Source: Halobacteriales archaeon QH_7_66_36 (GTDB taxonomy: Archaea > Halobacteriota > Halobacteria > Halobacteriales > Haloarculaceae). Taken from it: 64,000 nt of DNA. Shown piece by piece: positions 1 to 64,000 of this stretch. Numbering within the stretch: the first letter of the stretch is position 1; each line of letters starts with the position of its first letter. Under the pieces are notes generated by a model that worked only from the letters and a program-made list of their open reading frames with translations, made no database searches and was not told the DNA's origin. The translations under genes were made by a program, and so were the position numbers. The stretch spans positions 1 through 64,000 of the forward strand of contig PXQV01000003.1 of NCBI GenBank assembly GCA_003021175.1. The letters are read 5' to 3'.

Positions 1-1074
1 CCGCTCGAGGCCGGCGTTGCCGACGCGCTCGCCGACGCCGGGGTGTTCCCGTTCGGGCCGCACGCCGAGGCGGCACGGATCGAGACCGACAAGGCCTACC
101 AGCGGCGGTTCATGCGCGAGCAGGGGATTCCGGGGTGTCCGGACTTCGAGGTCTTCGACGAGGTCGCGGCGGCCTGCGAGTACGTCGAGGAGTACGACGG
201 CGACGTGGCGGTCAAGCCGACCGGCCTGACCGGCGGCAAGGGCGTGCGGGTCACCGGCGACCAGTTGAGCAAGGACGAGGCGACGGCGTACGTGCGCGAG
301 TCGGAGTACGACGAGTGGGTCGTCGAGGAGCGGCTGGTCGGCGAGGAGTTCACGATCCAGGCGTTCGTCGCGAACGGGTCGGTGCGATTCTCGCCCGCCG
401 TACAGGACCACAAGCGCGCCTACGAGGGCGACGAGGGGCCGAACACCGGCGGCATGGGGAGCTACTCCGCCGCGACGCCGGAACTCCCGTTCATGGAACG
501 CGAGGAGTACGACGCCGCCGTCGACATCATGGCGTCGGTCATCGACGCGCTCTCGGGCTACAAGGGGATCCTCTACGGTCAGTTCATGCTCACCGCCGAC
601 GGCCCGAAGATAGTGGAGTTCAACGCCCGCTTCGGCGACCCCGAGGCGACGAACACGCTCCCCGTCCTCGAAACATCGTTCCTCGACGTGCTCGTGGCCG
701 CCCGCGAGGGCGACCCGCTCCCCGAGCTGTCGTTCAGCGAGCAGGCCACCGTCTGCAAGTACGCGGTCCCGGCCGGCTATCCGACGGACCCCGACGGCGG
801 GACGCGCGTCGGCATCGACGCCGACTCGGCGGGCGACGCACGCCTCTACTACGCCAGCGTCGACGCCCGCGAGGACGGCATCTACACGACCACCTCCCGG
901 TCGTTCGCCGTCGTCGGCGTCGCGGACACCATCGCAGCGGCCGAATCCATCGCCGACGCCGCGCTCGCCGACGCCGGCGACGAGGGGCTTCGCTCCCGCC
1001 GCGACATCGGCAAGGCCGACCTCGTCCAGCGGCGGATCGACCACATGAACGAGTTGCGCAGGCAGGCCGAGTGA
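1..1074 (+). CDS. purD: Phosphoribosylamine--glycine ligase (GARS), 5'-truncated by the window edge
   Basis: Joins glycine to 5-phosphoribosylamine using ATP, step two of de novo purine synthesis (cytosol). The frame is open from base 1 (PLEAGVADALADAG...), so the start lies upstream and roughly the first 70-80 residues of the ~430-residue family are missing. The ATP-grasp core is complete: a KPTGLTGGKGV nucleotide loop, the GPNTGGMGSYS signature and the EFNARFGDPEATN metal and ATP-binding motif, followed by the C-terminal GARS domain. Only the visible part is annotated; no odd codon use or frameshift was seen. Confidence 0.96.
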   Translation, partial: PLEAGVADALADAGVFPFGPHAEAARIETDKAYQRRFMREQGIPGCPDFEVFDEVAAACEYVEEYDGDVAVKPTGLTGGKGVRVTGDQLSKDEATAYVRESEYDEWVVEERLVGEEFTIQAFVANGSVRFSPAVQDHKRAYEGDEGPNTGGMGSYSAATPELPFMEREEYDAAVDIMASVIDALSGYKGILYGQFMLTADGPKIVEFNARFGDPEATNTLPVLETSFLDVLVAAREGDPLPELSFSEQATVCKYAVPAGYPTDPDGGTRVGIDADSAGDARLYYASVDAREDGIYTTTSRSFAVVGVADTIAAAESIADAALADAGDEGLRSRRDIGKADLVQRRIDHMNELRRQAE

Positions 1075-1140
1075 GAGTCGGCAGTCGCGTCTGGGCGTGA
1101 CGCGCGCTGCTTTTGTCCGTCGGCACGCTACCGTCCGGTA

Positions 1141-3000
1141 GTGACTGATTCGGAGGACGCCGACGTACCCGACCTCACCCTCGACGCGTTCTACGACGCG
1201 CTCGAAGCGGCGGGGCGGCCGCTGCTCACCGCCACCGAACTCGCCCGCGAACTCGACTGCACGCAGACCGAAGCGCTGGCCGCGCTGGAAGCGCTCCCGG
1301 ACGAACAGGTCGCGTCCACGACCGTCGAGTCGGACCCGACCGTGTGGTTCCCCCGCGATTACAAACAGACGGCCGACCGCGAGCGCGTCGTCGTCTTCCC
1401 CGGCGAACGACGCATCGTCGTCGACGAGCCGTCGCAGTTCACCCGCGCGCAGTTGTCGCAGTTCGCCCACCTCGAAGACGCCAACCGCGAGGACGGCTAC
1501 GTGTACGCGGTGCGGCGGGAAGACGTGTGGAGCGCACCGTACGACGACTTCTCCGCGCTCCGGCAGACGATGCGGCGGGCGCTCGGCGCGCGGAACGACG
1601 ACCTCGAAGACTGGGTTCACGCACAGTGGGAACGGGCCCGGAAGTTCCGGCTCTACACCCACGACGACGGCTACACCGTGCTGGAGGCCAGCAGCGCCGA
1701 CCTGATGGGCAACATCGCGGAGCGCGAACTGGAGGCGGGTCAGATCCGCGCGCTAATCTCCGACACCGAGGCGTGGATCGCCGACGACGCGGTGGCGGCG
1801 GTGAAGCGCGCGCTCTACGAGGCCGGCTATCCGGTGCTCGACACCCGCCATCTCGACACCGGCGAAGACCTGCCGGTCGACCTCCGGGTCGACCTCCGCG
1901 ACTACCAACACGAGTGGGTGAACCGCTTCGTCGAGAAGCAGTCCGGCATCCTCGTCGGGCCGCCCGGCTCCGGAAAGACGGTCGCCACGATGGGGATCAT
2001 GAGCGCCATCGAGGGGGAGACGCTCGTGCTCGTTCCCAGTCGGGAACTCGCCGCCCAGTGGCGCGAGACGATACTCGAACACACCTCGCTCACCGACGCA
2101 CAGGTCGGCGAGTACCACGGCGGGCGGAAGGAGATTCGACCCGTCACCATCGCGACCTATCAGACCGCCGGGATGGACCGACACCGCCACCTGTTCGACG
2201 ACCGGAAGTGGGGACTCATCGTCTACGACGAGGTCCACCACATCAGCGCGCCGGTGTTCCGCCGGACCGCAGACCTACAGGCGAAGGCGCGACTCGGTCT
2301 GTCGGCGACCCCGGTCCGAGAAGACGACAAGCAGAAGGATATCTACACGCTCATCGGCCCGCCGATCGGCACGAACTGGTCGGCGCTGTTCGACGCCGGC
2401 TACGTCGCGGAGCCGGAAATCGAGATCCGACTCGTCCCGTGGGCCGACGAGGAGGCCGCGGCCACCTACGACGACGCCGTCGCCCACGAGAAGCGAGCGG
2501 CGGCCGCCGAGAACCCCGCCAAGATACGCGAGATCGAGGCCATCCGGCGCGATCACCCCGGCGCGAAGACGCTCGTCTTCGTCGAGTACATCGATCAGGG
2601 CGACGCCATCGCCGAGGCGCTCGGCGTACCGTTCGTCTCCGGCGAGATGCCCCACGCCCGCCGGCGCAAGCTGTTCGACGAGTTCCGCCACGGCCCCCGC
2701 GACACGCTGGTCGTCTCCCGGGTCGGCGACGAAGGGATCGACCTGCCGGGCGCGGAGATAGCCATCGCCGCGTCGGGCCTCGGCGGGAGTCGCCGGCAAG
2801 GCTCACAGCGGGCCGGCCGGACGATGCGCCCGGTCGGGAAGGCGCGGATGTACGTCCTCGCCACGCGCGCCAGCAAGGAAGAGGAGTTCGCCCGCTCGCG
2901 GACGCGCCACCTCCAAGGGAAGGGTATCCGAGTGCGGGAACGACCTGCCGAGAGTTTCGAACCCGACGACCGGGCGAGTGGTGACCGGCGCGAGCTGTAG
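1141..3000 (+). CDS. XPB/Rad25-type DEAD/DEAH-box superfamily 2 helicase
   Basis: SF2 ATP-dependent DNA translocase related to eukaryotic XPB (Rad25), with a presumed role in repair or transcription-coupled opening of DNA. The 619-residue protein has an N-terminal winged-helix-like damage-recognition region, Walker A GPPGSGKT at residues 273-280, the DEVH box at 363-366, motif III GLSATPVR, and motif VI QRAGRTMRP in the C-terminal helicase domain. It starts at GTG 1141 after a 66-bp gap from purD. The Thr/Glu/Asp-rich tail is typical of haloarchaeal copies. Archaea often pair XPB with Bax1 nuclease, but no such neighbour is visible here. Confidence 0.92.
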   Translation: MTDSEDADVPDLTLDAFYDALEAAGRPLLTATELARELDCTQTEALAALEALPDEQVASTTVESDPTVWFPRDYKQTADRERVVVFPGERRIVVDEPSQFTRAQLSQFAHLEDANREDGYVYAVRREDVWSAPYDDFSALRQTMRRALGARNDDLEDWVHAQWERARKFRLYTHDDGYTVLEASSADLMGNIAERELEAGQIRALISDTEAWIADDAVAAVKRALYEAGYPVLDTRHLDTGEDLPVDLRVDLRDYQHEWVNRFVEKQSGILVGPPGSGKTVATMGIMSAIEGETLVLVPSRELAAQWRETILEHTSLTDAQVGEYHGGRKEIRPVTIATYQTAGMDRHRHLFDDRKWGLIVYDEVHHISAPVFRRTADLQAKARLGLSATPVREDDKQKDIYTLIGPPIGTNWSALFDAGYVAEPEIEIRLVPWADEEAAATYDDAVAHEKRAAAAENPAKIREIEAIRRDHPGAKTLVFVEYIDQGDAIAEALGVPFVSGEMPHARRRKLFDEFRHGPRDTLVVSRVGDEGIDLPGAEIAIAASGLGGSRRQGSQRAGRTMRPVGKARMYVLATRASKEEEFARSRTRHLQGKGIRVRERPAESFEPDDRASGDRREL

Positions 3001-3070
3001 CCACGCTCACAGACGGTGACACGCGGCTCGGGGGGAGTAGCTTCAAAGCCAGCGGCGTCGTACAGCCGGC

Positions 3071-3589
3071 GTGAGCGATTCGGGGACGCGGTTCGACCGG
3101 CTGGAGCGACATCCGACCGCCGGCTCGCGCAACTCGCTGTGGTCGTGGACCGACGAGAAGTCCGTCCTGCGGGTCGTCTACAACTACCTGTTCGTGTTCG
3201 TCGCGCGACTCGCACCGTCGCTGCGCGTCAAGAACTGGGCGCTCAGGCGGCTCGGCGTCGCGGTCGGTGACGGCGTCGCGTGGGGACTGGAGGCGACGCC
3301 GGACGTGTTCTGGCCCGAGCGGATCGAACTCCGAGAGGGCTGTATCGTCGGCTACGACGCCGTCCTACTGTGTCACGAGTTCCTGCAGGACGAGTACCGA
3401 CTCGGGGACGTGGTCGTCGGCGAGCGGGCGATGGTGGGGGCGAAGGTGGTCGTGCTCCCGGGGGTCGAAATCGGGCCGGACGCACAGGTCGCGGCCGGGT
3501 CGCTCGTCACGGAGGACGTGCCCGCGGGCGTGACGGTGGCGGGCGTCCCGGCGACGCCGGCCGACGAAGAGAGCGACCGGAGCGAGTGA
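3071..3589 (+). CDS. Acyltransferase with left-handed beta-helix (hexapeptide repeats)
   Basis: A 172-residue protein whose C-terminal two thirds shows hexapeptide-repeat spacing (GDVVVGERAMVGAKVVVLPGVEIG, read in parts), the hallmark of LbetaH trimeric acyl- or acetyltransferases. The N-terminal segment holds a short hydrophobic stretch (YLFVFVARLAPSL) that could touch the membrane, as in haloarchaeal WbbJ-like acetyltransferases acting on sugars or surface glycans. The likely start is GTG 3071. The substrate cannot be told from sequence. It is convergent with mscS, with only 6 bp between the stops. Confidence 0.8.
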   Translation: MSDSGTRFDRLERHPTAGSRNSLWSWTDEKSVLRVVYNYLFVFVARLAPSLRVKNWALRRLGVAVGDGVAWGLEATPDVFWPERIELREGCIVGYDAVLLCHEFLQDEYRLGDVVVGERAMVGAKVVVLPGVEIGPDAQVAAGSLVTEDVPAGVTVAGVPATPADEESDRSE

Positions 3590-3595
3590 ACGGGG

Positions 3596-4399
3596 TTACT
3601 CGCGGACGATGATGACGCCTCGGCGAAACACGCGGTCGTTGGGGACGACGTACTCCTCGCCCTCCGCTTCGATGTGGGTGACGAACGTGTCCACCTCTTG
3701 AACGATGCCGCGATGGCCGTCGAGTTTCACCTCGTCCCCGATGGCGTACGGCTCCGTCAACAGCAGATACACGCCGGCCGCGGCGGCCGCGAGCAGGTCC
3801 TTCATCGCCAGCCCGCCGATGAACACGAGGCCAAACACGTACGCCGCCAGCAGCACGAGCAGCGGTCGCGTCGCGATCCCGATCTGTGAGAGCGCGATTA
3901 GGGAGGCGATGTAGAAGACGCTGTACTTGGTGAGTAGCGGGAGAACGCCGGCCTCGGGCACCTTCACGCCGCGGAGGCGTTCGCGGAGGTACAGTTCGAG
4001 CTTGTCGCCGACGATGACACCGACGACGACCACGAGTGCGGCGATGAACAGCTGCCGGAAGAAGTCGGTGATCCGGAGCGTCAGCAGATCCTGCGGGATG
4101 GTGTGGACGATTCTGAGCGTGATCAGCCCGCCGACGACGAGGACGAACAGTCCACAGAGATTCGCGAGCACGCCGACGGTCGACGTGCCGAGTCGGCGCG
4201 CGGTTCGTTCGAACGGCGTCCCGGCGACGGCTTCCGGGATGTCCAACTCCCGGAGCGCCCCCCTGACGTACCGACGGGTGACCGCGCCGGCGACGAGAGC
4301 CAACAGGAAAATGAGAATGCCGACGAACAGGTCGACGCGTTCGGTGAGCAGTTTGCGGAGCGCGGTGAGTAGCTCCGTGACGGTTATCTGCCCGACCAT
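3596..4399 (-). CDS. MscS-family mechanosensitive ion channel
   Basis: Small-conductance mechanosensitive channel, an osmotic safety valve in the cytoplasmic membrane. The 267-residue protein has several N-terminal membrane segments (GILIFLLALVAGAV, GVLANLCGLFVLVVGGLI, FIAALVVVVGVIVG), a Gly/Ala-rich pore-lining TM3-like helix (GGLAMKDLLAAAAAGVYLL) and the beta domain with DGHRGIVQEVDTFVT and VVPNDRVFRRGVIIV, which match the MscS cytoplasmic signature. It is the second gene of an operon with dacZ, one base downstream of that gene's stop, so channel and c-di-AMP synthase are made together. Confidence 0.93.
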   Translation of the reverse strand: MVGQITVTELLTALRKLLTERVDLFVGILIFLLALVAGAVTRRYVRGALRELDIPEAVAGTPFERTARRLGTSTVGVLANLCGLFVLVVGGLITLRIVHTIPQDLLTLRITDFFRQLFIAALVVVVGVIVGDKLELYLRERLRGVKVPEAGVLPLLTKYSVFYIASLIALSQIGIATRPLLVLLAAYVFGLVFIGGLAMKDLLAAAAAGVYLLLTEPYAIGDEVKLDGHRGIVQEVDTFVTHIEAEGEEYVVPNDRVFRRGVIIVRE

Positions 4400-4400
4400 C

Positions 4401-5210
4401 TCAGTACGCCTCCGGGTCGAGTTCTAAGATGAGCTCACCACCTTGGAACGCGCGGACGAGACTGTCCGACTCGGAGAGCACGATACAGACGGCGTTCGTC
4501 TCCCGCGTGATACCGGCCGCGGCCATGTGGCGCGCGCCCAACCCCTTGGGGATGTCCGTCCCCTCTGCGGAGGGTTCGAGGTAGCGGTACGCGCTCACGA
4601 TCTTCCCCGAGTCGGAGACGACGAACGCGCCGTCCAGCCGCGAGAACTCCTTCAACATCACGTTCACGATCGGGTCGCCGACGTGGACGTGACTCTTCTC
4701 GAAGGGGTTGTACGAGAGGGGCCGAGACTCGTTCATCACCTTGCCGGCGTCGCCGACGACGAACAGCGCGCCCACCTGCTTCCCCTTCTGGCCCTTCTTC
4801 CCGAGTTCGATGGCCACCTCGAACACGTCGCGGATGACGTTCGGGTCGGCTCGCGACTCGGAGAACAGCTCGTAGACGCCCGACTCCGAGAACTCGCCGG
4901 CGTCGACCCGTGCGACGGTGTCGATGCCGTCGTCGAACACGCGGGTGGCACAGGCGACGACCTGTTCGTCGTCAAGGTAGCCGTCGTCCAGCGCACCCTC
5001 AAGCCCGAACCGGATCCGCTCGCGAATGTCCGGGAAGTCGAGCGGCAGCTCGACGAACGAGTCGGCCTCGACGCCGTTCTCTCGGGCGATGACGATGACG
5101 GGCACCTCCACGTCCGCGAACGCTTTGTAGTAGCTTCTGCTCGGGGCGAAGAGACACACGGCGTCGACATCTTCGACGATTCCGCCGAGCAGGTCGCGGA
5201 GGTCAGCCAT
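4401..5210 (-). CDS. dacZ: Diadenylate cyclase DacZ (c-di-AMP synthase)
   Basis: Condenses two ATP into the second messenger c-di-AMP; DacZ is the archaeal class and is known from Haloferax to influence osmotic fitness. The 269-residue protein has an archaeal N-terminal regulatory half (SRSYYKAFADVEVPVIVIAREN) and a C-terminal DAC domain with the catalytic DGAFVVSDSG motif (Asp193-Gly-Ala) and the RHM motif (Arg227-His-Met) that replaces the bacterial RHR, as expected for DacZ. The chosen start is MADLRDLL at 5210; an upstream in-frame ATG would run into the promoter shared with rnp3. It is co-transcribed with mscS. Confidence 0.95.
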   Translation of the reverse strand: MADLRDLLGGIVEDVDAVCLFAPSRSYYKAFADVEVPVIVIARENGVEADSFVELPLDFPDIRERIRFGLEGALDDGYLDDEQVVACATRVFDDGIDTVARVDAGEFSESGVYELFSESRADPNVIRDVFEVAIELGKKGQKGKQVGALFVVGDAGKVMNESRPLSYNPFEKSHVHVGDPIVNVMLKEFSRLDGAFVVSDSGKIVSAYRYLEPSAEGTDIPKGLGARHMAAAGITRETNAVCIVLSESDSLVRAFQGGELILELDPEAY

Positions 5211-5322
5211 TGTTCGTGTCTCGCGGTGACCCGGAAAAAGGGTTGTGGGCTGTCGGCCGCCCGTCGTGCGGTCGTCGGACGACATCCGAACGCCCTTAGG
5301 CCAGCCACGCGAGGCTCGGCGT

Positions 5323-6027
5323 ATGTACGAGGGCGTCCACGCACACCCCGACGGCGAGGCCACCGTCGCACGGCACGCCCTGACGGCCGCCGACTACGGC
5401 TACGACGGGGTGGTCGTTCGCAACCACGGCGGCAGACAGGCCGACTACGACCCCGAGGCCGTCACCAACGCCCACGACGTGGATGTCGTCGCGGGGATCG
5501 AACTCCGGAGCGACGACCGGTCACAGCTCTCAGAGCTGGTGAAACGCTACCGCGAGGAGCGGACGCTCGTCTGCGTCCACGGCGGCGACAGCGAGGTCAA
5601 TCGGTTCGCCTGCGAGGAGCCGCGCGTGGACGTGCTCGCTCACCCGATGCGCGCGGACGGCGACGTGAACCACGTCCTCGCACGGGCGGCGAAGCGGAAC
5701 GGGGTTCGCCTCGAATTCGACTTCGGACCGGTGCTTCGCGGTGACGGTGGCAGGCGCGTCCGCGCGCTGCGTGACCTCCGCAAACTCCGCGACATCGTCG
5801 ACCACTACGAGACACCGTACGTCGTGAGCGGCAACCCGGCGTCGCATCTCGACCTCCGCGCGCCGCGTGAACTCGTCGCCGTCGGCGAGCAGGCCGGCTT
5901 TGATCCCGAGTGGATGCGCGAGGGACTTCGCGAGTGGGAACGGCTCGCCGCGCGCAACCGCGAGCGCGTCTCCGAGTCGTTCATAGAGCCGGGGGTGCGA
6001 GTAGAGGAAGATGAAACGGACGGTTGA
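5323..6027 (+). CDS. rnp3: Ribonuclease P protein subunit p30 (Rnp3/Rpp30)
   Basis: Protein subunit of archaeal RNase P, which removes tRNA 5' leaders. The 234-residue protein is a PHP-like TIM barrel: MYEGVHAHPDG at the N-terminus, VVAGIELR, DVLAHPMR and the YVVSGNPASHLDLRAPRE block characteristic of Rpp30. ATG 5323 lies about 30 nt after a TATA-like CCCTTAGG, fitting a leaderless message. It is divergent from dacZ, and its 3' end overlaps the next methyltransferase by 17 nt. In haloarchaea this gene usually sits with a methyltransferase and then rnp2; rnp2 is not seen next here. Confidence 0.93.
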   Translation: MYEGVHAHPDGEATVARHALTAADYGYDGVVVRNHGGRQADYDPEAVTNAHDVDVVAGIELRSDDRSQLSELVKRYREERTLVCVHGGDSEVNRFACEEPRVDVLAHPMRADGDVNHVLARAAKRNGVRLEFDFGPVLRGDGGRRVRALRDLRKLRDIVDHYETPYVVSGNPASHLDLRAPRELVAVGEQAGFDPEWMREGLREWERLAARNRERVSESFIEPGVRVEEDETDG

Positions 6028-6811
6028 GGAGCACGCCGCACGGTTCGACGAGTACGCGAGCGACTACGACGACGGGCAGGACAGCGAGGAGTACCGCGCC
6101 TGCGCCGGACTGGTGATCGAACACGCCCGGAGCGCGCTCGAACCGGGCGACACCCTGCTCGATCTCGGCTGCGGCACGGGAGCAATCGGACTTGCCCTCG
6201 CCAGCGACGCCGAGCGAGTCGTCGGCCGCGACGTGAGCGAGGGGATGATGGAACAGGCGCGCGAGAAGGCCGCCGCCGACGGCATCGACAACGCCCAGTT
6301 CGGCTACGGCGCGTTCCGCGAACCCGACTACGACGACGCCGTCGACGTCGTCTCCTCCAACTTCGCGATGCACCACCTCGCGGACGACGAGAAGCGCGAG
6401 ACCGTCGACACTATCGCCGCGTTCGGTCCGCGGACGTTCGTTCTCGGCGACGTGATGTTCTTCGGCGAACCGGACCCGTCGGAGCCGTTCTACGACCCGT
6501 CGGTGGACGACCCCGCCACGGTCGGTGTGCTCGCGGACGCGCTGACGGACGCCGGCTTCGCACTCACCGCCGTCGAGCGCGTCGCCGACCAGGTCGGCGT
6601 TCTCGTCGCGAGCCGCACAGACCGAGCGACGCGCGCCTCTCCCGGTCGGTGTGTCATCCGGCTGTACGCGGACGTTCCTGGCGCACGTCGAATCCCGTCA
6701 CGATTCCGTCACGCTAATGCCAGACGAATTGAAAGCCGGAAGTATGAGCCACGTTTGCCCGAACTGCCACCGCGCCTTCGAGACGGAGCTCCGACTCGAG
6801 CTTCACCGTGA
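6011..6811 (+). CDS. Class I SAM-dependent methyltransferase with run-on C-terminus
   Basis: Rossmann-fold methyltransferase with motif I LLDLGCGTGAIGLALA, GRDVSEGMMEQA (motif II) and VVSSNFAMHHL (motif IV region). The family member that accompanies rnp3 in haloarchaea is about 205 residues and, from memory, ends soon after the VGVLVA-R block. Here the frame continues about 60 residues beyond VADQVGVLVASR with an Arg/Pro-rich tail that looks untypical and overlaps the N-terminal part of the downstream zinc-finger gene in another frame. A lost stop codon, or junction with debris of a missing rnp2, is likely. The catalytic domain itself looks intact. Substrate unknown. Confidence 0.82.
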   Translation: MKRTVEEHAARFDEYASDYDDGQDSEEYRACAGLVIEHARSALEPGDTLLDLGCGTGAIGLALASDAERVVGRDVSEGMMEQAREKAAADGIDNAQFGYGAFREPDYDDAVDVVSSNFAMHHLADDEKRETVDTIAAFGPRTFVLGDVMFFGEPDPSEPFYDPSVDDPATVGVLADALTDAGFALTAVERVADQVGVLVASRTDRATRASPGRCVIRLYADVPGARRIPSRFRHANARRIESRKYEPRLPELPPRLRDGAPTRASP

Positions 6812-6974
6812 CACCTGCGGCGCGGACGACCTCGTCTGTGGAGCGTGTGGAGAGCAGTTCTCCGAGTCGGTCGCGACCCGCGACGGCTGGCACTACGCCT
6901 GTCCGAACGACGACTGCGACGCGGCCGGCATCGGCGAGGAACTGTACGAGGTCGACGCGGTCCGGGCCCGATAG
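6744..6974 (+). CDS. Small zinc-finger protein (C2H2-like plus zinc ribbon)
   Basis: A 76-residue protein starting MSHVCPNCHRAF. The first finger has CPNC followed by H and C (LELHRDTC), close to a C2HC/C2H2 finger; the second segment, LVCGACGEQF ... YACPNDDC, supplies two more CxxC-type pairs. The preferred start is ATG 6744, because the upstream extension in the same frame overlaps the methyltransferase tail and has no similarity to a fold. It could bind nucleic acid or a protein partner; no specific role is known. Convergent with the SRPBCC gene, which abuts its stop. Confidence 0.75.
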   Translation: MSHVCPNCHRAFETELRLELHRDTCGADDLVCGACGEQFSESVATRDGWHYACPNDDCDAAGIGEELYEVDAVRAR

Positions 6975-7370
6975 CTACTCGACGAGTCGCGCCAGCGCGG
7001 CGAGCCCGCGCCGGCAGACGGGCGCGTAGGCGGCCGCCAGTAACGACACTTCGATGACCGCGACACAGCCGTCAGCGGCGGCTCCGACCCGGTGGCCCGT
7101 CGCGGGGAGGTTCGCCACGTCCCACGTCCACCGGTACGGCACACAGTCCTGTATCTCGAACGGGAGCCAGATGCCGGCGACGGTCTGCACGCGCCCCTCG
7201 GTGCCCCTCTCGATGTAGCGCGTCGGCGAATCGACCGCACGCACCGACGGTCCCCACCCGGCCCACGTCTCCGTGTCGCGAAACGTCTCCCACACGCGGT
7301 CGCGGGGCGCGGCGACGCGCTCGCGCACCTCGATACGCCGGCCGTCGGGCGTGGACGCGATGCGGGTCAC
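6975..7370 (-). CDS. SRPBCC (START/polyketide-cyclase-like) family protein
   Basis: A 131-residue single-domain helix-grip protein. The pattern VRERVAAPRDRVWETFRDTETWAGWGPSV is the classic N-terminal beta1-alpha1 of SRPBCC ligand-binding proteins; the middle gives RGTEGRVQTVAGIWLPFEI and the end a long C-terminal helix (PVCRRGLAALARLVE). Such proteins bind hydrophobic ligands or act in coenzyme Q or polyketide-type reactions, but the ligand here is unknown. Monocistronic, convergent with the zinc-finger gene. Confidence 0.8.
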   Translation of the reverse strand: MTRIASTPDGRRIEVRERVAAPRDRVWETFRDTETWAGWGPSVRAVDSPTRYIERGTEGRVQTVAGIWLPFEIQDCVPYRWTWDVANLPATGHRVGAAADGCVAVIEVSLLAAAYAPVCRRGLAALARLVE

Positions 7371-7417
7371 ACGCTCACGCAGGGCGGAGCGTGCAAAACG
7401 GTAGCGCCGTCACCGCA

Positions 7418-7617
7418 GTGTTCAGTGAAGCGGTTGCTGGGGGAAGGAACCGCTCCGGGTGGGACTGGAAGGGGCTGTGCGCTCGACGAAGACGGGCGAC
7501 GTAAGCAGCGAGGGACCACCGGTCCCTCGGGCCGCTCGCGCGGCATCGCCGCGCGAGGAGACCGCAGGAGGGAGCGGCGCGACCGACGAGGACCGCAGCG
7601 AGCCCATCGAGTCGAAT
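7418..7617 (+). repeat. Interspersed repeat element, copy 1 (5' half, degenerate)
   Basis: Begins with GTGTTCAG and, 39 nt later, carries GTGGGACTGGAAGGGGCTG (starting at 7460), one or two changes from the core of copies 2-4. It continues into perfect short hairpins: GGGACC/GGTCCC with a 3-nt loop, and CGCGCGGC/GCCGCGCG around ATC. The usual 3' core with CTTTCTACACC is missing, so the copy ends in or near the ABC-transporter gene fragment. An open frame runs through it into the ATPase but looks fortuitous. Confidence 0.7.
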
Positions 7618-8034
7618 GTGATAGACGTTCGCGACCTCCGGAAGGAGTACGGCGACTTCGCGGCCGTCGAGGGGTCGACGTTCGCCGTCGAACCGGGCGA
7701 GGTGTTCGGCGTCGTCGGGCCGAACGGCGCGGGCAAGACGACGACGCTGAAGTCGCTCGCCGGCCTGCTCGAACCGACGAGCGGCGGCGTCGAGGTGGCC
7801 GGTCGCGCTCCCGACGACGCCGACGCACGGGGACAGCTCGGCTTCCCCCCCGAGGAGTCGCCGTTATACGAGGAGATGACCGCCCGGTCGTATCTCCACT
7901 TTTTCGCCGACCTGTACGACGTGCCGGACGCGACCGCAACCGAGCGCATCGAGTCCACGCTCGACCGGCTGGAACTCGACCACCGCGAACGCCCGCTCGG
8001 CGACATGTCGAAGGGGATGAAACGGAAGGTTGCC
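7618..8034 (+). pseudogene. ABC transporter ATP-binding protein, 3'-truncated
   Basis: Starts at GTG 7618 (MIDVRDLRKEYGDF), the natural N-terminus of an ABC-2-type ATPase. Walker A GPNGAGKTTTLKSLAG is intact, as is the Q-loop region GQLGFPPEESPLYEEMT. The signature segment is reached (LGDMSKGMKRKVAI), and then the sequence changes abruptly: Walker B, the D-loop and the H-loop are absent. The DNA passes directly into the middle of an inositol-monophosphatase gene in another frame. Without Walker B the product cannot hydrolyse ATP. The partner permease that normally follows is also missing, consistent with a deletion. Confidence 0.85.
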
Positions 8035-8748
8035 ATCCCTGGCCGCGTTCCGCGACGGCCGTCCGACCGGCGACTACGGGGACGCGGACGTTACGGCCGA
8101 TATCGACGGGGCCTGCGAGGATCGCATGGTCGCCGAGATACGGGAGCAGTTCCCGGCTGATGCCGTGCGCGCCGAGGAGCGGGGGACGGTCGGCCCGGAC
8201 GCCGACCGCGAGTGGGTCGTCGACCCGCTCGACGGCACGAACAACGTCGGTGCCGGGCTGCCGCTGTTCGCACACGCCGTCTGCCTCCGCGACCGGGAGG
8301 GACCGCTGTTGTCCGTCGTCCACGAGCCGCTCGCCGGGGACACGTACGTCGCCGAACGGGACGCCGGAGCGACGGTGGACGGCGAGCCGCTAACTGCCGG
8401 GACGGACCTGCGGCTCGAATCGGGGACCGTCTCGCTGGGTCCCGGAGAGCGGCGATACGGCAACACGAGGAGTTGCTGGACCGAGTCGCGTCGACACTCG
8501 AACCCGCTTGCAAGCGGGTTCTCTCGACGTGGGCACCCTGCGTCGACTGGGGACTGCTCGCGCGGGGCCAGCTGGAAGCCGTCGTCACGGTCCACCCGGA
8601 CGTGTGGGAGCAGCCGGCGGGGTCGCTCCTCGCTCGCGAGGCGAACGCGAGCATCCGGAAAGACGAGAACGGCTCGGCGACGCCGAAAGGCGTCGGGGTC
8701 TACGCCGCGGACGCGGCGACACGAGACGCGCTGGTCGATCTGTTTTAG
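8035..8748 (+). pseudogene. Inositol monophosphatase/FBPase-family gene, 5'-truncated and frameshifted
   Basis: The first part (frame with LAAFRDGRPTGDYGDADVTADID) has EERGTVG and the metal motif WVVDPLDGTNN of the IMPase family, but lacks the normal N-terminal helices. Around 8440-8460 the reading frame shifts: the C-terminal half (EELLDRVASTLEPACKRVL, then WAPCVDWGLLARG) continues in a different frame to the TAG at 8746-8748. So the gene has two lesions, a lost 5' end at the junction with the ABC ATPase and an internal frameshift. A family member would hydrolyse a sugar or inositol phosphate; this copy should not. Confidence 0.85.
8500..8521. repeat. 22-bp perfect palindrome inside the IMPase pseudogene
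   Basis: The central 20 bases, AACCCGCTTGCAAGCGGGTT, are a perfect palindrome, extended by a G/C pair on each side. It lies about 50 bp downstream of the frameshift and encodes part of the EPACKRVL segment. Similar short perfect hairpins occur in the interspersed repeats and in leuC. Confidence 0.8.
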
Positions 8749-9650
8749 CGCCGTCGGCGCACGACGACGACCCCCAGTCCACCCAACGGGACGCCGAAGG
8801 CGAGCAGATACGGCAGCGCGTAGGCTATCGTCACCGCGAGCGCCTCGACGGCGGTGACGACGCCGTTCACCGACGCGAGGAACGCGGTGTCCAGCGACGT
8901 GTCGGTGTACCCCGGTTCCGGCGTCGGCGTCTCGCGCTCGGGGGGCGCCTCGCGGAGTTCGACGGTGATCGTCGAGTAGGCGACGCGGCCTTGGAGGCTC
9001 TTCTTGCGGGCTTCGAGTCGCTCGATTTCCGTCTGCACCTCGCTCAGTTGCTCGGAGACGCGGAGCACGGCCTCCGTGTCGTTCGCCTCGTCGTACAGCT
9101 GGCGGAGCCGGTCGCGCTCGGCGCGCAGCGTCCGCAGTCGCGCCTCGATGTCGACGAGCTGGTCCGTCACGTCGTTCGTCTCCTGTGACGAGTCGCGGAC
9201 CTCCCCGTAGGTCGTGATCTCGTCGTGCGTCGCGGTGTACTCCTCGCTCGGGACGCGAATCCTGACGACGCCGACCGTCCACGTCCGGTTCCCCTCGCCG
9301 CGCACCTCTCGGGAACTGGTCGCGACGTAGCCGCCCGTCTGCCGTGCGAGCGTCCCGACCTGCTCGCGAGCCGAGGCGAACGAATCGACCGTCAACGCGA
9401 TCCGCCCGGTCTTGATGATAGCGCGGTCGCTTCGCGCCCCTGCCGATTGGGCGGAGCCGCCCGAACTGCCGGCGTCGCCGCCACTGCCGCTGGCCGTCGA
9501 CTCGGCTCTCGCGGTCGAAGCGGCGTCGTCGTTGCTGAGGCTGGCCTCTGACTCCGCTGCATCACCACCCGACCCGACGCCGCCGCCCGAACAGCCGGCG
9601 AAGACGATACACATCACGAGCAACGCGGTCGTCCAGCGTCTGCGTGCCAT
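8745..9650 (-). CDS. DUF4349-family lipoprotein
   Basis: A 301-residue exported protein. The N-terminus has Arg residues, a hydrophobic stretch (TTALLVMCIVFAGC) and a lipobox-like FAGC, followed by a Gly/Ser/Ala-rich low-complexity linker of about 60 residues typical of haloarchaeal surface lipoproteins. The core DRAIIKTGRIALTVDSFASA ... GGYVATSS and a coiled-coil (LVDIEARLRTLRAERDRLRQ onward) match DUF4349. One C-terminal membrane helix (YALPYLLAFGVPLGGLGVVVV) precedes an Arg stop-transfer. Function unknown. Its stop overlaps the IMPase pseudogene stop by 3 nt. Confidence 0.88.
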   Translation of the reverse strand: MARRRWTTALLVMCIVFAGCSGGGVGSGGDAAESEASLSNDDAASTARAESTASGSGGDAGSSGGSAQSAGARSDRAIIKTGRIALTVDSFASAREQVGTLARQTGGYVATSSREVRGEGNRTWTVGVVRIRVPSEEYTATHDEITTYGEVRDSSQETNDVTDQLVDIEARLRTLRAERDRLRQLYDEANDTEAVLRVSEQLSEVQTEIERLEARKKSLQGRVAYSTITVELREAPPERETPTPEPGYTDTSLDTAFLASVNGVVTAVEALAVTIAYALPYLLAFGVPLGGLGVVVVRRRR

Positions 9651-9752
9651 GACTCCCCGTCTATCTCCCGTGCAGTTGTTGGGTCGGTAATCTCAAACGC
9701 GCGTTTGAGCCTCCGGCGTCAGGTCCAAACGACTGCCGCTCCTACCGTGCGT

Positions 9753-10463
9753 ATGGCCGAGTCTCAGACGCGAACGCTGTCAGAACCGGCGCTGCTCTCG
9801 ATGGTGTGGCGCGACGCGCTGTTCGCCCACTGGGACGTGTCGCCCGACCGCATCGCCGAGACGCTGCCGGACCGGCTCACCGTCGATACCCACGACGGCC
9901 GGGCGTTCCTCGGCGTCGTCCCGTTCGTGATGGCCGACATCAGCCCGCGCGGCGTCCCGGTCGGCCTCCGCTTCGGCGAACTCAACCTCCGCACGTACGT
10001 TCGCGCCGAGGACGGCACCCGCGGCATCTACTTCTACAATCTCGATGCCGACGACCGACTCGGGGTGTTCTTCGCGCGAACCCTGTTCCAACTCCCGTAC
10101 TACCGGGCCGAGATCGACGTGGAGCGGGTGGGCCGACAGGTGCGATTCCAGTCGCGCCGGGTCGGCGAGGGCGAACCGGCGGCGTTCGACGCCACCTACG
10201 GCCCGGCGGGCGACCGCTTCGAGGCCGAGCCCGGAACTCTCCCGCACTTCCTCACGGAGCGGTACCGATTCTACACGGAAGGTGAGCGCTCGCTGTTCTA
10301 CGGCGACATCGACCACGGACCGTGGCCGCTCGCCGAGGCGACCGCCGAGATACGGGAAAACGACCTGTTCCGGGTCAACGGCTTCGAGGAGCCGGACGGC
10401 GCTCCGCTTCTCCACTACTCGCCGCGCGTCGACGTGGCCGCCGGCCGCATCCATCGGGTGTGA
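9753..10463 (+). CDS. DUF2071 (YqjF-like) family protein
   Basis: A 236-residue cytosolic protein that matches DUF2071: VWRDALFAHWDVSPDRIAETLP, then LGVVPFVMADISPRGVP, FGELNLRTYVR and GIYFYNLDADDRLGVF. The family has an acetoacetate-decarboxylase-like fold with no settled function. The chosen start is ATG 9753, which gives the common MAESQTRTLSEPALLSM N-terminus. It precedes two PH-domain genes but is separated from them by 28 bp, so it may be the first gene of that operon. Confidence 0.85.
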   Translation: MAESQTRTLSEPALLSMVWRDALFAHWDVSPDRIAETLPDRLTVDTHDGRAFLGVVPFVMADISPRGVPVGLRFGELNLRTYVRAEDGTRGIYFYNLDADDRLGVFFARTLFQLPYYRAEIDVERVGRQVRFQSRRVGEGEPAAFDATYGPAGDRFEAEPGTLPHFLTERYRFYTEGERSLFYGDIDHGPWPLAEATAEIRENDLFRVNGFEEPDGAPLLHYSPRVDVAAGRIHRV

Positions 10464-10491
10464 TTAGTAGCCCCCCGACCTCAGTGATCGC

Positions 10492-11031
10492 ATGAGCGGT
10501 GACGCGGTCGAATCCGCTGTCCGGCGGATCGACGAGGGAGACGAGCCGAGCCCGGCGCTCACGGGTCCGGAGCGGCAGCTCGACGGGCGCGTCAGAGTCA
10601 TCTGGGCGCTCAGAGCGCTCGTCAGCGCGTTCACGCTGGGCGTCGGCGGGGCCGTCGTCGGCTTCTTCGTCGCCGACGACCCGATAGTTCCGGGTACGGT
10701 GCTCTTCGCCGTCATATTCGCACTCGGGCTCGCCTTCGCGGTCCTCCGCTACCAGTCGTGGCGCTACGAGGTCCGAGACGATTCGCTGTTTCTCGACCGG
10801 GGCGTCCTCACTCGGGTTCGCACCGTGGTTCCGTACGTCCGCGTCCAGCACGTCGACGTGTCGCGCGGCCCGCTGGAGCGGACGCTCGGGCTCGCGTCCG
10901 TCGTCGTCTACACCGCCGGCTCGCGGGGGGCGGACGTGACTATCCCGGGTCTCGAACCGGAGCGCGCCGAGGACCTGCAGGCGCGGCTGAAGCGACTCGC
11001 CATCGCTGCAGAAGGTGAAGACGCCGTATGA
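10492..11031 (+). CDS. Bacterial-type PH-domain membrane protein (YdbS-like)
   Basis: A 179-residue protein with two adjacent N-terminal membrane helices (WALRALVSAFTLGVGGAVVG and VLFAVIFALGLAFAVL) followed by one bPH2 domain (YEVRDDSLFLDRGVLTRVRT, VPYVRVQHVDVSRGPLERTLG). This is the YdbS architecture. It overlaps the next gene by ATGA (11028-11031), so the two are translationally coupled, like bacterial ydbS-ydbT. Proposed roles in Bacillus concern resistance to membrane-active compounds; here the role is inferred only from architecture. Confidence 0.87.
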   Translation: MSGDAVESAVRRIDEGDEPSPALTGPERQLDGRVRVIWALRALVSAFTLGVGGAVVGFFVADDPIVPGTVLFAVIFALGLAFAVLRYQSWRYEVRDDSLFLDRGVLTRVRTVVPYVRVQHVDVSRGPLERTLGLASVVVYTAGSRGADVTIPGLEPERAEDLQARLKRLAIAAEGEDAV

Positions 11032-12542
11032 AACTCCACCCGCTCTCGGTGGTGTACCGAACCGGGGCGTCGGTCGCGCGACTGGCGTGGATAGCCGTCG
11101 TCGGAGCCGTCTCCTCCTCGCAGTTCGACCGGTTCGAGGTGGCCGTGGCCGGCCTGCTGGCGCTCGTCGTGCTCGCGGCGTTCGCGTATCAGGTCATCTA
11201 CGTCCGCCGGTTCGACTACCAGCCGACGACGGACACCTTCGACCTGCGGTCCGGCGTCGTCTCGCGGCGAACCCGAGAAATCCCGTACCGTCGGGTGCAG
11301 AACGTCGACGTGTCGCGGAACGTCCTCCAGCGCGTGCTCGGCATCGCCGAACTCCGCGTCGAGACGGCCGGCGGCGGCGAGACGGAGATACGCCTCCGCT
11401 ACGTGAGTCACCCGGAGGCCGAACGGCTCCAGCAGGAGATCGGCCGCCGGAAGCGCGGGACGGACGGAGACGACGAAGACACGCCGACGGCCGGGTCGTC
11501 CGTCCAGCAACTGTTCGCCATCACGCCGAAGGAGCTGCTCCTGCTCGGCCTCGTCCGCGTCGACCTCCGACTGCTCTCCTTCGCGACCGTCCTGCTGCCG
11601 GTGATTATCCCGTCCGTCTCCAACCGGTTCCCGCTGGTCGACCTGTTGCAGGCCGCGCCGGTGCTGTTGGTCGGTGTCGTCCTGCTCGCGTTGGTTATCT
11701 CGTCGCTCCGAGCGGTGACGGGCTACTACGGCTTCGAACTCAGCCGCGACGACCGGGAACTCCGCTACCGGCGCGGCCTCGCACAGGAGTACAGCGGGGC
11801 CATCCCGCTCGACAAGGTGCAGTCGGTGGTCGTCTCGGAGAGCGTGCTCGCCCGGCTGCTCGGCTACGCCTCGCTGTCGGTCGAGACCGCCGGCTACGCG
11901 CCCGGCACCGACGGCACCGGCTCGCAGTCGGCGGTTCCCATCGCGGACCGCGACCGCGTGTTCCGGCTGGCACGCGAGGTGGAGTCGTTCGGCGACCCCG
12001 CGTTCGAGCGGCCGCCGAAGCGCGCGCGGACTCGCTATGCGATCCGGTACTCGCTGGGAGTCGCGCTGCTGGCCGGCCTCGGGGTCGTCGCCGCGCGTCT
12101 CCTTCCGTTCCCCGTCCCGGTGCCCGGCTACGCACCGCTCGCGCTGCTGCCGCTCGCGCCCGTCGCGGCCCACCTGAAGTGGACGCAGATCGGCTTCGCG
12201 CTCGGAGCGAACCACGTCGTCGCCTGCGAAGGGTTCTGGACCCGACAGACGCGCGTCGTCCCGTACTACCGGGTGCAGACGCTCGCCGAGAGCGCGACCG
12301 TCTTCCAGCGCCGCCGGAACTTGGCCACGCTCGTGGTCGACACCGCCGGCGCGCAAGGGATCGGGTCGGCCGACGCCCGCGCGCTCGACATCGGCGGCGA
12401 CCGGGCGGGCGAACTCAGACAGGAACTGGAGTCGCGGTTCGAAACCGCGCTGGCGGCGGCACGCACAGACGACGCCGTCTCGCCCGCCGCCGGCATCGAT
12501 TCGACCGTTACACCCGGCTCTGCGCCGTCGGCCGGCGAGTAG
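11028..12542 (+). CDS. PH-domain membrane protein with three repeats (YdbT-like)
   Basis: A 504-residue membrane protein with three bPH2 units, each with a recognisable YRRVQNVDV-type motif: EIPYRRVQNVDVSRNVLQRVLG (in two parts), GAIPLDKVQSVVVSESVLARLLG and VVPYYRVQTLAESATVFQRR. Each follows a pair of hydrophobic helices. This matches YdbT. ATG 11028 overlaps the stop of the YdbS-like gene. The C-terminal 25 residues are polar and poorly conserved. No catalytic residues are apparent; a scaffold or membrane-stress role is the likeliest guess. Confidence 0.87.
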   Translation: MKLHPLSVVYRTGASVARLAWIAVVGAVSSSQFDRFEVAVAGLLALVVLAAFAYQVIYVRRFDYQPTTDTFDLRSGVVSRRTREIPYRRVQNVDVSRNVLQRVLGIAELRVETAGGGETEIRLRYVSHPEAERLQQEIGRRKRGTDGDDEDTPTAGSSVQQLFAITPKELLLLGLVRVDLRLLSFATVLLPVIIPSVSNRFPLVDLLQAAPVLLVGVVLLALVISSLRAVTGYYGFELSRDDRELRYRRGLAQEYSGAIPLDKVQSVVVSESVLARLLGYASLSVETAGYAPGTDGTGSQSAVPIADRDRVFRLAREVESFGDPAFERPPKRARTRYAIRYSLGVALLAGLGVVAARLLPFPVPVPGYAPLALLPLAPVAAHLKWTQIGFALGANHVVACEGFWTRQTRVVPYYRVQTLAESATVFQRRRNLATLVVDTAGAQGIGSADARALDIGGDRAGELRQELESRFETALAAARTDDAVSPAAGIDSTVTPGSAPSAGE

Positions 12543-12572
12543 CTTTATTCCCCGCCGTCGCAACGAGTCAGT

Positions 12573-13145
12573 GTGCGTACGCTGCGTCTCTCGGCCGTCG
12601 CGGGCGTTGCGGCGGTCGCTCTCTCACTCGGTGCGACGCTCGGCGCGCCGGCGACCGCGCCGTGGTTCTCGTGGTCGACGAACGCGCTCTCCGATCTGGG
12701 CACCACCGACGGCACTCGGCGGCTCCTGTTCAACTACGGACTCATCGCGGCTGGCACCGTGGGACTCGGCTTCCTGCCGGCGGTGGCCGCGAGCGCGAGC
12801 AACCGGGTCGGACGCGCGGCGACCGTACCGGTCGCGGCCGCGCTGCTCGGGGTGGTCGGCGTCGGCGCGTTCCCCGCTGGCACGTCGCTCCACCTCCCGG
12901 CGGCGCTGGCGGCGTATCTCGGCTTCATCGCCGCGCCGGTCGTCTACGGCGTCGGTGACCTGCTGGCGGGCAACCGACTGACGGGCCTCGCGTCCGTGCT
13001 CAACGGTGCCGTCCACCTCGCGGTGTGGTTTCCGTTCTCATTCGTCTACCTCGGCGTGGCGTTCGGATTGGCCGTGCCGGAACTCGCCGGCGCGGCGCTG
13101 TTCGACGCGTGGGTGCTCGGCGTCGCCGCGCGCGTCTGGCGGTGA
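12573..13145 (+). CDS. DUF998 family integral membrane protein
   Basis: A 190-residue protein with about six hydrophobic helices. WFSWSTNALSDLGTTDGTRRLLFNYGLI (read in parts) is the DUF998 signature, an extracytoplasmic loop with NALSDLG. The start is taken as GTG 12573 (MRTLRLSAVAGV). Function unknown. It is convergent with the VOC gene, whose stop abuts its own. Confidence 0.88.
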   Translation: MRTLRLSAVAGVAAVALSLGATLGAPATAPWFSWSTNALSDLGTTDGTRRLLFNYGLIAAGTVGLGFLPAVAASASNRVGRAATVPVAAALLGVVGVGAFPAGTSLHLPAALAAYLGFIAAPVVYGVGDLLAGNRLTGLASVLNGAVHLAVWFPFSFVYLGVAFGLAVPELAGAALFDAWVLGVAARVWR

Positions 13146-13490
13146 CTACTCGAACGTCTGCACCTCGACCGTCCTGCCTTCCGGGTCCTCGGCGAAGAAC
13201 TGGTATATCTCGTACGTCTCGTTGTATCGCGGCTCGGCGTCGGCGACGGCCGCGAGCGACTCGTAGGCGACGTCGACGCCGGCGCGGTCCTCGCGGAGGA
13301 AGGTGAGACAGCCGTCCGTCTCCGGCAGGTCGCGGGCACAGAAGCCGAGGGCGTAGTCTCCGTCGTGGAGTATCGTACAGTCGGGCTGTTCGCGCCACGT
13401 CGTACAGTCGAGTCGGTCGCGGTAGAACGCGACGACCGCATCGCGTGCGTCGGTTCGGAAGAACGTGATTCCGTCGAACGGCTCGGTCAT
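13146..13490 (-). CDS. VOC (glyoxalase/bleomycin-resistance fold) family protein
   Basis: A 114-residue vicinal-oxygen-chelate fold protein: ITFFRTDARDAVVAFYRDRLDCTTW is the first beta-alpha-beta unit and YQFFAEDPEGRTVEVQTFE the last, where the final Glu is the usual metal ligand. The starting residue is taken as ATG 13490 (MTEPFDGITFF), rather than a longer Arg-rich upstream extension. The substrate is unknown; many such small VOC proteins are annotated as putative dioxygenases or lactoylglutathione-lyase-like. Confidence 0.87.
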   Translation of the reverse strand: MTEPFDGITFFRTDARDAVVAFYRDRLDCTTWREQPDCTILHDGDYALGFCARDLPETDGCLTFLREDRAGVDVAYESLAAVADAEPRYNETYEIYQFFAEDPEGRTVEVQTFE

Positions 13491-13572
13491 GAGCGAACGT
13501 GTGGGGCGACCCACAAAGCGGCGTCGCCACGAACGCACCTTGGCCGGGGAGCGACCTCTATTGGTATCGGCG

Positions 13573-13968
13573 GTGTTCGAATGGGTGGGTCGTCGCTCGA
13601 CTGGGCAACTGCGGTGGGCGGGACTGAAAGGGGCCGTTATCGGCGGCTTCGCCGCCGATTGCTCGGGAGAGCGCCACTCTCCCGGTGGACGCTACGGGAA
13701 GCCCGGCGTTCGGAAGACGCGGAGCGTCTTCCGCAGCCCAGCAGCAATTCGCGCGGCACAGCCGCGCGAGGACACCGCACCGCAGCCCGACCGACGGGCG
13801 GGGGAGGCGCGCAGCGAGGGCCGCTCGCGGCCGTGGGCCGTCTGTTCGCGGCACCGCCACTCACACGGCCCGTGGACCGACGGTCCGCGCCGCGCGCGAC
13901 CGTAGCACCCGGGGGCTTTCTCCACCTCATTGGCTGCCTGTTCTCCGGAGTCAGTTTTATAAATTACT
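13573..13968 (+). repeat. Interspersed repeat element, copy 2 (longest)
   Basis: Fills most of the gene-free stretch 13491-13977. It opens with GTGTTCG and has the core GGGACTGAAAGGGGCCG 43 nt in (core block 13616-13636). Four perfect hairpins follow in series: GGCGGC/GCCGCC, GGGAGAG/CTCTCCC, GGAAGACGC/GCGTCTTCC and CGCGCGGC/GCCGCGCG. The 3' core CCCGGGGGCTTTCTCCACC lies at 13908-13926. GCTACGG near 13693 and CCGTAGC near 13900 can pair. The expected terminal GAACAC is not seen. No protein-coding gene is apparent; open frames through it are fortuitous. Confidence 0.8.
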
Positions 13969-13977
13969 GCCGCCTGA

Positions 13978-15012
13978 CTACTCGCCGACGAGCTGCTCGT
14001 ACTGCGCGCCGGTCTGCTTCAGCGTCTCCGTGGAGTAGAGCCGCTCGTGCTCGACGGGGAGATACTCCTCCGACAGTTCGTCGACGACGGCGTCGACGGC
14101 CTCGGGCTGGCGGCCGTGGACCATCGTGAACAGGTTGTACGACCAGTCGTGTTCGGGGCGGCGAGGCCGGTGATAACAGAGCGTGACGTACGGGAGCGAG
14201 CCGACGGCCGACCCCCGGTCGTCGAGTCGGTCGTCGGGCACGTCCCAGACGATCATGCAGTTCGAATCGAAGCCGGTGACGACGTGGTTGACGACACAGC
14301 CGACGCGCTTGATACACCCGTCGGCGAGCAGTCGCTCGACCGCCGCGAGCACGGAATCTCGGTCGGCGTCGACCGCCTCGGCGATATCGGCGTACGGCGT
14401 CGCAGAGAGCGGGAAGCCGTCGCCGATCTCGACGAGGAGGCGACGGTCGAGCGCCGAGAGGTCGGCCGTGGCGTCCTCCGCGATGCGGGTCGCCGACACC
14501 TCGGTCTCCGCGAGCGACTCCCGCGCGAACCGGTCGTCGTTGACGACGGGGAACTCCAGATCGATGTAGTAGTCGGTCAACATCGGGAGATTCAACACCG
14601 CACAGCCGGTCCGCTCCTCGATTTCCGCGAGGATGCGGTCGCGGCTGTCGCGTGACCCGGCGGTGACGACGAACCACATGTTCCACGCGTGGTCGCGCCG
14701 GTAGTTGTGGTTCACCTGTCGGTAGTCGTTGATGGCGTCCGCGACCTCCTCGAATCGGTCCTCGGGTGCGCGCACGGCGGCGAGCGTCGACGACCCGATG
14801 ACCGGCGGGTTGAGGACGGCACCGAACCGACGGTAAATACCCCGAGAGCGGAGCCGACGAACGCGGTCGAGTGCGTCCGCTTCCTCGATCCCGAGGCCGT
14901 CGGCGACCGTCCGAAACGGCCGCGCCTCGACCGGGAACCCGCTCTGATACTCGTCGATGAGACGGGCGTCGGTGTCGTCTACTCCCGCACGCCAGTCTAC
15001 CTGCTGGCTCAT
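13978..15012 (-). CDS. ahbAB: Fused siroheme decarboxylase AhbA-AhbB (Lrp/AsnC-like fold)
   Basis: Decarboxylates siroheme to didecarboxysiroheme in the alternative archaeal heme pathway. The 344-residue protein contains two tandem AhbA/AhbB units, each a winged helix plus an Lrp-like domain. The first has RRFGAVLNP, YRRDHAWNMWFVV and GCAVLNLPML; the second has IKRVGCVVNH and EHDWSYNLFTMVHG. The His/Trp/Asn cluster is the siroheme-binding and catalytic region, and it argues against a simple Lrp regulator, the common automatic name. Other alternative-heme genes are not adjacent. Start MSQQVDWRAG at 15012. Confidence 0.85.
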   Translation of the reverse strand: MSQQVDWRAGVDDTDARLIDEYQSGFPVEARPFRTVADGLGIEEADALDRVRRLRSRGIYRRFGAVLNPPVIGSSTLAAVRAPEDRFEEVADAINDYRQVNHNYRRDHAWNMWFVVTAGSRDSRDRILAEIEERTGCAVLNLPMLTDYYIDLEFPVVNDDRFARESLAETEVSATRIAEDATADLSALDRRLLVEIGDGFPLSATPYADIAEAVDADRDSVLAAVERLLADGCIKRVGCVVNHVVTGFDSNCMIVWDVPDDRLDDRGSAVGSLPYVTLCYHRPRRPEHDWSYNLFTMVHGRQPEAVDAVVDELSEEYLPVEHERLYSTETLKQTGAQYEQLVGE

Positions 15013-15094
15013 TGCTCATCCATTAGAGCGACCGGTATACCGGGCTTTCGGTCCCGGATGCGGTCAGAGCGTGTGGAACTGCGTCGATCCGGGC

Positions 15095-15571
15095 TCAGGC
15101 CGCGGCCTCGACGGCCTCGACGAGATCCTCGTAGTCCGGCTCGTTCGTCGGGTCGTCGGTCGTCCACGTGTAGGTCACCTCACCGCCGTCGTCGATGACG
15201 AAGACGGCGCGGTTCGCGACGCCGAACAAGCCGAGGTCGCCGATATCGATCTCCAGTCCGTAGGCGTCGATGGCGTCGCCGTCCATGTCGCTCACCAGAT
15301 CGAAGGAGAGGTCGTGCTCGTCGCGGAAGGCGTTCAGCGAGAACGCGGAGTCGGCGCTGAGCCCGAGCACCGTCGCGCCCGCGGCTTCGAAGGCGTCGAT
15401 GTGCTCCTCCAGCGCGACCATCTCGTTCGAGCACGGCGGCGTGAACGCGCCCGGGAACGTGGCGAGCACGACCGGGCCGTCGCCGAGTGCGTCGCCGAGC
15501 GAGAACCCCTCTACGTCGCCGTTGGCTACTGTCGCGTCGAACGTCGGTGCCGTATCACCAGTAGATACCAT
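15095..15571 (-). CDS. Peroxiredoxin (AhpC/TSA, Bcp/AhpE type)
   Basis: Thiol peroxidase that reduces hydrogen or organic peroxides. The 158-residue thioredoxin-fold protein has the peroxidatic motif FPGAFTPPCSNEM, with the conserved Pro, Thr and Cys, and GLSADSAFSLNAFRDEHDLSFDL plus GVANRAVFVIDDGG typical of the 1-Cys/atypical class. No second conserved Cys is present, so it is probably a 1-Cys enzyme or relies on an external thiol. The preferred start is MVSTGDTAP at 15571; an upstream in-frame ATG would add six residues only. Confidence 0.92.
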   Translation of the reverse strand: MVSTGDTAPTFDATVANGDVEGFSLGDALGDGPVVLATFPGAFTPPCSNEMVALEEHIDAFEAAGATVLGLSADSAFSLNAFRDEHDLSFDLVSDMDGDAIDAYGLEIDIGDLGLFGVANRAVFVIDDGGEVTYTWTTDDPTNEPDYEDLVEAVEAAA

Positions 15572-15633
15572 ACGCACTATAGGACGCACTCACTCATAAG
15601 GGTGCGACTCTCGTCCGAACTTGCCGTCTGGCG

Positions 15634-16133
15634 TCAGGAGAGATCGAGACCGAGGACGGCCAGCTCGACGCCCGCGACGACGAACGGCTCGTGGAGCGGC
15701 GTCCAGCCGGTCGCGTCGTAGAAGCCGCGGGCACGCTCGTCGTGTCGCTTCGCCGTGAGCACCGCGGTGCACCGGTCCGTCCCGTCGAGGACGGTCTCGA
15801 TCAGTCGGTTCCTAGCCCCCGACGGCGTGTGTCGGGCGCGACGGCCAGTTCGACGATCTCGAAGGCGTCGGTGAGCCACCGGCGGGCCACCGGCTCGGAC
15901 AGTGCGTCCCGGAGCAGTCGGTGGTACCGGCCGCCGGGCTTCGAATCACAGCCGTAGGCGAAGCTGACCACGTCACCGCCGTCGACGGCGACGCGCCCGC
16001 GGCAGCTGTCGTCGCGGCCGTGACGCCGGAATCTGGGCGCTGCACTCGCCGGCTGTTCGTCGTGGATCTGCTCGTAGAGATCCAGCGCTGCGCGGAAGTG
16101 CGCGGTGTCTGGCTGGAGCGGCAGCAGATCCAT
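15634..16133 (-). pseudogene. GNAT N-acetyltransferase interrupted by a frameshift
   Basis: The N-terminal part (MDLLPLQPDTAHFRAALDLY ... ELAVAPDTRRRGLG) is in one frame and the C-terminal part (NRLIETVLDGTDRCTAVLTA, then RGFYDATGW) in another. The break falls inside the acetyl-CoA-binding loop RRRGLG-x-RLIE, at about 15806-15815. Joining the frames gives a normal GNAT of about 165 residues with motif A intact except for one residue. A one-base deletion, or a sequencing error, accounts for it. Confidence 0.85.
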
Positions 16134-16231
16134 ACTCGCTAGTGCGCTGTTTAGACAAATGAAAGCGGGGGCCGGTCGGGTCGCTATCCGGGAAGCCGAG
16201 GAGTTTTCTCGGGTGCGCCCCACGTAGCGGT

Positions 16232-17335
16232 ATGGCACACACGACGGAACGGTACGGCGACTGGCCGCTCACGCGGCTGATGACGGACGTCGTCGGCTCC
16301 GGTCACAAGTCGGCCGACGACATGACGCGCGAACAGGCCCGCGAGTCGTTCCGCCGGATTCTCGACGGCGAACCGGACGACACGACGCTCGGCGCGTTCT
16401 GGCTCGCCAACCGCTGGAAGCGGAACACCCCCGAGGAGTTGGGCGCGTACGTGGACACGATGGCCGAGGACACCGAGACGGCCGCACCCGACTGCGACCC
16501 GGTGGACTGTGGCGCGAACTACGACGGGAAGGGCCGGACCGCGATCCTCGGGGTCGCCGCCGGCCTCGTCGCCGCGGCCGCCGGGACGCCCGTCGTCACC
16601 CACTCCGGCGACCGCGTCCCGACACAGAGACAGGACGCCTACAAACACGCGCTCGACGAACTGGGCGTGCGGACGGAACTCTCGCCCGCAGAGTCGGCCG
16701 ACATGACCGACGAGGTCGGCTTCGGGTTCTACTACCAGCCGAACTTCGCGCCGACGGTCGACGCGCTCGACGAGCGGCGCGAGATGATGGGCGTCCGCAC
16801 GTTCGTCAACACGGTGGAGACGCTCACGAATCCGGCCGACACCTCGACGCATCTCGGCTCCTTCTACCATCTGCCGTACGCGGTCCGCATCATCGAGACG
16901 CTCCAACAGGCCGAGACGGCCGACATCGACCGCGTGCTCATGTTCCAAGGGATGGAGGGGTACGACGACGTGCGGCCCGGGTCGACGACCGTCGCCGAGT
17001 GGAGCCACGGGTCCGGCCGGACGGACGAGTCCGGTCGGGACGAGTCGGGCGACGACGTTGACGACTTCACCATCGAGACGGCCGACTACGGGATGGACTT
17101 CGACGAGGACGCGCTCGGCGTCACCGACGTGGCCGCCGACTCCGCGCGCATCACGGAGGAGGTCGTGACCGGCGAGCGCGAGGACGCCTTCGCGGACGCG
17201 GTCGCGCTCAACGCCGCGCTCCGCATCTACGCCGGCGAGGACGCCGAGAGTATCGACGCAGGTCTCGACGCGGCCCGCGAGGCAATCGACTCGGGAGCGG
17301 CCGCCGACGCGCTCGCGGCACTCCGAGCGTTCTAG
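16232..17335 (+). CDS. Anthranilate phosphoribosyltransferase-like protein (TrpD2 family)
   Basis: A 367-residue member of the nucleoside phosphorylase/TrpD fold: N-terminal helical domain (WPLTRLMTDVVGSGHKSADD), glycine-rich phosphoribosyl loop region DCGANYDGKGRTAILGVAAGL, and VTHSGDRVPTQRQDAY. The canonical TrpD loop GTGGD is not preserved, and the sequence is closer to the TrpD2/YbiB group, which binds nucleic acid in bacteria. A role in tryptophan synthesis is therefore not assured; no other trp genes are nearby. It has an acidic insertion (GRDESGDDVDDF) typical of haloarchaea. Confidence 0.8.
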   Translation: MAHTTERYGDWPLTRLMTDVVGSGHKSADDMTREQARESFRRILDGEPDDTTLGAFWLANRWKRNTPEELGAYVDTMAEDTETAAPDCDPVDCGANYDGKGRTAILGVAAGLVAAAAGTPVVTHSGDRVPTQRQDAYKHALDELGVRTELSPAESADMTDEVGFGFYYQPNFAPTVDALDERREMMGVRTFVNTVETLTNPADTSTHLGSFYHLPYAVRIIETLQQAETADIDRVLMFQGMEGYDDVRPGSTTVAEWSHGSGRTDESGRDESGDDVDDFTIETADYGMDFDEDALGVTDVAADSARITEEVVTGEREDAFADAVALNAALRIYAGEDAESIDAGLDAAREAIDSGAAADALAALRAF

Positions 17336-17377
17336 TCGTTCGGCAGGCCCAAGACCCCACCCGTCGAATCGGCACGC

Positions 17378-17935
17378 ATGGGTGAACTCGGGCGGCGAGC
17401 GGTCCACGCGTCCGGCGCGCTCGCCCCGCTGTCACACGTCGCCGACATACTGACGTGGCCGCAGGTCCGCTACGCGTGGACCGCGATAGCCGTCGTCACC
17501 CTCGTGATGGAGGCGCTTCGCCTGTACGGCGGCTTGGAACTCGCCCTCTATGATCGACTCACCCGCGAGTACGAACAGGAGAGCGTCGCGGGCTACGCGC
17601 TCTACATGATTTCGGGGACGCCGGTGCTGTGGCTCACGCCACCCGCCGTCGGGACGCCGGCCATCCTCATGCTGGCGCTCGGCGACCCGGTGTCCGGCCT
17701 GCTCTCCTCGGGTGAACTCCGGTCGGTGAAGCGACCGCGCGTCCTCGTCGGCATGTTCGCCGTCTGTTTCGCGCTCGCGATTCCGTTCGTCCCGCCGCTG
17801 GCCGCGGCCGCAGGCGCGCTCGGGGCTACCGTCGCCGACGGCGTCAAGCCGATCGTTCGAGGGTACGTCGTCGACGACAATCTCACGATTCCGCCGCTTG
17901 CGGCCGCCGGTCTCGCCCTCGCGCTCGCCGCGTGA
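17378..17935 (+). CDS. Polyprenol/dolichol kinase-like integral membrane protein
   Basis: A 185-residue membrane protein with about five hydrophobic helices. The N-terminal GRRAVHASGALAPLSH and the later ALGDPVSGLLSSGELRSVKRPRVLVGMFA resemble the SEC59/DGK1/VTE5 family of CTP-dependent lipid or polyprenol kinases (the GD-x-x-(A/S)-(A/G) motif near the pore plus a basic stretch). The archaeal substrate may be a polyprenol or geranylgeraniol, but that is inference. It lies between TrpD2-like and cyclophilin genes. Confidence 0.75.
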   Translation: MGELGRRAVHASGALAPLSHVADILTWPQVRYAWTAIAVVTLVMEALRLYGGLELALYDRLTREYEQESVAGYALYMISGTPVLWLTPPAVGTPAILMLALGDPVSGLLSSGELRSVKRPRVLVGMFAVCFALAIPFVPPLAAAAGALGATVADGVKPIVRGYVVDDNLTIPPLAAAGLALALAA

Positions 17936-17972
17936 ACGGCACGCTTTTCCGCCGGTCGGCCGACCGCTCGAT

Positions 17973-18542
17973 ATGGAGAACCGCGAACGCGCGAACCCCG
18001 ACAACCCGACGGCGACGATCCACACGACCCACGGCGACGTAACGGTCGAGCTGTTCACCGAGCGTGCCCCCCGGACGGCCGGGAACTTCATCGGCCTCGC
18101 GAAGTCCGATCCCGCGGCCGACGCCGACCCGGCACCTGACACCAACACGTGGGCGGACCCGGAGAGCGGCGAAGTCCGCGGCGACTCGCTGTACGCCGGC
18201 GTGCCGTTCCACCGCGTCATCGACGGGTTCGTGATTCAGGGTGGCGACCCGACGGGCACCGGTCGCGGCGGCCCCGGTTACCAGTTCGACGACGAGATCC
18301 ACGAGGATCTCACGCACGACGGTCCCGGTATCCTGAGCATGGCGAACTCCGGGCCGAACACGAACGGCTCGCAGTTCTTCGTCACGCTCGACGCACAGCC
18401 CCACCTCGACGGCGACCACCCCGTCTTCGGACAGGTCATCGACGGGATGGCTGTCGTCGAGGAGATCGCCTCGCTGCCGACCGACCGACAGGACCAGCCG
18501 CGCGAGGAAGCCGGCATCGACGCGGTCACGGTCAAGGAGTAG
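17973..18542 (+). CDS. Peptidyl-prolyl cis-trans isomerase, cyclophilin type
   Basis: Catalyses proline isomerisation during protein folding. The 189-residue cytosolic protein has the cyclophilin core: AGNFIGLA, VPFHRVIDGFVIQGGDPTGT with the catalytic FHR arginine, GPGILSMANSGPNTNGSQFF with the Met-Ala-Asn and Gln-Phe-Phe residues, and HPVFGQVIDGM. Compared with eukaryotic cyclophilin A, it carries a haloarchaeal acidic insertion after FIGLAK. The chosen start, ATG 17973, gives MENRERANPDNPTATIHT. Confidence 0.95.
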   Translation: MENRERANPDNPTATIHTTHGDVTVELFTERAPRTAGNFIGLAKSDPAADADPAPDTNTWADPESGEVRGDSLYAGVPFHRVIDGFVIQGGDPTGTGRGGPGYQFDDEIHEDLTHDGPGILSMANSGPNTNGSQFFVTLDAQPHLDGDHPVFGQVIDGMAVVEEIASLPTDRQDQPREEAGIDAVTVKE

Positions 18543-18628
18543 CCGCGCCGGGACGACCGACCGCGCCTGCGAGACGGCGCGTCGGTCGGCTCGAAAAGGG
18601 TTATGCGGCCGCGCCCGGAACTGCCCGT

Positions 18629-19168
18629 ATGGATCTGCGGGTCATCGGGGTGTTGCTGATCGTTCCCCTCCTCGACGTGATGTTACTCGGCGTGCTGGCG
18701 ACGACGTTCCCGCTGACGTGGATCGTCGCGCTCGTCGTGTTGACGGCGTTGGTCGGACTGCTCCTCGTCCGCGCCGAGGGTCGACGCGCGCTCACGCGCA
18801 TCCAGCGGAAGGCCGTCAGCGGCGAGATCCCGACCGACGACCTGATCGACGGCGGCCTGTTGCTCGTCGCCGGCGCGCTGTTCCTCACGCCCGGCCTCGT
18901 CACGGACGCGCTCGCACTCTTGCTGGCGATTCCGCCGACGCGCTATCCGATTCGCGTGCTCGTGAAGAAGTACGTCGTCACGCCGTACGTCGACGCCAAG
19001 ACGGGCGGCTTCGGCTCCGGCAACGTCTATGTCGGCGGCTTCCCGAACGACGGCGACCCGACGACCGGGGCTGGTGGCGGCGGTGACGGCTCGACCATCG
19101 ACATCGGCGAGGACGAGTACCGGAACGTGGACGACGATGACGACCGCTCGCAACCGAGCGACTCCTGA
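18629..19168 (+). CDS. FxsA family membrane protein
   Basis: A 179-residue inner-membrane protein. Two N-terminal helices (VIGVLLIVPLLDVMLLGVLA and WIVALVVLTALVGLLLV) are followed by the FxsA motif RRALTRIQRKAVSGEIPTDD, then LIDGGLLLVAGALFLTPGLVTDALALLLAIP (in parts) and a Gly/Asp-rich acidic tail. E. coli FxsA modulates phage F exclusion, but the role in archaea is unknown. It is followed by tRNA-Ile on the same strand. Confidence 0.9.
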   Translation: MDLRVIGVLLIVPLLDVMLLGVLATTFPLTWIVALVVLTALVGLLLVRAEGRRALTRIQRKAVSGEIPTDDLIDGGLLLVAGALFLTPGLVTDALALLLAIPPTRYPIRVLVKKYVVTPYVDAKTGGFGSGNVYVGGFPNDGDPTTGAGGGGDGSTIDIGEDEYRNVDDDDDRSQPSDS

Positions 19169-19232
19169 CCCGCACTCCCTCCAAACGAAACGGTTAAACG
19201 ACACACCACGGTACGATTAGGTGCGCCTACCT

Positions 19233-19307
19233 GGGCCAATAGCTCAGCCAGGTATGAGCGCTCGGCTGATAACCGGGAGGTCATCGGTTCAAATCCGATT
19301 TGGCCCA
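19233..19307 (+). tRNA. tRNA-Ile (anticodon GAT)
   Basis: The cloverleaf folds fully: acceptor GGGCCAA/TTGGCCC, discriminator A at 19307, D-arm with GCTC/GAGC, anticodon stem CTCGG/CCGGG holding loop CTGATAA (anticodon GAT), and T-arm ATCGG/CCGAT with loop TTCAAAT. CCA is not encoded. A GGTTAAACGAC box about 40 nt upstream could serve as TATA. Confidence 0.96.
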
Positions 19308-19535
19308 TCCCGTTTCCACTCGGCTCCGCCGAACGGAAACTGGGCGCGAACCTCCCCAGCCACCTACTGTCGATACACGTCCCGAATAGCCTCGGCTTTC
19401 GTTGAGCTGAGCGTCTCTCGTCTCTCCCGACGATGGGATTTCAGCCTTAGCCACCGACGCGGTTTCACATCTACGCGGTAAACGATAGATGTCAAGCGGT
19501 CAGCGCCGACGGGGAGGACGCCTCACTCGGAGGAG
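19308..19535. other. Intergenic stretch after tRNA-Ile, with terminator-like hairpin
   Basis: GTTTCC and GGAAAC (19312-19340) enclose TCGGC/GCCGA around a TCC loop, a strong hairpin right after the tRNA and a plausible terminator or processing signal. Further on, an open frame of about 43 codons on the minus strand (19364-19495, TTG start, ending EAIRDVYRQ) is Arg/Lys rich. It is not recognised and may be the remnant of an element inserted beside the tRNA. Confidence 0.5.
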
Positions 19536-21218
19536 TTACGTCTCGGCGCTGGTCTCTGACTGTGCGTCGTCTCGAAGCTCAGTCCGGCGGATTTTTCCGG
19601 TCACCGTCTTCGGCAGCTCGTCGCGGAACTCGATCTCGCGGGGGTACTCGTGCGCCGAAAGCTCCTGCTTTACGTAGGTCTGTATGTCTTCCTTGAGGCT
19701 CTCGGATGGCTCTGCGTCCTTGCTCGGAACGACGTATGATTTGACGATGTTCCCCCGCTCCGCGTGTGGCTTGGGGACGACCGCTGCTTCTGCAACGGCT
19801 TCGTGTTCGCCCAGCGCACTCTCGACTTCGAACGGGCCAATTCGGTATCCCGAAGAGAGGATGACGTCGTCAGCGCGCCCTTCGAACCAGAAGTAACCGT
19901 CTCTGTCCTTGTGTGCAAGGTCGCCCGAGAGATACCACTCGCCGTCGGGACCGTCGACGAACGCGTTCCGTGTCTTCTCGGGTTTTTGCCAGAACTCGGC
20001 GAAGAAACACGGATAGTCGCCACGCTGGGCGATTTCGCCGGTTTCGCCCGGCCTCATGACCTCCCCCGTCTCCGGGTCGACGATGTCGGCGTCGATGCCG
20101 GGGAGTGGCTTCCCCATCGACCCCGGTCGAATATCCATCGTCGGATAGTTGTTGATGATCATGTTTCCGGTCTCGGTCTGGCCGTACGTGTCGAGGATGG
20201 TGACGCCCAGCTTTTCCTCCCCCCACTCGACGACACCGGCACTAATCGGTTCACCGATCGAAAGCGCGTGCCGCAGACTTAAATCGACACCGTCGAGCAC
20301 CGCCTCGTTTTCGCGGAGCATCCGGTAGGCTGTCGGAACCGAGAACAGGACGTTAATCGGGTACTCGTCGAGCAAGTCGGCCCACTCTTCCGGGTCGAAC
20401 TCGCCCTCGTAGGTGAAGAGGGAGGTTCCCCAAAACCAAGCCCCGAGCGTGTTGATCGCACCCGTCAGCCAGCCCAAGTCGCCGGTCGACCAGTAGAGAT
20501 CACCGGGCTGGAGGTCGACAGTGTACTTTTGAGTCGTCGCGACGCCAGCAATCCAGCGCTGCTCGTGGAGGACGCCCTTGGCCAGGCCGGTCGTCCCCGA
20601 CGTGTAGTACAGCAGGGCGTCGTCGTCGCCGCTGGTTTCGGTGACCTCGTACTCCGTGCTCGCGGCGTCCAGTGCAGTATCGAAGATCACGTCGTCGGTG
20701 GCCGCGTCCCCGCCGCGGTCGACGGTGATCACGTGTTCGACCGTCGGCGCGTCGTTCAGCGCGTCTTCGATTGTGTCGCGGTTGTCCGTCGTGGTGACCA
20801 CGACCTTCGCGTCGCAGTCGTCCAGCCGGTAGGAGATGCCATCCGGACCGAACCGCTCGTTGACGCTTCCCCAGACAGCACCGTGCTTGAGTGTCCCGAC
20901 CAGCGCCACGTAGTGTTCGGGGATTCGGGGCATGTACGAGAAAACGCGATTACCCTGCTCGATTCCCAGCGATTCGAGGACGTTCGCGAACTGGCTCGAC
21001 CGGTCTGCGAGTTCCCAGAACGTCATCGTCGAAAGCTCTCCGTCGGTACCGACCTGATAGAGCGCGACTTGGCCCCGGTCGGTCGCGTGACGGTCGGCAA
21101 CCTCGTGGCCAATATTCAATTCGGCCGGTGCGTCCCAGTCTGCTTCCGCGTAAATGTCGTCCCACGAGAACTCCTCGCGCGCCGCTTCGTACTCTCCTAA
21201 ATTGTGGCCGTGTGCCAT
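19536..21218 (-). CDS. AMP-forming acyl-CoA/acetyl-CoA synthetase
   Basis: Activates a carboxylic acid to its CoA thioester through an acyl-adenylate. The 560-residue ANL enzyme has the P-loop YYTSGTTGLAKGVLHE, the aromatic stretch TYGQTETGNMI, the A8 region YLSGDLAHKDRDGYFWFEGR (in parts), and the catalytic Lys near LPKTVTGKIRRTELR. It is shorter than true Acs (about 650) and nearer to medium-chain (MACS) synthetases. Codons with A or T at position three are clearly more frequent than in neighbours, suggesting acquisition. A GAGGTG lies 6 nt before its ATG. Confidence 0.93.
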   Translation of the reverse strand: MAHGHNLGEYEAAREEFSWDDIYAEADWDAPAELNIGHEVADRHATDRGQVALYQVGTDGELSTMTFWELADRSSQFANVLESLGIEQGNRVFSYMPRIPEHYVALVGTLKHGAVWGSVNERFGPDGISYRLDDCDAKVVVTTTDNRDTIEDALNDAPTVEHVITVDRGGDAATDDVIFDTALDAASTEYEVTETSGDDDALLYYTSGTTGLAKGVLHEQRWIAGVATTQKYTVDLQPGDLYWSTGDLGWLTGAINTLGAWFWGTSLFTYEGEFDPEEWADLLDEYPINVLFSVPTAYRMLRENEAVLDGVDLSLRHALSIGEPISAGVVEWGEEKLGVTILDTYGQTETGNMIINNYPTMDIRPGSMGKPLPGIDADIVDPETGEVMRPGETGEIAQRGDYPCFFAEFWQKPEKTRNAFVDGPDGEWYLSGDLAHKDRDGYFWFEGRADDVILSSGYRIGPFEVESALGEHEAVAEAAVVPKPHAERGNIVKSYVVPSKDAEPSESLKEDIQTYVKQELSAHEYPREIEFRDELPKTVTGKIRRTELRDDAQSETSAET

Positions 21219-21672
21219 ACGTCACCTCGGATACTGATTTTAAAATAATTACTCTTATCAAAATAAATAAATATCATGACATCGTCGTGCGGCGATGCCG
21301 TGGCTGAGCTATCGCCCAGGAAGCGAGGACGCAGACGCGCCACCGCTCACGCTGCACGTATCTCGTGGTGAGCCGACCCGAGAGCGGTGTGTTCGAGTCA
21401 CTGTACTCTGCGAGAGCCGTCACGGGATGGGTTCGACACTGTCACTCTGTCCGCCACTTCCCACATGTCAGGTGCGTGGCCGCGAGTCGCTCGATTTCTC
21501 GGTCGGGGTTGAACACCATGCCGTGGAGACCTCCGTGCCGCCCGTCACGAGCGCGGTCCCGTCGTCCAGTCCGAAATCCATACTACTCGGATTCGTCGTC
21601 AACTGTTCGGCTGGCTGTGGCGACCCCTCGTCCCGTCCAAGCGTTTTATACGGCGTCGCACGACGGGCGTCT
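21219..21672. other. Gene-poor region: AT-rich acs promoter and gene debris
   Basis: Bases 21238-21275 are extremely A/T rich for this genome and include TTTTAAAAT-like boxes about 25 nt before the acs ATG on the minus strand. Beyond them, on the minus strand from 21581, an ATG opens MDFGLDDGTALVTGGTE, which looks like the first 15 residues of a short-chain dehydrogenase (the ALVTGG start of the NAD-binding loop) and then loses similarity and stops. This is probably debris of a lost SDR gene. TTTTATA at 21643-21649 is a likely TATA box for the CoA transferase. Confidence 0.55.
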
Positions 21673-22791
21673 ATGGACCTCAGCGGCGTGCGCGTGCTGG
21701 ACCTGACGCGGCTGCTCCCCGGCCCGTACGCGACGCAGTTGCTCGCGGACGCGGGCGCAGACGTGGTGAAGGTCGAATCGCCCGACCGGGGCGACTACGC
21801 TCGAACCATGACCCCGACGACCGAGGATGGGGTCAGCCGGGTGTTCGACGCGGTGAATCGCGGCAAGCGAAGCGTCGCGCTCGACCTGACGACCGACGCG
21901 GGACTGGCGGCGTTCGACGCGCTCGCTCGGGAGGCGGATGCCGTTGTCGAGGGATTCGCACCGGGGACAGCCGAGCGACTCGATGTCGGCCACGAGCGAC
22001 TGCGCGAACTGAACCCCGAGTTGGTGTACTGCTCGCTGTCCGGCTACGGCGGGACGGGACCGCGCCGCGACCACCCCGGCCACGACCTCAACTACGTCGC
22101 GACGACCGGGCTGTTGGACATGACCAGAGCCGACGACGGGGAGCGTCCGCGGATTCCGGGCGTGCCGGTCGCGGACATGGCCGGTGGACAGGCCGCGGCG
22201 TTTGCCATCGTCGCCGGACTGCTCTCGCGCGAGTTGGGCAACGGCGGCTGTTACGTCGACACCTCGCTGGCGGAGGCCGCGCTGAGCGTCACGCAACCGG
22301 TCGCGGCGCTGGCGTTCGACGGCGACCCTCGTCCCGGCGGGACACCGCTCACCGGCGAACTGCCGTGGTACGACGTGTACGAGGCGGGCGACGGCCGGTA
22401 CGTGACGCTGGCTGCGCTGGAGGAGCCGTTCTGGCAGGCGTTCTGCGAGGCGGCCGACCGGCCGAATCTCGTCGGGGTGCACGGCACCACGGACCCGGAC
22501 GAGCGCGCGGCGCTCCGCGAGGCACTGACTGACCTGTTCGCGGAGCGGTCGGCGGCCGGGTGGGAGCGACTGTGTGGCGACACGGGGATGGTCGCGCGAG
22601 TCCGGACACCTGCGGAGGCAGTCGCGGACGAGAGCTTTCGCGACCGCGGCGTCGTCCACGACGGGCGCGTCGGCTTCCCCGGCCGCGTCGACGGCACGGT
22701 GCCCGAAACGGACGAGACCGTTCCGAATCTCGGCGAACACACCGAGTCGGTGCTGTCCGAAGTCGGCTTCGACCCCGACCGTCTCACGTAA
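21673..22791 (+). CDS. CaiB/BaiF CoA-transferase family III protein, alpha-methylacyl-CoA racemase-like
   Basis: A 372-residue family III CoA transferase. The N-terminus GVRVLDLTRLLPGPYATQLL is diagnostic. GYGGTGPRRDHPGHDLNY supplies a His in the GHD(I/L)NY context, and VADMAGGQAAAF supplies an Asp; this His/Asp pair is that of alpha-methylacyl-CoA racemases, whereas formyl-CoA type transferases rely on the Asp. It therefore either epimerises branched acyl-CoAs or transfers CoA. ATG 21673 follows TTTTATA by about 24 nt, a leaderless arrangement. Divergent from the acyl-CoA synthetase, with which it may act. Confidence 0.9.
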   Translation: MDLSGVRVLDLTRLLPGPYATQLLADAGADVVKVESPDRGDYARTMTPTTEDGVSRVFDAVNRGKRSVALDLTTDAGLAAFDALAREADAVVEGFAPGTAERLDVGHERLRELNPELVYCSLSGYGGTGPRRDHPGHDLNYVATTGLLDMTRADDGERPRIPGVPVADMAGGQAAAFAIVAGLLSRELGNGGCYVDTSLAEAALSVTQPVAALAFDGDPRPGGTPLTGELPWYDVYEAGDGRYVTLAALEEPFWQAFCEAADRPNLVGVHGTTDPDERAALREALTDLFAERSAAGWERLCGDTGMVARVRTPAEAVADESFRDRGVVHDGRVGFPGRVDGTVPETDETVPNLGEHTESVLSEVGFDPDRLT

Positions 22792-22867
22792 CCGCGCGCT
22801 CGCAGGCGACGAATCACCGAGCGGTCCGGAGCGGCGGATTCAGGTGGGCCGACCGCGTACTCGGCGT

Positions 22868-23074
22868 ATGGAAACTCCCGACCGGGTCCCCGAGTGGGCG
22901 AAGGCGCTGTCGATCCTCGTGGTGGCAGTGGTGCTCGCGGGCGTGACCGACTTTCTCCTCTCGCAGGCCGGCTACGACGGTCTCGGTATGCTCGTGTGGG
23001 CGGCCGGCTACGGCGGCGGCGTCATCGTGGTGTGGGCCGTCTGGCTCCGCGGATTGGAGTTCGATCCGGAGTAG
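22868..23074 (+). CDS. Small two-helix membrane protein, unknown
   Basis: A 68-residue protein starting METPDRVPEWAKALSIL with two hydrophobic helices (LSILVVAVVLAGVTDFLL and GMLVWAAGYGGGVIVVWAVWL) and an acidic tail. ATG 22868 is preceded by a short intergenic gap. Haloarchaea encode many proteins of this kind; no function can be assigned. Confidence 0.7.
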   Translation: METPDRVPEWAKALSILVVAVVLAGVTDFLLSQAGYDGLGMLVWAAGYGGGVIVVWAVWLRGLEFDPE

Positions 23075-23108
23075 CAACGTTCTTTCCGACCGCCGTCGTG
23101 TAGCCCGT

Positions 23109-23528
23109 GTGCAGTCGGACGACCCGACGACCGTCGAGCAACTCGTCGTCCACGCCGACGACGTGGTGACGGCGCTCGAAGCGAACGCGCGCCGCGACGA
23201 GGGTGCGGTGTTGCGGGTCACGCCCCCCTTCTCCGGGCGGATGCGTGCCCGTCTCCATCTCGCGGGCCGCGAGGCCGACTACGACGAGCCGCGACCGATC
23301 CACGTCGACCCAGCCGCGCTGGTCACCGACCTGCCGCCGTTTCCGACGCCCGACGACACCGCCGAGGCAATGCGAGACGACGGCGACTACTCCGTCGACG
23401 ACCACCACGCGGAACACGCCGACGCGGTCGAGGCGTGGCGAGAGACGGTTCGCGAAGGGGTCGCCGAACGCGCGACGATCGAAACGACCACCGGCTCGCA
23501 CGACGTCGCGGTTTCCCTGCTCGGGTAA
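23109..23528 (+). CDS. Conserved haloarchaeal protein of unknown function
   Basis: A 139-residue acidic protein beginning MQSDDPTTVEQLVVHADDVV at GTG 23109. The sequence EGAVLRVTPPFSGRMRARLH suggests a small alpha/beta domain, and the C-terminal half is rich in His, Asp and Glu (DDGDYSVDDHHAEHADAVEAW). I do not recognise the family with confidence. Codon bias is normal for the genome, so the gene is real. It precedes aglJ on the same strand. Confidence 0.7.
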   Translation: MQSDDPTTVEQLVVHADDVVTALEANARRDEGAVLRVTPPFSGRMRARLHLAGREADYDEPRPIHVDPAALVTDLPPFPTPDDTAEAMRDDGDYSVDDHHAEHADAVEAWRETVREGVAERATIETTTGSHDVAVSLLG

Positions 23529-23613
23529 CCCGGCGACTACGAGACACGCGACCGTCCGCCGTCGCCCGCTCGGCCCGGAACCTTTTCACCGACCCCGGCC
23601 AGATGTCGACCAA

Positions 23614-24645
23614 ATGGACCTCGACGACGTCTGCGTGCTGCTGCCGACGATGAACGAGGCCGCTACCGTCGGCGAGGTCGTCGAGGGATTCCGCGAGCAG
23701 GGGTTCGACAACGTGTTGGTGATCGACGGCGGATCGACGGACGACACGCAAACGAAGGCCCGCACCGCCGGTGCGCGGGTGGCCGAACAGCGCGGTCGCG
23801 GCAAGGGACAGGCGATCCGGCAGGCCGTCACCGAGGAGATCGACGCGCCGGTCGTGCTGATGGCCGACGCGGACGGCACGTATCGGCCGGCCGACGCCGA
23901 GGCGCTGCTCGCTCCGATCGAGGATGGCCGTGCCGAACACGTCATCGGCGACCGCTTCGCCGACATGGAGGCGGGCGCGATGTCGCGGCTCAACCGCGTC
24001 GGCAATCGGCTGGCGAACGGCGTCTTCCGGGTGGCACACGGCAAGCCGCTCGCCGATATCCTCTCCGGGTATCGGGCGTTCACCCGCGACGAGTTTCTCC
24101 GCTACACCCTCACCGCCGACGGTTTCGGCATCGAGACCGAGCTGGCCGTCGAAGCAGTCAAACACGGCACGCCGGTGGCAGTCGTTCCGATCACCTACCG
24201 CGCCCGCCCGGACGACTCCGAGACGAATCTCAACCCGGTGACCGACGGCGGCCGCATCTTCCTCGCCCTGTACCGGCTCGCGAAGACGAACAATCCGCTG
24301 TTCTACTTCGGCAGCGTCGGGGTCGCGTCGCTCGCGGCCGGTCTCGCACTCGCGGCGTACGTCGCGGCGGAGTGGTTCCTCCGAACGCCGTCGGTCTCCC
24401 ACGAGGCGCTGACGGTCGTCGCCGCGGCGGGGATCATCCTCGGCGTCCAGCTCGTCGTCTTCGGCATGCTCTCGGACGCCATCGTGACGGCGAACCGCGA
24501 GCAGACGCGCCGACTGGAGGAGCTCGTCGAACAGGTCGCCGAGCCGCGAGGAAAGTCTCCCCGTCGTGTGTTGACGGAAGAGTCGGATTCAGACCCGGCC
24601 GAGGAACGAGAGCCGGCGACTGCCGGCGCGAGCGACGACGAGTGA
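23614..24645 (+). CDS. aglJ: S-layer glycoprotein N-glycosyltransferase AglJ (dolichol-phosphate hexosyltransferase)
   Basis: GT2-family enzyme that adds the first hexose to dolichol phosphate in the haloarchaeal N-glycan pathway. The 343-residue protein begins DDVCVLLPTMNEAATVGEVV, has the nucleotide-binding VLMADADGTYRP (DxD-type), HVIGDRFADM, DILSGYRAFTRDEF, and the AglJ-typical block FGIETELAVEAVKHGT. Two C-terminal membrane helices (VASLAAGLALAAYVAAEW and GIILGVQLVVFGML) precede an acidic Ser/Asp/Glu tail. It is standalone; no other agl genes or oligosaccharyltransferase are next to it. Confidence 0.9.
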   Translation: MDLDDVCVLLPTMNEAATVGEVVEGFREQGFDNVLVIDGGSTDDTQTKARTAGARVAEQRGRGKGQAIRQAVTEEIDAPVVLMADADGTYRPADAEALLAPIEDGRAEHVIGDRFADMEAGAMSRLNRVGNRLANGVFRVAHGKPLADILSGYRAFTRDEFLRYTLTADGFGIETELAVEAVKHGTPVAVVPITYRARPDDSETNLNPVTDGGRIFLALYRLAKTNNPLFYFGSVGVASLAAGLALAAYVAAEWFLRTPSVSHEALTVVAAAGIILGVQLVVFGMLSDAIVTANREQTRRLEELVEQVAEPRGKSPRRVLTEESDSDPAEEREPATAGASDDE

Positions 24646-24652
24646 CGTAGCG

Positions 24653-24976
24653 TCAAAAGGGGAGGAGGCCGCGGAGCTGTGCGACGATGCTGTTCGCCGC
24701 GCGCTCGCGGTGGCGTTCGAACACCGGATGGAGCGCGTTCAACAGCTCCTGTTCCGTCTCGAACCGCTCGCGGTCGGTTTCGGCCAGCGCCTCCGAGAGT
24801 CGTAGCTCGTTGCCGGCAGCGTCGTACGGAACGCTCGGGTCGTCGAGTCGGTCGGTGAGTTCTCTGCCGGTCGCCGGGAACGACACGTCGTCGACGTACT
24901 CGTCGAGTGCGGCGATACCGAACGCGAGCGTCTCCGGTTCGTCGTCAGTGTCGTCGGTCGGAGGCCGAACACCCAT
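24653..24976 (-). CDS. DUF5789-like small haloarchaeal protein
   Basis: A 107-residue acidic protein: FGIAALDEYVDDVSFPATGRELTDRL, then VPYDAAGNELRLSEALAE. This pattern (VSFP ... YDAAGNE ... L) resembles the haloarchaeal DUF5789 group; the assignment is from memory and tentative. The preferred start is MGVRPPTDDTDDE at 24976. Convergent with aglJ, with 7 bp between stops. Confidence 0.7.
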   Translation of the reverse strand: MGVRPPTDDTDDEPETLAFGIAALDEYVDDVSFPATGRELTDRLDDPSVPYDAAGNELRLSEALAETDRERFETEQELLNALHPVFERHRERAANSIVAQLRGLLPF

Positions 24977-25059
24977 CGTTCTCACAACACGCGGCCCGGT
25001 TGAAAAGTCACCCGACGCGCCCCCGAAACCCACAACACCACCCGCACCGAGACACCGGT

Positions 25060-25269
25060 GTGACCGAGTACACCACCGTCTCGATTCCGAAGAACCTCGC
25101 CGACCGCGTGGACGAGACCATCGAGGGGACGAGCTTCTCGTCTACCTCCGATCTCGTGCGGTTTCTGCTCAGGAGCATCGTCATCAAACATCAACAGGAG
25201 GGGGAGCTCACCGAAGCCGAGTTTCAGGAGATAGCCGACCAGCTACGCGACCTGGGCTATCTGAGCTAA
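25060..25269 (+). CDS. Ribbon-helix-helix DNA-binding protein (CopG/MetJ-like)
   Basis: A 69-residue protein from GTG 25060: MTEYTTVSIPKNLADRVDET matches the beta-strand and first helix of RHH domains, and TSFSSTSDLVRFLLRS supplies the second helix. The C-terminal part is a short acidic helix (EGELTEAEFQEIADQLRDLG). Likely a small transcription factor or the antitoxin-like half of a pair, but no toxin gene is adjacent. Its last four bases overlap the convergent gene. Confidence 0.85.
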   Translation: MTEYTTVSIPKNLADRVDETIEGTSFSSTSDLVRFLLRSIVIKHQQEGELTEAEFQEIADQLRDLGYLS

Positions 25270-25688
25270 CCCTCGAAGGCGACTTCCGGCGGTGCGGCGT
25301 CGAGCGTCCGCAGGTTCAGGCGACTGCCGCTCCGGTCGAAGGCCGCCAGCGAGTCCCGGTCGTACGGCGGAACGGCGACGAAGACGACTTCGCTGAGGTC
25401 GTCCTCGCGCGTGACCGCGAGCGGCCCAGTGGGGTGGGAGACGAACCGCCCGGCCGCGCTCGGCGTTCCGAGGTCCATCCCGAAGACGGCGCGCACAGAG
25501 TTACCTGCCTCGGGGAGATAGAAGTCGGTGAACACCGGTTCGTCCGGCGCCGGTCCGTCCTCGGGAACCTCCGATAGCTCTCGGGCAGGCCGCGTGGTCA
25601 CGGCGATACTCACCGAGTTCGGATCGCGGTCCGCCGCAATTTCGAGCAGGGCGTCCACCAGCCCCGCTGTCGCGTACAACACGCCCAT
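25266..25688 (-). CDS. Conserved haloarchaeal protein of unknown function
   Basis: A 140-residue protein, MGVLYATAGLVDALLEIAAD at the N-terminus, with VSIAVTTRPARELSEVPEDG and an RDSLAAFDRSGSRLNLRTLD tail. The hydrophobic pattern suggests an alpha/beta fold. No catalytic motif is clear; the family is not recognised. It converges with the RHH gene and lies 130 bp from the small peptide gene, transcribed in the opposite direction. Confidence 0.65.
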   Translation of the reverse strand: MGVLYATAGLVDALLEIAADRDPNSVSIAVTTRPARELSEVPEDGPAPDEPVFTDFYLPEAGNSVRAVFGMDLGTPSAAGRFVSHPTGPLAVTREDDLSEVVFVAVPPYDRDSLAAFDRSGSRLNLRTLDAAPPEVAFEG

Positions 25689-25782
25689 CTGTTGGCGTCG
25701 GGGCTGTATAACCCGTTCGCCCCGTGTCTCGCCGGTCGGCAGTCGAGCCGTGACTCACCTTATTTCACCCCTATTTGCCAGT

Positions 25783-25790
25783 ACGTTTAT
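25783..25790 (+). promoter_or_regulatory. TATA box of the 45-aa hydrophobic peptide gene
   Basis: TTTATTA, in the context GTACGTTTATTACCG, lies about 30 nt before ATG 25819, the spacing expected for a leaderless haloarchaeal transcript. A second A/T-rich stretch (CTTATTTC) is 25 bp further upstream. Confidence 0.55.
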
Positions 25791-25818
25791 TACCGATGGA
25801 CGCATCAGACACAGTAGA

Positions 25819-25956
25819 ATGTCCATGGGGAGCAAGGTGACTGGCGCAGTCTCGCAACATCCGAAGGTTGCAGGTGCCCTGCTGGCGACTCTACTATTGC
25901 TCTCGCAGTTCGGGATGGCTATCGGAGGCAACACAATCGGCTCGGTCGGACCGTAA
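25819..25956 (+). CDS. 45-residue hydrophobic peptide next to CHAT protease
   Basis: MSMGSKVTGAVSQHPKVAGA is followed by a hydrophobic run (LLATLLLLSQFGMAIGG) and the end NTIGSVGP. This looks like one membrane-spanning or signal-type helix with a short polar start and a C-terminal Gly-Pro. From memory, haloarchaeal genomes contain many peptides with the same plan (HPK/HPR, then GALL-LLLL-SQ, ending GP), often close to CHAT-domain genes. It is short but has a good promoter and normal codons. Convergent with the CHAT gene, 76 bp between stops. Confidence 0.7.
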   Translation: MSMGSKVTGAVSQHPKVAGALLATLLLLSQFGMAIGGNTIGSVGP

Positions 25957-26032
25957 CCGGAAGAAGACGCCGTCACGTCGAGCAGTCCCGATAGGCAACA
26001 GCACGACTCTTCTCACCTGTAGCTCACACTGC

Positions 26033-28093
26033 TCAGAGTTCTTCCAGTTCCAACTCGTCACTCCAGACGAGCCTGTCGCCCGTCATCACCGGTATCGGCT
26101 CCAGATTCAGGAACTCCTCCAACTCCGACTCCGTCACGTGGAAGCGTGCATTGTCGCTGCCGATGAGGTAGTATTCGTCGTTGCTCGGGAACTGCGGGTG
26201 GGCGATGCCGCCGGGACTGAGGGTGTGGAAGCTGTGATACTCGACGGCGTACTCCCCGTCACCGGCCGACGAGACCTCGACCAGGTTGGGTGTAATACTC
26301 TCAGTCTGCGTAACCTCCATGCTTCCGTCGCCGACGACGATGTACTGGTTCCCGATGACGGACCGTTCGGCGGCGATACTCAGCGCGACCCGGAGCGGGA
26401 AGCCACGGTTCAGCAGGCGGGTCATCGTCCTGCCGACGTTGATCGCGCCGCTGTTGATTACCTCGTTGAGGGTGACGACACCCCCGATGGCACCCCGCTC
26501 GATGAGTGCCATCCCCTGCTGGTAGGAGGTACAGCCGTTGAGAAAGAACGTGTCGACGCCGACGGTGTCGAGCTCGCGCACGTCGAGTGTCCCGTCGGCA
26601 CAGCGAATCCCGTCCGCCTCGATGTGGCCGATGTAGTGGAGATAGTCGCCGTCCGACCGCAAGACGGACCGCAGCTCCGCGGTCGTCATCTCTTCGTGGT
26701 AGGTGAGCTCGAACGGGAGTTCGTCGCGCGAGCCGTACACCTCGCGGGCCCGCTCGTGTTCCTCGCGCATCTCCGTGTCGTTGCAGACGACGACGATCTC
26801 CGCGTCGCCTTCCGACACCTCGCGGTCGAATCGGTTGCGGAACGCCTGTGGAATGGCTTTCGACGCGCCGAGGGGCGCGCCGGGACCGACCCACGCCTGC
26901 TCGACGGAGTCCGTCTGTTCCGGTTCGATGACGGCCGGGTCGAGCATCTCGCCTTCGAGCGGGTCGTCGTGTGACGACCGGGTGAACTCGTTGATGGCCG
27001 CCAACTGCGCGTCGTGCGTGCTCGTCTCCCGGTCGGCGGGCGTCCGCACGACCGCGAGGTCGTCCACGAGGAACGGCACCGTCTCGATGCTGTCGGGCTC
27101 CGGCGTGACGTGAGCGGTGAGTTTCCACCGAGGTACCCACTCCGCGACCGCCTCGTACGGGACCGACAGATACTGTTTGAGCCGCTCTGCCGGCGACGCG
27201 TCGTACAGCGAGGCAAAGCCGAAATCGAGCGCCGACTCGGCGGCGCGAAGCTCGTGTAACGGAATGTCGTACAGCGACCCGGTTCGGGTCAGACAGTCGA
27301 GCAGGAACGCCTGTTTCAGTACGCGTTCGACCTCCCGCTCGAAGCCGTACGGGCCGTCGAGCGGGGGACTCCAGCCGGCGTCGGTGACGAGCCGTGGCTC
27401 CGGGCCGGGCCGAACGTCCGCGCCGAGGTAAAACGCCAGCGGAGCGACGACGAAGATCGGTCCCAGTCGCTCCGGCACTTCGATGTGGATGCCGGTCTCG
27501 GGCGGCTCCAGACTCTCGGGTATCGAGAGGGAGTCGCCCAACTCCAACTCGGGCGGGTGCCCGTGGAGCGTGGGAAACGACCGCTCCGGGGCGGTGGTTT
27601 TCAGCGAGGAGGGAAGCGCCGAGACGGCCTCCATCAGGTCGCTCGGGTCGGCGGTCGTCGTTATCGTCGCCGCGGGTCGCTCGTGATACGACCGCGCGCC
27701 GACCGTCAGGGGTCGTTCGTCGTCGAGTTCGACTCGCATGCCGTCGGAGCCGAGCGCCACCGTGAGCGGGCCGGTGACGCTGACGTACAGCTTGATCGGA
27801 CCGGAAACCTCGAGCAGGTACTCGCCGGCCGGGACGGATCGCTCGGAGAAGCTATCGACCTCGTCGATGACCTCACCGGTGCCGTCGCGGAGATACGCGA
27901 AGTGCGGATTGCCGATAGTGAAGCCCGCGGTCGTCACGGTCGCTGCCGTATCTATCGGATACGGAACGTCGGTCGGGTCGGTCGCGGTCGGCTCGGTGGG
28001 GCCGTCGGTTCTGAGCACGAGTTGCCGTTGCTCGATACGATCCTCGACGACGAGTCCGTGGCCGTCGGCGTCGGCCTCTATAACAACTCTCAT
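26033..28093 (-). CDS. CHAT-domain (caspase HetF-associated) protease
   Basis: A 686-residue protein of the caspase-like peptidase clan. The C-terminal CHAT domain has the catalytic His in YLHYIGHIEADGIRC (His490) and Cys in TFFLNGCTSYQQG (Cys521); both are present, so it should be active. The N-terminal 450 residues contain beta-rich repeats (AGEYLLEVSGPIKLYVSVTG) and a helical linker without a known domain. No signal peptide is visible, so it is cytosolic. It sits opposite a small hydrophobic peptide gene and has no obvious partner of other known systems (such as gasdermin or TPR-CHAT-Cas). Confidence 0.88.
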   Translation of the reverse strand: MRVVIEADADGHGLVVEDRIEQRQLVLRTDGPTEPTATDPTDVPYPIDTAATVTTAGFTIGNPHFAYLRDGTGEVIDEVDSFSERSVPAGEYLLEVSGPIKLYVSVTGPLTVALGSDGMRVELDDERPLTVGARSYHERPAATITTTADPSDLMEAVSALPSSLKTTAPERSFPTLHGHPPELELGDSLSIPESLEPPETGIHIEVPERLGPIFVVAPLAFYLGADVRPGPEPRLVTDAGWSPPLDGPYGFEREVERVLKQAFLLDCLTRTGSLYDIPLHELRAAESALDFGFASLYDASPAERLKQYLSVPYEAVAEWVPRWKLTAHVTPEPDSIETVPFLVDDLAVVRTPADRETSTHDAQLAAINEFTRSSHDDPLEGEMLDPAVIEPEQTDSVEQAWVGPGAPLGASKAIPQAFRNRFDREVSEGDAEIVVVCNDTEMREEHERAREVYGSRDELPFELTYHEEMTTAELRSVLRSDGDYLHYIGHIEADGIRCADGTLDVRELDTVGVDTFFLNGCTSYQQGMALIERGAIGGVVTLNEVINSGAINVGRTMTRLLNRGFPLRVALSIAAERSVIGNQYIVVGDGSMEVTQTESITPNLVEVSSAGDGEYAVEYHSFHTLSPGGIAHPQFPSNDEYYLIGSDNARFHVTESELEEFLNLEPIPVMTGDRLVWSDELELEEL

Positions 28094-28243
28094 CGGTCCG
28101 TGCTCGTGTGTGCTCCTGAGCGACCGCTCGTTGACCGGCCGATAGCAAAAGCCTTCGGCCCCGAGACGGGCGTGTCTCCTCTGGGCCTGTCCAGTATCGA
28201 TCCGAGACGCTCCAGATGGTTACGTACCGCTCCGTCTCGGGTG

Positions 28244-28912
28244 TCACGGGAGGAACTGCTTGAGCGCGCCGAGATACGCCGCCGGCGCGCGGCGACGCGA
28301 ATTCTCGACCGCGCCACGGACGGCCGCGGCTCCCTTCTCGGTCACGCCTGCGCCGTGGCCGACGAGGACGCGCTCGACGTCGAACTCGCGGAGCCGGGTC
28401 GGTGGCGTGAGCCGGAGCATCGGATGGACGCCCAGCCGCTCGTCTCCCGCTCGGAAGTATCCAGCCGTCCCGAGCGCCTCGGGAACGAGCAGCGTGCCGC
28501 CCGTCTCGTCGACGAGGGCGGCCTCCTGCCAGATCGGTGAGTCCAGCACCTCCTCGACGGCGTAATCGGTGCCGGCGAGCAGGTCGGCGAGCGGTTCGGC
28601 GCTGCGGCCGGGGTTCGAGGGGACGCCGTCCATCCACGCCGGCGTGTACACCGGCACGTCGTGACGGTCGGCGAAGGTCACGGCGTCCCGCTCGTGGCGG
28701 TCGAGGAGGATGCAGACGCCGGCCACCTCACCTAAGTCGGCGTACAGCTCCTCGGCTGCGGCGTCAACGGGGTCGACGAGCAGGACGCCGGCGTCGGTCG
28801 CGAGCGCGTGCGAGGCGCGCTGCATCCCCTCTTCAGGATAGGCGATCCAGCTGACGCCGCCGTCCCAGTTGATCTCTCGCGGCTCCGCCTGCCCCGAACC
28901 CTTCATGCTCAT
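28244..28912 (-). CDS. Metallo-beta-lactamase-superfamily-like protein lacking HxHxDH
   Basis: A 222-residue protein: REINWDGGVSWIAYPEEGMQ, then GVLLVDPVDAAAEEL, VAGVCILLDRHERDA (in place of the zinc motif HxHxDH) and VERVLVGHGAGVTEKG at the end. This is the layout of an MBL fold in which His/Asp ligands are partly replaced, as in DUF4336-type or related proteins. The likely start is the first ATG of MSMKGSG at 28912, which follows a TTTAACC box by about 24 nt. Divergent from the cupin gene. Enzymatic activity uncertain. Confidence 0.72.
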   Translation of the reverse strand: MSMKGSGQAEPREINWDGGVSWIAYPEEGMQRASHALATDAGVLLVDPVDAAAEELYADLGEVAGVCILLDRHERDAVTFADRHDVPVYTPAWMDGVPSNPGRSAEPLADLLAGTDYAVEEVLDSPIWQEAALVDETGGTLLVPEALGTAGYFRAGDERLGVHPMLRLTPPTRLREFDVERVLVGHGAGVTEKGAAAVRGAVENSRRRAPAAYLGALKQFLP

Positions 28913-28990
28913 GATCGACCGGAGACGCGTCCAACGGTTAAACGGTCGCACGCCGGCAGACCTTATGTCGGTCGCGCGTGGACCTCCGAT

Positions 28991-29485
28991 ATGGGCGAAG
29001 AGTACGAGCACGTCGTGGTCGAGGATCTGCCGGACGCACCGAACCCGACCCGCCACAAGAAGGAGATCGACGAGGCAGTCGGCGCGACGGCGTTCGGCTT
29101 CAACGTCATCACCGCCGGCCCCGGCGAGCAGGTGCCGTGGGGCTACCACCACCACCCGAATCACGAGGAACTGCTGTACGTGCTCGACGGACGCCTCCGC
29201 GTGGAGACGCCGGAGGGCGAGTACGACGTGGACGCGGGGGAGGCGTTCTTCGTTCCGCCGGGCGCTCCACAGCGTGCCGTCGCCGGCGAGGAAGGGTGTC
29301 GGCTGGTCGCGGCCGGCGCGCCGAAGGAGGCGGACGTGGCCGTGCTCGCCGAGGAGTGCCCCGAGTGCGGCGACCCGACGGACCGCGAGTACAGCGCCGA
29401 GAAGATAGACGAGACGACGGTGTACGTGCTGTCGTGTGCCAACTGCGGCGCGGAGACGAAGCGACTGACTCCGGGCCCGGACTAG
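28991..29485 (+). CDS. Cupin-domain protein with C-terminal zinc ribbon
   Basis: A 164-residue protein. Residues ~35-110 are a cupin barrel: GEQVPWGYHHHPNHEELLYV (three His and a Glu, metal ligands) and VDAGEAFFVPPGAPQRA. The C-terminal 45 residues carry two CxxC pairs (CPECGD and CANCGAET), forming a zinc ribbon. The fusion is unusual: a small metal-binding enzyme or sensor with a nucleic-acid- or protein-binding tail. Start ATG 28991 gives MGEEYEHVVVEDLPDAPNPT. Its stop overlaps the DUF5779 gene by 4 nt, convergent. Confidence 0.85.
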   Translation: MGEEYEHVVVEDLPDAPNPTRHKKEIDEAVGATAFGFNVITAGPGEQVPWGYHHHPNHEELLYVLDGRLRVETPEGEYDVDAGEAFFVPPGAPQRAVAGEEGCRLVAAGAPKEADVAVLAEECPECGDPTDREYSAEKIDETTVYVLSCANCGAETKRLTPGPD

Positions 29486-29769
29486 CCCAGTCGGCCGGTG
29501 TCGATGTCGATGGCCGGCGGCGCGACTACGAGGAAGCCGCGAAACCGCATCAGCTCGCCGCCCATCTCCTTCACCCGTGGTGCGAAACTGGCCGCGAGGT
29601 CGGCCAGCTCCCCGTCGATGTCGAGGACGAGCGCGTTGCCCGCCTCGACGGTACCGACCCACTCGTCGCCCGGCGTCGTGCCGTCGAGGACGCCCAACAC
29701 GACGCTGTCACCGTCCGGAAACTCGATTTCGCCCTCTGCGGACTGCAGGTCCAGATCGAAGTCGCTCAT
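29482..29769 (-). CDS. DUF5779 family protein (haloarchaeal)
   Basis: A 95-residue acidic protein: MSDFDLDLQSAEGEIEFPDG, SVVLGVLDGTTPGDEWVGTV, then ADLAASFAPRVKEMGGELMR and RFRGFLVVAPPAIDIDTGRL. This matches haloarchaeal DUF5779 proteins as I remember them. The start at 29769 follows standard length. Function unknown. Confidence 0.8.
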   Translation of the reverse strand: MSDFDLDLQSAEGEIEFPDGDSVVLGVLDGTTPGDEWVGTVEAGNALVLDIDGELADLAASFAPRVKEMGGELMRFRGFLVVAPPAIDIDTGRLG

Positions 29770-30088
29770 ACGGGCCGGTGTGTCCCGGCCGGCAAAAACC
29801 CACCTCACGCGACACCTGCGGTCCGACCGTCCGTCCAGTCCTGTCCGCGCGTGAGCCGCGTGAGCGATCACTCCGGCACCGAAATCGGGGGAAATCCGCT
29901 CATCAGAGCGAACCCACCGCGGTGTGACAGAGAAAAACAACCGTACTGTATTAGGACATGAAGGAGGTGGATAAACGTTTAGGCCGTGCGATTTTCGCCA
30001 CGGAGCGCCCCCGGTGCGCCCGACTGGATCGAGCGCCGGCTGACGCAACAAAACAGTTAAGTAGGTGCTGCTCCCGGTATCGGTTGCT
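29770..30088. other. Intergenic region upstream of leuA
   Basis: About 320 bp without a recognised gene. Near its 3' end, AACAGTTAAGTAG lies about 30 nt before ATG 30089 and is a plausible TATA element for leuA. An open frame of about 44 codons (ATG 29958, MKEVDKRLGRAIFA) ends in a TGA overlapping that ATG; it is basic, Cys-containing and not Leu/Val/Ile rich, so it is not an obvious attenuator peptide. No stable hairpin stands out. Confidence 0.45.
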
Positions 30089-31310
30089 ATGACGCAAGAG
30101 GATACGTCGACCGAGTCGGCGGGTCGAGTTCTTCGCGGGGACGTTATCTAACCCCCACGAGTTCGAGGAAGCACGGGTCTTCGATACCACGCTGCGCGAC
30201 GGCGAGCAGTCGCCGCGAACCTCGTTCTCCTACGAGGACAAACGCGAGATAGCGGCGACGCTCGACGAGATGGGGACCCACGTCATCGAGGCCGGGTTCC
30301 CGGTGAACTCCGAGGCGGAGTTCGAGGCCGTTCGCGACATCGCCGAGAGCACAGACACGACAGTGTGTGGGCTGGCGCGCGTGGTGGACAAGGACATCGA
30401 GGCTGCCATCGACAGCGGCGTGGAGCTGGTCCACGTCTTCGTCTCGACGAGCGATGTCCAACTGGAGGACAGCATGCACGCGAGCCGCGAGGAGGCGGTC
30501 GAGCGCGCGGTCGCGTCGGTCGAGCGCGTCAAGGAGGCCGGCGTGGAGTGCATGTTCTCCCCGATGGACGCGACCCGAACGGAGGAATCGTTCCTGATCG
30601 ACGTCGTCGAGGCCGTCTCCGAGGCGGACGTCGACTGGATAAATATCCCCGACACTTGCGGCGTCGGGACGCCGAGCCGCTTTGCCGACATCGTCGATAC
30701 GGTGACGGCTCACACGGACGCGCGCGTGGACGTTCACACGCACGACGACTTCGGGCTGGCGTCGGCGAACGCGCTGTCCGGCTTCGAGGCCGGCGCATCA
30801 CAGGCGCAGGTGTCGGTGAACGGCATCGGCGAGCGCGCCGGCAACGCGGCCTACGAGGAGGTCGTGATGGCCGTCGAGTCGCTGTACGACACCGACACCG
30901 GCATCGACACGACGCGAATCACGGAGCTGTCCGCGCTCGTCGAGGAGCGGTCCGGGATGGACATTCCGGGCAACAAGCCGGTCGTCGGCGACAACGCCTT
31001 CTCGCACGAGTCGGGTATCCACGCGGCGGGCGTCATCGAGAACAGCGACACGTTCGAACCCGGCGTGATGACCCCGGAGATGGTCGGGGCCGAGCGCGAA
31101 CTCGTGTTGGGGAAACACACCGGTCAACACTCCGTCAACGAGCGGCTGGCGGACGCCGGCTACGACCCGACCGAGGAGGAGGTACGCGCGGTCACCCGAC
31201 GCGTGAAGGATTACGGTGCAGAGAAGCGGCGGGTCACGATGGAGACGTTGGAGCGGTTCGCCGAGGAGGTCGGCGTCCAGCGCTCGGGCGAGGAGGTCAC
31301 CCTCCGATGA
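30089..31310 (+). CDS. leuA: 2-isopropylmalate synthase, frameshifted near the N-terminus
   Basis: Condenses acetyl-CoA with 2-oxoisovalerate, the first committed step of leucine synthesis. ATG 30089 opens MTQEDTSTESAGR, the usual haloarchaeal N-terminus, but this frame stops at TAA 30149-30151. The body continues one frame over: VEFFAGTLSNPHEFEEARVF, the catalytic DTTLRDGEQSPR, ARVDVHTHDDFGLA with the metal histidines, NGIGERAGNAAYEE, and AFSHESGIHAAG. The break is near 30123-30126. The first internal ATG in the body frame (30270) would omit the active-site motif. Everything downstream is intact and the operon is complete, so sequencing error is possible. No C-terminal regulatory domain is present. 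Confidence 0.88.
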
Positions 31311-31607
31311 GCCGCCGCCGGCGGGGTTCCACCCCACAGCCGCGGGTCCCGCGAACGCCGTCCGGCAAGCATTGCGCGCGCGGTGAGGCTTACGTGTGCG
31401 CCTCCGGTGTGTCCGACAACGATGCGACGACGCGCGTCGGCTCGGACCGCGCTGGCGACGAGCCGTGCGCCCAGCATCATTGTAGGGGCGTGACCGCCCC
31501 CTCCGCTTCTCCTTCCACCACGTTCGGAAGCGCACCGCCGACGACCAGTTCCACCACCGCCGACCGATGTATCACCGACCGACACACCAACGAGGGCGAA
31601 CCGACCG
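31311..31607 (+). promoter_or_regulatory. Structured segment between leuA and ilvB, attenuator-like
   Basis: About 300 bp between genes of one operon. Two hairpins stand out: CGGCTCG (31438-31444) pairing with CGAGCCG (31459-31465), then GGGGCG/CGCCCC around TGAC (31485-31500), followed by a pyrimidine-rich run (CTCCGCTTCTCCTTCC), the look of a terminator. An open frame (31307-31615) overlaps the leuA stop by ATGA and the ilvB start by 8 bases, but its protein is Arg/Ser/Thr rich and its third-position GC is lower than that of neighbours. Either an attenuation site or a weak protein gene. Confidence 0.5.
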
Positions 31608-33359
31608 ATGAGTAGCGAACGTGCCGTGCCGCGCGAGGAGCGCGACGGCGAGCAGGACAGCGACCCGGACCCGGTGACGACGGGCGCGGAGTCCGTCGTG
31701 CGCGCGCTGGAGAACGCCGGCGTCGAGTATCTGTTCGGCGTGCAGGGCGGCGCAATCATGCCCGTCTACGACGCGCTGTTCGACTCCGGGATGACCCACG
31801 TGACGATGGCCCACGAGCAGGGCGCGGTCCACGCCGCGGACGCCTACGGTATCGTCACCGGCAGGCCGGGCATCTGCATGGCGACCTCCGGGCCGGGGGC
31901 GACGAACCTCGTCACCGGTATCGCGGACGCAGACATGGACTCCGACCCGGTCGTCGCGCTCACCGGACAGGTGCCGACGGACTTCGTCGGCAGCGACGCC
32001 TTCCAAGAGACGGACACGACGGGCGTCACCCGTCCGATCACGAAGGAGAACTACTTCGCCTCGGACGCCGACAGCGTCGGCGACACCGTCGGCGAGGCGT
32101 TCGCGATGGCCGCACGCGGCCGGCAGGGTCCGACGCTGGTCGACCTGCCGAAGGACGTGACGAACGGCGACACGGACGCCGAACCGGGATCGGCGGAGAC
32201 GCCGCCCACCTACGAGCCGGCGGAGACCGCCGAGCCGGCGGCCGTCGAGCGGGCCAGCGAGGCATTCGCCGACGCCGACCAGCCGGTCATCCTCGCCGGC
32301 GGCGGCGTCATCAAGGCGGAGGCGAGCGAGGAGCTGCGCGCGTTCGCCACCGACCACGAGGTGCCCGTCGTGACGACGATGCCGGGTATCGGCGCGTTCC
32401 CGGAGAACCACCCGCTGTCGCTGGAGTGGGCGGGGATGCACGGCACCGGCTACGCGAACATGGCGCTGACGCTGACCGACTGTCTGTTCGCGGTCGGGAC
32501 GCGCTTCGACGACCGCCTGACCGGCGGCGTCGAGACGTTCGCGCCCGACGCCGAGATCATCCACGCCGACATCGACCCCGCCGAGATATCGAAGAACGTC
32601 GAGGCGGAGTACGGACTCGTCGGCGACGCGGCGGCCGTCATCGAGCAGTTCGACGCGGCGCTCGACGAGTCGCCCGACACCGACGAGTGGCGGGCGCAGT
32701 GCGAGGAGTGGAAACGGGAGTATCCGCTGGACTACTACATCGACGAGGACGACCCCCTCCGCCCGGAGTTCGTCGTCGAGGCGGTCGACGCCGCGACCGA
32801 CGACGACACCGTCGTGACCACCGGCGTCGGTCAACACCAGATGTGGGCCTCCCAGTACTGGACGTTCACCGAGCCGCGGACGTGGGTCTCCTCGCACGGT
32901 CTCGGCGCGATGGGCTACGGCGTGCCGGCGACCATCGGCGCGCGGTTGGCCGCCGACGAGGACCAGTCGGTCGTCTGCTTCGACGGCGACGGCTCGTTCC
33001 TGATGACGTGTCAGGAGCTGACCGTCGCGGCCCGCGAGGAGATGGACATCACCGTCTTCGTGCTCAACAACGAGTACATCGGGATGGTGCGCCAGTGGCA
33101 GGACGGCTTCTTCGAGGGCCGTCACATGGCCTCCGACTACAACTGGATGCCCGAGTTCGACGTGCTGGCGGAGGCGTTCGGCGCGAACGGCTACCGCATC
33201 GACGACTACGACGAGGTGGAAGACACCATCGAGGCGGCGCTGGCCGACGACGGCCCGAGCGTCGTCGACGTCCACATCGACCCGCAGGCGGACGTGTTCC
33301 CGATGGTGCCCTCGGGCGGCGACAACGGGCTGTTCGCCCTGCGAGGTGACCACCTGTGA
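31608..33359 (+). CDS. ilvB: Acetolactate synthase large (catalytic) subunit
   Basis: Thiamine-pyrophosphate enzyme that makes acetolactate or acetohydroxybutyrate, the first shared step of valine, leucine and isoleucine synthesis. The 583-residue protein has VEYLFGVQGGAIMPVYDAL, the catalytic Glu in TMAHEQGAVHAADAYG, GPGATNLVTGIADA, and the TPP/Mg motif CFDGDGSFLMTCQELTVAA ... NNEY. FAD-binding central domain GIGAFPENHPLSLEWAGMHG. Start ATG 31608; works with IvlN-type regulatory subunit encoded next, 55 bp downstream. Confidence 0.97.
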   Translation: MSSERAVPREERDGEQDSDPDPVTTGAESVVRALENAGVEYLFGVQGGAIMPVYDALFDSGMTHVTMAHEQGAVHAADAYGIVTGRPGICMATSGPGATNLVTGIADADMDSDPVVALTGQVPTDFVGSDAFQETDTTGVTRPITKENYFASDADSVGDTVGEAFAMAARGRQGPTLVDLPKDVTNGDTDAEPGSAETPPTYEPAETAEPAAVERASEAFADADQPVILAGGGVIKAEASEELRAFATDHEVPVVTTMPGIGAFPENHPLSLEWAGMHGTGYANMALTLTDCLFAVGTRFDDRLTGGVETFAPDAEIIHADIDPAEISKNVEAEYGLVGDAAAVIEQFDAALDESPDTDEWRAQCEEWKREYPLDYYIDEDDPLRPEFVVEAVDAATDDDTVVTTGVGQHQMWASQYWTFTEPRTWVSSHGLGAMGYGVPATIGARLAADEDQSVVCFDGDGSFLMTCQELTVAAREEMDITVFVLNNEYIGMVRQWQDGFFEGRHMASDYNWMPEFDVLAEAFGANGYRIDDYDEVEDTIEAALADDGPSVVDVHIDPQADVFPMVPSGGDNGLFALRGDHL

Positions 33360-33363
33360 GTTC

Positions 33364-33383
33364 CGTCGGACCACGGTCCGACG
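33364..33383. repeat. Perfect inverted repeat between ilvB and ilvN
   Basis: CGTCGGACC and GGTCCGACG are separated by two bases, giving 9-bp perfect arms (hairpin with a minimal loop of four to six bases after melting). It is 5 bp after the ilvB stop and about 30 bp before the ilvN start. It may be an RNA stability or processing element, a regulator site, or one of the palindromic inserts seen elsewhere in this window. Confidence 0.6.
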
Positions 33384-33414
33384 ATCTCACGCCCACCATC
33401 GAGGGGTGGTGTGC

Positions 33415-34056
33415 GTGAGTTCAGACGAGGAGCCGCCGAAGCGCGGCCTGAAGGGTCCGGCCCCGGAGGAGCGCGCCCGCCCCGAGGGACGGCGTAACAG
33501 TCAGGGCATCCGCATCGACCCCGACGTCGAGGCGGAGCAGCTCCCTCGCCGGACCACGATCACCGCGCTGGTCTCGAACCAGCCCGGCGTGCTCTCCGAG
33601 GTGTCCGGGCTGTTCAGCCGCCGGCAGTTCAACATCGAGTCGCTGACCGTCGGGCCGACGCAGAACCCCGACTGGTCGCGCGTCACCGTCGTGGTCGAGG
33701 AGCCGGACCCGAACGTCGAGCAGATAGAGAAGCAGCTCGACAAGCTGGTGCCGGTCATCCACACCCGCGAGCTCGGCGACGACGCCGTCCGCCGCGAGCT
33801 GGTGTTGGTGAAGGTGAGCGCCGACAACCCGGAGCGTATCCACGCCATCACGGAGATGTACGACGGGCGGACGCTCGACGCCGGGCCGCGAACCGTGACG
33901 GTGGAGTTGACCGGTTCGGAGCGGGTCATCGACGACGCGCTCGACGCGTTCCGGCAGTTCGACGTGCGCGAGATAGCCCGCACGGGCCACACGGCGCTGG
34001 CCCGTGGCGAGACGAAGACGTCAATCGCCCCCGACCGAGTGAAAACGGATGAGTGA
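33415..34056 (+). CDS. ilvN: Acetolactate synthase small (regulatory) subunit
   Basis: ACT-domain subunit that binds branched-chain amino acids and activates IlvB. The 213-residue protein (GTG 33415, [20 protein letters not shown]) has a polar N-terminal extension typical of haloarchaea, then the ACT core [20 protein letters not shown] with [11 protein letters not shown], and a C-terminal domain with [23 protein letters not shown] 33409 is an alternative start that would add two residues. Overlaps ilvC by 8 nt. Confidence 0.95.
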
Positions 34057-35095
34057 CTTCGAGAACCCAGTGTACTACGACGACGACGCGGACGTATCGA
34101 CGCTGAACGACCGGACGGCAGCCGTCATCGGCTACGGCAGCCAGGGCCACGCCCACGCCCAGAACCTCGACGACTCCGGGGTGAGCGTAGTCGTCGGTCT
34201 CCACGAGGGCTCCTCGTCGCGGGACGCGGCCCGCGCCGACGGGCTAGACGTGACCACGCCCGTCGAGGCCGCCGAGCGGGCAGACATTGTGAGTATCCTC
34301 GTGCCGGACACGGTCCAGCCGGCACTATACGAGGACATCGAGCCGGCGCTGGACGCGGGCGACACGCTCCAGTTCGCCCACGGCTTCAACGTCCACTACA
34401 ACCAGATCCAGCCGCGCGAGGACGTGGACGTGACGATGGTCGCGCCGAAGTCGCCGGGGCATCTGGTCCGCCGCAACTACGAGAACGACGAGGGAACCCC
34501 CGGCCTGCTCGCGGTGTATCAGGACGCGACCGGCGAGGCCCACGAGGTCGGGCTGGCGTACGCGAAGGCCATCGGCTGTACCCGCGCGGGCGTCATCGAG
34601 ACGACGTTCCGCGAGGAGACGGAGACGGACATCTTCGGCGAGCAGGCCGTGCTGTGTGGCGGCGTCACCTCGCTCGTCAAGCAGGGCTACGAGACGCTGG
34701 TCGAGGCCGGCTACTCCCGCGAGATGGCCTACTTCGAGTGTCTCAACGAGCTCAAGCTCATCGTCGACCTGATGTACGAGGGCGGACTCGGCGAGATGTG
34801 GGACTCCGTCTCCGACACCGCTGAGTACGGCGGACTCACCCGCGGCGACGAGGTCGTCGACGAACACGCCCGCGAGAACATGGAAGCGGTGCTCGAAGGC
34901 GTGCAGGACGGCACCTTCGCCCGCGAGTGGATCTCCGAGAATCAGGCGAACCGTCCGAGCTACACCCAACTGCGGCAGGCGGAGAAGAACCACGACATCG
35001 AGGACGTGGGCGCGGACCTCCGATCGCTGTTCGCGTGGGGGGAGCAGGAGTCCGAGACCGAGCAGGCCGAAGGAGAGGTGCCCGCCGATGACTAA
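34049..35095 (+). CDS. ilvC: Ketol-acid reductoisomerase (class I)
   Basis: NADPH- and Mg-dependent enzyme that isomerises and reduces acetolactate to dihydroxyvalerate. The 348-residue protein has the Rossmann fingerprint [47 protein letters not shown] with the catalytic Lys, and the C-terminal knotted domain with [14 protein letters not shown] and [20 protein letters not shown] (in parts). Typical class I length. The acidic tail ([15 protein letters not shown]) is a halophilic addition. Overlaps ilvN by 8 nt and the next small gene by 8 nt. Confidence 0.97.
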
Positions 35096-35324
35096 CGAGG
35101 AGACGCTGGACGACCTGAGCCACACGAACCCCTACACCGGGCGACCGTTCGGCGAGACGCAGTCGTACGCTCGCGGGCAGACGATCGCCGCGGACGGCGG
35201 CGAGAGCGACGCCGTGGATGAGATGGACGCGACTGAAGACATGAGCGACGTCGACCACACGCCTCCCGGTGACGCCCCGAGCGTCAACGAGGTCTACGAC
35301 AGGGCAGACGGGCCGGAACGATGA
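35088..35324 (+). CDS. Small acidic protein within the ilv-leu operon, unknown
   Basis: A 78-residue protein: [38 protein letters not shown] and an Asp/Glu-rich tail ending [12 protein letters not shown]. It overlaps ilvC by 8 nt and leuC by ATGA, so it is tightly coupled to both genes. From memory a similar gene lies between ilvC and leuC in other haloarchaea. No known domain; the [12 protein letters not shown] motif looks conserved rather than random. A role in the dehydratase or isomeroreductase complex is conceivable, but unproven. Confidence 0.8.
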
Positions 35325-36790
35325 GTTCTGGCACGCTGTACGACAAGGTGTGGGACCGCCACAAGGTGACGACGCTCCCCAACGGACAGGACCAGCTGTT
35401 CGTCGGCCTCCACCTCATCCACGAGGTGACGAGTCCGCAGGCGTTCGGCATGCTGCGCGAGCGCGACATCGACGTGGCGCGGCCGGACCTGACCCACGCG
35501 ACGGTCGACCACATCGTGCCGACGGCCGACCAGTCGCGGCCGCTGGGCGACGACGCGGCCGAGGAGATGATGTCCGAACTCGAAGCGAACGTCCGCGACG
35601 CGGGCATCGACTTTTCCGACCCGACGACGGGCGATCAGGGTATCGTCCACGTCATCGGGCCGGAACAGGGACTCACCCAGCCCGGAACCACCATCGTCTG
35701 TGGCGACAGCCACACCGCGACCCACGGCGCGTTCGGCGCGCTGGCGTTCGGTATCGGCACTTCACAGATCCGCGACGTGCTGGCGACCCAGACCGTCGCG
35801 ATGGAGAAACAGAAGGTGCGGAAAATAGAGGTGACCGGCGAACTCGGGGAGGGCGTCACCGCGAAGGATATCATCCTCACCATCATCCGCAGGCTCGGCA
35901 CCGACGGCGGCGTCGGCTACGTGTACGAGTACGCGGGCGAGGCCATCGAGAACCTCGACATGGAGGGCCGGATGTCCATCTGCAACATGTCCATCGAGGG
36001 TGGCGCGCGTGCGGGCTACGTCAACCCCGACGAGACCACCTACGAGTGGCTCGCGGAGACCGACGAGTTCAGCGACAGCGAGGGACGGAGTCCCTCGGAC
36101 AGCCGGACGATGTCCGGCGACGAGCCGGAGCGGTTCGAGAAGATGAAGCAGTACTGGAAGTCCATCCGGTCCGAGGAGACGGCCGAGTACGACGACGTGG
36201 TCACCATCGACGGCTCGGAAATCGAGCCGACGGTGACGTGGGGCACCACGCCCGGACAGGGTATCGGCATCTCGGAATCGATTCCCCACCCCGAGGAGCT
36301 GCCCGAGGACAAGCAAGACACCGCGCGGAGTAGCCAAGACCACATGGAGGTCGAACCCGGCGAATCGATGGAGGGATACGACATCGACGTGGCGTTCCTC
36401 GGGTCGTGCACGAACGCGCGGCTCCCGGACCTGCGCGCGGCCGCAGAGATCGTTCGAGGTCGGCAGGTCGACGAGTCCGTGCGCGCGATGGTCGTCCCCG
36501 GCAGCCAGCGGGTGAAGGCCGCCGCCGAGGCCGAAGGGTTGGACGAGGTGTTCAGGGAGGCCGGCTTCGACTGGCGGGAGGCCGGCTGTTCGATGTGTCT
36601 CGGCATGAACGACGACCAGCTGGAGGGCGACGAGCGGAGCGCCTCCTCGTCGAACCGGAACTTCGTCGGCCGACAGGGGTCGAAGGACGGCCGCACCGTC
36701 CTGATGTCTCCCGAGATGGTCGCCGCCGCGGCCGTGACGGGCGAAGTGACGGACGTGCGTGACCTGCCGACGGCGGAGGTAGAAGCGTGA
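35321..36790 (+). CDS. leuC: 3-isopropylmalate dehydratase large subunit
   Basis: Aconitase-family [4Fe-4S] enzyme that isomerises 2- to 3-isopropylmalate in leucine synthesis. The 489-residue protein has [42 protein letters not shown] and the cluster motif [15 protein letters not shown] with the Cys pair. Compared with usual ~470 residues there is a 15-residue polar insertion at residues ~252-266 ([14 protein letters not shown]), encoded by two perfect DNA palindromes. Partner subunit leuD overlaps by 4 nt. Confidence 0.97.
36079..36118. repeat. Two tandem perfect palindromes within leuC
   Basis: CGAGGGAC (36079-36086) pairs with GTCCCTCG (36090-36097) around GGA; GCCGGAC (36102-36108) pairs with GTCCGGC (36112-36118) around GAT. 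Both keep the reading frame and encode part of a peptide insertion ([14 protein letters not shown]) in the enzyme. They resemble the three-base-loop hairpins of the interspersed repeats and the palindrome at 8500-8521. Confidence 0.75.
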
Positions 36791-37482
36791 CTTCCGGCGA
36801 GGACGAGCGGAGCGAGCCCTCGGAACGGGCGAGCGGCGAAGCCGCGAGCCGCGAGGTCGACATCCCGGAAGTAACTGAGGTGTCGGGCACCGGCATCCCG
36901 GTGCGCGGCAACGACATCGACACGGACCAGATCATCCCGGCCCGGTTCATGAAGGTCGTCACCTTCGACGGGCTGGGCGAGTTCGCGTTCTTCGACAAGC
37001 GGTTCACGGACGAGGACGAGGCAAAGGACCACCCGTTCAACGAGGACCGGTTCCGGGACGCGAACGTGCTGGTCGTCAACTCGAACTTCGGCTGTGGCTC
37101 CTCGCGCGAGCACGCGCCGCAGGCGCTGATGCGCTGGGGTATCGACGCCATCGTCGGCGAGTCGTTCGCGGAGATATTCGCTGGCAACTGTCTCGCGCTC
37201 GGCATCCCGACCGTGACCGCCGACGCCGAGACGGTCGAGGCCATCCAGGACTGGGTGGCCGCGAATCCGGACGGGGAACTCGACATCGACGTGGCCGCCG
37301 AGACGGTCACCTACGGTGAGACGACCGTCGACGTCGCGGTGGACGAGGCCCAGCGGAAGGCGCTCGTCGAGGGCATCTGGGACACGACCGCCCTGATGAA
37401 GTCCAACACGGAGGCGATCCGCGAGACGGCGGCGTCGCTCCCGTACGTCGAGTCGTCGGAGTCGTGGGTCGCGGATGACTGA
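36787..37482 (+). CDS. leuD: 3-isopropylmalate dehydratase small subunit
   Basis: Swivel subunit that completes the LeuCD active site. The 231-residue protein has [34 protein letters not shown] and [13 protein letters not shown]. Before this conserved core is a 30-residue Ser/Glu/Arg-rich extension ([20 protein letters not shown]), partly palindromic at DNA level (GCGGC/GCCGC around GAA). Overlaps leuC and leuB by a few nt. GTG 36787 is the start. Confidence 0.96.
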
Positions 37483-38452
37483 GGAGATAGCCGTCATCGA
37501 GGGCGACGGCATCGGGCAAGAGGTCGTCCCCGCCGCAGTTCGCGTGCTGGAGGCCGTCGCGGACTTCGAGTTCGTCCACGCGGAGGCGGGCGACGCGGTC
37601 GCCGAGCGGACGGGTGACCCGCTCCCCGACGAGACGTACGAGACGGTCGCCGACGCGGACGCGACGCTGTTCGGCGCGGCCGGCGAGACGGCCGCCGACG
37701 TGATCCTCCCGCTGCGGGAGGCCGTCGGGTCGTTCGTCAACGTCCGGCCGGCCCGCGCGTATCCGGGCGTGGACGCGCTCCGCCCCGAGACGGACCTCGT
37801 CTTCCTGCGCGAGAACACGGAGGGCGTTTACTCGGGCCACGAGAGCGACCTCTCCCCTGACCTCTCGACGCTCACGCGGGTCGTCACGACCTCGGCCTCC
37901 GAGCAGTTGGCCGAGTTCGCCTGCGAGTACGTCACCGAGCGCGGACTCGACGGTTTCCACGTCGCGCACAAGGCGAACGTGATGCGAAAGACAGACGGCC
38001 GGTTCCGCGACGCCGTCACGAGCGTCGCCGACGCCAACGGCGTCGAGACGACAGAGGTGCTGATGGACGCGTTCGCGACGCGGCTCCCGCTCGCCCCCGA
38101 GCAGTTCGATGTCGTCGTCTGTCCGAATCTCGCGGGCGACGTGCTCTCGGACCTCGCGGCGGGACTGGTCGGTGGCCTCGGGCTGCTCCCGTCCGCCAAC
38201 ATCGGCGTCGACAACGCGCTGTTCGAACCGGTCCACGGCACCGCGCCCGACATCGCCGGCGAGGGCATCGCAAACCCGTGTGCGACAATCGTCTCGGCCG
38301 CGATGCTGCTGGAGCATCTCGGCTACGACGCGGACGGCGCGGCTGTTCGCTCGGCCGTCGAGTCGGTGCTCGCCGACGGGCCGCGCACGCCCGACCTCGG
38401 CGGCGAGGCGTCGACAGACGCGGTCACCGAGGCAGTCGTGTCTCGGCTCTGA
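37475..38452 (+). CDS. leuB: 3-isopropylmalate dehydrogenase
   Basis: NAD-dependent oxidative decarboxylation of 3-isopropylmalate to 2-oxoisocaproate. The 325-residue beta-decarboxylating dehydrogenase has [47 protein letters not shown] (catalytic Lys), [20 protein letters not shown] (the metal Asp) and the NAD-binding [18 protein letters not shown] block. This closes the operon. Overlaps leuD by 8 nt. Homoisocitrate or isocitrate specificity is unlikely given the surrounding leu genes. Confidence 0.96.
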
Positions 38453-38458
38453 GCGGCG

Positions 38459-38905
38459 CTACGATTCCGTCTCCTTTCGGTACGCGGCGAGGACTTCCCC
38501 CCACGAGCCGTTCGCTTCGAGGTGGGCCTGTAGCTCGCGGGCGTATCCCTGCGTCAACTCCTCGGCTTCGGTCACCTTCTCGTCGAGAGAGGGGCCGCTT
38601 GACCCGCCGAGACCGAGCGAGGAGAGCAGGGAGCCGAACACGCCGCCGCTGCTGGACTGCTCCTGCTGTCCGCCGGCGGTCATCGGCGACTGCTCGCTCA
38701 CCCGTTCGACCTCCGGCATGATGTCGGCCAGTTTCTCCGTGTCGGCGTACAGCTGCGGGTCGCCGTCGTCGTTGATGTCGAACTCCGTGGCGGTCATCAC
38801 CAGTCCCCACTCCTGTCGGGTAAAACTGCTCGCCTCGACCCGGTCAGCGAACTCCGTGTCGACGGTCATCCGCGCGCCGACGATGCGGTCCTGCCAGTCG
38901 CTCAT
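38459..38905 (-). CDS. DUF5799 family protein (haloarchaeal)
   Basis: A 148-residue acidic protein: MSDWQDRIVGARMTVDTEFA, FTRQEWGLVMTATEFDI, then a Gly/Ser-rich low-complexity linker (GGVFGSLLSSLGLGGSSG) and an amphipathic C-terminal helix (LTQGYARELQAHLEANG). It matches haloarchaeal DUF5799 as I recall it. Function unknown. Convergent with leuB, with 6 bp between stops. Confidence 0.82.
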   Translation of the reverse strand: MSDWQDRIVGARMTVDTEFADRVEASSFTRQEWGLVMTATEFDINDDGDPQLYADTEKLADIMPEVERVSEQSPMTAGGQQEQSSSGGVFGSLLSSLGLGGSSGPSLDEKVTEAEELTQGYARELQAHLEANGSWGEVLAAYRKETES

Positions 38906-38977
38906 GTCTCGTCGTCCGTGTTCACACGGTATCAGCGTTTCCTCGCCACCCGAGCTAAAAAGGTCGTCAGCGACGCG

Positions 38978-39379
38978 TCAGGCGTTCGGCGTCACGTCGA
39001 TTTCGGCGTGCATCCCCTCGTGGAGCGCGGCGTGGACGTGACAGATCTCCTCGCCGAGTTCCACGAGTTCGGCGACTTCGTCGTCGTCCAGATCGGCCTC
39101 GACGTGGAGACGGAAGGTGACGGACTCGTCGACGAGATCGTCGTCGTCGTCCAGATCCGCCTCGGCTTCCGTCTCGATGTGTCCCAACTCGATCCCGTGT
39201 TCGCGCTCCGCGCCGGCGCGGAACGCGAACGTGTAACAGGACGCGTAGTCGGCGAGGAGCACCTCGTTCGGCGAGGGGCCTTCCTCCTTCGTCGCGTCGA
39301 TGGAGAGTTCGTAGTTGCCGACGCGACTGGTCGCGTGGAAGCCGCTCTCGTTGACCGTATTGGATTCGAGGTCTGCCAT
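38978..39379 (-). CDS. OsmC family peroxide-reductase-like protein
   Basis: OsmC/Ohr enzymes reduce organic peroxides with two cysteines. The 133-residue protein has NYELSIDATKEEGPSPNEVL, LADYASCYTFAF with the first Cys, and EEICHVHAALHEGM with the second, in the positions expected of OsmC. N-terminal MADLESNTVNESGFHATSRV. Strong acidic patch (DLDDDDDLVDES). Likely acts in oxidative stress. Confidence 0.88.
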   Translation of the reverse strand: MADLESNTVNESGFHATSRVGNYELSIDATKEEGPSPNEVLLADYASCYTFAFRAGAEREHGIELGHIETEAEADLDDDDDLVDESVTFRLHVEADLDDDEVAELVELGEEICHVHAALHEGMHAEIDVTPNA

Positions 39380-39427
39380 CGCAGTCGGTGGGTGGGCGGC
39401 TGGATTTAAAAAGATACGCTGACGCGG

Positions 39428-40150
39428 CTACAGCGAGAACGTCTCGTCGCCGCCGAGCGCGACCACCTCCGCGTCACTCCCGGTCGCCCGAACCTCGCTG
39501 GCGAACTCGTCGGTGTCGATCTCGATGGGCGGGAAGGTGTCGTAGTGCATCGGGATCGCGTAGTCGACGCCGAGCCAGTCGACGGCGATGGCCGCCTGCG
39601 TCGGTCCCATCGTGAAGTGGTCGCCGGCGGGCACTGCCGCCACGTCCGGTTCGAGATACGACCCGATGACGTCACGCATCTCCGACATCAGCGAGGTGTC
39701 GCCGGCGTGGTAGAAGGCGTCGCTCGCGGCGTCCGTCTCTTGGGTCGGCTCCGCCGTGGAGACGACGAATCCGGCCGGCGGGCCGGCGCTGTGCTCGTAC
39801 TCCGTCATCAGGCCGTTCGTGTGGTCGGCCCGGACCATGGTGACGAAGGCGTCGCCACACTCGACGGTGCCGCCCATGTTCATCCCCATCCCGCCGACGG
39901 CGTCCTCGAAGCCGAACTCCGCCCGCGCGTAGCCGGTGAGTTCGGGGACGGCGACGAGCGTCGCGTCGGAAAAGTGGGCCGCGTGCGCGACGTGGTCCTC
40001 GTGGCCGTGCGTGAGGAGGACGTAGTCGGGCGTCGCCACGTCTTCGGGGTCCATCTCGGTTTTCGGATTGCCGAAGAACGGGTCGATCAGCAGGCTCGTG
40101 TCGTCGACCTCGACGCCGAACGTCGAGTGGCCGTACCAGGTGATATCCAT
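39428..40150 (-). CDS. UPF0173 metal-dependent hydrolase (metallo-beta-lactamase fold)
   Basis: A 240-residue zinc hydrolase: [38 protein letters not shown], the metal motif [11 protein letters not shown] (HxHxDH), [13 protein letters not shown] and [18 protein letters not shown]. This is the YtkL/UPF0173 family, with unknown substrate. All metal ligands are present. The upstream extension in frame has no support, so start is taken at ATG 40150. Confidence 0.9.
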
Positions 40151-40280
40151 ACGTGTACGCCTACTCGCGGCGTGCGTATAACCGTTCAGGGACCGGACGG
40201 GGCGGTCCACACATCCGGACGGTGGCCCGCAGCGGAGAATCATCGTGTAGTTTACACCTCTGCCCTCCGAATGGACGCTC

Positions 40281-40460
40281 GTGACAGCGACGTTCGAACT
40301 GTACGAGGACGCCGAAGGGATGTACCGCTGGCGGCTCCGCCATCAGAACGGGAACATCATCGCCGACTCGGGCGAGGGCTACGCCTCGAAACAGAAGGCC
40401 CGACAGGGGATTCACTCCGTGCAGGAGAACGCCCCCGACGCGAGTATCGAGGAACAGTAG
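40281..40460 (+). CDS. DUF1508 (YegP-like, UPF0339) small protein
   Basis: A 59-residue protein from GTG 40281: [20 protein letters not shown] then [19 protein letters not shown] and a short acidic tail. The W-R-x-R ... G-x-x-I-A-x-S-x-E-G-Y-x-S-K pattern is diagnostic of DUF1508; two copies fold as one domain in bacterial YegP, one here. Function unknown. Followed 30 bp later by a GNAT gene on the same strand. Confidence 0.85.
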
Positions 40461-40490
40461 CCACTTGGCGTCGGGACCACTCCCGCCGAC

Positions 40491-40931
40491 ATGGACGTTT
40501 CCGTGTTCGGCCGCGAGGCGGCCGACTTCGAGGCCGCGCTCGACGTTCGCGAACGGGTCTTCGTCGACGAGCAGGACGTGCCGTACGACCGCGAGGTGGA
40601 CGGTCGGGACCCGGACGCGACCCACTTCCTCGTGCGCGACGGGGGCGACCCAATCGCGACGGCCCGCGTCCGCCCGTACGACGGGAGCGACGGGCGCGCG
40701 TTGAAGATAGAGCGAGTCGCCGTCGTCGCCGACCGACGCGGCGAGGGGTACGGTGACGCGGTGATGGACGCCGTCGAATCGTACGCGACTGAGGAGGGGT
40801 ACGACCGCCTCGTGTTGGACGCGCAGGTGCCGGTCGTCGGGTTCTACGAGCGGCGCGGCTACGCGGTGCAGGACGACGAGCCGTTCGACGACGCCGGCAT
40901 CCCGCACCGCCGGATGGCGAAGCCGGCGTAG
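40491..40931 (+). CDS. GNAT N-acetyltransferase
   Basis: A 146-residue acetyltransferase with DVRERVFVDEQDVPYDREVDGRD (read in parts), typical of the ElaA/YjdJ type that begins with a V-F-V-x-E-Q motif, and the acetyl-CoA loop IERVAVVADRRGEGYGDAVM. C-terminal VPVVGFYERRGYAVQDDEPF. Start ATG 40491 (MDVSVFGREAADFEAALDV). Substrate unknown. Confidence 0.87.
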   Translation: MDVSVFGREAADFEAALDVRERVFVDEQDVPYDREVDGRDPDATHFLVRDGGDPIATARVRPYDGSDGRALKIERVAVVADRRGEGYGDAVMDAVESYATEEGYDRLVLDAQVPVVGFYERRGYAVQDDEPFDDAGIPHRRMAKPA

Positions 40932-40968
40932 CCAAAGCGGTATCAGTCGCCGTCGCCTCGTTTCGGGC

Positions 40969-41649
40969 ATGGAGACGACCGTGGGAACGTTCCGCGTCTA
41001 CCGCGTGCTCGACGCGGTGCTCCACCTGAACCTCTTCGAGGTGGCGTCGGAACGGCTCTACACGGTGTACCAGACCGGCTACGACGACTCGCTCCAGTCG
41101 ACGCTCGACGAGGTGACGACCGGCGACCTCGTGGAGGCCACCGTCGAAGGCGACCCCGAGAGCCCGGACGAGCCGTGGCGCGTGACCGCGGTCGACCGCG
41201 ACGCCGACCGGAGCGTGACGGTCGATTTCGCGGCCGACGTCGACTATCCGAACGTGGCCCGCGAGACGTGGTCGCAGGCGCTCGCAGAGGCCGGCGACGA
41301 CCCGGTGCGCCCGATCGGTCGCGCGCTCGGTACGCAGACGGGCGACACCGCGGCCGGCGAGGTGTGGGTGCAGCCCCGCGACGCGATGCCCGACAGCTCG
41401 CTCGCGCTCACCGTCCTCGCGGGGCGACTCCCACTGGAGCCGTGGCTGACCGGTCTCCCGTACGCCGACGCGCCGACGGCGGAACTGCTCGTCGTCGACT
41501 CCGACGGTCCGGAGGCGGAGTCACACGCCGAGCCGTACGGCGTCTTTCTCTTCTTCACCGAGGCCGGCCGTGAGTTGGCCGACCGCTACCGCGAGCGCTG
41601 GGACCTCCCCCGCGGTGCGGACTCGCGGCCAGCGTTCGACCCGTACTGA
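40969..41649 (+). CDS. Haloarchaeal conserved protein (DUF6663-like)
   Basis: A 226-residue protein: METTVGTFRVYRVLDAVLHL, then VTTGDLVEATVEGDPESPDE, VDYPNVARETWSQAL, PDSSLALTVLAGRLPLEPWL and LFFTEAGRELADRYRERWDL. Secondary-structure pattern is mixed alpha/beta. The assignment to DUF6663 is from memory and tentative; no catalytic residues are recognised. Convergent with the SDR gene, 9 bp between stops. Confidence 0.68.
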   Translation: METTVGTFRVYRVLDAVLHLNLFEVASERLYTVYQTGYDDSLQSTLDEVTTGDLVEATVEGDPESPDEPWRVTAVDRDADRSVTVDFAADVDYPNVARETWSQALAEAGDDPVRPIGRALGTQTGDTAAGEVWVQPRDAMPDSSLALTVLAGRLPLEPWLTGLPYADAPTAELLVVDSDGPEAESHAEPYGVFLFFTEAGRELADRYRERWDLPRGADSRPAFDPY

Positions 41650-41658
41650 CCGGTCGCG

Positions 41659-42465
41659 TCACTTCAGCCCGAGATCGTTGCTCATGGAGTTGCCGGGCCG
41701 GGGGACACCCTTCGCCGTGTACGTCTCGCCGGTGACGAACGAGGCCGCCGGCGACCCGAGGAACACCGCGAGGTCGGCTATCTCCTCCGGGTAGCCGATG
41801 CGGCGGTACGTCTCCCCGCGCTCGGGGATGTCGGACTCGTCGATGCCGAGCGTCTCCGCAACGCCGGGCGTCTGGACGAGTCCCGGCGCGATGCAGTTGA
41901 CCCGGACACCGTCGTCGGCCCACTCGGTCGCCAGCGTCTCCGACAGTCGGATGATCCCCGCCTTCGCCGCGCCGTAGTGGCTCTCCCCGGGAGCGGCATG
42001 CTGGCCGTTGACCGACGCCATGTTGATGATGACGCCGCCGTCGCCGTCTTCTGACTTCCGTAGATACTCGCCGGCGACCTGCGAGCAGCGGTAGGTGCCG
42101 CCGAGATTCAGGTCCGTGACGGCCTCCCAGCCGCCCTCGGAGATATCCTCGAAGTTCGCGACGAACTCGCCGCCGGCGTTGTTGACGACGATGTCGAGAC
42201 CACCCAACTCGTCGGCGGCGGCCGCGAAGAACGCCGTTACGTCCTCGCGTTCGCGCACGTCACACTCGGTCGCGAACGCGCGGCCCGGCACGTCGGCCTC
42301 GTTGATGTCGTCGGCGACGGGCCCGACCCGGTCCATCGACCGCGAGCAGATCGCCGCGTCCGCGCCCGCGGCGGCGAACGTCTCCGCGATGGCCTGTCCG
42401 ATACCCTGCGATGCGCCCGTGACGAGGACGTTCGCGCCCTCGACGCCGAACTCCGGAGCTTGCAC
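41659..42465 (-). CDS. Short-chain dehydrogenase/reductase (SDR)
   Basis: A 268-residue NAD(P)-dependent classical SDR: NVLVTGASQGIGQAIAETFA (TGxxxGxG), DIVVNNAGGEF (NNAG), NMASVNGQHAAPGESHYGAAKAG with Ser, Tyr and Lys of the active site, and VNCIAPGLVQTPG. C-terminal VTGETYTAKGVPRPGNSMS. Probable substrate an alcohol or 3-oxoacyl compound; not determinable. The repeat copy 3 lies 78 bp upstream of its start. Confidence 0.93.
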   Translation of the reverse strand: MQAPEFGVEGANVLVTGASQGIGQAIAETFAAAGADAAICSRSMDRVGPVADDINEADVPGRAFATECDVREREDVTAFFAAAADELGGLDIVVNNAGGEFVANFEDISEGGWEAVTDLNLGGTYRCSQVAGEYLRKSEDGDGGVIINMASVNGQHAAPGESHYGAAKAGIIRLSETLATEWADDGVRVNCIAPGLVQTPGVAETLGIDESDIPERGETYRRIGYPEEIADLAVFLGSPAASFVTGETYTAKGVPRPGNSMSNDLGLK

Positions 42466-42542
42466 ACCAGAGTCCGCCCCGCGCGGGGACTTCGCTCTGT
42501 CGCTCCCGGTCAGGGTTGGAACGTCCGATGTCTAACGCAGTA

Positions 42543-42752
42543 GTGTTCAGCTAAGAGCACCTATAGAGACGAGGAGGGTGACGAGGTGTAGAAAGCCCCC
42601 GGGCGCTGCGGTCGCGCGCCTCGCTGCGCTCCGCAGCCTCTCTTCGGTCGGCTTCCGGTGCTTGCGTCGTCGGGCTTCCCGCAGCGCCCGGCCCCTTTCA
42701 GTCCCACCCACCACGGGTTCACGGCCGAGCGACGATCCGCTTGTTTGGACAC
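42543..42752 (-). repeat. Interspersed repeat element, copy 3
   Basis: Oriented on the minus strand, filling most of the 338-bp gene-free stretch between SDR and FAH genes. Ends are TGGACAC/GTGTTCA (42746-42752 and 42543-42549), a near-perfect inverted pair. The core (GTGGGACTGAAAGGGGCCG on minus) is 42689-42707, and the other core GAGGTGTAGAAAGCCCCCG begins 42583. Arms 42591-42611 and 42679-42699 can pair over 18 of 21 bases, the only mismatch a three-base GGG/GGG internal loop. An inner hairpin CTGCG/CGCAG is present. Confidence 0.85.
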
Positions 42753-42803
42753 CACCGTCGACGCCGTATAAACCCTTATGAATCCCCACGTCGACCCGCC
42801 ACT

Positions 42804-43559
42804 GTGCGACGCATCCGCTTTCACGACGGCGACGACGTTCGCCTCGGTGAGTTGGTCGACGACGAGATTCACGCGTTCCCGAACGACGGCAGTCGCATCG
42901 TCGGTGAGGAGACGTTCGACCCGAGCGCCGTCGACGTGCTCCCGCCCTGCGAGCCGTCGAAAATCGTCTGCGTCGGTCTCAACTACGCCGACCACGCGGC
43001 CGAGCGCAACTCCGAGATTCCCGACCGGCCGCTGCTGTTCCTGAAGCCGCCGAACACCGTCGCGGCCCACGGCGACGACCTCACTCTGCCGACCGGTAAG
43101 GAGCGTATCGACCACGAGGCCGAACTCGGCGTCGTCATCGGCGAGCGCGCCTCCGAGGTCGATGCTGACGACGCCATGGACCACGTCGCGGGGTTCACCT
43201 GCGTCAACGACGTGTCGAACCGCGACGACCAGGACGTGGAGCAGAACTGGGTCCGCGGGAAGGCGTTCGACGACAGCGCGCCCATCGGGCCGGTGCTGGC
43301 GACGCCCGACGAGGTGCCCGCGGACGCCAGCGTCACCTGTCGCGTCAACGGCGAGACGACGCAGAACTCGACGCGCGACCAGTTCATCTTCGACGTGGGC
43401 GAACTCGTCGCGGAGATAACGACGTACGTCACCTTGGAGTCCGGCGACGTGATCTCGACCGGGACGCCGGCTGGCGTCGGCCCGCTGTCGGACGGCGACG
43501 AGGTGGAAATCGAGGTCGAAGGCGTCGGCACGCTCCGTAACACCGTCACCATCCCGTAA
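42804..43559 (+). CDS. Fumarylacetoacetate hydrolase (FAH) family protein
   Basis: A 251-residue FAH-fold hydrolase or decarboxylase: KIVCVGLNYADHAAERN, RPLLFLKPPNTVAAHGDDL, the metal-binding IDHEAELGVVIGE, FTCVNDVSNRDDQDVEQNW, and GDVISTGTPAGVGPLSDGDE. Such enzymes cleave C-C bonds in aromatic or keto-acid breakdown (acylpyruvate, 5-carboxymethyl-2-hydroxymuconate routes). Start GTG 42804 (MRRIRFHDGDDV). It lies between repeats copies 3 and 4. Confidence 0.92.
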   Translation: MRRIRFHDGDDVRLGELVDDEIHAFPNDGSRIVGEETFDPSAVDVLPPCEPSKIVCVGLNYADHAAERNSEIPDRPLLFLKPPNTVAAHGDDLTLPTGKERIDHEAELGVVIGERASEVDADDAMDHVAGFTCVNDVSNRDDQDVEQNWVRGKAFDDSAPIGPVLATPDEVPADASVTCRVNGETTQNSTRDQFIFDVGELVAEITTYVTLESGDVISTGTPAGVGPLSDGDEVEIEVEGVGTLRNTVTIP

Positions 43560-43605
43560 TTCAGCGGCGGGACCGTCCCGTCGTCCGGCTACGTCAGTCG
43601 ACAAA

Positions 43606-44055
43606 ATGACTTTGCCGGCGGCGGTCGCATCGACCGTCGTGAACGCCCGCACGAGCGACCTGTTCGCGTACGCCCTCCTCGCCGGCTCCGCGGCGCTCGG
43701 GCTGTTGGTGTGGCCGGCGCTCCCCGAGACCGTGGCGATACACTTCGGACTCGGCGGCGACCCGGACACCTTCGTCTCGAAGCCGGTCGGAGTCGTGCTT
43801 ACCCCGGCTATCGGCGTCCTCGCCGTGCTCGCCGTGCGATACGCCCCCGAGCGGCTCGGTGGGCACACCGGCTCGCCGGCATCCGAGAACACGACAGTCC
43901 TGTTCGTCGCCGCGGTCATCGCCTACGTGCAGGCGTTCGTCTACGTCTGGAATCTCGGCTACCAGCTCGACCCGAAGGTCGTTAGCGTCCCCGTCCTGAC
44001 CGCGGCGGGGTTGCTCGTCGTGTACGCGTACCGACGGGACGCGGTGGCGACCTGA
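43606..44055 (+). CDS. DUF1648-like membrane protein
   Basis: A 149-residue membrane protein with four hydrophobic helices. PALPETVAIHFGLGGDPDTF followed by VSKPVGVVL is the P-x-x-(V/I)-x-x-H-(F/W)-x-x-x-G-x-x-D motif of DUF1648. The start is either ATG 43606 or, giving a better N-terminus, GTG 43639 (MNARTSDLFAYALL). Function unknown; the family occurs with signalling and SdpI-type immunity proteins in bacteria, which may not apply here. Confidence 0.8.
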   Translation: MTLPAAVASTVVNARTSDLFAYALLAGSAALGLLVWPALPETVAIHFGLGGDPDTFVSKPVGVVLTPAIGVLAVLAVRYAPERLGGHTGSPASENTTVLFVAAVIAYVQAFVYVWNLGYQLDPKVVSVPVLTAAGLLVVYAYRRDAVAT

Positions 44056-44099
44056 CCGGAGCGGGGGGATGTATTCGTGTTCGACTGTGCTGCCGGGTA

Positions 44100-44220
44100 G
44101 TGTTCAATTAAGAGTGGATCCGGAGAGTGGAAGGACAACGATGTGTAGAAAGCCACCGGCCCCTTTCAGTCCCACCCAGCACGGGTTCTCGGCCGGGCGA
44201 CGCCCCGCGTATCTGAACAC
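44100..44220 (-). repeat. Interspersed repeat element, copy 4 (minimal, 121 bp)
   Basis: Minus-strand orientation. Perfect 7-bp terminal inverted repeat GTGTTCA (44100-44106) and TGAACAC (44214-44220). Core GTGGGACTGAAAGGGGCCG runs 44175 down to 44157, and the second core GATGTGTAGAAAGCC at 44140-44154 abuts it almost directly, so the copy lacks the variable hairpin insert of copies 2 and 3. Distances from ends to cores equal those in copy 3 (43 and 48 nt). Confidence 0.85.
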
Positions 44221-44271
44221 CGCCGCCGTCCGAGTGACAACTCCTAATGGCCGGCTTCACCTACCAAGGGT

Positions 44272-44805
44272 ATGCGACTGACGCGACGCGACGCGCTGGC
44301 GGCACTCTCGGGGGCAGGAATCACTCTCGGGGGTGGCGTCGCGGCGCTGTCGCGCGAATCTGTCGACGCGAGCGAGGCCGGTCCATCGCTCGACGACACG
44401 CTGGCGACGCTGACGGCCGCCGCGGAGGTCGTGTATCCGAGCGACGTGGAGGGCATCGAGGCGTTCGTCGAGGCGTATTCGCTCGGTCGAATCGAGGGGC
44501 GTGACGAGTATCTCGCGGGCGTCCACGACGCGACCGTGGCGCTCGACGAAACGGCGCTCTCGTGGGAGGACGCACGGTTCGCCGCCCTCGCGGCCGACCG
44601 CCGTGATACGGTGCTCCGGCAGTTGGGCGTCCCCACCGCCGACGAGGATCCCGACGGCACGCGCGCCGAGCGGGTCCGCTACTACGTCGTGAACGAACTG
44701 CTGTACGCGCTGTACGCCTCGCCGACGGGCGGCGAACTGGTCGGCATCGAGAACCCGCAGGGCCACCCCGGCGGGGTAGCGAGCTACCAGCGAGGACCGC
44801 GATGA
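44272..44805 (+). CDS. Gluconate 2-dehydrogenase subunit 3-like protein (Tat substrate)
   Basis: A 177-residue protein with a twin-arginine signal (RLTRRDALAALSGAGITLGG), so it is exported folded. The body, DDTLATLTAAAEVVYPSDVE then AFVEAYSLGRIEGRDEYLA, is the helical gluconate 2-dehydrogenase subunit 3 family that escorts a flavin dehydrogenase. It overlaps the GMC oxidoreductase by ATGA (44802-44805), as expected for a two-subunit export complex. Start ATG 44272. Confidence 0.88.
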   Translation: MRLTRRDALAALSGAGITLGGGVAALSRESVDASEAGPSLDDTLATLTAAAEVVYPSDVEGIEAFVEAYSLGRIEGRDEYLAGVHDATVALDETALSWEDARFAALAADRRDTVLRQLGVPTADEDPDGTRAERVRYYVVNELLYALYASPTGGELVGIENPQGHPGGVASYQRGPR

Positions 44806-46388
44806 CGGACGTGTGCGTCGTCGGGGCCGGGCCGGCAGGTGCGCTGGTCGCCGACAGGCTCGCCGCCGCCGGCCGCGACGTGACGATACTGGAGGCGGGC
44901 CCGCGCTTCGACGAGACGCCCGACACCGAGCGGATGGAGCGGTCGATTCGCCCCGGCCACGCGCCAACCGAGGTGTGGGAGATGGGCGGCCCACGGGACG
45001 CGTACTCGGCGTCCGGCCCGGACTTCTACCCGCTGAACGTCGCCCGCGTGAAGGGCGTCGGCGGCACGACGAACCACTGGCAGGGGATGGTGTACCGTCT
45101 GCACGAGGCCGACCTGTCGGGCGAGAACAACCCCCCGTCGTGGCCCCTTTCCTACGACGACCTGCGCCCCTACTATCTTGAGGCCGAGCGCGCCTTCGGC
45201 GTCGCCGGAGCCTCGGACGACCCGTACGCGCCGCCCCGCGAGGAGCCGCATCCACTGCCCGCGTTCCCGCCCTCCTACTCGGATTCGCTGTTCGCGGAGG
45301 CCTGTGAATCGGTTGGTGTGACGACCCACGCCGCGCCGAACGCCCGCAACTCCGAACCGTACGACGACCGCGCCGCCTGCGTCGGCTACGGCACCTGCAA
45401 GCCCGTGTGTGCCTCCGGCGCGAAGTACAGCGCCGACCACACCGTCCGGCAGGCCGAGGCGAAGGGCGTCGACCTCGTCACGCAGGCTCCTGTCCAGCGC
45501 CTCGAAACCGACGCCGCCGGCGAGCGCGTGACGCGTGCCGTCTACGTTCGCGACGGCGCGCAACGGACCATCGAAGCAGAGCAGTTCGTCCTCGCGGCCG
45601 GCGGCGTCGAGATCCCCCGGCTCCTCCTGCTGTCCGCCAGCGACGCGCACCCGGACGGCCTCGCCAACAGCTCCGGTCTCGTCGGTCGCTACTTCCACGA
45701 CCACCTGTTCGCGGGGATGGGCGGCACGCTCGACGAGCCCACACGACAGAACCACGTCGGCTTCATCACGACCGAGAGCCACCAGTTCTACGACGACCCC
45801 GGCGCGGGTACCGGCGAGATCCCCGCCCGCGACGGCGACCTCGCGCCGTTCAAACTGGAGTTCCTCAACTACGCCGGTCCCTCGCCGGTGGCGATGGCGC
45901 TGCGCGAGGACGCGTGGGGCGACGAACTCCGCGACCGACTCGCGGACGCCTACGGCACCCACGTCGCGATGGGCGGTCTCGTCGGCCAGCCGCCGCTCGC
46001 GCGCAACCGAATCACGCTCGACGAGTCGCGCACGGACGACCACGGCAACCCCGTTCCCGACGTGGTGTGGGAGATCGACGAGAAGACCCGGCGGACAATC
46101 GAGCGCGCGAACGAGATCCAGCGCGCGATACTGGAAGCCCTCGGGGTCGACATCGAGTGGACGGCCGGGCCGGAGGACACGGGGCCGGCGTACCACCACA
46201 TGGGAACGACGCGGATGAGCCGCGCCCCGGAGGCGGGCGTCGTCCGGCCCGACTGCCGGACCCACGACGTGGGGAATCTCTGGGTCGCCTCGTCGTCGGT
46301 GTTCCCGAACGGTGGCGCGCTCAATCCGACGCTCACCATCGGCGCGCTGGCGTTGCTGTGTGCGGATAGCGTGGACGCGAGCTTGTGA
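44802..46388 (+). CDS. GMC-family FAD oxidoreductase
   Basis: A 528-residue flavin enzyme: FAD-binding VCVVGAGPAGALVADRLAAA, VGGTTNHWQGMVYRLHEAD, FVLAAGGVEIPRLLLLSASD and the C-terminal GGALNPTLTIGALALLCADS with YHHMGTTRMSRAPEAG. It lacks its own signal peptide and likely travels with the Tat-exported small subunit encoded just before it. The substrate may be a sugar or alcohol (gluconate dehydrogenase type); the electron acceptor is unknown, no cytochrome subunit is seen beside it. Confidence 0.92.
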   Translation: MTDVCVVGAGPAGALVADRLAAAGRDVTILEAGPRFDETPDTERMERSIRPGHAPTEVWEMGGPRDAYSASGPDFYPLNVARVKGVGGTTNHWQGMVYRLHEADLSGENNPPSWPLSYDDLRPYYLEAERAFGVAGASDDPYAPPREEPHPLPAFPPSYSDSLFAEACESVGVTTHAAPNARNSEPYDDRAACVGYGTCKPVCASGAKYSADHTVRQAEAKGVDLVTQAPVQRLETDAAGERVTRAVYVRDGAQRTIEAEQFVLAAGGVEIPRLLLLSASDAHPDGLANSSGLVGRYFHDHLFAGMGGTLDEPTRQNHVGFITTESHQFYDDPGAGTGEIPARDGDLAPFKLEFLNYAGPSPVAMALREDAWGDELRDRLADAYGTHVAMGGLVGQPPLARNRITLDESRTDDHGNPVPDVVWEIDEKTRRTIERANEIQRAILEALGVDIEWTAGPEDTGPAYHHMGTTRMSRAPEAGVVRPDCRTHDVGNLWVASSSVFPNGGALNPTLTIGALALLCADSVDASL

Positions 46389-46454
46389 GAACATGACACG
46401 GGTGAGGCAGGCTTTTTATGATGGGCCGGGAATCGGGAGTCGAGTCCGATGACC

Positions 46455-46523
46455 AGTCCCGTTTACTGACCGACGCTCGCCCGCGCGTCGGTCACGTCCG
46501 CACCGTTTTCGACCGACGGGACT
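46455..46523 (+). promoter_or_regulatory. Structured leader upstream of hflX
   Basis: Outer arms AGTCCCGT (46455-46462) and ACGGGACT (46516-46523) enclose a perfect 9-bp hairpin, GACCGACGC (46468-46476) with GCGTCGGTC (46485-46493), around an 8-base loop. The hflX ATG follows 6 nt after the outer stem. A TTTTTATG element about 40 nt upstream of the outer stem may be TATA. Such a long, nested leader is unusual for leaderless haloarchaea. Confidence 0.6.
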
Positions 46524-46529
46524 ACGATC

Positions 46530-47786
46530 ATGTCAGGAGCAGTCATCGGCAAGCGGGTAGAACAGGGCGACGCGAACACGGCGGAGATAACGGGGCTCGC
46601 GAGAGCGGCCGGCTACGAGGTCGGTGCGGCGGTGACGGCGACGGCTCCACGCGACGCGACGTTCAACCTGCCGTCAGGGACCGTCGCCGGCCTCGCCGAC
46701 GCCGCCGAGAGCCACGACGCGACGGTCGCCGTCGTCGATAACGAACTCACCCCCGGACAGGCGCACAACCTCTCGGAGCGACTTCCGGCGGATGTGGCGG
46801 TCTACGACCGACGACGCCTCGTGTTGGAGGTGTTCGAACGGGGTGCCGGGACCGAAGCCGCCCGGTTGCAGGTGAAGCTCGCCCGCCTGCGCTACGAGCT
46901 TCCCCGCCTGCGAGCCGACGTCAGGCGTGACGAAGCGACCGAGGTCACGAGACACGACGAGGAAGGAAAGCCGATTGAGGATCACAAGCGGCGCATCGAC
47001 GAGACGCGCCGGAAGCTGCGACGCGTCGAGGACCCGACGCCGAAGCGGATGGAGCGGCGACGCACGGCGGGGTTCGACACGGTCGCGCTCGCCGGCTACA
47101 CGAACGCGGGGAAGACGACGCTGTTGCGCCGGCTCGCGGACGACCTCTCGCTCGACGCCGACGGCCACCCGGACGAAAGCGGCGAGCCGAACGTGGCAAA
47201 CCGACTCTTCGAGACGCTCGGAACGACGACGAGACGGGCGAGCATCGCCGGCAGGCGAGTGCTCCTCACCGACACCGTCGGCTTCGTCTCCGACCTTCCC
47301 CACGAGTTCGTCGCCTCCTTCGAGTCGACGGTAGCGAGTGCCCGCCACGCCGACGTGGTCCTGCTGGTCGTCGATGCGACCGACGACACGGCCGAAATCG
47401 AGCGCAAGGTCGCGGTCGCGCGCGAGCAACTCGCGGACGCGGAGGGGACGGTCGTCCCCGTGCTGAACAAGGCCGATATGACGACAGGGGCGGAACTCGC
47501 CGCCGCAGGCGAGCCCTTCGAATCGGAGCCAGTCGAGGCAAGCGCGACGGAGGGTGCCCTCGCCGCGTTGCGCGAGCGGCTCGTCGCCGAACTCCCGACC
47601 GAAGAAGCGACGCTATCTGTGCCGAACTCCGACGCCGCGATGCAGTTCGTCTCCTGGTGTTACGATCACGCTGAGGTGCGGGACGTGGACTGCGGGAAGG
47701 CGGTCGAGGTTCGACTCAGAGGAAAGCCGTCGGTCGTCGCGGAGGCGGAGCGGCGTGCTGAGCGGCATGACACCTCGCCGGGCTGA
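46530..47786 (+). CDS. hflX: GTPase HflX (ribosome-associated)
   Basis: HflX splits or rescues stalled ribosomes and belongs to the Obg-HflX GTPases. The 418-residue protein has an N-terminal HflX domain (ITGLARAAGYEVGAAVTATA), the coiled-coil helix (RLQVKLARLRYELPRLRADV), and the G domain with G1 GYTNAGKTT, G3 DTVGFVSDLPHEFVASFEST (in parts), and G4 NKAD. C-terminal tail with a small extra fold. Start ATG 46530. Confidence 0.94.
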   Translation: MSGAVIGKRVEQGDANTAEITGLARAAGYEVGAAVTATAPRDATFNLPSGTVAGLADAAESHDATVAVVDNELTPGQAHNLSERLPADVAVYDRRRLVLEVFERGAGTEAARLQVKLARLRYELPRLRADVRRDEATEVTRHDEEGKPIEDHKRRIDETRRKLRRVEDPTPKRMERRRTAGFDTVALAGYTNAGKTTLLRRLADDLSLDADGHPDESGEPNVANRLFETLGTTTRRASIAGRRVLLTDTVGFVSDLPHEFVASFESTVASARHADVVLLVVDATDDTAEIERKVAVAREQLADAEGTVVPVLNKADMTTGAELAAAGEPFESEPVEASATEGALAALRERLVAELPTEEATLSVPNSDAAMQFVSWCYDHAEVRDVDCGKAVEVRLRGKPSVVAEAERRAERHDTSPG

Positions 47787-47792
47787 GCGTCG

Positions 47793-48230
47793 TCACAGCC
47801 GCTTGCACATGACCGTCGCCGTCTCCGGACACAGCTCGTCGAACTGGGCTGTCTCACGGACGGGCGCGGGGACGGACTCGCGAGCCACCCGCTGGAAGCC
47901 GTGCGCGGTAAAAAAGTCCGCCGCGGTCGTCGTGAGCAGATACAGTGACTCGATTCCGCCCTCGCGGGCGCGATCCGCCAGTGCCTCGACGAGCGCGCCG
48001 CCGTATCCCCGGCCCCGTTCCGATGGCGCGACGACCACCGAGCGGAGCAGCCCGTTCGACCCGAGCGGCTCGATGCCGCCTGTCCCCACCGGTGCGTCGC
48101 CGACGACCGCGACCCGGAAGCAGTCCGTCTTCGAGCGCACATCGCTGGTCGGGAGACCAGCGTCAGCGAGCAGTGACTCGACGTACGCGATCCGGTCCAC
48201 AGCAGGGTAGAGCCGGAGGGAATCACTCAT
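47793..48230 (-). CDS. GNAT N-acetyltransferase (ArsN2-like)
   Basis: A 145-residue acetyltransferase: VAVVGDAPVGTGGIEPLGSN, LLRSVVVAPSERGRGYGGAL with the acetyl-CoA loop, and YLLTTTAADFFTAHGFQRVA. The last block (TTTAADFF-x-x-x-GF) is typical of ArsN2-type acetyltransferases that detoxify arsenical herbicide-like compounds. No ars genes are next to it, so the substrate is uncertain. Convergent with hflX. Confidence 0.85.
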   Translation of the reverse strand: MSDSLRLYPAVDRIAYVESLLADAGLPTSDVRSKTDCFRVAVVGDAPVGTGGIEPLGSNGLLRSVVVAPSERGRGYGGALVEALADRAREGGIESLYLLTTTAADFFTAHGFQRVARESVPAPVRETAQFDELCPETATVMCKRL

Positions 48231-48275
48231 ATCAGGGACGTTCGTTCGACGCTTGATACGGTTGACGGCACTCTG

Positions 48276-48764
48276 TCAGAACGGCAGACTCGGCGCGGCG
48301 AGCAACCCGGCGTCGATGAGCAGGAGGACGGCCAGCACCGCGGCACCTCGGAAGAACGGCCGCGCGTTCCGCGCCGGCTCGCGGAGCTTGCCGGCGTCCA
48401 GTCCGTCGCGGAGCTTCGAGCCGGCCACCTCGACCAGTCCGGTCATGGCGACCCACATGACGAGCATGCCGAGGACGAGATGGCCCCGGCCGGTGCCCGT
48501 GAGCGTCTCGACGGTGTAGAGTGTGCCGGCCTGATGGCCACCCGTGAGCAGGAGGACGACCGCCGACGCGCGCGTGAGCGTCGAGAGACCACCGGTCACC
48601 CGCGAGAACGCCTCGTTGCCGATGTCTCCCGCGACGGCGGCGGGGTTGACGAACAGCGCGACGTAGAGCACACCACCCGTCAGCGCCGCGGCGAACAGAG
48701 TGTGGAGCACGTACGAGATCGTCAATCCGATCCCCATCTGGACGGGGACGAAGATAGGGTCCAT
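48276..48764 (-). CDS. Integral membrane protein, CopD-like
   Basis: A 162-residue protein with four predicted helices: SYVLHTLFAAALTGGVLYVA, ASAVVLLLTGGHQA, HLVLGMLVMWVAMTGLVEV and FFRGAAVLAVLLLIDAGLLA. The H-x-x-F/H-x-x-G-x-x spacing is reminiscent of CopD or other heme/copper-binding four-helix proteins, but the assignment is weak. Start ATG 48764. Unknown role. Confidence 0.7.
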   Translation of the reverse strand: MDPIFVPVQMGIGLTISYVLHTLFAAALTGGVLYVALFVNPAAVAGDIGNEAFSRVTGGLSTLTRASAVVLLLTGGHQAGTLYTVETLTGTGRGHLVLGMLVMWVAMTGLVEVAGSKLRDGLDAGKLREPARNARPFFRGAAVLAVLLLIDAGLLAAPSLPF

Positions 48765-48884
48765 ACCCGCGAGTCGCCCGCCTGTCTCGTGAATCTACCG
48801 CTCTGGGGAGAGCGAGGCGAACGCACGCCGCGCGGCCCACGGCGTGTAAGCAGCCTTAAGACTGGCCCGCCGCTTCTCACGAAC

Positions 48885-49952
48885 ATGCAACCACGGGATC
48901 TGTCCGCGCACGTCCCCTACGAGGCCGGGCGCGGCATCGAGGAGACCGCCCGCGAGTTGGGCGTCGCTCCCGAGGAGCTGACCAAGCTCTCCTCGAACGA
49001 GAGCGCGTGGGGACCGTCGCCGAAGGCCGTGGTCGCCATCCGCGAGGCGGCCACGTCGGTCCACGCCTATCCGAAGGCGTCCCACACCGACCTGACCGCG
49101 AAGCTCGCAGACCAGTTCGACGTGGCCGACGACCAGGTGTGGCTGGCCAACGGCGGCGACGGTGCCCTCGATTATCTCGCGCGCGCGTTACTGGCTCCCG
49201 GCGAGGCGGTGCTCGTCTCCGACCCCGGCTTCGCCTACTACGCGATGTCCGCCCGGTTCCACCACGGGCGGGTGCGAAGCTATCCACTCTCCAAGTCGGA
49301 CGGCTTCACACAGCGCGCGGACAACGTCCTCGAACACTACGACGGGGAGCGGGTCGTCTACGTCACGTCGCCGCACAACCCGACCGGCACCGAGATGCCG
49401 CTGTCCGAGGTGGCGGCGCTGGCCGACGGCACCGACGAGGAGACGCTCGTCGTCGTCGACGAGGCGTACGCCGAGTTCTCCGAGTCGCCGTCAGCGGTCG
49501 AGCTGGTCCGCGAGCGCGACGACGTGGCCGTCCTCCGAACCTTTTCGAAGGTGTACGGGCTCGCCGGCTGTCGGCTCGGCTACGCCCTCGTCCCCGAGGA
49601 CTGGGCCGACGCCTACGCCCGGGTGAACACGCCCTTCGCCGCCTCGGAACTCGCCTGTCGAGCCGGCATCGCCGCGCTCGACGACGAAGAGCACGTCCGG
49701 AAGACGGTCGAGGGCTCCCGCGAGGCGTGCGAGTACATGTACGACAACCTCGACTGTCGCACCTTCGAGTCGCACGGCAACTTCGTGCTCGCGGAGGTGG
49801 GCGACGGCACGCGCGTCTTCGAGGCGGCCAAACGGGAGGGGGTCATCGTCCGCGACACCACCTCCTTCGGCCTGCCCGAGTGCGTCCGGATCACCTGCGG
49901 CACCCCGGCGATGACCGAACGCGCCGTCGACGTGCTCAACGAGGTCGTATGA
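48885..49952 (+). CDS. hisC: Histidinol-phosphate aminotransferase
   Basis: PLP enzyme of histidine synthesis. The 355-residue fold type I aminotransferase has LSSNESAWGPSPKAVVAIRE, ANGGDGALDYLARALLAPGE, VYVTSPHNPTGTEMPLSEV with the NPTG motif, VVDEAYAEFSESP, and the PLP-lysine segment LRTFSKVYGLAGCRLGYAL. It overlaps the next gene by 4 nt (ATGA). Other his genes are not in view; scattered his genes are usual in haloarchaea. Confidence 0.94.
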   Translation: MQPRDLSAHVPYEAGRGIEETARELGVAPEELTKLSSNESAWGPSPKAVVAIREAATSVHAYPKASHTDLTAKLADQFDVADDQVWLANGGDGALDYLARALLAPGEAVLVSDPGFAYYAMSARFHHGRVRSYPLSKSDGFTQRADNVLEHYDGERVVYVTSPHNPTGTEMPLSEVAALADGTDEETLVVVDEAYAEFSESPSAVELVRERDDVAVLRTFSKVYGLAGCRLGYALVPEDWADAYARVNTPFAASELACRAGIAALDDEEHVRKTVEGSREACEYMYDNLDCRTFESHGNFVLAEVGDGTRVFEAAKREGVIVRDTTSFGLPECVRITCGTPAMTERAVDVLNEVV

Positions 49953-50452
49953 GGGTCGCCGTCACCGGCACCCCCGGCACGGGCAAGACGACCGCGGTCG
50001 AGCGGGCCGACACCGACCTCGATGTCGTCCACCTCAACGACGTCATCGAGCGCGAGGGGTTCGACGCCGGTACCGACGACGAGCGCGGCTCCGTCGTCGC
50101 GGACGTGGACGCGCTCGACGCGTGGCTCGACGGCCGCGACGACGTGCTCGTCGAGTCACATCTCGCCCACCACTTCCCGGTCGACCGCGTGGTCGTGCTG
50201 CGCTGTCACCCGGAGACGCTGGAGCAACGACTGACCGAACGGGGCGAGTCACGGGCCAAGGCACAGGAGAACGCGGAGGCGGAGGCGCTCGACGTGGTGC
50301 TCTCCGAGGCGGTGGCCGAACACGACGAGTCGATGTACGAGATCGACACGACCGACCGCGACCCCGACGCGGTGGCTCGCGACATCGAGGCAGTCGTCGC
50401 CGGCGAGCGCGAACCGAGCGTCGGCACCGTCGACTTCATCGACTACCTATGA
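49949..50452 (+). CDS. AK6/Fap7-type adenylate kinase
   Basis: A 167-residue P-loop NMP kinase of the AK6/Fap7 group, which combines adenylate kinase activity with a role in small-subunit ribosome maturation in eukaryotes and Archaea. Walker A VTGTPGTGKTTAVER, LNDVIEREGFDAGTDDERGS, then DVLVESHLAHHFPVDRVVVL with HxxxxFP and LTERGESRAKAQENAEAEAL, the lid-like region. Overlaps hisC and the next gene by 4 nt each. Confidence 0.92.
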   Translation: MRVAVTGTPGTGKTTAVERADTDLDVVHLNDVIEREGFDAGTDDERGSVVADVDALDAWLDGRDDVLVESHLAHHFPVDRVVVLRCHPETLEQRLTERGESRAKAQENAEAEALDVVLSEAVAEHDESMYEIDTTDRDPDAVARDIEAVVAGEREPSVGTVDFIDYL

Positions 50453-51063
50453 CGCTCGACCAGTACCGCGAGGCGGCCGACCGCGCGCTTCGCCCGGCCG
50501 TCAGCGCCGCCGTCGCGGTCGGACTGACGCCGAACGGTATCTCCGTCGCCGCCCTCGGGACGGCCGTCGCCGCCGGCGTCGCCTACTGGTTCGCGGATTC
50601 CGGCTCGCTGCTGTATCTCGCGGGAGCGCTTCTCGTGTTCCTCAACGGCGTCCTCGACGTGCTCGACGGGATGGTCGCGCGTCGCACGGGCACCGACTCC
50701 GCCGCCGGCGACCTGCTGGACCACGTGCTCGACCGCTACGCTGATATCGTCATCGTCGTCGGACTCGCGGGCGGCACCGGCCGGTTCGCGCTCGGTCTCG
50801 CGGCCGTGACGGGCGTGCTGATGACCTCGTATCTCGGCACGCAGGCGCAGGCCGTCGGCCTGAACCGGGTGTACGGCGGGCTGGTCGGCCGCGCCGACCG
50901 ACTCGCCATCGTCGGCATCGTGACCGGCGTGGCCGCGTTCGCCACGCCGTCGGTCGCGAATCTCTCGCTCGTCGGCCTCCTGCTCGTCGTCTTCGCCGTC
51001 GTCGGACACCTGACCGCGATCCAGCGGTTCTACCACTCGACAGTCGCGCTGAACGAGGCGTAA
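50449..51063 (+). CDS. CDP-alcohol phosphatidyltransferase family protein
   Basis: A 204-residue membrane enzyme that transfers a phosphoalcohol between CDP-lipid and a polar head group, or a similar CDP-linked reaction. The signature DVLDGMVARRTGTDSAAGDL then LDHVLDRYAD is the complete D-G-x2-A-R-x8-G-x3-D-x3-D motif. Six hydrophobic helices. In Archaea candidates are archaetidyl-inositol-phosphate or -glycerol-phosphate synthases; the head group is not determined. Coupled to AK6 by ATGA. Confidence 0.9.
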   Translation: MTLDQYREAADRALRPAVSAAVAVGLTPNGISVAALGTAVAAGVAYWFADSGSLLYLAGALLVFLNGVLDVLDGMVARRTGTDSAAGDLLDHVLDRYADIVIVVGLAGGTGRFALGLAAVTGVLMTSYLGTQAQAVGLNRVYGGLVGRADRLAIVGIVTGVAAFATPSVANLSLVGLLLVVFAVVGHLTAIQRFYHSTVALNEA

Positions 51064-51153
51064 TCGGTCGGCGACGCGCCCGCTCACAGACGACGGTTTT
51101 TACCCGCGGACGACGAAGGCGAGCACAATGAGTGGGTCATCGCGGTGGTCGGC

Positions 51154-52374
51154 GTGAGTTCGATCAAGGACTCCGTCCACGACCACATCACCGTCGAGGG
51201 GGTCGCCGAGGCGCTGCTCGACACGCCGGCGGTCCAGCGGCTCCGTCGCATCTCACAGCTCGGCACCGCGGAGCTCGTGTATCCGAGCGCGAACCACACC
51301 CGATTCGAACACTCGCTCGGGGTGTATCACCTCGCGAGCGAGGCGCTCTCCCACCTCGGCATCGAGGGGCGACAGGCCGAACGGGTCCGTGCGGCCGCGC
51401 TGCTGCACGACATCGGCCACACGCCCTTCTCACACAACACCGAGCAGGTGTTGGAGCGACACACCGGGAAGTCACACGACGACGTGCACGACCTCGTCCG
51501 CGGCGGCGAGGTGGAGCGTGTCCTCGTGGCCCACGACCTCGACCCGGATCAGGTCGCGGACCTCATCGCCGGCGAGGGGGAACTCGGGCAACTCGTCTCC
51601 GGCGAACTCGACGTGGACCGGATGGATTATCTGGTGCGTGACGCCCACCACACGGGCGTTCCGTACGGCACTATCGACCACGGGCGACTGATCCGCGAAC
51701 TGCGGTTCGTCGGCGGGAATCTGGTGCTCGCGGAGGGGAACGTCCAGACCGCCGAGTCGCTGCTCCTCGCCCGCGCACTCATGAATCCGACCGTCTACTC
51801 ACACCACGTCGCGCGCATCTCGAAGGCGATGCTCCGGCGCGCGACCGACGCGCTGGTCGGCGCGGCCGTGTCGCCCGCGGAGTTCCGCCGCTGGGACGAC
51901 CACGACCTGCTCGTCGCGCTCCGAAACGACGATACGACGGCCGAGTACGCCCGCCGACTCGACGACCGCGACCTGTTCAAGCGCGCTGTGTGGGCCGAAC
52001 ACACTGACGTCCCCGAATCGCTCATCGAGGCCGACCACGAGACGATCCGCGAGCACGAACGCGCCATCGCCGACCGGGCCGGCGTGGCGGAGAGCGAGGT
52101 CATCCTGGACGTGCCGCCCGAACCGTCGATGAAGGAGTCGAGCACGCGCGTCGTCGTCAACGGCGAGGTGCGGCGGCTCGCCTCGCAGTCGACGCTCGTG
52201 GACGCGCTCCGGACGGCCCAACACGAGCAGTGGCGACTCGGCGTCTACGCCCCCGACGGCGACGCGGACGCCGTCGGTACCGCCGCCGAGGACGAACTCG
52301 GCCTCGACTTGGACGCGCTCGTCGTCGACGTGCGGAAAGGCATCCACCAGACGCTCGACGAGTACGGGGCCTGA
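51154..52374 (+). CDS. HD-domain phosphohydrolase (SAMHD1-like)
   Basis: A 406-residue HD-superfamily protein. The start is taken as GTG 51154 (MSSIKDSVHDHITVEGVAEA). PAVQRLRRISQLGTAELVYP, HTRFEHSLGVYHLASEALSH and ALLHDIGHTPFSHNTEQVLE hold the metal-binding His and HD residues. The second half is alpha-helical with LVVDVRKGIHQTLDEYGA at the end. It belongs to the family of dNTPase/SAMHD1 relatives; substrate unknown. The next gene begins 2 bp after its stop. Confidence 0.9.
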   Translation: MSSIKDSVHDHITVEGVAEALLDTPAVQRLRRISQLGTAELVYPSANHTRFEHSLGVYHLASEALSHLGIEGRQAERVRAAALLHDIGHTPFSHNTEQVLERHTGKSHDDVHDLVRGGEVERVLVAHDLDPDQVADLIAGEGELGQLVSGELDVDRMDYLVRDAHHTGVPYGTIDHGRLIRELRFVGGNLVLAEGNVQTAESLLLARALMNPTVYSHHVARISKAMLRRATDALVGAAVSPAEFRRWDDHDLLVALRNDDTTAEYARRLDDRDLFKRAVWAEHTDVPESLIEADHETIREHERAIADRAGVAESEVILDVPPEPSMKESSTRVVVNGEVRRLASQSTLVDALRTAQHEQWRLGVYAPDGDADAVGTAAEDELGLDLDALVVDVRKGIHQTLDEYGA

Positions 52375-52376
52375 CC

Positions 52377-53396
52377 GTGCATCGGGAACTCGACGGGCTG
52401 GTGTTGCACGGCCCGGAGTTCGAACCGGTCGAAGGGCGCGTCGTCGTCGAGGACGGCGAGATAACGGCCGTGGAGGAGACGGCCACCGACAGCGACGACT
52501 GGATCCTCCCCGCGTTCGTCAACGCCCACACCCACATCGGCGACTCGATTGCCAAGGAGGCGGGTCGCGGACTCTCGCTCGACGAGTTGGTCGCCCCACC
52601 GGACGGATTGAAACACCGGCTGCTGCGGGAGACGCCCCGCTCGGAGATGGTCGCGGCGATGCGCGAGTCCATCGCGTACATGCGCGAGAGCGGGACGGCG
52701 TCGTTCGTCGAGTTCCGCGAGGGCGGCGTCGAAGGGGTCGAGCGCCTGCACGACGCGGCCGCCGACAGCCCGGTCGAGCCGGTCGTCCTCGGTCGGGAGA
52801 CGGTCGCCGCGATGGAAGCGGGCGACGGCTTCGGAGCAAGCGGGGCCCGCGACGGCAACTTCAGGACCGAACGGACCGCGACGCGAGCGGCCGGGAAACT
52901 GTTCGGCGTCCACGCGGGCGAGCGTGACGCGGCCGACGTGGACGGTGCGCTCGACCTCGACCCGGACTTCCTCGTCCACATGGTCCACACCCACGACTAC
53001 CACCTCGAACGGGTCGCAGACGGCGATATTCCCATCGTCTGCTGTCCGCGGTCGAATCTCGTCACGGACGTCGGCCTACCGGCGTTCGACCGACTTGCGG
53101 AGACGACGACGCTGGCCCTCGGCACCGACAACGTGATGTTGAACTCCCCGAGCATGTTCCGCGAGATGGCGGTCACGGCGAAACACGCCGACCTCGACGC
53201 GCCGGAAATACTCCGGATGGCGACGCGCAACGGCGCGGCCATCGCCGGCCGCGAGTACGGCCTCATCGAGGAAGGCCGACCGGCGAAACTTCAGGTGCTC
53301 GACGGCGGGAGTCACAACCTCGTCGGCGCGCGCGACCCGGTCCGGGCAGTCGTCCGACGCGGCGAGGTCGCGGACGTGCGCGAGGTCGTTCTGTGA
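52377..53396 (+). CDS. Amidohydrolase-family metalloenzyme
   Basis: A 339-residue TIM-barrel amidohydrolase related to cytosine deaminase/ATZ-TRZ enzymes. Metal ligands: ILPAFVNAHTHIGDSIAKEA (HTH), LFGVHAGERDAADV (His), HMVHTHDYHLERV and ALGTDNVMLNSPSMFREM (Asp). Beta-sandwich ends with KLQVLDGGSHNLVGARDPVR. Start GTG 52377 (MHRELDGLVLHGPEFEPVEG). Pairing with the upstream HD gene suggests nucleotide or purine-related metabolism, but that is inference. Confidence 0.9.
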   Translation: MHRELDGLVLHGPEFEPVEGRVVVEDGEITAVEETATDSDDWILPAFVNAHTHIGDSIAKEAGRGLSLDELVAPPDGLKHRLLRETPRSEMVAAMRESIAYMRESGTASFVEFREGGVEGVERLHDAAADSPVEPVVLGRETVAAMEAGDGFGASGARDGNFRTERTATRAAGKLFGVHAGERDAADVDGALDLDPDFLVHMVHTHDYHLERVADGDIPIVCCPRSNLVTDVGLPAFDRLAETTTLALGTDNVMLNSPSMFREMAVTAKHADLDAPEILRMATRNGAAIAGREYGLIEEGRPAKLQVLDGGSHNLVGARDPVRAVVRRGEVADVREVVL

Positions 53397-53445
53397 GGCC
53401 GGTCGACGGGCAACCGTTAAGCCGGGCCGCGTGCCTCACGTTCAC

Positions 53446-53886
53446 ATGTACGACCGGATACTCGTCCCGACGGACGGGTCGCCGGGGATGGAACGGGTGG
53501 TTTCACACGCGGCCGAACTGGCCGGCATACACGACGCGACGCTGGAGTTCGTCTACGTCGTCAACTCCGCATCCGTCGCCAACCTCCCGATGGAGTCCTC
53601 GTGGGAGGGGGTCGCCGAGATGCTCCGCGACGAGGGCGAGAACGCGCTGATCACGGCCGTCGAAGCAGCCGACGCCGAGCGCTCCGAACTCGACCTCGAA
53701 CGGACGATACTCGAAGGCAGTCCCGCGAGCGAGGTGGTCCGCTACGCCTCCCGGGAGGCCGTCGACCTCGTCTGCATGGGCACCCACGGCCGCGGCGGAA
53801 TCAACCGACTGTTACTCGGGAGCGTCGCGGAACGGGTCGTCCGCGCGAGCGAGGTGCCGGTCCTCACCGTGCGGGTCGGCGATTGA
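53446..53886 (+). CDS. Universal stress protein (UspA family)
   Basis: A 146-residue UspA-fold protein: MYDRILVPTDGSPGMERVVS and the ATP-binding motif GTHGRGGINRLLLGSVAERV, complete. ATG 53446 has a TTAAGCC box about 30 nt upstream. Convergent with birA. Confidence 0.95.
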   Translation: MYDRILVPTDGSPGMERVVSHAAELAGIHDATLEFVYVVNSASVANLPMESSWEGVAEMLRDEGENALITAVEAADAERSELDLERTILEGSPASEVVRYASREAVDLVCMGTHGRGGINRLLLGSVAERVVRASEVPVLTVRVGD

Positions 53887-53892
53887 ACGGCC

Positions 53893-54873
53893 TCAGCGCG
53901 GCCTGAGATGCTCGCAGTCGCCGGCGCTCACCCGGACCGTTTCCTCGCCGCTGTCGACGAGGAGTGCACCGGGAAACTCGATGTCGGTCGCGGTGCCCTC
54001 CACGGTGCCGCGCGGCGTCTCGACGCGCACCTCGCGGCCGAGCGTGAGCGCGCGGGCGCGCCACGCTGACAGCACGGCGTCGAGATCGGCCGTCAGCTCG
54101 ACGAACCGGTCGATGACTTGCGCGAGGAAGCCGCGCCGCGTCACCGGCGCGGCCTCGGCGGCGAGACTCGTCGCCCCGGCCGGGAGTGTCGCGGCGTCGA
54201 CGTTCGCGTTCACCCCGATGCCGACGACGACCCACGAGACGCGGTCGGCCTCGCCCTCCATCTCCGTCAGGATGCCAGCGAGTTTCGCCCCGTCGGTGGG
54301 TGGGTCACGGTCACCGGTGGTCGGGCCGTCGGTCGCCTCGTCCGTCGGCTCCGAGACGAGCACGTCGTTGGGCCACTTGATACCTGCATCGACGCCGACC
54401 GCTCGCGCGGCGTCTGCGACGGCCACCGCAGCGGCGAGCGTGTACGCGGGCGTCGCCGACGGCGGCACGTCCGGGCGGACGACCAGCGAGGCGTAGACGC
54501 CGCCTGGGGGCGAGGACCACTCGCGGTCCAGACGGCCTCGGCCGCCGGTCTGTCGCCCGGCGACGACGGCGAGCCGGTCGGCACCCTCGGTGGCGCGGTC
54601 ACGCGCCGTCGCGTTCGTCGACGCCAGTTCGTCGTGGAACGACACGTCGAACCCCGCGTCGAGTTCGTACTCGACTGCGGCCTCGCCGTACTCCGGGACG
54701 GACGCGAGCTCGTAGCCGTCGGCGGTGTCGGCGATGCCGAAGCCCCCGTCGCGGAGCGCCTCGACGTGATTCCACACGGCCGCCCGCGAGATGTCCAGCT
54801 CCTCGGCCAGCGCGGGTCCGGCGGTCGGTCCCGTCTCCAGCGCCGCGAGGACGCGACGACGCGTCTCCTGCAT
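53893..54873 (-). CDS. birA: Biotin--[acetyl-CoA-carboxylase] ligase with HTH repressor domain
   Basis: BirA-type ligase attaching biotin to carboxylase carriers. The 326-residue protein has an N-terminal winged helix (RRRVLAALETGPTAGPALAE, ISRAAVWNHVEALRDGGFGI), catalytic domain with VVAGRQTGGRGRLDREWSSP and GIKWPNDVLVSEPTDEATDG, and a C-terminal SH3-like domain (VRVETPRGTVEGTATDIEFP). Presence of the HTH suggests it may also regulate biotin genes. No biotin operon nearby. Confidence 0.92.
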   Translation of the reverse strand: MQETRRRVLAALETGPTAGPALAEELDISRAAVWNHVEALRDGGFGIADTADGYELASVPEYGEAAVEYELDAGFDVSFHDELASTNATARDRATEGADRLAVVAGRQTGGRGRLDREWSSPPGGVYASLVVRPDVPPSATPAYTLAAAVAVADAARAVGVDAGIKWPNDVLVSEPTDEATDGPTTGDRDPPTDGAKLAGILTEMEGEADRVSWVVVGIGVNANVDAATLPAGATSLAAEAAPVTRRGFLAQVIDRFVELTADLDAVLSAWRARALTLGREVRVETPRGTVEGTATDIEFPGALLVDSGEETVRVSAGDCEHLRPR

Positions 54874-54909
54874 ACCCCCGCTGGGACGCGGCGGCCCTTC
54901 AGCGTTCGC

Positions 54910-55086
54910 TCACTGCGCCGGCCGAACGAAGACGCCGCCGAAGACGGCCATCACGAGGCCGGCCGGGATGCCGGCCGCGACGCCTACCCGCGGGTAGCCG
55001 ATGGCGACACCCAGCAGCGCGGCGACGAGAAACGCGGCTGTGAAGAAGGTTCCCGCCCTGACCGCCCCCGAATCGAGAAACGACAC
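54910..55086 (-). CDS. Small two-helix membrane protein
   Basis: A 58-residue protein starting at GTG 55086, MSFLDSGAVRAGTFFTAAFL, with two hydrophobic helices (FFTAAFLVAALLGVAIGY and GVAAGIPAGLVMAVFGGVFV). The longer upstream reading frame overlaps rpl37e on the same strand and is not believable. Unknown function; start uncertain. Confidence 0.6.
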   Translation of the reverse strand: MSFLDSGAVRAGTFFTAAFLVAALLGVAIGYPRVGVAAGIPAGLVMAVFGGVFVRPAQ

Positions 55087-55172
55087 AGGCGAGTTACCGA
55101 GCGGCAACGACAAAGCGTCGGCGGTTCCGGAGGCGTCGCTATCGCGGGTGAGCGCGGGAGAAAACTGACCGA

Positions 55173-55349
55173 TCAGGCGTCGCCGGTCTTCGACTGCCAC
55201 TCGTAGTCGCGGCGCTTCGCCGACTTGCCGAATCCGCACGAAGAGCAGACCTTCTTCCGCGAGTGGTAGGACTTCTCGCCGCAGCGTCGACACTTGACGT
55301 GCGTCGTCTTGTTCTTCTTACCCTGCGTGGGGGTTCCGGCTCCGGTCAT
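55173..55349 (-). CDS. rpl37e: 50S ribosomal protein L37e
   Basis: A 58-residue basic zinc ribosomal protein: [40 protein letters not shown] with the CxxC ... CxxC zinc ribbon, then [18 protein letters not shown]. It overlaps the lsm stop (ATGA-type overlap at 55346-55349). The Lsm-L37e pair is a conserved archaeal gene order. Confidence 0.96.
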
Positions 55350-55528
55350 GGTTGGATCGAAACGACGTTATCGCCGCGGATAATCGTTGTGTTCTCCCCC
55401 TCCAGTACGAGGTTCATGTGCTGGTCGTAGCCGTCGAGCGTCCCCGTGACGGTGTTGCCGCCCTTCAGCGTCACCGTCACGTCCTCACCGAGGGTCGCTT
55501 CGAGCACGTCCAGCGGTCGGTCGGCCAT
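55346..55528 (-). CDS. lsm: Archaeal Sm-like RNA-binding protein (Lsm)
   Basis: A 60-residue Lsm protein: [40 protein letters not shown] with the Sm1 D-x-x-M-N signature, and [15 protein letters not shown] as Sm2 with R-G-(D/N). It forms a heptameric ring binding U-rich RNA. ATG 55528, co-transcribed with rpl37e. Confidence 0.96.
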
Positions 55529-55588
55529 ACATACGTTCCACGGAGGCCCGATATTAAATACACCGAGACGGAGCCGGCGTTTCGCCGA

Positions 55589-56656
55589 TCAGATGTCGAC
55601 GGCGAACGGCGCGAACCCCTCCGCCCGGGCGGCGAAGGTGCCCATCAGCTCCCCGACCGCGTCGAGATCAGCGGTGTCGATCACCTCGACCGGCGTGTGC
55701 ATGTAGCGGTTCGGGATGGAGACGTTCAGCGCGGCGACGCCCGACCGCGCGGTGTAGAAACTCTCCGCGTCGGTGCCGGTGTCGCTTCCCGCCGCCGAGA
55801 GTTGGACAGCCACGTCCGCTTCGTCGGCGACGCGCCGAACGGCGTCGACGACCACGGGGTGATTCGCCGCCCCCCGGCCGACCACCGGTCCCTCGCCCAG
55901 TTCGATGCCGGAGCCCTCGTCGGGCGACCTCGGCGTGTCCGTCGCGTGGGTCACGTCCGCTGCGAGAACCACGTCCGGGTCGAGGTCGTAGCCGACCATC
56001 TCCGCGCCGTTGCGACCGATCTCTTCCTGTACGGTCGAGACGGCGAACACCGTGGTGTCGGCGTCGCGCTCGACAGCACGGCGGAACCCCTCGGCGGCCG
56101 TCCAGACGCCCGTTCGGTTGTCCATCCCGCGGGCCGCGACGAGCGACCCGTCGAGGTCGGTGACCGACGTGTCGAAAGTGATCGGGTCACCGATTTCGAC
56201 CCGCTCCGTCGCCGCCTCGGCGTCCTCAGCGCCGATGTCGACGTGCATCTCGTCGATGTCGCTCGCCCCGTCGTCACCGTCGCGGCCGCGCAGGTGGATC
56301 GCCGTCTGTCCGACGACCCCCGAGACGGGACCGTCGCGGCCGTGAACGGTGACGTACTGGCCTCGGGTGACCGTCTTGTCCGCGCCGCCGACCCGCGTGA
56401 GCTTCAGGAAGCCGTCCTCGGTCACGTCGCGAACCATCAGCCCGATCTCGTCGCCGTGGCCCGCCAGCACGACCGAGATGTCCACGTCTGGGTCGCCCTC
56501 ATGGACCGCGACCGCGTTGCCGTACGCGTCGGTTCGGACCTCGTCCGCGTGCGGTTCGACGTAGTCGACGAACACCCGCTGGCCGGCGGCTTCGAAGCCG
56601 CTCGGGGTGGCCGTCGCGAGCAGATTATCGAGGAAGTCGCGTCGCGTCTCGTCCAT
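55589..56656 (-). CDS. M42-family aminopeptidase (endoglucanase-like peptidase)
   Basis: A 355-residue dinuclear metallopeptidase of the TET family: MDETRRDFLDNLLATATPSG, VLAGHGDEIGLMVRDVTEDG, GMDNRTGVWTAAEGFRRAVE, the catalytic VQEEIGRNGAEMVG, DPDVVLAADVTHATDTP and NRYMHTPVEVIDTADLD, so all metal ligands are present. Start ATG 56656. Forms large dodecamers that trim peptides in the cytosol. Confidence 0.94.
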   Translation of the reverse strand: MDETRRDFLDNLLATATPSGFEAAGQRVFVDYVEPHADEVRTDAYGNAVAVHEGDPDVDISVVLAGHGDEIGLMVRDVTEDGFLKLTRVGGADKTVTRGQYVTVHGRDGPVSGVVGQTAIHLRGRDGDDGASDIDEMHVDIGAEDAEAATERVEIGDPITFDTSVTDLDGSLVAARGMDNRTGVWTAAEGFRRAVERDADTTVFAVSTVQEEIGRNGAEMVGYDLDPDVVLAADVTHATDTPRSPDEGSGIELGEGPVVGRGAANHPVVVDAVRRVADEADVAVQLSAAGSDTGTDAESFYTARSGVAALNVSIPNRYMHTPVEVIDTADLDAVGELMGTFAARAEGFAPFAVDI

Positions 56657-56788
56657 ACGCTTGTCTCGATCCGTCGCCGCATGAAGTCCCCGGTTGGCGG
56701 CGAACGGACGCCACACGCGGGAGCGTGACGGGCGTGCCCCCGCCCGTCGCCCCGAACGGATAAGAGAGGCCCGGGCGAGAACCCACCT

Positions 56789-56998
56789 ATGGTCGACGTG
56801 ACGCTCCTCGAACTCGACGTGGACGACGTACAGCTCTTGACCGGTGGCTCAAGTGACGACGCGGATTCGGACGCGGACGCCGACGAGCGCCCGGCGAGCG
56901 ACGAGACGGGCCCCTCGCGGGTCGCCGCCGCAGTCGGACTGCTGTTCCTCGTGCTCCTCGCGGCGCTCGTCAAGCGACGGATCGGCGACGAGGCGTAA
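56789..56998 (+). CDS. Small single-helix membrane protein with acidic domain
   Basis: A 69-residue protein: MVDVTLLELDVDDVQLLTGG, an Asp/Glu-rich stretch (SSDDADSDADADERPASDE) and one C-terminal helix (AAAVGLLFLVLLAALVKRRI). ATG 56789 has a TAAGAG box about 25 nt upstream. This looks like a haloarchaeal type II anchored small protein; function unknown. Confidence 0.7.
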   Translation: MVDVTLLELDVDDVQLLTGGSSDDADSDADADERPASDETGPSRVAAAVGLLFLVLLAALVKRRIGDEA

Positions 56999-57029
56999 TT
57001 GCTCCTCGACGCCCACCGCACGCTCCGGG

Positions 57030-57653
57030 TTACAACTCGGCGACGACGCCGCGGAGATACTCGATTTCGTCCTCGTTGACGCCGTGGCCCATCCCCTCGT
57101 AGATGCGTTCCTCCACGTCCGCGCCGAGCGAGTCGAAGACGTCCCGGGTCGCGTGAACGCGCTCTTCGGGGATGTGCGGGTCGACGTCAGAACAGCCGAG
57201 GAAGACGGGCGTCCCGTCGAGGCCACCGTCGTACTCGCCGAGCGTTTCGCCGATGAGGCCGCCCGACAGCACCCCGACGCCACCGTAGCGCGCGGGGTGG
57301 GTCGCCGCGTACTCGCTGGTGAGACAGGCCCCCTGTGAGAAGCCCACGAGGAGGATGTTCTCGCGCGGGATACCAGCCTCGACGAACCCCTCGACCAGTC
57401 GGTCGATGGCTGCCAATCCGTCCGTGCGGCCGGGTTCGTTCCGCTCGACGGGCGCGAGGAAGGAGCTCGGATACCACGTGTTGTTCGTCGCCTGCGGCGC
57501 GGCGTAGGCGATATCGTCGCGTTGCGCCGCCAACTCTCGGTGCATGGCGAGGATGGACCGTGCCGTCGCGCCGCGGCCGTGCGTCATCACGACGGCGGCG
57601 TTCGCGTCCTCGGGTGCCGCCCCGGCGCGAGCGGGGTCGTCCTCGTGGGTCAT
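57030..57653 (-). CDS. Phospholipase/carboxylesterase (MhqD-like alpha/beta hydrolase)
   Basis: A 207-residue alpha/beta hydrolase: NAAVVMTHGRGATARSILAM, then PQATNNTWYPSSFLAPVERN, LLVGFSQGACLTSEYAATHP with nucleophile Ser in GFSQG, FLGCSDVDPHIPEERV (Asp) and GMGHGVNEDE (His). Bacterial MhqD acts with MhqO dioxygenase in quinone and electrophile detoxification. It overlaps the next gene by 4 nt (ATGA), so the two are one operon. Confidence 0.9.
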   Translation of the reverse strand: MTHEDDPARAGAAPEDANAAVVMTHGRGATARSILAMHRELAAQRDDIAYAAPQATNNTWYPSSFLAPVERNEPGRTDGLAAIDRLVEGFVEAGIPRENILLVGFSQGACLTSEYAATHPARYGGVGVLSGGLIGETLGEYDGGLDGTPVFLGCSDVDPHIPEERVHATRDVFDSLGADVEERIYEGMGHGVNEDEIEYLRGVVAEL

Positions 57654-58609
57654 CGTGCCACCTCCGGCGCACCGAGTTCGGGCAGCGCCGCCTCGATACG
57701 CTCGCGGTCGTCTGCGAGCCACGGCGGCAGTTGCAGGCTGTCGCCGAGTTCGTTCGCGTCCTCGTCGGCCGTGAAGCCCGGTCCGTCGGTCGCGAACTCG
57801 AACAGTACGCCGCCCTGCTCGCGGAAGTAAATCGAGCGGAAATACTGTCGATCCTTCTGGGGCGTCACGCGGTAGCCGCGCTCGGAGAGCGCCTCGCGCC
57901 ACGCGGTCTGCGCCTCGTCGTCGAGAACCCGGAACGCGACGTGGTGGACCGTGCCGATGCCGGAGCGCCCCCGCTTGTCGACCGCGTGGAGGTCGACGAC
58001 CGTCGCCGCGTCGCCGTCGGCCTCGAACCGAGTGTACGCCCCGGAACTCGCGGTTTCCTCGTAGCCCATGACTTCGAGGAGATCGGCCGTGGCCGCCGTC
58101 TCGGTTAGCGCGAGCGTCACGCCGTGGAAGCCACGAACGGCGAACTCCGCGGGCACGTCGCTGTCGTCCCACGGTTCGATGCTCGTGTCCCGGTCCGTCG
58201 CGACCAGTTCGTAGCGGAGGCCGTCGGGATCGCGGAAGGGCAGCACACGCTCGGTCCGTGCCGTCGCGTCGAACCGCTCGGTCGGATCGTCGTAGTCCAC
58301 GCCGTGGGCGTCGAACCGCTCCGTCCAGTAGTCGAGGCTATCCGCCGGCACCTGAAACGCGGTCGTCTCGATCTGTCCTGCGCCGACCTTACCGGGGCGG
58401 CCGCTCTCGAACGGGAAGAACGTCAGCGCCGTGCCGGGATCGCCCGTCTCGTTGCCGTAGTAGAGGTGATACGTCGTCACGTCGTCGAAGTTGACCGTCC
58501 GCTTGACCAGTCGCAGGCCGAGCACGTCGGTGAAGAAGCGAACGTTCCGAATCGGATCGCTCGCCGTGCTGGTGACGTGATGCAGCCCCTGTATCGGTGC
58601 TTTCGTCAT
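57650..58609 (-). CDS. VOC ring-cleaving dioxygenase (MhqO-like)
   Basis: A 319-residue double-VOC protein with LHHVTSTASDPIRNVRFFTD, TTYHLYYGNETGDPGTALTF, and second domain GFHGVTLALTETAATADLLE, GTVHHVAFRVLDDEAQTAWR, YFREQGGVLFEFATDGPGF. Metal ligands His (LHHV), His (VHHV), Glu (LFEFA). Similar to Bacillus MhqO/MhqA, which open hydroquinone rings. First gene of a two-gene operon, divergent from the HxlR regulator. Confidence 0.9.
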   Translation of the reverse strand: MTKAPIQGLHHVTSTASDPIRNVRFFTDVLGLRLVKRTVNFDDVTTYHLYYGNETGDPGTALTFFPFESGRPGKVGAGQIETTAFQVPADSLDYWTERFDAHGVDYDDPTERFDATARTERVLPFRDPDGLRYELVATDRDTSIEPWDDSDVPAEFAVRGFHGVTLALTETAATADLLEVMGYEETASSGAYTRFEADGDAATVVDLHAVDKRGRSGIGTVHHVAFRVLDDEAQTAWREALSERGYRVTPQKDRQYFRSIYFREQGGVLFEFATDGPGFTADEDANELGDSLQLPPWLADDRERIEAALPELGAPEVAR

Positions 58610-58670
58610 GTTACCTAGTGAGGCACCGAAACTACTTATGGGCTCCCGGACCTACGTGATAGCAGGTAAC
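58610..58670. promoter_or_regulatory. Divergent promoter with inverted repeat, likely HxlR operator
   Basis: GTTACCT (58610-58616) and AGGTAAC (58664-58670) are perfect inverted copies at the two edges of the spacer between the dioxygenase and HxlR genes. The leftmost overlaps the start region of the dioxygenase gene; the other lies 4 nt before the HxlR ATG. ACTTATGG in the middle can serve as a TATA element. Expected site for autoregulation and repression. Confidence 0.6.
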
Positions 58671-58674
58671 AGCG

Positions 58675-59019
58675 ATGTCATCGGAACGCTACAGCGAGGA
58701 CGCGTGCGTCGTCATCGATTCGCTCGAACAGATCGGCTCGCAGTGGCGACTCATCGTCCTCCACGACCTACAGGAGGGCGAGAAGCGATTCAACGAGCTG
58801 AAACGCTCCACGGACGCCTCCTCGCGCACGCTCTCGCGCGTGCTCGACGACCTCGGCGACATGGGCTTCGTCGACCGCCGGCTGGAGGAGGAGTCGCCCG
58901 TCGCCACCTACTACTCGCTCACCGAGAAGGGCCGCTCGCTCGAACCGGTGTTCGACGCCATCGACGAGTGGGCCGAGACGTGGCTCGATCCCGAAGAGGA
59001 GACGCTCGTCGCGGACTAG
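58675..59019 (+). CDS. HxlR/DUF24-family redox-type transcriptional regulator
   Basis: A 114-residue winged helix: MSSERYSEDACVVIDSLEQI, GSQWRLIVLHDLQEGEKRFN, ELKRSTDASSRTLSRVLDDL and FVDRRLEEESPVATYYSLTE. The single N-terminal Cys11 sits where the redox-active Cys of Bacillus HypR and related DUF24 regulators lies. Divergently transcribed from the MhqO/MhqD-like pair, so probably their electrophile-sensing regulator. Its last four bases overlap the convergent methyltransferase gene. Confidence 0.9.
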   Translation: MSSERYSEDACVVIDSLEQIGSQWRLIVLHDLQEGEKRFNELKRSTDASSRTLSRVLDDLGDMGFVDRRLEEESPVATYYSLTEKGRSLEPVFDAIDEWAETWLDPEEETLVAD

Positions 59020-59777
59020 CGGCGCGCGAGGTTCGTCTCGACGGTCGCCCGCTGTACGAACGGTCCCGTCCCGAGTCGGTTCCGTAACTCCCATTCGAAT
59101 GCGTCGATGTCGTCGACCACTTCCGGTGTGCAGAACGACAGCGACAGCACGTAGCCGACGACCTCGACAGTGGACCACTCCCGCACGATATCGTAGCGAC
59201 GCGTCTCGACCGCCGAGAAAGGCGAGGCGCGAAGCACGTCCGCCCACGTCTCCTCGTACGCCATCGGGCCAGTCCGTTCGGGCAGGTCGTTGACGAACGA
59301 CCCCACCACCTCGTAGGCGGCGTCCTGCCAGTCGGCTGTGCCGCGAGTGAGCCACTCGTCGTCGCCGAACAGTACCACACCCCCACCGGACTCCGTCATC
59401 CCGTACAGTCGTGTTAACGTGTGCTCCCGGTCCATCCAGTGGAACGCCCGTCCGATAGTCGTTAATCGAAGTGATCCCAGATTCCGTTGCCCGATGTCCG
59501 CGTCGGACCCTTCGACGAACGTGACGTTCGCCACCTCCGTATCGGCGGCTCGCTCGCGGGCATGGTCGAGCATCGCCGGGTTCGGGTCCATCCCGACCAC
59601 GTCACCAGCGTGAGGACCGAAGGCCACCGCGAGGCGACCGGTCCCACAACCGAGGTCCAGCACCCGGCCAGTGCCGTCGAGCCCGAACAGCTCGACGACA
59701 TCCTGCACTGCAGCCTCGGGGTACGCTGGCCGGTAGTCGGCGTAGTACGGCTCGGTGCCCGCGAAGCGGTCGGCCAC
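59016..59777 (-). CDS. Class I SAM-dependent methyltransferase
   Basis: A 253-residue methyltransferase: RFAGTEPYYADYRPAYPEAA, RVLDLGCGTGRLAVAFGPHA (motif I), VVGMDPNPAMLDHARERAAD (motif II), and IGRAFHWMDREHTLTRLY. This is the group annotated as methyltransferase type 11/Trans-aconitate-like; substrate unknown. C-terminal VEVVGYVLSLSFCTPEVVDD. Start ATG 59777. Confidence 0.88.
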   Translation of the reverse strand: MADRFAGTEPYYADYRPAYPEAAVQDVVELFGLDGTGRVLDLGCGTGRLAVAFGPHAGDVVGMDPNPAMLDHARERAADTEVANVTFVEGSDADIGQRNLGSLRLTTIGRAFHWMDREHTLTRLYGMTESGGGVVLFGDDEWLTRGTADWQDAAYEVVGSFVNDLPERTGPMAYEETWADVLRASPFSAVETRRYDIVREWSTVEVVGYVLSLSFCTPEVVDDIDAFEWELRNRLGTGPFVQRATVETNLARR

Positions 59778-59834
59778 GGGCGAACAGACGGGCGTGCCGG
59801 TCGAAACGTTTCCGCTTTCCTTTTCTCTCGTTCG

Positions 59835-60674
59835 TCACAGCCCGAGTATCTCCCGCGCTTCGTCGGGCGTCGCGACCGGCCGCTCCAGCGTCTCCGCGAG
59901 CGTCGCGGCGCGCTCGACCAACTGCGCGTTGCTCTCGGCCTTCTCCCCACGCCGGAGGTAGACGTTGTCCTCCAAGCCGACGCGGACGTGCCCGCCGAAG
60001 ACGATACCCATCGCCGCGAACGGGAGCTGATGCGGGCCGAAGCCGAGCGTGTTGAACAGCGTCTCGTCGGGCAGGTCGTGAATCGACGCGAGGAAGTTCC
60101 CGGGCGTCGGCCGCGTCAGCGTCCCGCCGCCGAAGATGAGCGTCCCGTAGTAGGGCGGCTCCAACACGTCCTGCTCGACGAGTCGGCGCGCCTCCGTGAT
60201 GTGCCCGGAGTTGAACAGCTCCATCTCGGGTTTGATGCCGCGTTCGCGCATCTCCGCGGCCAGCGAACCGACGAGCGCGCGGGTGTTCTCGCTCGTCAGG
60301 TGGTCGTAGCGGTTGAGCGGGCCCATGTCGAGACTCGCCATGTCCGGCGCGGGGTCGGTGCGCAGGGGTTCGTGCCGCAGGTCGTCGGGTGCGCCGGTGC
60401 CGCCCGTCGAGTGTTGGATCACCAGATCGGTCGCGTCGCGGACAGCGGTCGTCAGTTCCTGAAACCGCTCGCGGGAGAAGGCGCGTTCGCCGTTCGGCCG
60501 ACGAGCGTGCAGGTGGACGACGCTCGCGCCGGCCGCCTCACAGGCCTGTGCCGCGGCGGCGATCTCCGCTGGCGTCTCCGGAACGTTCGGATTCGCCTCC
60601 TTCCCGTGCACGCCGCCGGTGAGCGCGGCCGTGATGATGACTGGGTCGCCGTCGAGATACCGCTCGTAGCTCAT
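59835..60674 (-). CDS. BKACE family beta-keto acid cleavage enzyme (DUF849)
   Basis: A 279-residue TIM barrel of the BKACE family, which condenses a beta-keto acid with acetyl-CoA to give acetoacetate and a new CoA ester. Markers: PVIITAALTGGVHGKEANPN, VVHLHARRPNG (metal His pair), IQHSTGGTGAPDD, PEMELFNSGHITEARRLVEQ, LGFGPHQLPFAAMGIVFGGH and RVGLEDNVYLRRGEKAESNA. The exact keto acid is unknown. Overlaps the small Cys protein by 4 nt. Confidence 0.93.
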   Translation of the reverse strand: MSYERYLDGDPVIITAALTGGVHGKEANPNVPETPAEIAAAAQACEAAGASVVHLHARRPNGERAFSRERFQELTTAVRDATDLVIQHSTGGTGAPDDLRHEPLRTDPAPDMASLDMGPLNRYDHLTSENTRALVGSLAAEMRERGIKPEMELFNSGHITEARRLVEQDVLEPPYYGTLIFGGGTLTRPTPGNFLASIHDLPDETLFNTLGFGPHQLPFAAMGIVFGGHVRVGLEDNVYLRRGEKAESNAQLVERAATLAETLERPVATPDEAREILGL

Positions 60675-60862
60675 TCGCTCGCCTCCGAGGCGTGTGACTC
60701 GTATATCTCACAGTCCTCTGCGTGATGCAGGTCGTAGCGGTCGTTGCAGATGTCCGCACGCATCGGCTCGACGAACGTCTCGGTGGCCGTACAGTAGGCG
60801 CGAGCCGTCTCGAACGAGTGGTCCCCACCGTCACGGCGGTACTCCAGCAGTGGACATGTCAT
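60671..60862 (-). CDS. Small Cys-containing protein coupled to BKACE gene
   Basis: A 63-residue protein starting MTCPLLEYRRDGGDHSFETA with four Cys (positions 3, 24, 39, 51), RAYCTATETFVEPMRADICN, and DRYDLHHAEDCEIYESHASE. The Cys spacing suggests a metal or Fe-S binding mini-domain. ATG 60862 follows a GGAGAGG element. It lies immediately upstream of the BKACE gene with an ATGA overlap. From memory similar proteins are encoded widely in haloarchaea; function unknown. Confidence 0.75.
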   Translation of the reverse strand: MTCPLLEYRRDGGDHSFETARAYCTATETFVEPMRADICNDRYDLHHAEDCEIYESHASEASE

Positions 60863-61162
60863 GCGTCCTCTCCGTTCTATGTCGGTAAAGTCGTTCGTGG
60901 CGCATGGGTCACGGTTGCGTCGTTCTGATGACACCACTTCGGTGACTCGATAGATGCCGTATCGGATTATGTCTGACCGCTCGGGACTGGTCACACGGTG
61001 AGAGGCGACTCACTTCGTTCGTCGGAAAAGCGGGCCGAGAGGGATTTGAACCGGAGCGAGACGGTTCCGCTCGTTCCAACGGTCACTCGCGGACTGCGAC
61101 TCGCAGGGTTCAATCCTATCGGAGTCCTCGCTGGTCGCTCATGTTCACTCGCGACACAGCTA
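60863..61162. other. Gene-free region bearing a partial tRNA-Lys 3' end
   Basis: Contains 61031-61052, a 22-bp exact copy of the 3' end of the neighbouring tRNA-Lys gene (CGGGCCGAGAGGGATTTGAA plus CC). The remaining sequence, including GGGTTCAATCC near 61107, is not recognised. No protein gene is visible. This looks like a scar from integration into the tRNA gene. Confidence 0.7.
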
Positions 61163-61236
61163 CGGGCCGAGAGGGATTTGAACCCTCGACCGACTGGTTA
61201 AGAGCCAGTCGCTCTGCCTGGCTGAGCTATCGGCCC
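61163..61236 (-). tRNA. tRNA-Lys (anticodon CTT)
   Basis: Reading the minus strand: acceptor GGGCCGA/TCGGCCC, D-arm GCTC/GAGC, anticodon arm ACTGG/CCAGT with loop CTCTTAA (anticodon CTT), T-arm GAGGG/CCCTC with TTCAAAT loop, discriminator G. No intron and no encoded CCA. GGTATATGCG about 30-35 nt upstream on the minus strand is a likely TATA box. Confidence 0.96.
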
Positions 61237-61369
61237 ATAAACCTCGGTAGCGCTGTACGTCGCATATACCTTGCGTTTCGGTGAGCGCGTCGGTTCCTTC
61301 CCCCAGTTCTGGGCCGTTACGGCGCGAGGTGCGTAGTTTAAGTGAGAGGCCGACACAACTGAGGGTAAC

Positions 61370-62818
61370 ATGAGCACCGGTATCTCGATGGCCTCGATGT
61401 CTACCTACGCGATTCTCGGCTGTGGGAGCGTCGGCCACGCCGTCGCAGAGGCGCTCGTCGGGGAGGGGAAAGACGTGCTCATCCTCGATCACGACGAAGG
61501 ACGGGTCGAAGCGCTCCGCGATCAGGACCTCGACGCCCGGATAGCGGACATCTCCGAACCGGACGTGGTGGACGTGGTCGCAGACCGGGACGTGCTGCTC
61601 GTCCTCTCCTCGGACGTGGAGGCGAACAAGGACGCCGTCAGACGGCTCCGCGAGCAGGGCGACGACCACTTCATCATCGTCCGCGCGTCCGACCCGGTCA
61701 CCGCCGACGAGTTAGACGAGATGGGCGTCGACGTGGTGATCAATCCGTCGGCCGTCATCGCCGACTCCGCGCTGCGCGCACTGGAGACGGGCGAACTGGA
61801 GCATAAGGCCGAACAACTCGCGACCGTCATCGACGAAACCGACGGTCGGATGGCGATCCTCGCCCATCGGTCACCGGACCCGGACTCCATCGCGAGTGCG
61901 GTCGCGCTCAAGGCCATCGCCGAGTCGCGGGGCGTCGAGGCCGACATTCTCTACGACGGAGAGATCGGCCATCAGGAGAACCGCGCGTTCGTCAACCTGT
62001 TCGGCATCGACCTGACGCCGCTCTCTGAGGTCACCCTCGACACGTACGACACGGTCGCGCTCGTCGACCACGCGAAGGCGTCCGAACCGGCAGTCGAGGA
62101 GGGCGTCGACGTGTTCATCGACCACTTCGAGCCGGAGATCGACTACGAGGCGCGGTTCGTCGACGTGCGGCCGAACGTCTCCTCCACATCGACCATCCTC
62201 ACGAAGTACGTGCAGGAGTTCGACCTGAGTCTTTCGGAGGACGTGGCGACGGCGCTCCTCTACGGCATCCGCGCGGAGACGCTGGACTTCAAACGCGACA
62301 CGACGCCGGCCGACCTGACCGCGGCGGCGTATCTGTACCCCTTCGCCGACCACGACACGCTCGAACAGGTGGAGTCGCCGTCGATGAGTCCGGAGACGCT
62401 GGACGTGCTCGCGGACGCGATTCGCAACCGCGACGTGAAGGGTTCACATCTCGTCTCGAACGCCGGCTTCATCCGCAACCGCGAGGCGCTCTCGGAGGCG
62501 GCACAACACCTCCTCAATCTCGAAGGCATCACGACGACGGCCGTGTTCGCCATCGCGGACGACACGATCTATCTGGCCGCCCGCTCGAAGGATATCCGGA
62601 TGAACATCGGCTCCGTGCTCGGAGACGCGTTCGGCGACATCGGCGAGGTCGTCGGTCACTCGACGGACGCGACCGTCGAGATACCGCTCGGCATCTTCAC
62701 CGGCATCGAGGCGAGCGAGGACAACCGCGAAACGCTGCTTTCCCTCGTCAAGGACGCCGTGAAGTCGAAACTGTTCACCGCCATGGGCGTCGAGTCCGGC
62801 GGTGACAACGGCTCCTGA
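61370..62818 (+). CDS. RCK (TrkA-N) plus DHH/DHHA1 phosphoesterase
   Basis: A 482-residue fusion: N-terminal RCK/TrkA-N Rossmann domain (YAILGCGSVGHAVAEALVGE, LILDHDEGRVEALRDQDLDA), then DHH phosphoesterase (MAILAHRSPDPDSIASAVAL, DTVALVDHAKASEPAVEEG, VFIDHFEPEIDYEARF) and DHHA1 (ILTKYVQEF..., then KGSHLVSNAGFIRNREALSE). The canonical FIDHH is FIDHF here. RCK suggests control by or of K+ transport; DHH-DHHA1 proteins degrade c-di-AMP or nanoRNA. ATG 61370 or internal ATGs at 61388 and 61397 could be starts. ogt overlaps by 1 nt. Confidence 0.9.
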   Translation: MSTGISMASMSTYAILGCGSVGHAVAEALVGEGKDVLILDHDEGRVEALRDQDLDARIADISEPDVVDVVADRDVLLVLSSDVEANKDAVRRLREQGDDHFIIVRASDPVTADELDEMGVDVVINPSAVIADSALRALETGELEHKAEQLATVIDETDGRMAILAHRSPDPDSIASAVALKAIAESRGVEADILYDGEIGHQENRAFVNLFGIDLTPLSEVTLDTYDTVALVDHAKASEPAVEEGVDVFIDHFEPEIDYEARFVDVRPNVSSTSTILTKYVQEFDLSLSEDVATALLYGIRAETLDFKRDTTPADLTAAAYLYPFADHDTLEQVESPSMSPETLDVLADAIRNRDVKGSHLVSNAGFIRNREALSEAAQHLLNLEGITTTAVFAIADDTIYLAARSKDIRMNIGSVLGDAFGDIGEVVGHSTDATVEIPLGIFTGIEASEDNRETLLSLVKDAVKSKLFTAMGVESGGDNGS

Positions 62819-63228
62819 TGCGTGTTCGTCTCTACGGGCACCCGTTCGACATCGACGAGTCGTATCTCTCCGCCGACCCCGGGCGCGTCCGCCGGCAGAT
62901 AGCGGAGTACGCGGCGGACGACCGCCAGCAGTTCGACCTCGGCGTGACGTTCCCGGATGACTTCCGCGGGAAGGTGATGCGCGCGATGGCCCGCGTCCCG
63001 TACGGCGAGACGCGAACGTACGGCGAACTCGCGGCCGAAATCGAGTCGAGTGCGGTCGCGGTCGGCGGGGCGTGCGGGCGCAACCCCGTGCCGGTCGTCG
63101 TGCCGTGTCACCGGATCGTGGCCGCGGGCTCGCTGGGCGGCTACTCGGCGGCGGGCGGCGTCGAGGCGAAGCGGGCGCTGCTGAACGCGGAAGCAGGACA
63201 GACAGGACTGTGTGCGTGGCAGGATTAG
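62818..63228 (+). CDS. Methylated-DNA--protein-cysteine methyltransferase-like protein
   Basis: Suicidal repair of O6-alkylguanine. A 136-residue protein with FRGKVMRAMARVPYGETRTY, GELAAEIESSAVAVGGACGR (helix-turn-helix) and NPVPVVVPCHRIVAAGSLGG with the active Cys in PCHR. N-terminal domain is short, and Cys appears also in GGACGR. Start ATG overlaps the DHH stop by one base. Confidence 0.94.
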   Translation: MRVRLYGHPFDIDESYLSADPGRVRRQIAEYAADDRQQFDLGVTFPDDFRGKVMRAMARVPYGETRTYGELAAEIESSAVAVGGACGRNPVPVVVPCHRIVAAGSLGGYSAAGGVEAKRALLNAEAGQTGLCAWQD

Positions 63229-63518
63229 GCGGCGGCTTCCTCGCTCTCCTCGCCGTCTTTCATCCGCTCGACCACGTCGCTGACGAGGATGATGTCGCCG
63301 ACGGAGCGCACCCACCGGTAGGGGATGATGACGCCGCGTGCGCCGGCGGCGCGACCGTTGAACAGTTCGTCGTTGAGCGAGGCGAGTGCGAGGCCGGTGA
63401 CGGTCTCGCCGCCAAGATCGAGACGGAGATCCTCCACCTGTCCGACGAAGACGCCGTTGTTCGAGTACACCTCGCGGCCGACGAGCGAGGTGATCTCCTG
63501 CGGGAGGTCGTCGTTCAT
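63225..63518 (-). CDS. PRC-barrel domain protein
   Basis: A 97-residue protein: LVGREVYSNNGVFVGQVEDL, RLDLGGETVTGLALASLNDE, GVIIPYRWVRSVGDIILVSD matches PRC-barrel (as in RimM and archaeal CdpA/B-like proteins). Haloarchaeal PRC-barrel proteins include cell-division proteins and others; this short one is best left general. Convergent with ogt. Confidence 0.88.
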   Translation of the reverse strand: MNDDLPQEITSLVGREVYSNNGVFVGQVEDLRLDLGGETVTGLALASLNDELFNGRAAGARGVIIPYRWVRSVGDIILVSDVVERMKDGEESEEAAA

Positions 63519-63571
63519 ACGCGCCCCGAGTGGGGCCGTTTCCTTAACACTGCCGCCGCGTCCGACGCGCG

Positions 63572-64000
63572 TCAGCCGTCAGCGCCGTCCAGCGCCCGTC
63601 CGAACGCCGCGAGCGCCGCCTCCATCTCGGCGGGCGACCGCCCGAGCGACACGCGCACCGCGTCCGGCACCCCGAAGAACCGGCCGGGGACGACCAGCCC
63701 CCCCTCGCAGTCGGCGACGGCCGCGAGGTCGTCCCCGTCGAATCGCGCGTGACGAACGAGTCCGTACGGACAGCCGGCGGGTACGTGACCTGACAGCGAC
63801 GGCCGCTCGTCCAGAAACGCCGCGAGCAGGTCGCCGTTGCGCGCGGCGAGCGTCCGCGACTGCTCGGCGAGCGCGTCGGCGTTCGCCAGCGCGCGGCGGG
63901 CGAGCGCACGGGACGGCCTCGCGACGGACCCGAGATGTTGTTGTACGCGTCTCGCTCGCTCGACGAACGACTCGTCGGCGACGAGCCAGCCGACGCGCAG
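63572..64000 (-). CDS. Class I/II aminotransferase, C-terminal part only
   Basis: The minus-strand frame is open to the window edge. It begins at the edge with LRVGWLVADESFVERARRVQ, the PLP-lysine-following (L-R-x-G-W) segment of fold type I aminotransferases, runs through HVPAGCPYGLVRHARFDGDD and ends GRSPAEMEAALAAFGRALDG. About 143 of a likely 370 residues are visible, so the catalytic Lys lies outside. Substrate cannot be told. Confidence 0.85.
   Translation of the reverse strand: MRVGWLVADESFVERARRVQQHLGSVARPSRALARRALANADALAEQSRTLAARNGDLLAAFLDERPSLSGHVPAGCPYGLVRHARFDGDDLAAVADCEGGLVVPGRFFGVPDAVRVSLGRSPAEMEAALAAFGRALDGADG

What the first reader, a model, noticed from the sequence alone, without database searches (positions are those of the whole stretch)
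25819..28093. CHAT caspase-like protease facing a 45-residue hydrophobic peptide
The CHAT domain keeps both catalytic residues (His490, Cys521). The peptide gene next to it has a promoter, a leaderless start, one hydrophobic helix and a C-terminal Gly-Pro. No gene of a known CHAT-based system (TPR-CHAT with type III-E effector, gasdermin) is nearby. The peptide could be the substrate, an activator anchored at the membrane, or a toxin or signal processed by the protease, giving an undescribed haloarchaeal cell-death, defence or signalling module. I recall similar peptides in other haloarchaea, which would support a conserved pairing.
Basis: partly seen in the sequence, partly recalled or inferred. 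Interest (0 to 1): 0.8.

Follow-up and report, generated by a model that had tools for sequence, protein, structure and literature searches.

The report
CHAT protease with Gly-Pro partner peptide
Almost all salt-loving archaea carry a caspase/separase-like protease gene, and in most of its branches a tiny gene beside it encodes a peptide whose most constant feature is its last residues, usually ending in Gly-Pro; this points to a widespread, undescribed protease-partner switch and gives a candidate gene for the unexplained 'archaeal caspase' activity.

Summary
The 686-aa protein has the caspase/separase/CHAT fold (AlphaFold pLDDT 93; best PDB matches SAVED-CHAT, gingipain, separase) with His490 and Cys521 each 97% conserved. 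The 45-aa peptide belongs to Pfam DUF7503. The pair is not accidental: the same genome has a second convergent DUF7503/CHAT pair; all 32 DUF7503 loci read have CHAT as convergent neighbour; 78 of 80 named CHAT loci have a convergent peptide within about 200 bp. The new result is which part matters. The hydrophobic helix was lost at least four times on the CHAT tree while the C-terminal Gly-Pro tail stayed. In Haloplanus the helix is deleted and the tail repeated 2-13 times; in one family little but '..AKRVS[ST]YGGP' is conserved. So the tail, not the helix, is probably what the protease sees, which argues against a general pore or toxin peptide. Gly-Pro is not universal: about 20 CHATs have helix peptides with other tails, and an old glyA-locus CHAT branch mostly has none. 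My preferred mechanism, inferred only, is a membrane-tethered, securin-like pseudosubstrate; substrate/propeptide is a close rival. I found no published description in the library searched. No experiment exists.

The parts
25786..25792 (+). TATA-like box of the peptide gene (TTTATTA), centre 30 bp before the ATG
   Evidence: Sequence; A+T peak near -29/-32 over 133 related peptides
25819..25956 (+). DUF7503 peptide gene, 45 aa, MSMGSKVTGAVSQHPKVAGALLATLLLLSQFGMAIGGNTIGSVGP
   Evidence: (PF24335, E 7.9e-11)
25870..25923 (+). hydrophobic helix (residues 18-35), lost in at least four lineages of the family
   Evidence: conservation; losses
25924..25953 (+). C-terminal tail GGNTIGSVGP; the Gly-Pro end is the commonest shared element of otherwise divergent partner peptides
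26033..28093 (-). CHAT/separase-like cysteine protease gene, 686 aa, convergent with the peptide gene (76 bp between stop codons)
26294..26821 (-). approximate caspase-fold catalytic domain (residues 425-600)
   Evidence: AlphaFold model and Foldseek; boundaries estimated from the secondary-structure string and conservation
26624..26626 (-). codon of catalytic His490
   Evidence: Conserved in 97% of 115 homologues
26531..26533 (-). codon of catalytic Cys521
   Evidence: Conserved in 97% of 115 homologues

Best explanation
A two-gene module: a clan-CD protease (CHAT, separase-like, no export signal seen) and a dedicated small partner peptide. The peptide is a tether (a hydrophobic helix in most species) carrying a short uncharged C-terminal tail, usually ending in Gly-Pro, which is the part the protease recognises. 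I think the tail most likely docks at or near the CHAT active site as a pseudosubstrate, holding the protease at the membrane and in check until a signal withdraws or cuts the tail, much as securin's short motif holds separase; Haloplanus replaced membrane tethering by 2-13 tandem tails. Shown by sequence or model: the pairing, the tail conservation, the independent helix losses, the fold and the dyad. Inferred: physical binding, the docking site, inhibition rather than cleavage, location, and the trigger.
For: Pairing: own genome has two DUF7503 genes, both convergent next to a CHAT gene; 32 of 32 DUF7503 loci read have a convergent CHAT; 78 of 80 named CHAT loci have a convergent peptide within about 200 bp, 69 of them ending GP (my count). 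Of 252 DUF7503-positive Halobacteria genomes 251 have CHAT; the exception is a sub-threshold hit in one of 21 CHAT-negative genomes. Tail: helix lost at least four times with GP kept; Haloplanus helix deletion with 2-13 repeats of units such as YTADGNGGGISGP, next to a CHAT 83% identical to that of a sister species with an ordinary DUF7503; in one family's glyA-locus CHATs the convergent ORFs share mainly the C-terminus AKRVS[ST]YGGP. GP sits in diverse codons and gap lengths. Peptide and CHAT co-diverge (Spearman 0.35, best of 500 shuffles 0.23; CHAT nearest neighbour among the top 3 peptides for 59 of 80). Three dyad-less CHATs (L093, L094, L103) have no detected peptide. Separase is among the best fold matches, and its inhibitor securin is a short-motif pseudosubstrate (PMC10317155).
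Against: No binding or inhibition data. About 20 CHATs have helix peptides with other tails (..TID..SGI..AGT..NGGxx), so Gly-Pro is not strictly required. Charge distribution (K/R before the helix, almost none after) predicts tail-out for helix versions, away from a cytoplasmic CHAT. The C521S protein L106 still has a peptide. Older glyA-locus CHATs mostly lack any peptide. A search for CHAT residues that change when GP is lost found only P391, in 3 of 6 clades, without a significance test, so the docking site is unknown.
Confidence: 0.4

Rival explanations
1. The peptide is the CHAT substrate or a propeptide: CHAT cuts in front of, or between, the tails and releases short C-terminal peptides ending in Gly-Pro (about 7-13 residues), which act as a signal.
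For: Haloplanus 13-residue tandem repeats look like a multi-copy precursor; 'AKR' precedes VSTYGGP in one family; in one genus some peptides run a few residues past GP (..SYSDGPREP..SEYSGPTNP); the tail is uncharged and follows an A-x-A-like stretch; CHAT proteases are known to cleave neighbouring-gene products (Csx30 by Csx29, PMC10028731).
Against: No conserved P1 residue across tail types; most peptides already end at GP, so nothing remains to be cut after it; helix-less versions have no export signal, which is awkward for a secreted signal.
Confidence: 0.28
2. The peptide is an activator or scaffold: membrane clustering, or tandem tails, brings CHAT molecules together and switches them on (induced proximity).
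For: A helix in most lineages and tandem tails in Haloplanus are two ways to make tails multivalent; the helix has a strongly conserved pattern (P, G, L/F, Q, G), suggesting specific packing.
Against: Other helix-less versions carry a single tail (L084, L080, L120).
Confidence: 0.14
3. Gasdermin-like: CHAT removes the tail and the freed hydrophobic helix permeabilises the membrane.
For: Helix, tail and protease neighbour resemble the bacterial protease-gasdermin layout (general knowledge).
Against: The helix was lost at least four times while the tail and the CHAT stayed.
Confidence: 0.08
4. The tail conservation is a by-product of the DNA (overlapping stop codons, terminators) rather than a protein feature.
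For: Many pairs overlap by 4 bp at the stop codons.
Against: GP persists at gaps from -21 to 152 bp with all four Gly and all four Pro codons and in divergently placed copies (L069, L070), and the peptide is under purifying selection.
Confidence: 0.03

Closest known systems
Pfam PF24335 DUF7503
   Same: The window peptide is a member over the gathering cut-off
   Different: The Pfam entry gives no function; helix-less and tandem-tail forms beside the same CHAT family are not detected by it
Separase with securin
   Same: Clan-CD fold match (5fby, 5u1t, 7nj1); small partner recognised through short motifs (securin as pseudosubstrate, PMC10317155)
   Different: No sequence relation; the partner here is a ~45-aa peptide, usually with a hydrophobic helix and a C-terminal motif; inhibition not shown
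Type III-E TPR-CHAT (Csx29) with Csx30, and SAVED-CHAT
   Same: CHAT-type protease with a neighbouring-gene partner; SAVED-CHAT (8tl0) is the best fold match
   Different: No PADLOC match for the pair; the partner is a tiny peptide on the opposite strand
Bacterial gasdermin with CHAT or caspase-like protease
   Same: Protease next to a small membrane-type protein (general knowledge)
   Different: The peptide is ~45 aa, has no gasdermin family hit, and its hydrophobic part is dispensable in at least four lineages
Caspase-like activity of Haloferax volcanii
   Same: Same class of organism; LEVDase/VEIDase/IETDase activity with no known gene (PMC3615174); a dozen Haloferax species have this CHAT and peptide
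   Different: No evidence links this protein to that activity; H. volcanii itself was seen here only as a DUF7503-positive control genome

Membership tests
Clan CD / CHAT-separase cysteine proteases | Caspase-hemoglobinase fold | tested here: met
   AlphaFold pLDDT 93.1; Foldseek probability 1.00 to SAVED-CHAT, gingipain, separase
Clan CD / CHAT-separase cysteine proteases | Conserved His and Cys catalytic dyad | tested here: met
   His490 and Cys521 each in 97% of 115 homologues
Clan CD / CHAT-separase cysteine proteases | Proteolytic activity | not testable with these tools
   Needs a purified-protein assay
Pfam CHAT (PF12770) | Score over the gathering cut-off | tested here: not met
   Window protein has no CHAT hit; best of ten relatives 18.8 bits against a 24-bit cut-off. 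So it is filed under the fold clan, not as a Pfam CHAT member
DUF7503 (PF24335) | Score over the gathering cut-off | tested here: met
   41.8 bits against 27
Type III-E CASP (TPR-CHAT) | Cas7-11 effector and Csx30/31 in the locus | tested here: inconclusive
   The pair has no PADLOC match and the ORFs scanned beside it are unrelated, but the whole window was not scanned with a defence library
Gasdermin-protease systems | Gasdermin pore protein as partner | tested here: not met
   The partner is DUF7503; no gasdermin family hit
Securin-like inhibitor | Binds and blocks the protease active site | not testable with these tools
   No complex prediction or binding assay available

The most novel reading that the evidence does not exclude
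A class-wide archaeal peptide-controlled caspase switch: Gly-Pro-tailed peptides set the state of a separase-like protease that executes a stress, death or signalling decision, with cognate tail-protease pairs diverging in parallel, and this protease accounts for the long-unassigned caspase-like activity of haloarchaea.
Probability: 0.15. Interest if true: 0.9.

Novelty: new variant of a known kind. Interest (0 to 1): 0.75.

Why it matters
Archaea were said to lack clear caspase homologues although Haloferax extracts have strong caspase-like activity (PMC3615174). Here is a separase/CHAT-type protease with an intact dyad, with homologues in 271 of 292 Halobacteria genomes searched, mostly annotated 'hypothetical protein' in plasmid records, and with a partner peptide that rarely occurs without it. 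Both genes could be deleted in Haloferax, so the origin of the activity, and how a protease of this fold is governed by a peptide tail, become directly testable.

Tried and rejected
Single-sequence Pfam, NCBIfam, PADLOC, PHROGs and PDB sequence searches for the CHAT protein, and a PDB profile search: nothing decisive. Virus origin or viral decoys: no relative in phages or IMG/VR. Outside Halobacteria: only four genomes of one other family in the sampled phylum, without a credible Gly-Pro partner. CHAT residues changing with GP loss: only P391, weak. Shared neighbours of peptide-less CHATs: they share a glyA/TbsP locus, not an alternative partner. Toxin or pore model: considered, disfavoured by helix losses. 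The promoter-position profile is approximate because the ATG nearest the HP motif was taken as start. A first automatic helix label with too strict a threshold was replaced before the tree.

Full report
1. The observation. The window holds, at 25819-25956 (+), a 45-codon ORF MSMGSKVTGAVSQHPKVAGALLATLLLLSQFGMAIGGNTIGSVGP and, convergent to it with 76 bp between the stop codons, a 686-codon ORF at 26033-28093 (-). The peptide is a member of Pfam DUF7503 (E 7.9e-11). The large protein has no significant Pfam hit of its own; relatives hit Pfam CHAT only below the cut-off. A 99-sequence alignment gave an AlphaFold model with pLDDT 93.1; its best PDB matches are SAVED-CHAT, gingipain R and separase at probability 1.00, with procaspase-3 further down. 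His490 and Cys521 are each kept in 97% of 115 homologues. A TATA-like TTTATTA lies 30 bp before the peptide ATG. Against L206, whose CHAT is 91% identical, the peptide has dN 0.087 and dS 0.465, the CHAT dN 0.045 and dS 0.167.

2. The pairing is general. The same genome has three CHAT genes and two DUF7503 genes, both convergent beside a CHAT gene. Of 292 Halobacteria genomes, 271 have CHAT and 252 DUF7503; 251 of the 252 have CHAT, the exception being a sub-threshold hit (compared by eye). All 32 DUF7503 loci read have CHAT beside them in convergent orientation. Of 80 named CHAT loci, taken as the closest relatives and therefore biased to this clade, 78 have a convergent peptide within about 200 bp and 69 of these end in GP (my count; L247 is masked there and L263 has its peptide 1.4 kb away). 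Over 144 less selected CHAT loci, 79 have a convergent ORF ending in Gly-Pro, against 9 of 1109 background ORFs, using all four Gly and all four Pro codons. Peptide and CHAT distances correlate (Spearman 0.35; maximum of 500 shuffles 0.23). Two relatives have the peptide on the 5' side instead (L069, L070).

3. What is conserved. In 133 Gly-Pro peptides the part after the helix carries only 13 charged residues in all and prefers I/T/V/Y at position -4. On a tree of 150 CHATs (FastTree, local supports only) the label 'Gly-Pro without helix' needs at least four changes: Haloplanus; L125; L120/L147; and the branch of L084/L085 with L080/L195/L202/L203. In Haloplanus the peptide is MSE.DSGTVA-like and then directly 2, 4, 5, 7, 10 or 13 tail units such as YTADGNGGGISGP; a congener, G289, keeps an ordinary DUF7503 peptide whose ends align with it across a helix-sized gap, and its CHAT is about 83% identical. 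In the family f3 glyA-locus CHATs the convergent ORFs share the C-terminus (..AKRVSTYGGP..KRVSSYGGP and near variants) and, in part, an N-terminal NRLW-type stretch, and little else. The converse also occurs: roughly 20 CHATs keep the helix with another ending (..TID..SGI..AGT/TGI..NGGxx), so Gly-Pro is the commonest, not the only, ending.

4. CHATs without a peptide. Most form a branch at one locus between glyA (serine hydroxymethyltransferase) and the regulator gene tbsP; this includes the window genome's own third copy, L002. Three proteins with the dyad destroyed (L093, L094, L103) also have none found, whereas a C521S protein, L106, does have one. Some apparent absences were false: L181 and L134 have a peptide about 250 and 820 bp away.

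5. Mechanism. Because the helix can be lost and the tail multiplied while the protease stays, I infer that the tail is the part acting on CHAT. Helix-less versions have no export signal, so at least there the contact should be cytoplasmic; the charge pattern of helix versions predicts the tail outside, which is unexplained. I prefer a securin-like pseudosubstrate because separase is among the closest folds, because securin works through short motifs in the active site (PMC10317155), and because the peptide occurs almost only with CHAT and is rarely missing from CHATs of this clade. Substrate or propeptide is nearly as likely. No tool here could model the complex.

6. Novelty. A library search for DUF7503 found nothing, as did 'CHAT domain' with 'haloarchaea' and a broader query; the library lacks most subscription papers and all preprints. 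A caspase-like activity in Haloferax volcanii is described without a gene (PMC3615174); this CHAT is a candidate only. CHAT proteases with neighbouring partners are known (PMC10028731), hence 'new variant of a known kind'.

Noticed in passing
L002, L072-L079, L192-L195, L202-L205; own genome C8:70673-72538: A separate CHAT lineage sits at a conserved locus between glyA and tbsP in many Halobacteria, mostly without a peptide.
   Followed up: partly
L055, L057, L059, L064, L066, L255, L267 (Haloplanus): Tandem 13-residue repeats, 2-13 copies, replacing the hydrophobic helix of DUF7503; copy number differs between species.
   Followed up: yes
G124 and G173 (L075, L081, L087-L092, L096-L108): One genus has about a dozen CHAT matches per genome with strongly diverged peptides, several extending a few residues past Gly-Pro, and some CHATs with a broken dyad.
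   Followed up: partly
plasmid records (Haladaptatus, Halorussus, Natronococcus and others): CHAT genes, sometimes several per strain, lie on large plasmids and are mostly annotated hypothetical protein.
   Followed up: no
CHAT residue P391 (window 26921-26923, -): Proline kept in 92% of CHATs with Gly-Pro peptides but changed in three of six clades that lost Gly-Pro; not tested for significance.
   Followed up: no
window 25266-25688 (-): A 140-aa ORF, divergent from the peptide gene (start codons 130 bp apart), has no Pfam or NCBIfam match.
   Followed up: no

Follow-up and report, generated by a model that had tools for sequence, protein, structure and literature searches.

A hairpin family dispersed in haloarchaeal genomes keeps its folded shape and central mismatch while its stem letters change

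We found a family of hairpins that kept its folded shape and a central mismatch while the letters of its stem changed. The copy from which it is described here (copy 3) was located in the window, that is, the whole stretch of 64,000 nucleotides that was analysed, on contig C3 of the 2.6-Mb haloarchaeal genome QH_7_66_36 (G000, called below the own genome). The family was widespread in salt-loving archaea and apparently undescribed. It was probable that its members were non-autonomous mobile hairpins, recognised by shape as a folded single strand and spread both in trans and by recombination.

A repeat finder confirmed the long stem that the earlier note had pointed out in copy 3, with arms at 42591-42611 and 42679-42699, 67 nt apart and paired at 18 of 21 positions (86% complementary). 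The fold consisted of an outer helix (GAAAG at 42591-42595 with CTTTC at 42695-42699), a 3x3 internal loop and a covarying stem of 13 perfect pairs (stem S1, 5' arm at 42599-42611, partner at 42679-42691), and it was better than all 200 shuffles on both strands (z of -3.1 on the plus and -3.8 on the minus strand). The internal loop was symmetric as the note had said, but on the plus strand its letters were CCC (42596-42598) facing CCC (42692-42694), and GGG/GGG was found only on the complement. The conserved unit of the family occupied 42591-42708 of the plus strand, where it scored 102 bits with covariance model R1, and its conserved 3' box CCCCTTTCAGTCCCACC (42692-42708) lay partly outside the hairpin. 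Throughout the family the unit measured about 118 nt and ran GAAAG-CCC-stem-inner helices-variable tip-inner helices-stem-CCC-CTTTC-AGTCCCRCC. Around the unit was a MITE-like element (42540-42754, plus strand) with a left inverted end GTAGTGTTCAG at 42540-42550 and a right inverted end near 42744-42754. This element was located in the gap of a divergent gene pair. By their motifs, the minus-strand gene at 41659-42465 probably encodes a short-chain dehydrogenase and the plus-strand gene at about 42804-43559 a protein of the fumarylacetoacetase family. Each unit carried conserved G runs on its minus strand (GGGYGGG, GGGG and GGGG, for example at 42716-42591 of the window), which could form a quadruplex around the hairpin in the potassium-rich cytoplasm, a point offered as an idea only.

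The conservation of the shape was counted in 195 units collapsed to 113 at <90% identity, with the 5' anchors picked blind to pairing. At the three loop positions C faced C in 108, 113 and 111 of these 113 non-redundant units, and the outer helix was Watson-Crick in 96-100%. Stem positions 10-20 were paired in 69-91% of the units versus 32-56% expected. The stem was also put to a shuffle test on a tree, with 60 simulated alignments (our own R-scape-like script, not R-scape itself): four stem pairs were above every simulated value (E < 0.017), two more had E < 0.1 and several were below significance; the four strongest pairs overall were all in register. A further alignment, A1, was prepared from 78 units whose arms were distinct and contained 67 of them; the 78 had been drawn from 100 units picked for complementary arms and a length of 78-116 among 259 boxes. 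The 11 units left out before alignment differed in their inner modules, had a tip that was very short or very long, or carried the inner part reversed. In this partly arm-selected alignment 91.9% of the cells were paired versus 71.3% after shuffling, both-sided changes were found in 25 of 34 pairs over five helices, and the covariation score was 0.490 versus 0.148 shuffled. The inner helices, on which there had been no selection, covaried too and were set apart by conserved unpaired motifs. Thus, significant covariation was found in a deep alignment, and conserved structure, as proposed in the note, was supported well beyond one copy.

Of the 391 genomes sampled from the class, 207 contained the exact 17-mer box, and the control gave zero. 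In a phylum sample none of the 101 'same phylum' genomes had the box, versus 5 of the 19 nearer genomes, and all matches listed for named genomes had haloarchaeal titles. Copy number was patchy, with 59 exact boxes in the own genome versus 1 to 3 in three congeners of the sample. Searches against Rfam (4227 families) gave nothing over the gathering threshold in the window except two tRNAs, and no match at E up to 5 at 42500-42800. A literature search with the exact letters of the box retrieved two chance hits and no relevant paper, and topic searches retrieved no recognised description of such a hairpin family. A phage search gave two chance matches only, and a plasmid search with the short form gave no match.

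Within the window there were four matches to the 20-mer box, versus 0.04 expected by chance. Besides copy 3, they belonged to a short-form copy without the hairpin body (44097-44222, plus), a composite copy with extra hairpin modules (copy 2, 13572-13971, minus, outer limits approximate) and a partial fourth copy whose box had the CTTCC form (about 7415-7618, minus, left limit uncertain). The GAAAG/CTTTC and GCTACGG/CCGTAGC pairings that the note had reported for copy 2 (box 13617-13635, minus) were indeed kept, but its 3' arm was interrupted by an inserted 51-nt double-hairpin module. The entire own genome had 152 boxes in 2.6 Mb (19-nt box, up to 3 mismatches), and the reversed box pattern gave 0 matches there under the same search. 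Among the 113 non-redundant boxes examined in this genome, 12 were short forms without the body, one of them an exact deletion between two CCGG at the stem bases, and 38 had the 51-nt double-hairpin module before the box. This module (for example, 13640-13690, minus) lay between the stem and the outer helix and formed two small hairpins, whose loop letters varied. In some copies of the own genome a GGAAG/CTTCC subfamily replaced the GAAAG/CTTTC pairing: the outer helix was GAAAG/CTTTC in 65 copies, GGAAG/CTTCC in 10 and mixed GGAAG/CTTTC in 2, it was broken (GAAAG/CTCTC) in 6, and the 5' anchor was not found in 27. Five loci (L153, L162, L206, L208 and L233) had another inner module, such as ACATATC...GATAGGGGTCGCTCAG, within the same outer ends, suggesting that the inner parts were exchangeable. 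Loci L121, L122 and L123 showed family-type inverted ends and no recognisable box; these were possibly decayed or divergent copies.

The frame of the own-genome copies ended in TAGTGTTCAG...CTGAACAC, and both terminal inverted ends, as in MITEs, were present in 71 of the 113 copies examined. Target duplications of about 9-11 bp accompanied 23 of these 71 two-ended copies, counted as at least 8 of 11 equal flank bases, for which 0.45 of 71 was expected from re-paired flanks. Copy 3 (42540-42754) had no clear target duplication, and values were low (2 to 7 of 11) for the eight short forms tested. The MITE ends were mostly absent around the units of other genera, where the carrier may therefore differ. 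Lone ends, seven stretches and transposase loci were examined for a parent transposon, and no end pair was found around a transposase; the single DDE_Tnp_1 gene of the own genome was without the family ends. At the gap of copy 3, three congeners had other sequence with no box. A site in genome G332 that seemed to be cleanly empty was rejected, as it looked like a deletion scar that kept the left end.

Comparison with genome G392 was possible at 17 orthologous sites with flanks 87-96% identical, and the unit had the opposite orientation at 4 of them. In all 14 pairs that could be delimited the 5' arm differed, in three of them by one base (L285, L296 and L308), and element identity was 81-88%; the limits of two further pairs were not definable. 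Since the flanks were largely coding, part of the element divergence may be intergenic drift. The site of copy 3 had a different stem type in G392. Moreover, Haloarcula-type genomes shared a dimer (about 325 bp, 99% identical) that lay in opposite orientations between flanks with an identity of about 86%, and its limits were the inverted ends AGCCAGAAAGCCCC/GGGGCTTTCTGGCT. Taken together, the orthologous sites and this dimer showed that cassettes were swapped and flipped in place, and gene conversion via the repeated ends was the plainest reading of how they were exchanged. In a separate comparison, L017 (about 385-990) versus L302, some 600 bp beside a conserved gene were present in the own genome and absent from G392. 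The ends of this segment resembled those of an IS605-type or PATE element. Because the stem was mostly swapped at orthologous sites, and its arms had mostly not mutated together, the difference between GCTGCGG (copy 3) and GCTACGG (copy 2) was by itself no proof of selection at this site; the compensatory change cited in the note compared mobile paralogous copies. The mobile frame, the invariant loop as the key feature and the spread through the class were not part of the note.

On haloarchaeal plasmids, where nearly all matches listed were outside annotated genes, the results on a link between the unit and an OB-fold gene were mixed. At 16 of the 20 places examined among the hairpin matches listed it was located about 430-620 nt upstream of an OB-fold gene, in a single orientation; the gene was missing at H18, H31, H34 and H56. 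This gene had 285-299 codons with an RPA-like OB fold at the C-terminal end, and most plasmids with both hairpin and gene were typed as MPF_T in PLSDB. When 29 loci found through the protein, including contig C1 of the own genome, were scanned with the model, 16 had a match, which at L426 lay far from the gene, and the hairpin was often in a divergent form. A count by eye at E below 1e-60 also gave full-length homologues of the protein in half of the box-free genomes examined (10 of 20), and the gene was near 3 of 114 contig loci with dispersed copies. Between hairpin and gene there was a further structured region, about 450 nt long (z of -8.9 for one whole leader). This conserved, strongly foldable leader occurred in several families on plasmids (L385, L386, L389-L395, L397 and L399-L404) and on contig C1 of G000 near 3776-4669 (L410). 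Its covariation term in the leader alignment was close to zero, its C-A and G-U mismatches (20 to 21) showed no asymmetry, and Rfam returned three chance-level matches only. It was possible that this leader represented a new structured RNA or single-strand DNA region.

We propose that the unit would be kept in shape by a protein that recognises the single strand in its folded form and reads the fixed ends and the mismatch, not the stem sequence. The copies may have spread in two ways: a transposase would act in trans on the MITE frame, and the repeated ends would serve for recombination or gene conversion. A stem that was free to change beside a mismatch that was not leads to the prediction of a shape-specific binding protein, and since the plasmid hairpin lies in front of the RPA-like OB-fold gene, our leading guess is that the recognising system handles single-stranded DNA.

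The strongest rival, which we consider doubtful though well within reach, was that the unit was an RNA, read from the minus strand as 5'-GGYGGGACUGAAAGGGG...GGGGCUUUC-3', and was selected as a small structured RNA or part of a transcript. Among the pairs of A1 predicted on both strands, CA/AC mismatches numbered 76 versus 39 GU in plus-strand letters (binomial p 0.0007 with relatedness ignored), as if G-U were tolerated on the minus strand; in the main stem the counts were 33 versus 8, in units whose 5' anchors were picked blind to pairing but which were then kept only above a minimum of paired positions. The minus strand also folded slightly better than the plus strand. If the unit acted as RNA, the mismatch asymmetry would favour the complementary strand. 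However, the sequences were related, 9 of the 33 main-stem cells came from one stem-end position, and 19 units of the own genome and G392 alone gave 4 versus 3, that is, no asymmetry. Strand-biased mutation could yield the same CA/AC excess, and no promoter motif was recognised by eye in the consensus flanks. Gene calls from a home-made acidic-protein predictor for loci L129 and later placed the box between genes at 122 of 130 non-edge places (60 tandem, 44 divergent and 18 convergent gaps), and relative to tandem genes 25 units had the same and 35 the opposite orientation, with no clear strand preference. Outside the own genome the unit stood alone or in tail-to-tail pairs. There were 23 such pairs within 80 nt among the 148 boxes of L129-L242 from other genomes, 22 of them spaced 17-29 nt, and no head-to-head pairs; the own-genome loci had one tail-to-tail pair. 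The neutral orientation and the inversion in place lean towards a DNA element rather than an RNA.

Rather unlikely, in our estimate, was a further reading, where the GAAAG-CCC ends would be orientation-blind, structure-recognised recombination sites, and cassettes would be exchanged or inverted via single strands with the RPA-like OB-fold protein of the plasmids. The plasmid hairpin would then be an archaeal equivalent of a folded single-strand promoter or transfer origin before an ssb-type gene. Somewhat less credible still was the absence of any selection, with quasi-palindrome correction (hairpin-templated repair) and gene conversion re-matching the arms. The stems did change as blocks and whole cassettes at orthologous sites, mosaic arms with mismatches existed, and G-U and C-A intermediates were few. 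However, such correction would also wipe out the CCC/CCC mismatch, which was kept in 108-113 of 113 units, and the covariation extended to inner helices set apart by conserved unpaired motifs. It was very improbable that these stable hairpins in intergenic DNA were transcription terminators or 3'-end stabilisers dispersed near genes, since orientation was neutral and the boxes were not enriched in convergent gaps, which held 18 of the 122 places, whereas 75 of all 313 gaps measuring 150 nt or more were convergent.

More than half of the haloarchaeal genomes sampled contain this structured element, which offers a handle on the spread of small transposase-free archaeal repeats, and the plasmid locus ties the hairpin shape to an RPA-like gene. 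Among known systems, integron attC sites also have a variable stem, fixed ends and an unpaired central loop and are recognised as a folded single strand. The hairpin shared these three features of the stem, the ends and the loop, and its ends were unlike those of attC. In the part of PMC11541004 compared here, the Frpo/ssi elements are single-stranded promoters upstream of ssb genes of conjugative plasmids. At most of the plasmid places examined the hairpin likewise preceded a gene of single-strand-binding type in fixed orientation, but it had no recognised archaeal promoter motif, and its dispersed chromosomal copies were almost all without such a gene. REP and BIME elements, as described in the sections of PMC3733652 used, are high-copy, intergenic imperfect hairpins that also form opposite-orientation pairs; however, REPs measure 20-40 bp versus about 118 nt for the hairpin, and the phyla named for them in those sections are bacterial. 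A GTAG preceded the hairpin in most own-genome copies and was not conserved in the 113 units of other genera. Mobilisation of the RAYT/IS200 type was rejected, as PF01797 showed no association: 17 of 25 genomes rich in boxes had it, and so did 13 of 20 without a box. By these two features, the GTAG tag and the link to a Y1 transposase, the hairpin is not a REP of the RAYT type. In its general behaviour it nevertheless resembles REP and MITE elements. Its ends and target duplications make it a MITE in the own genome, where no parent was found. Among haloarchaeal repeats already described, the closest, compared by description rather than by sequence, were those of Haloquadratum walsbyi (including HqIRS). 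Its MITEs, PATEs and SMRs are short and transposase-free like the hairpin, SMR-A being about 110 bp with inverted ends, and the portion of PMC3119063 consulted calls the spread of SMRs enigmatic. The hairpin resembled them in size, host group and lack of a transposase, and its MITE frame in the own genome carried target duplications. Compared with that portion of the account, the covarying stem, the invariant loop, the class-wide box, the tail-to-tail pairs and the inversion in place were found for the hairpin only.
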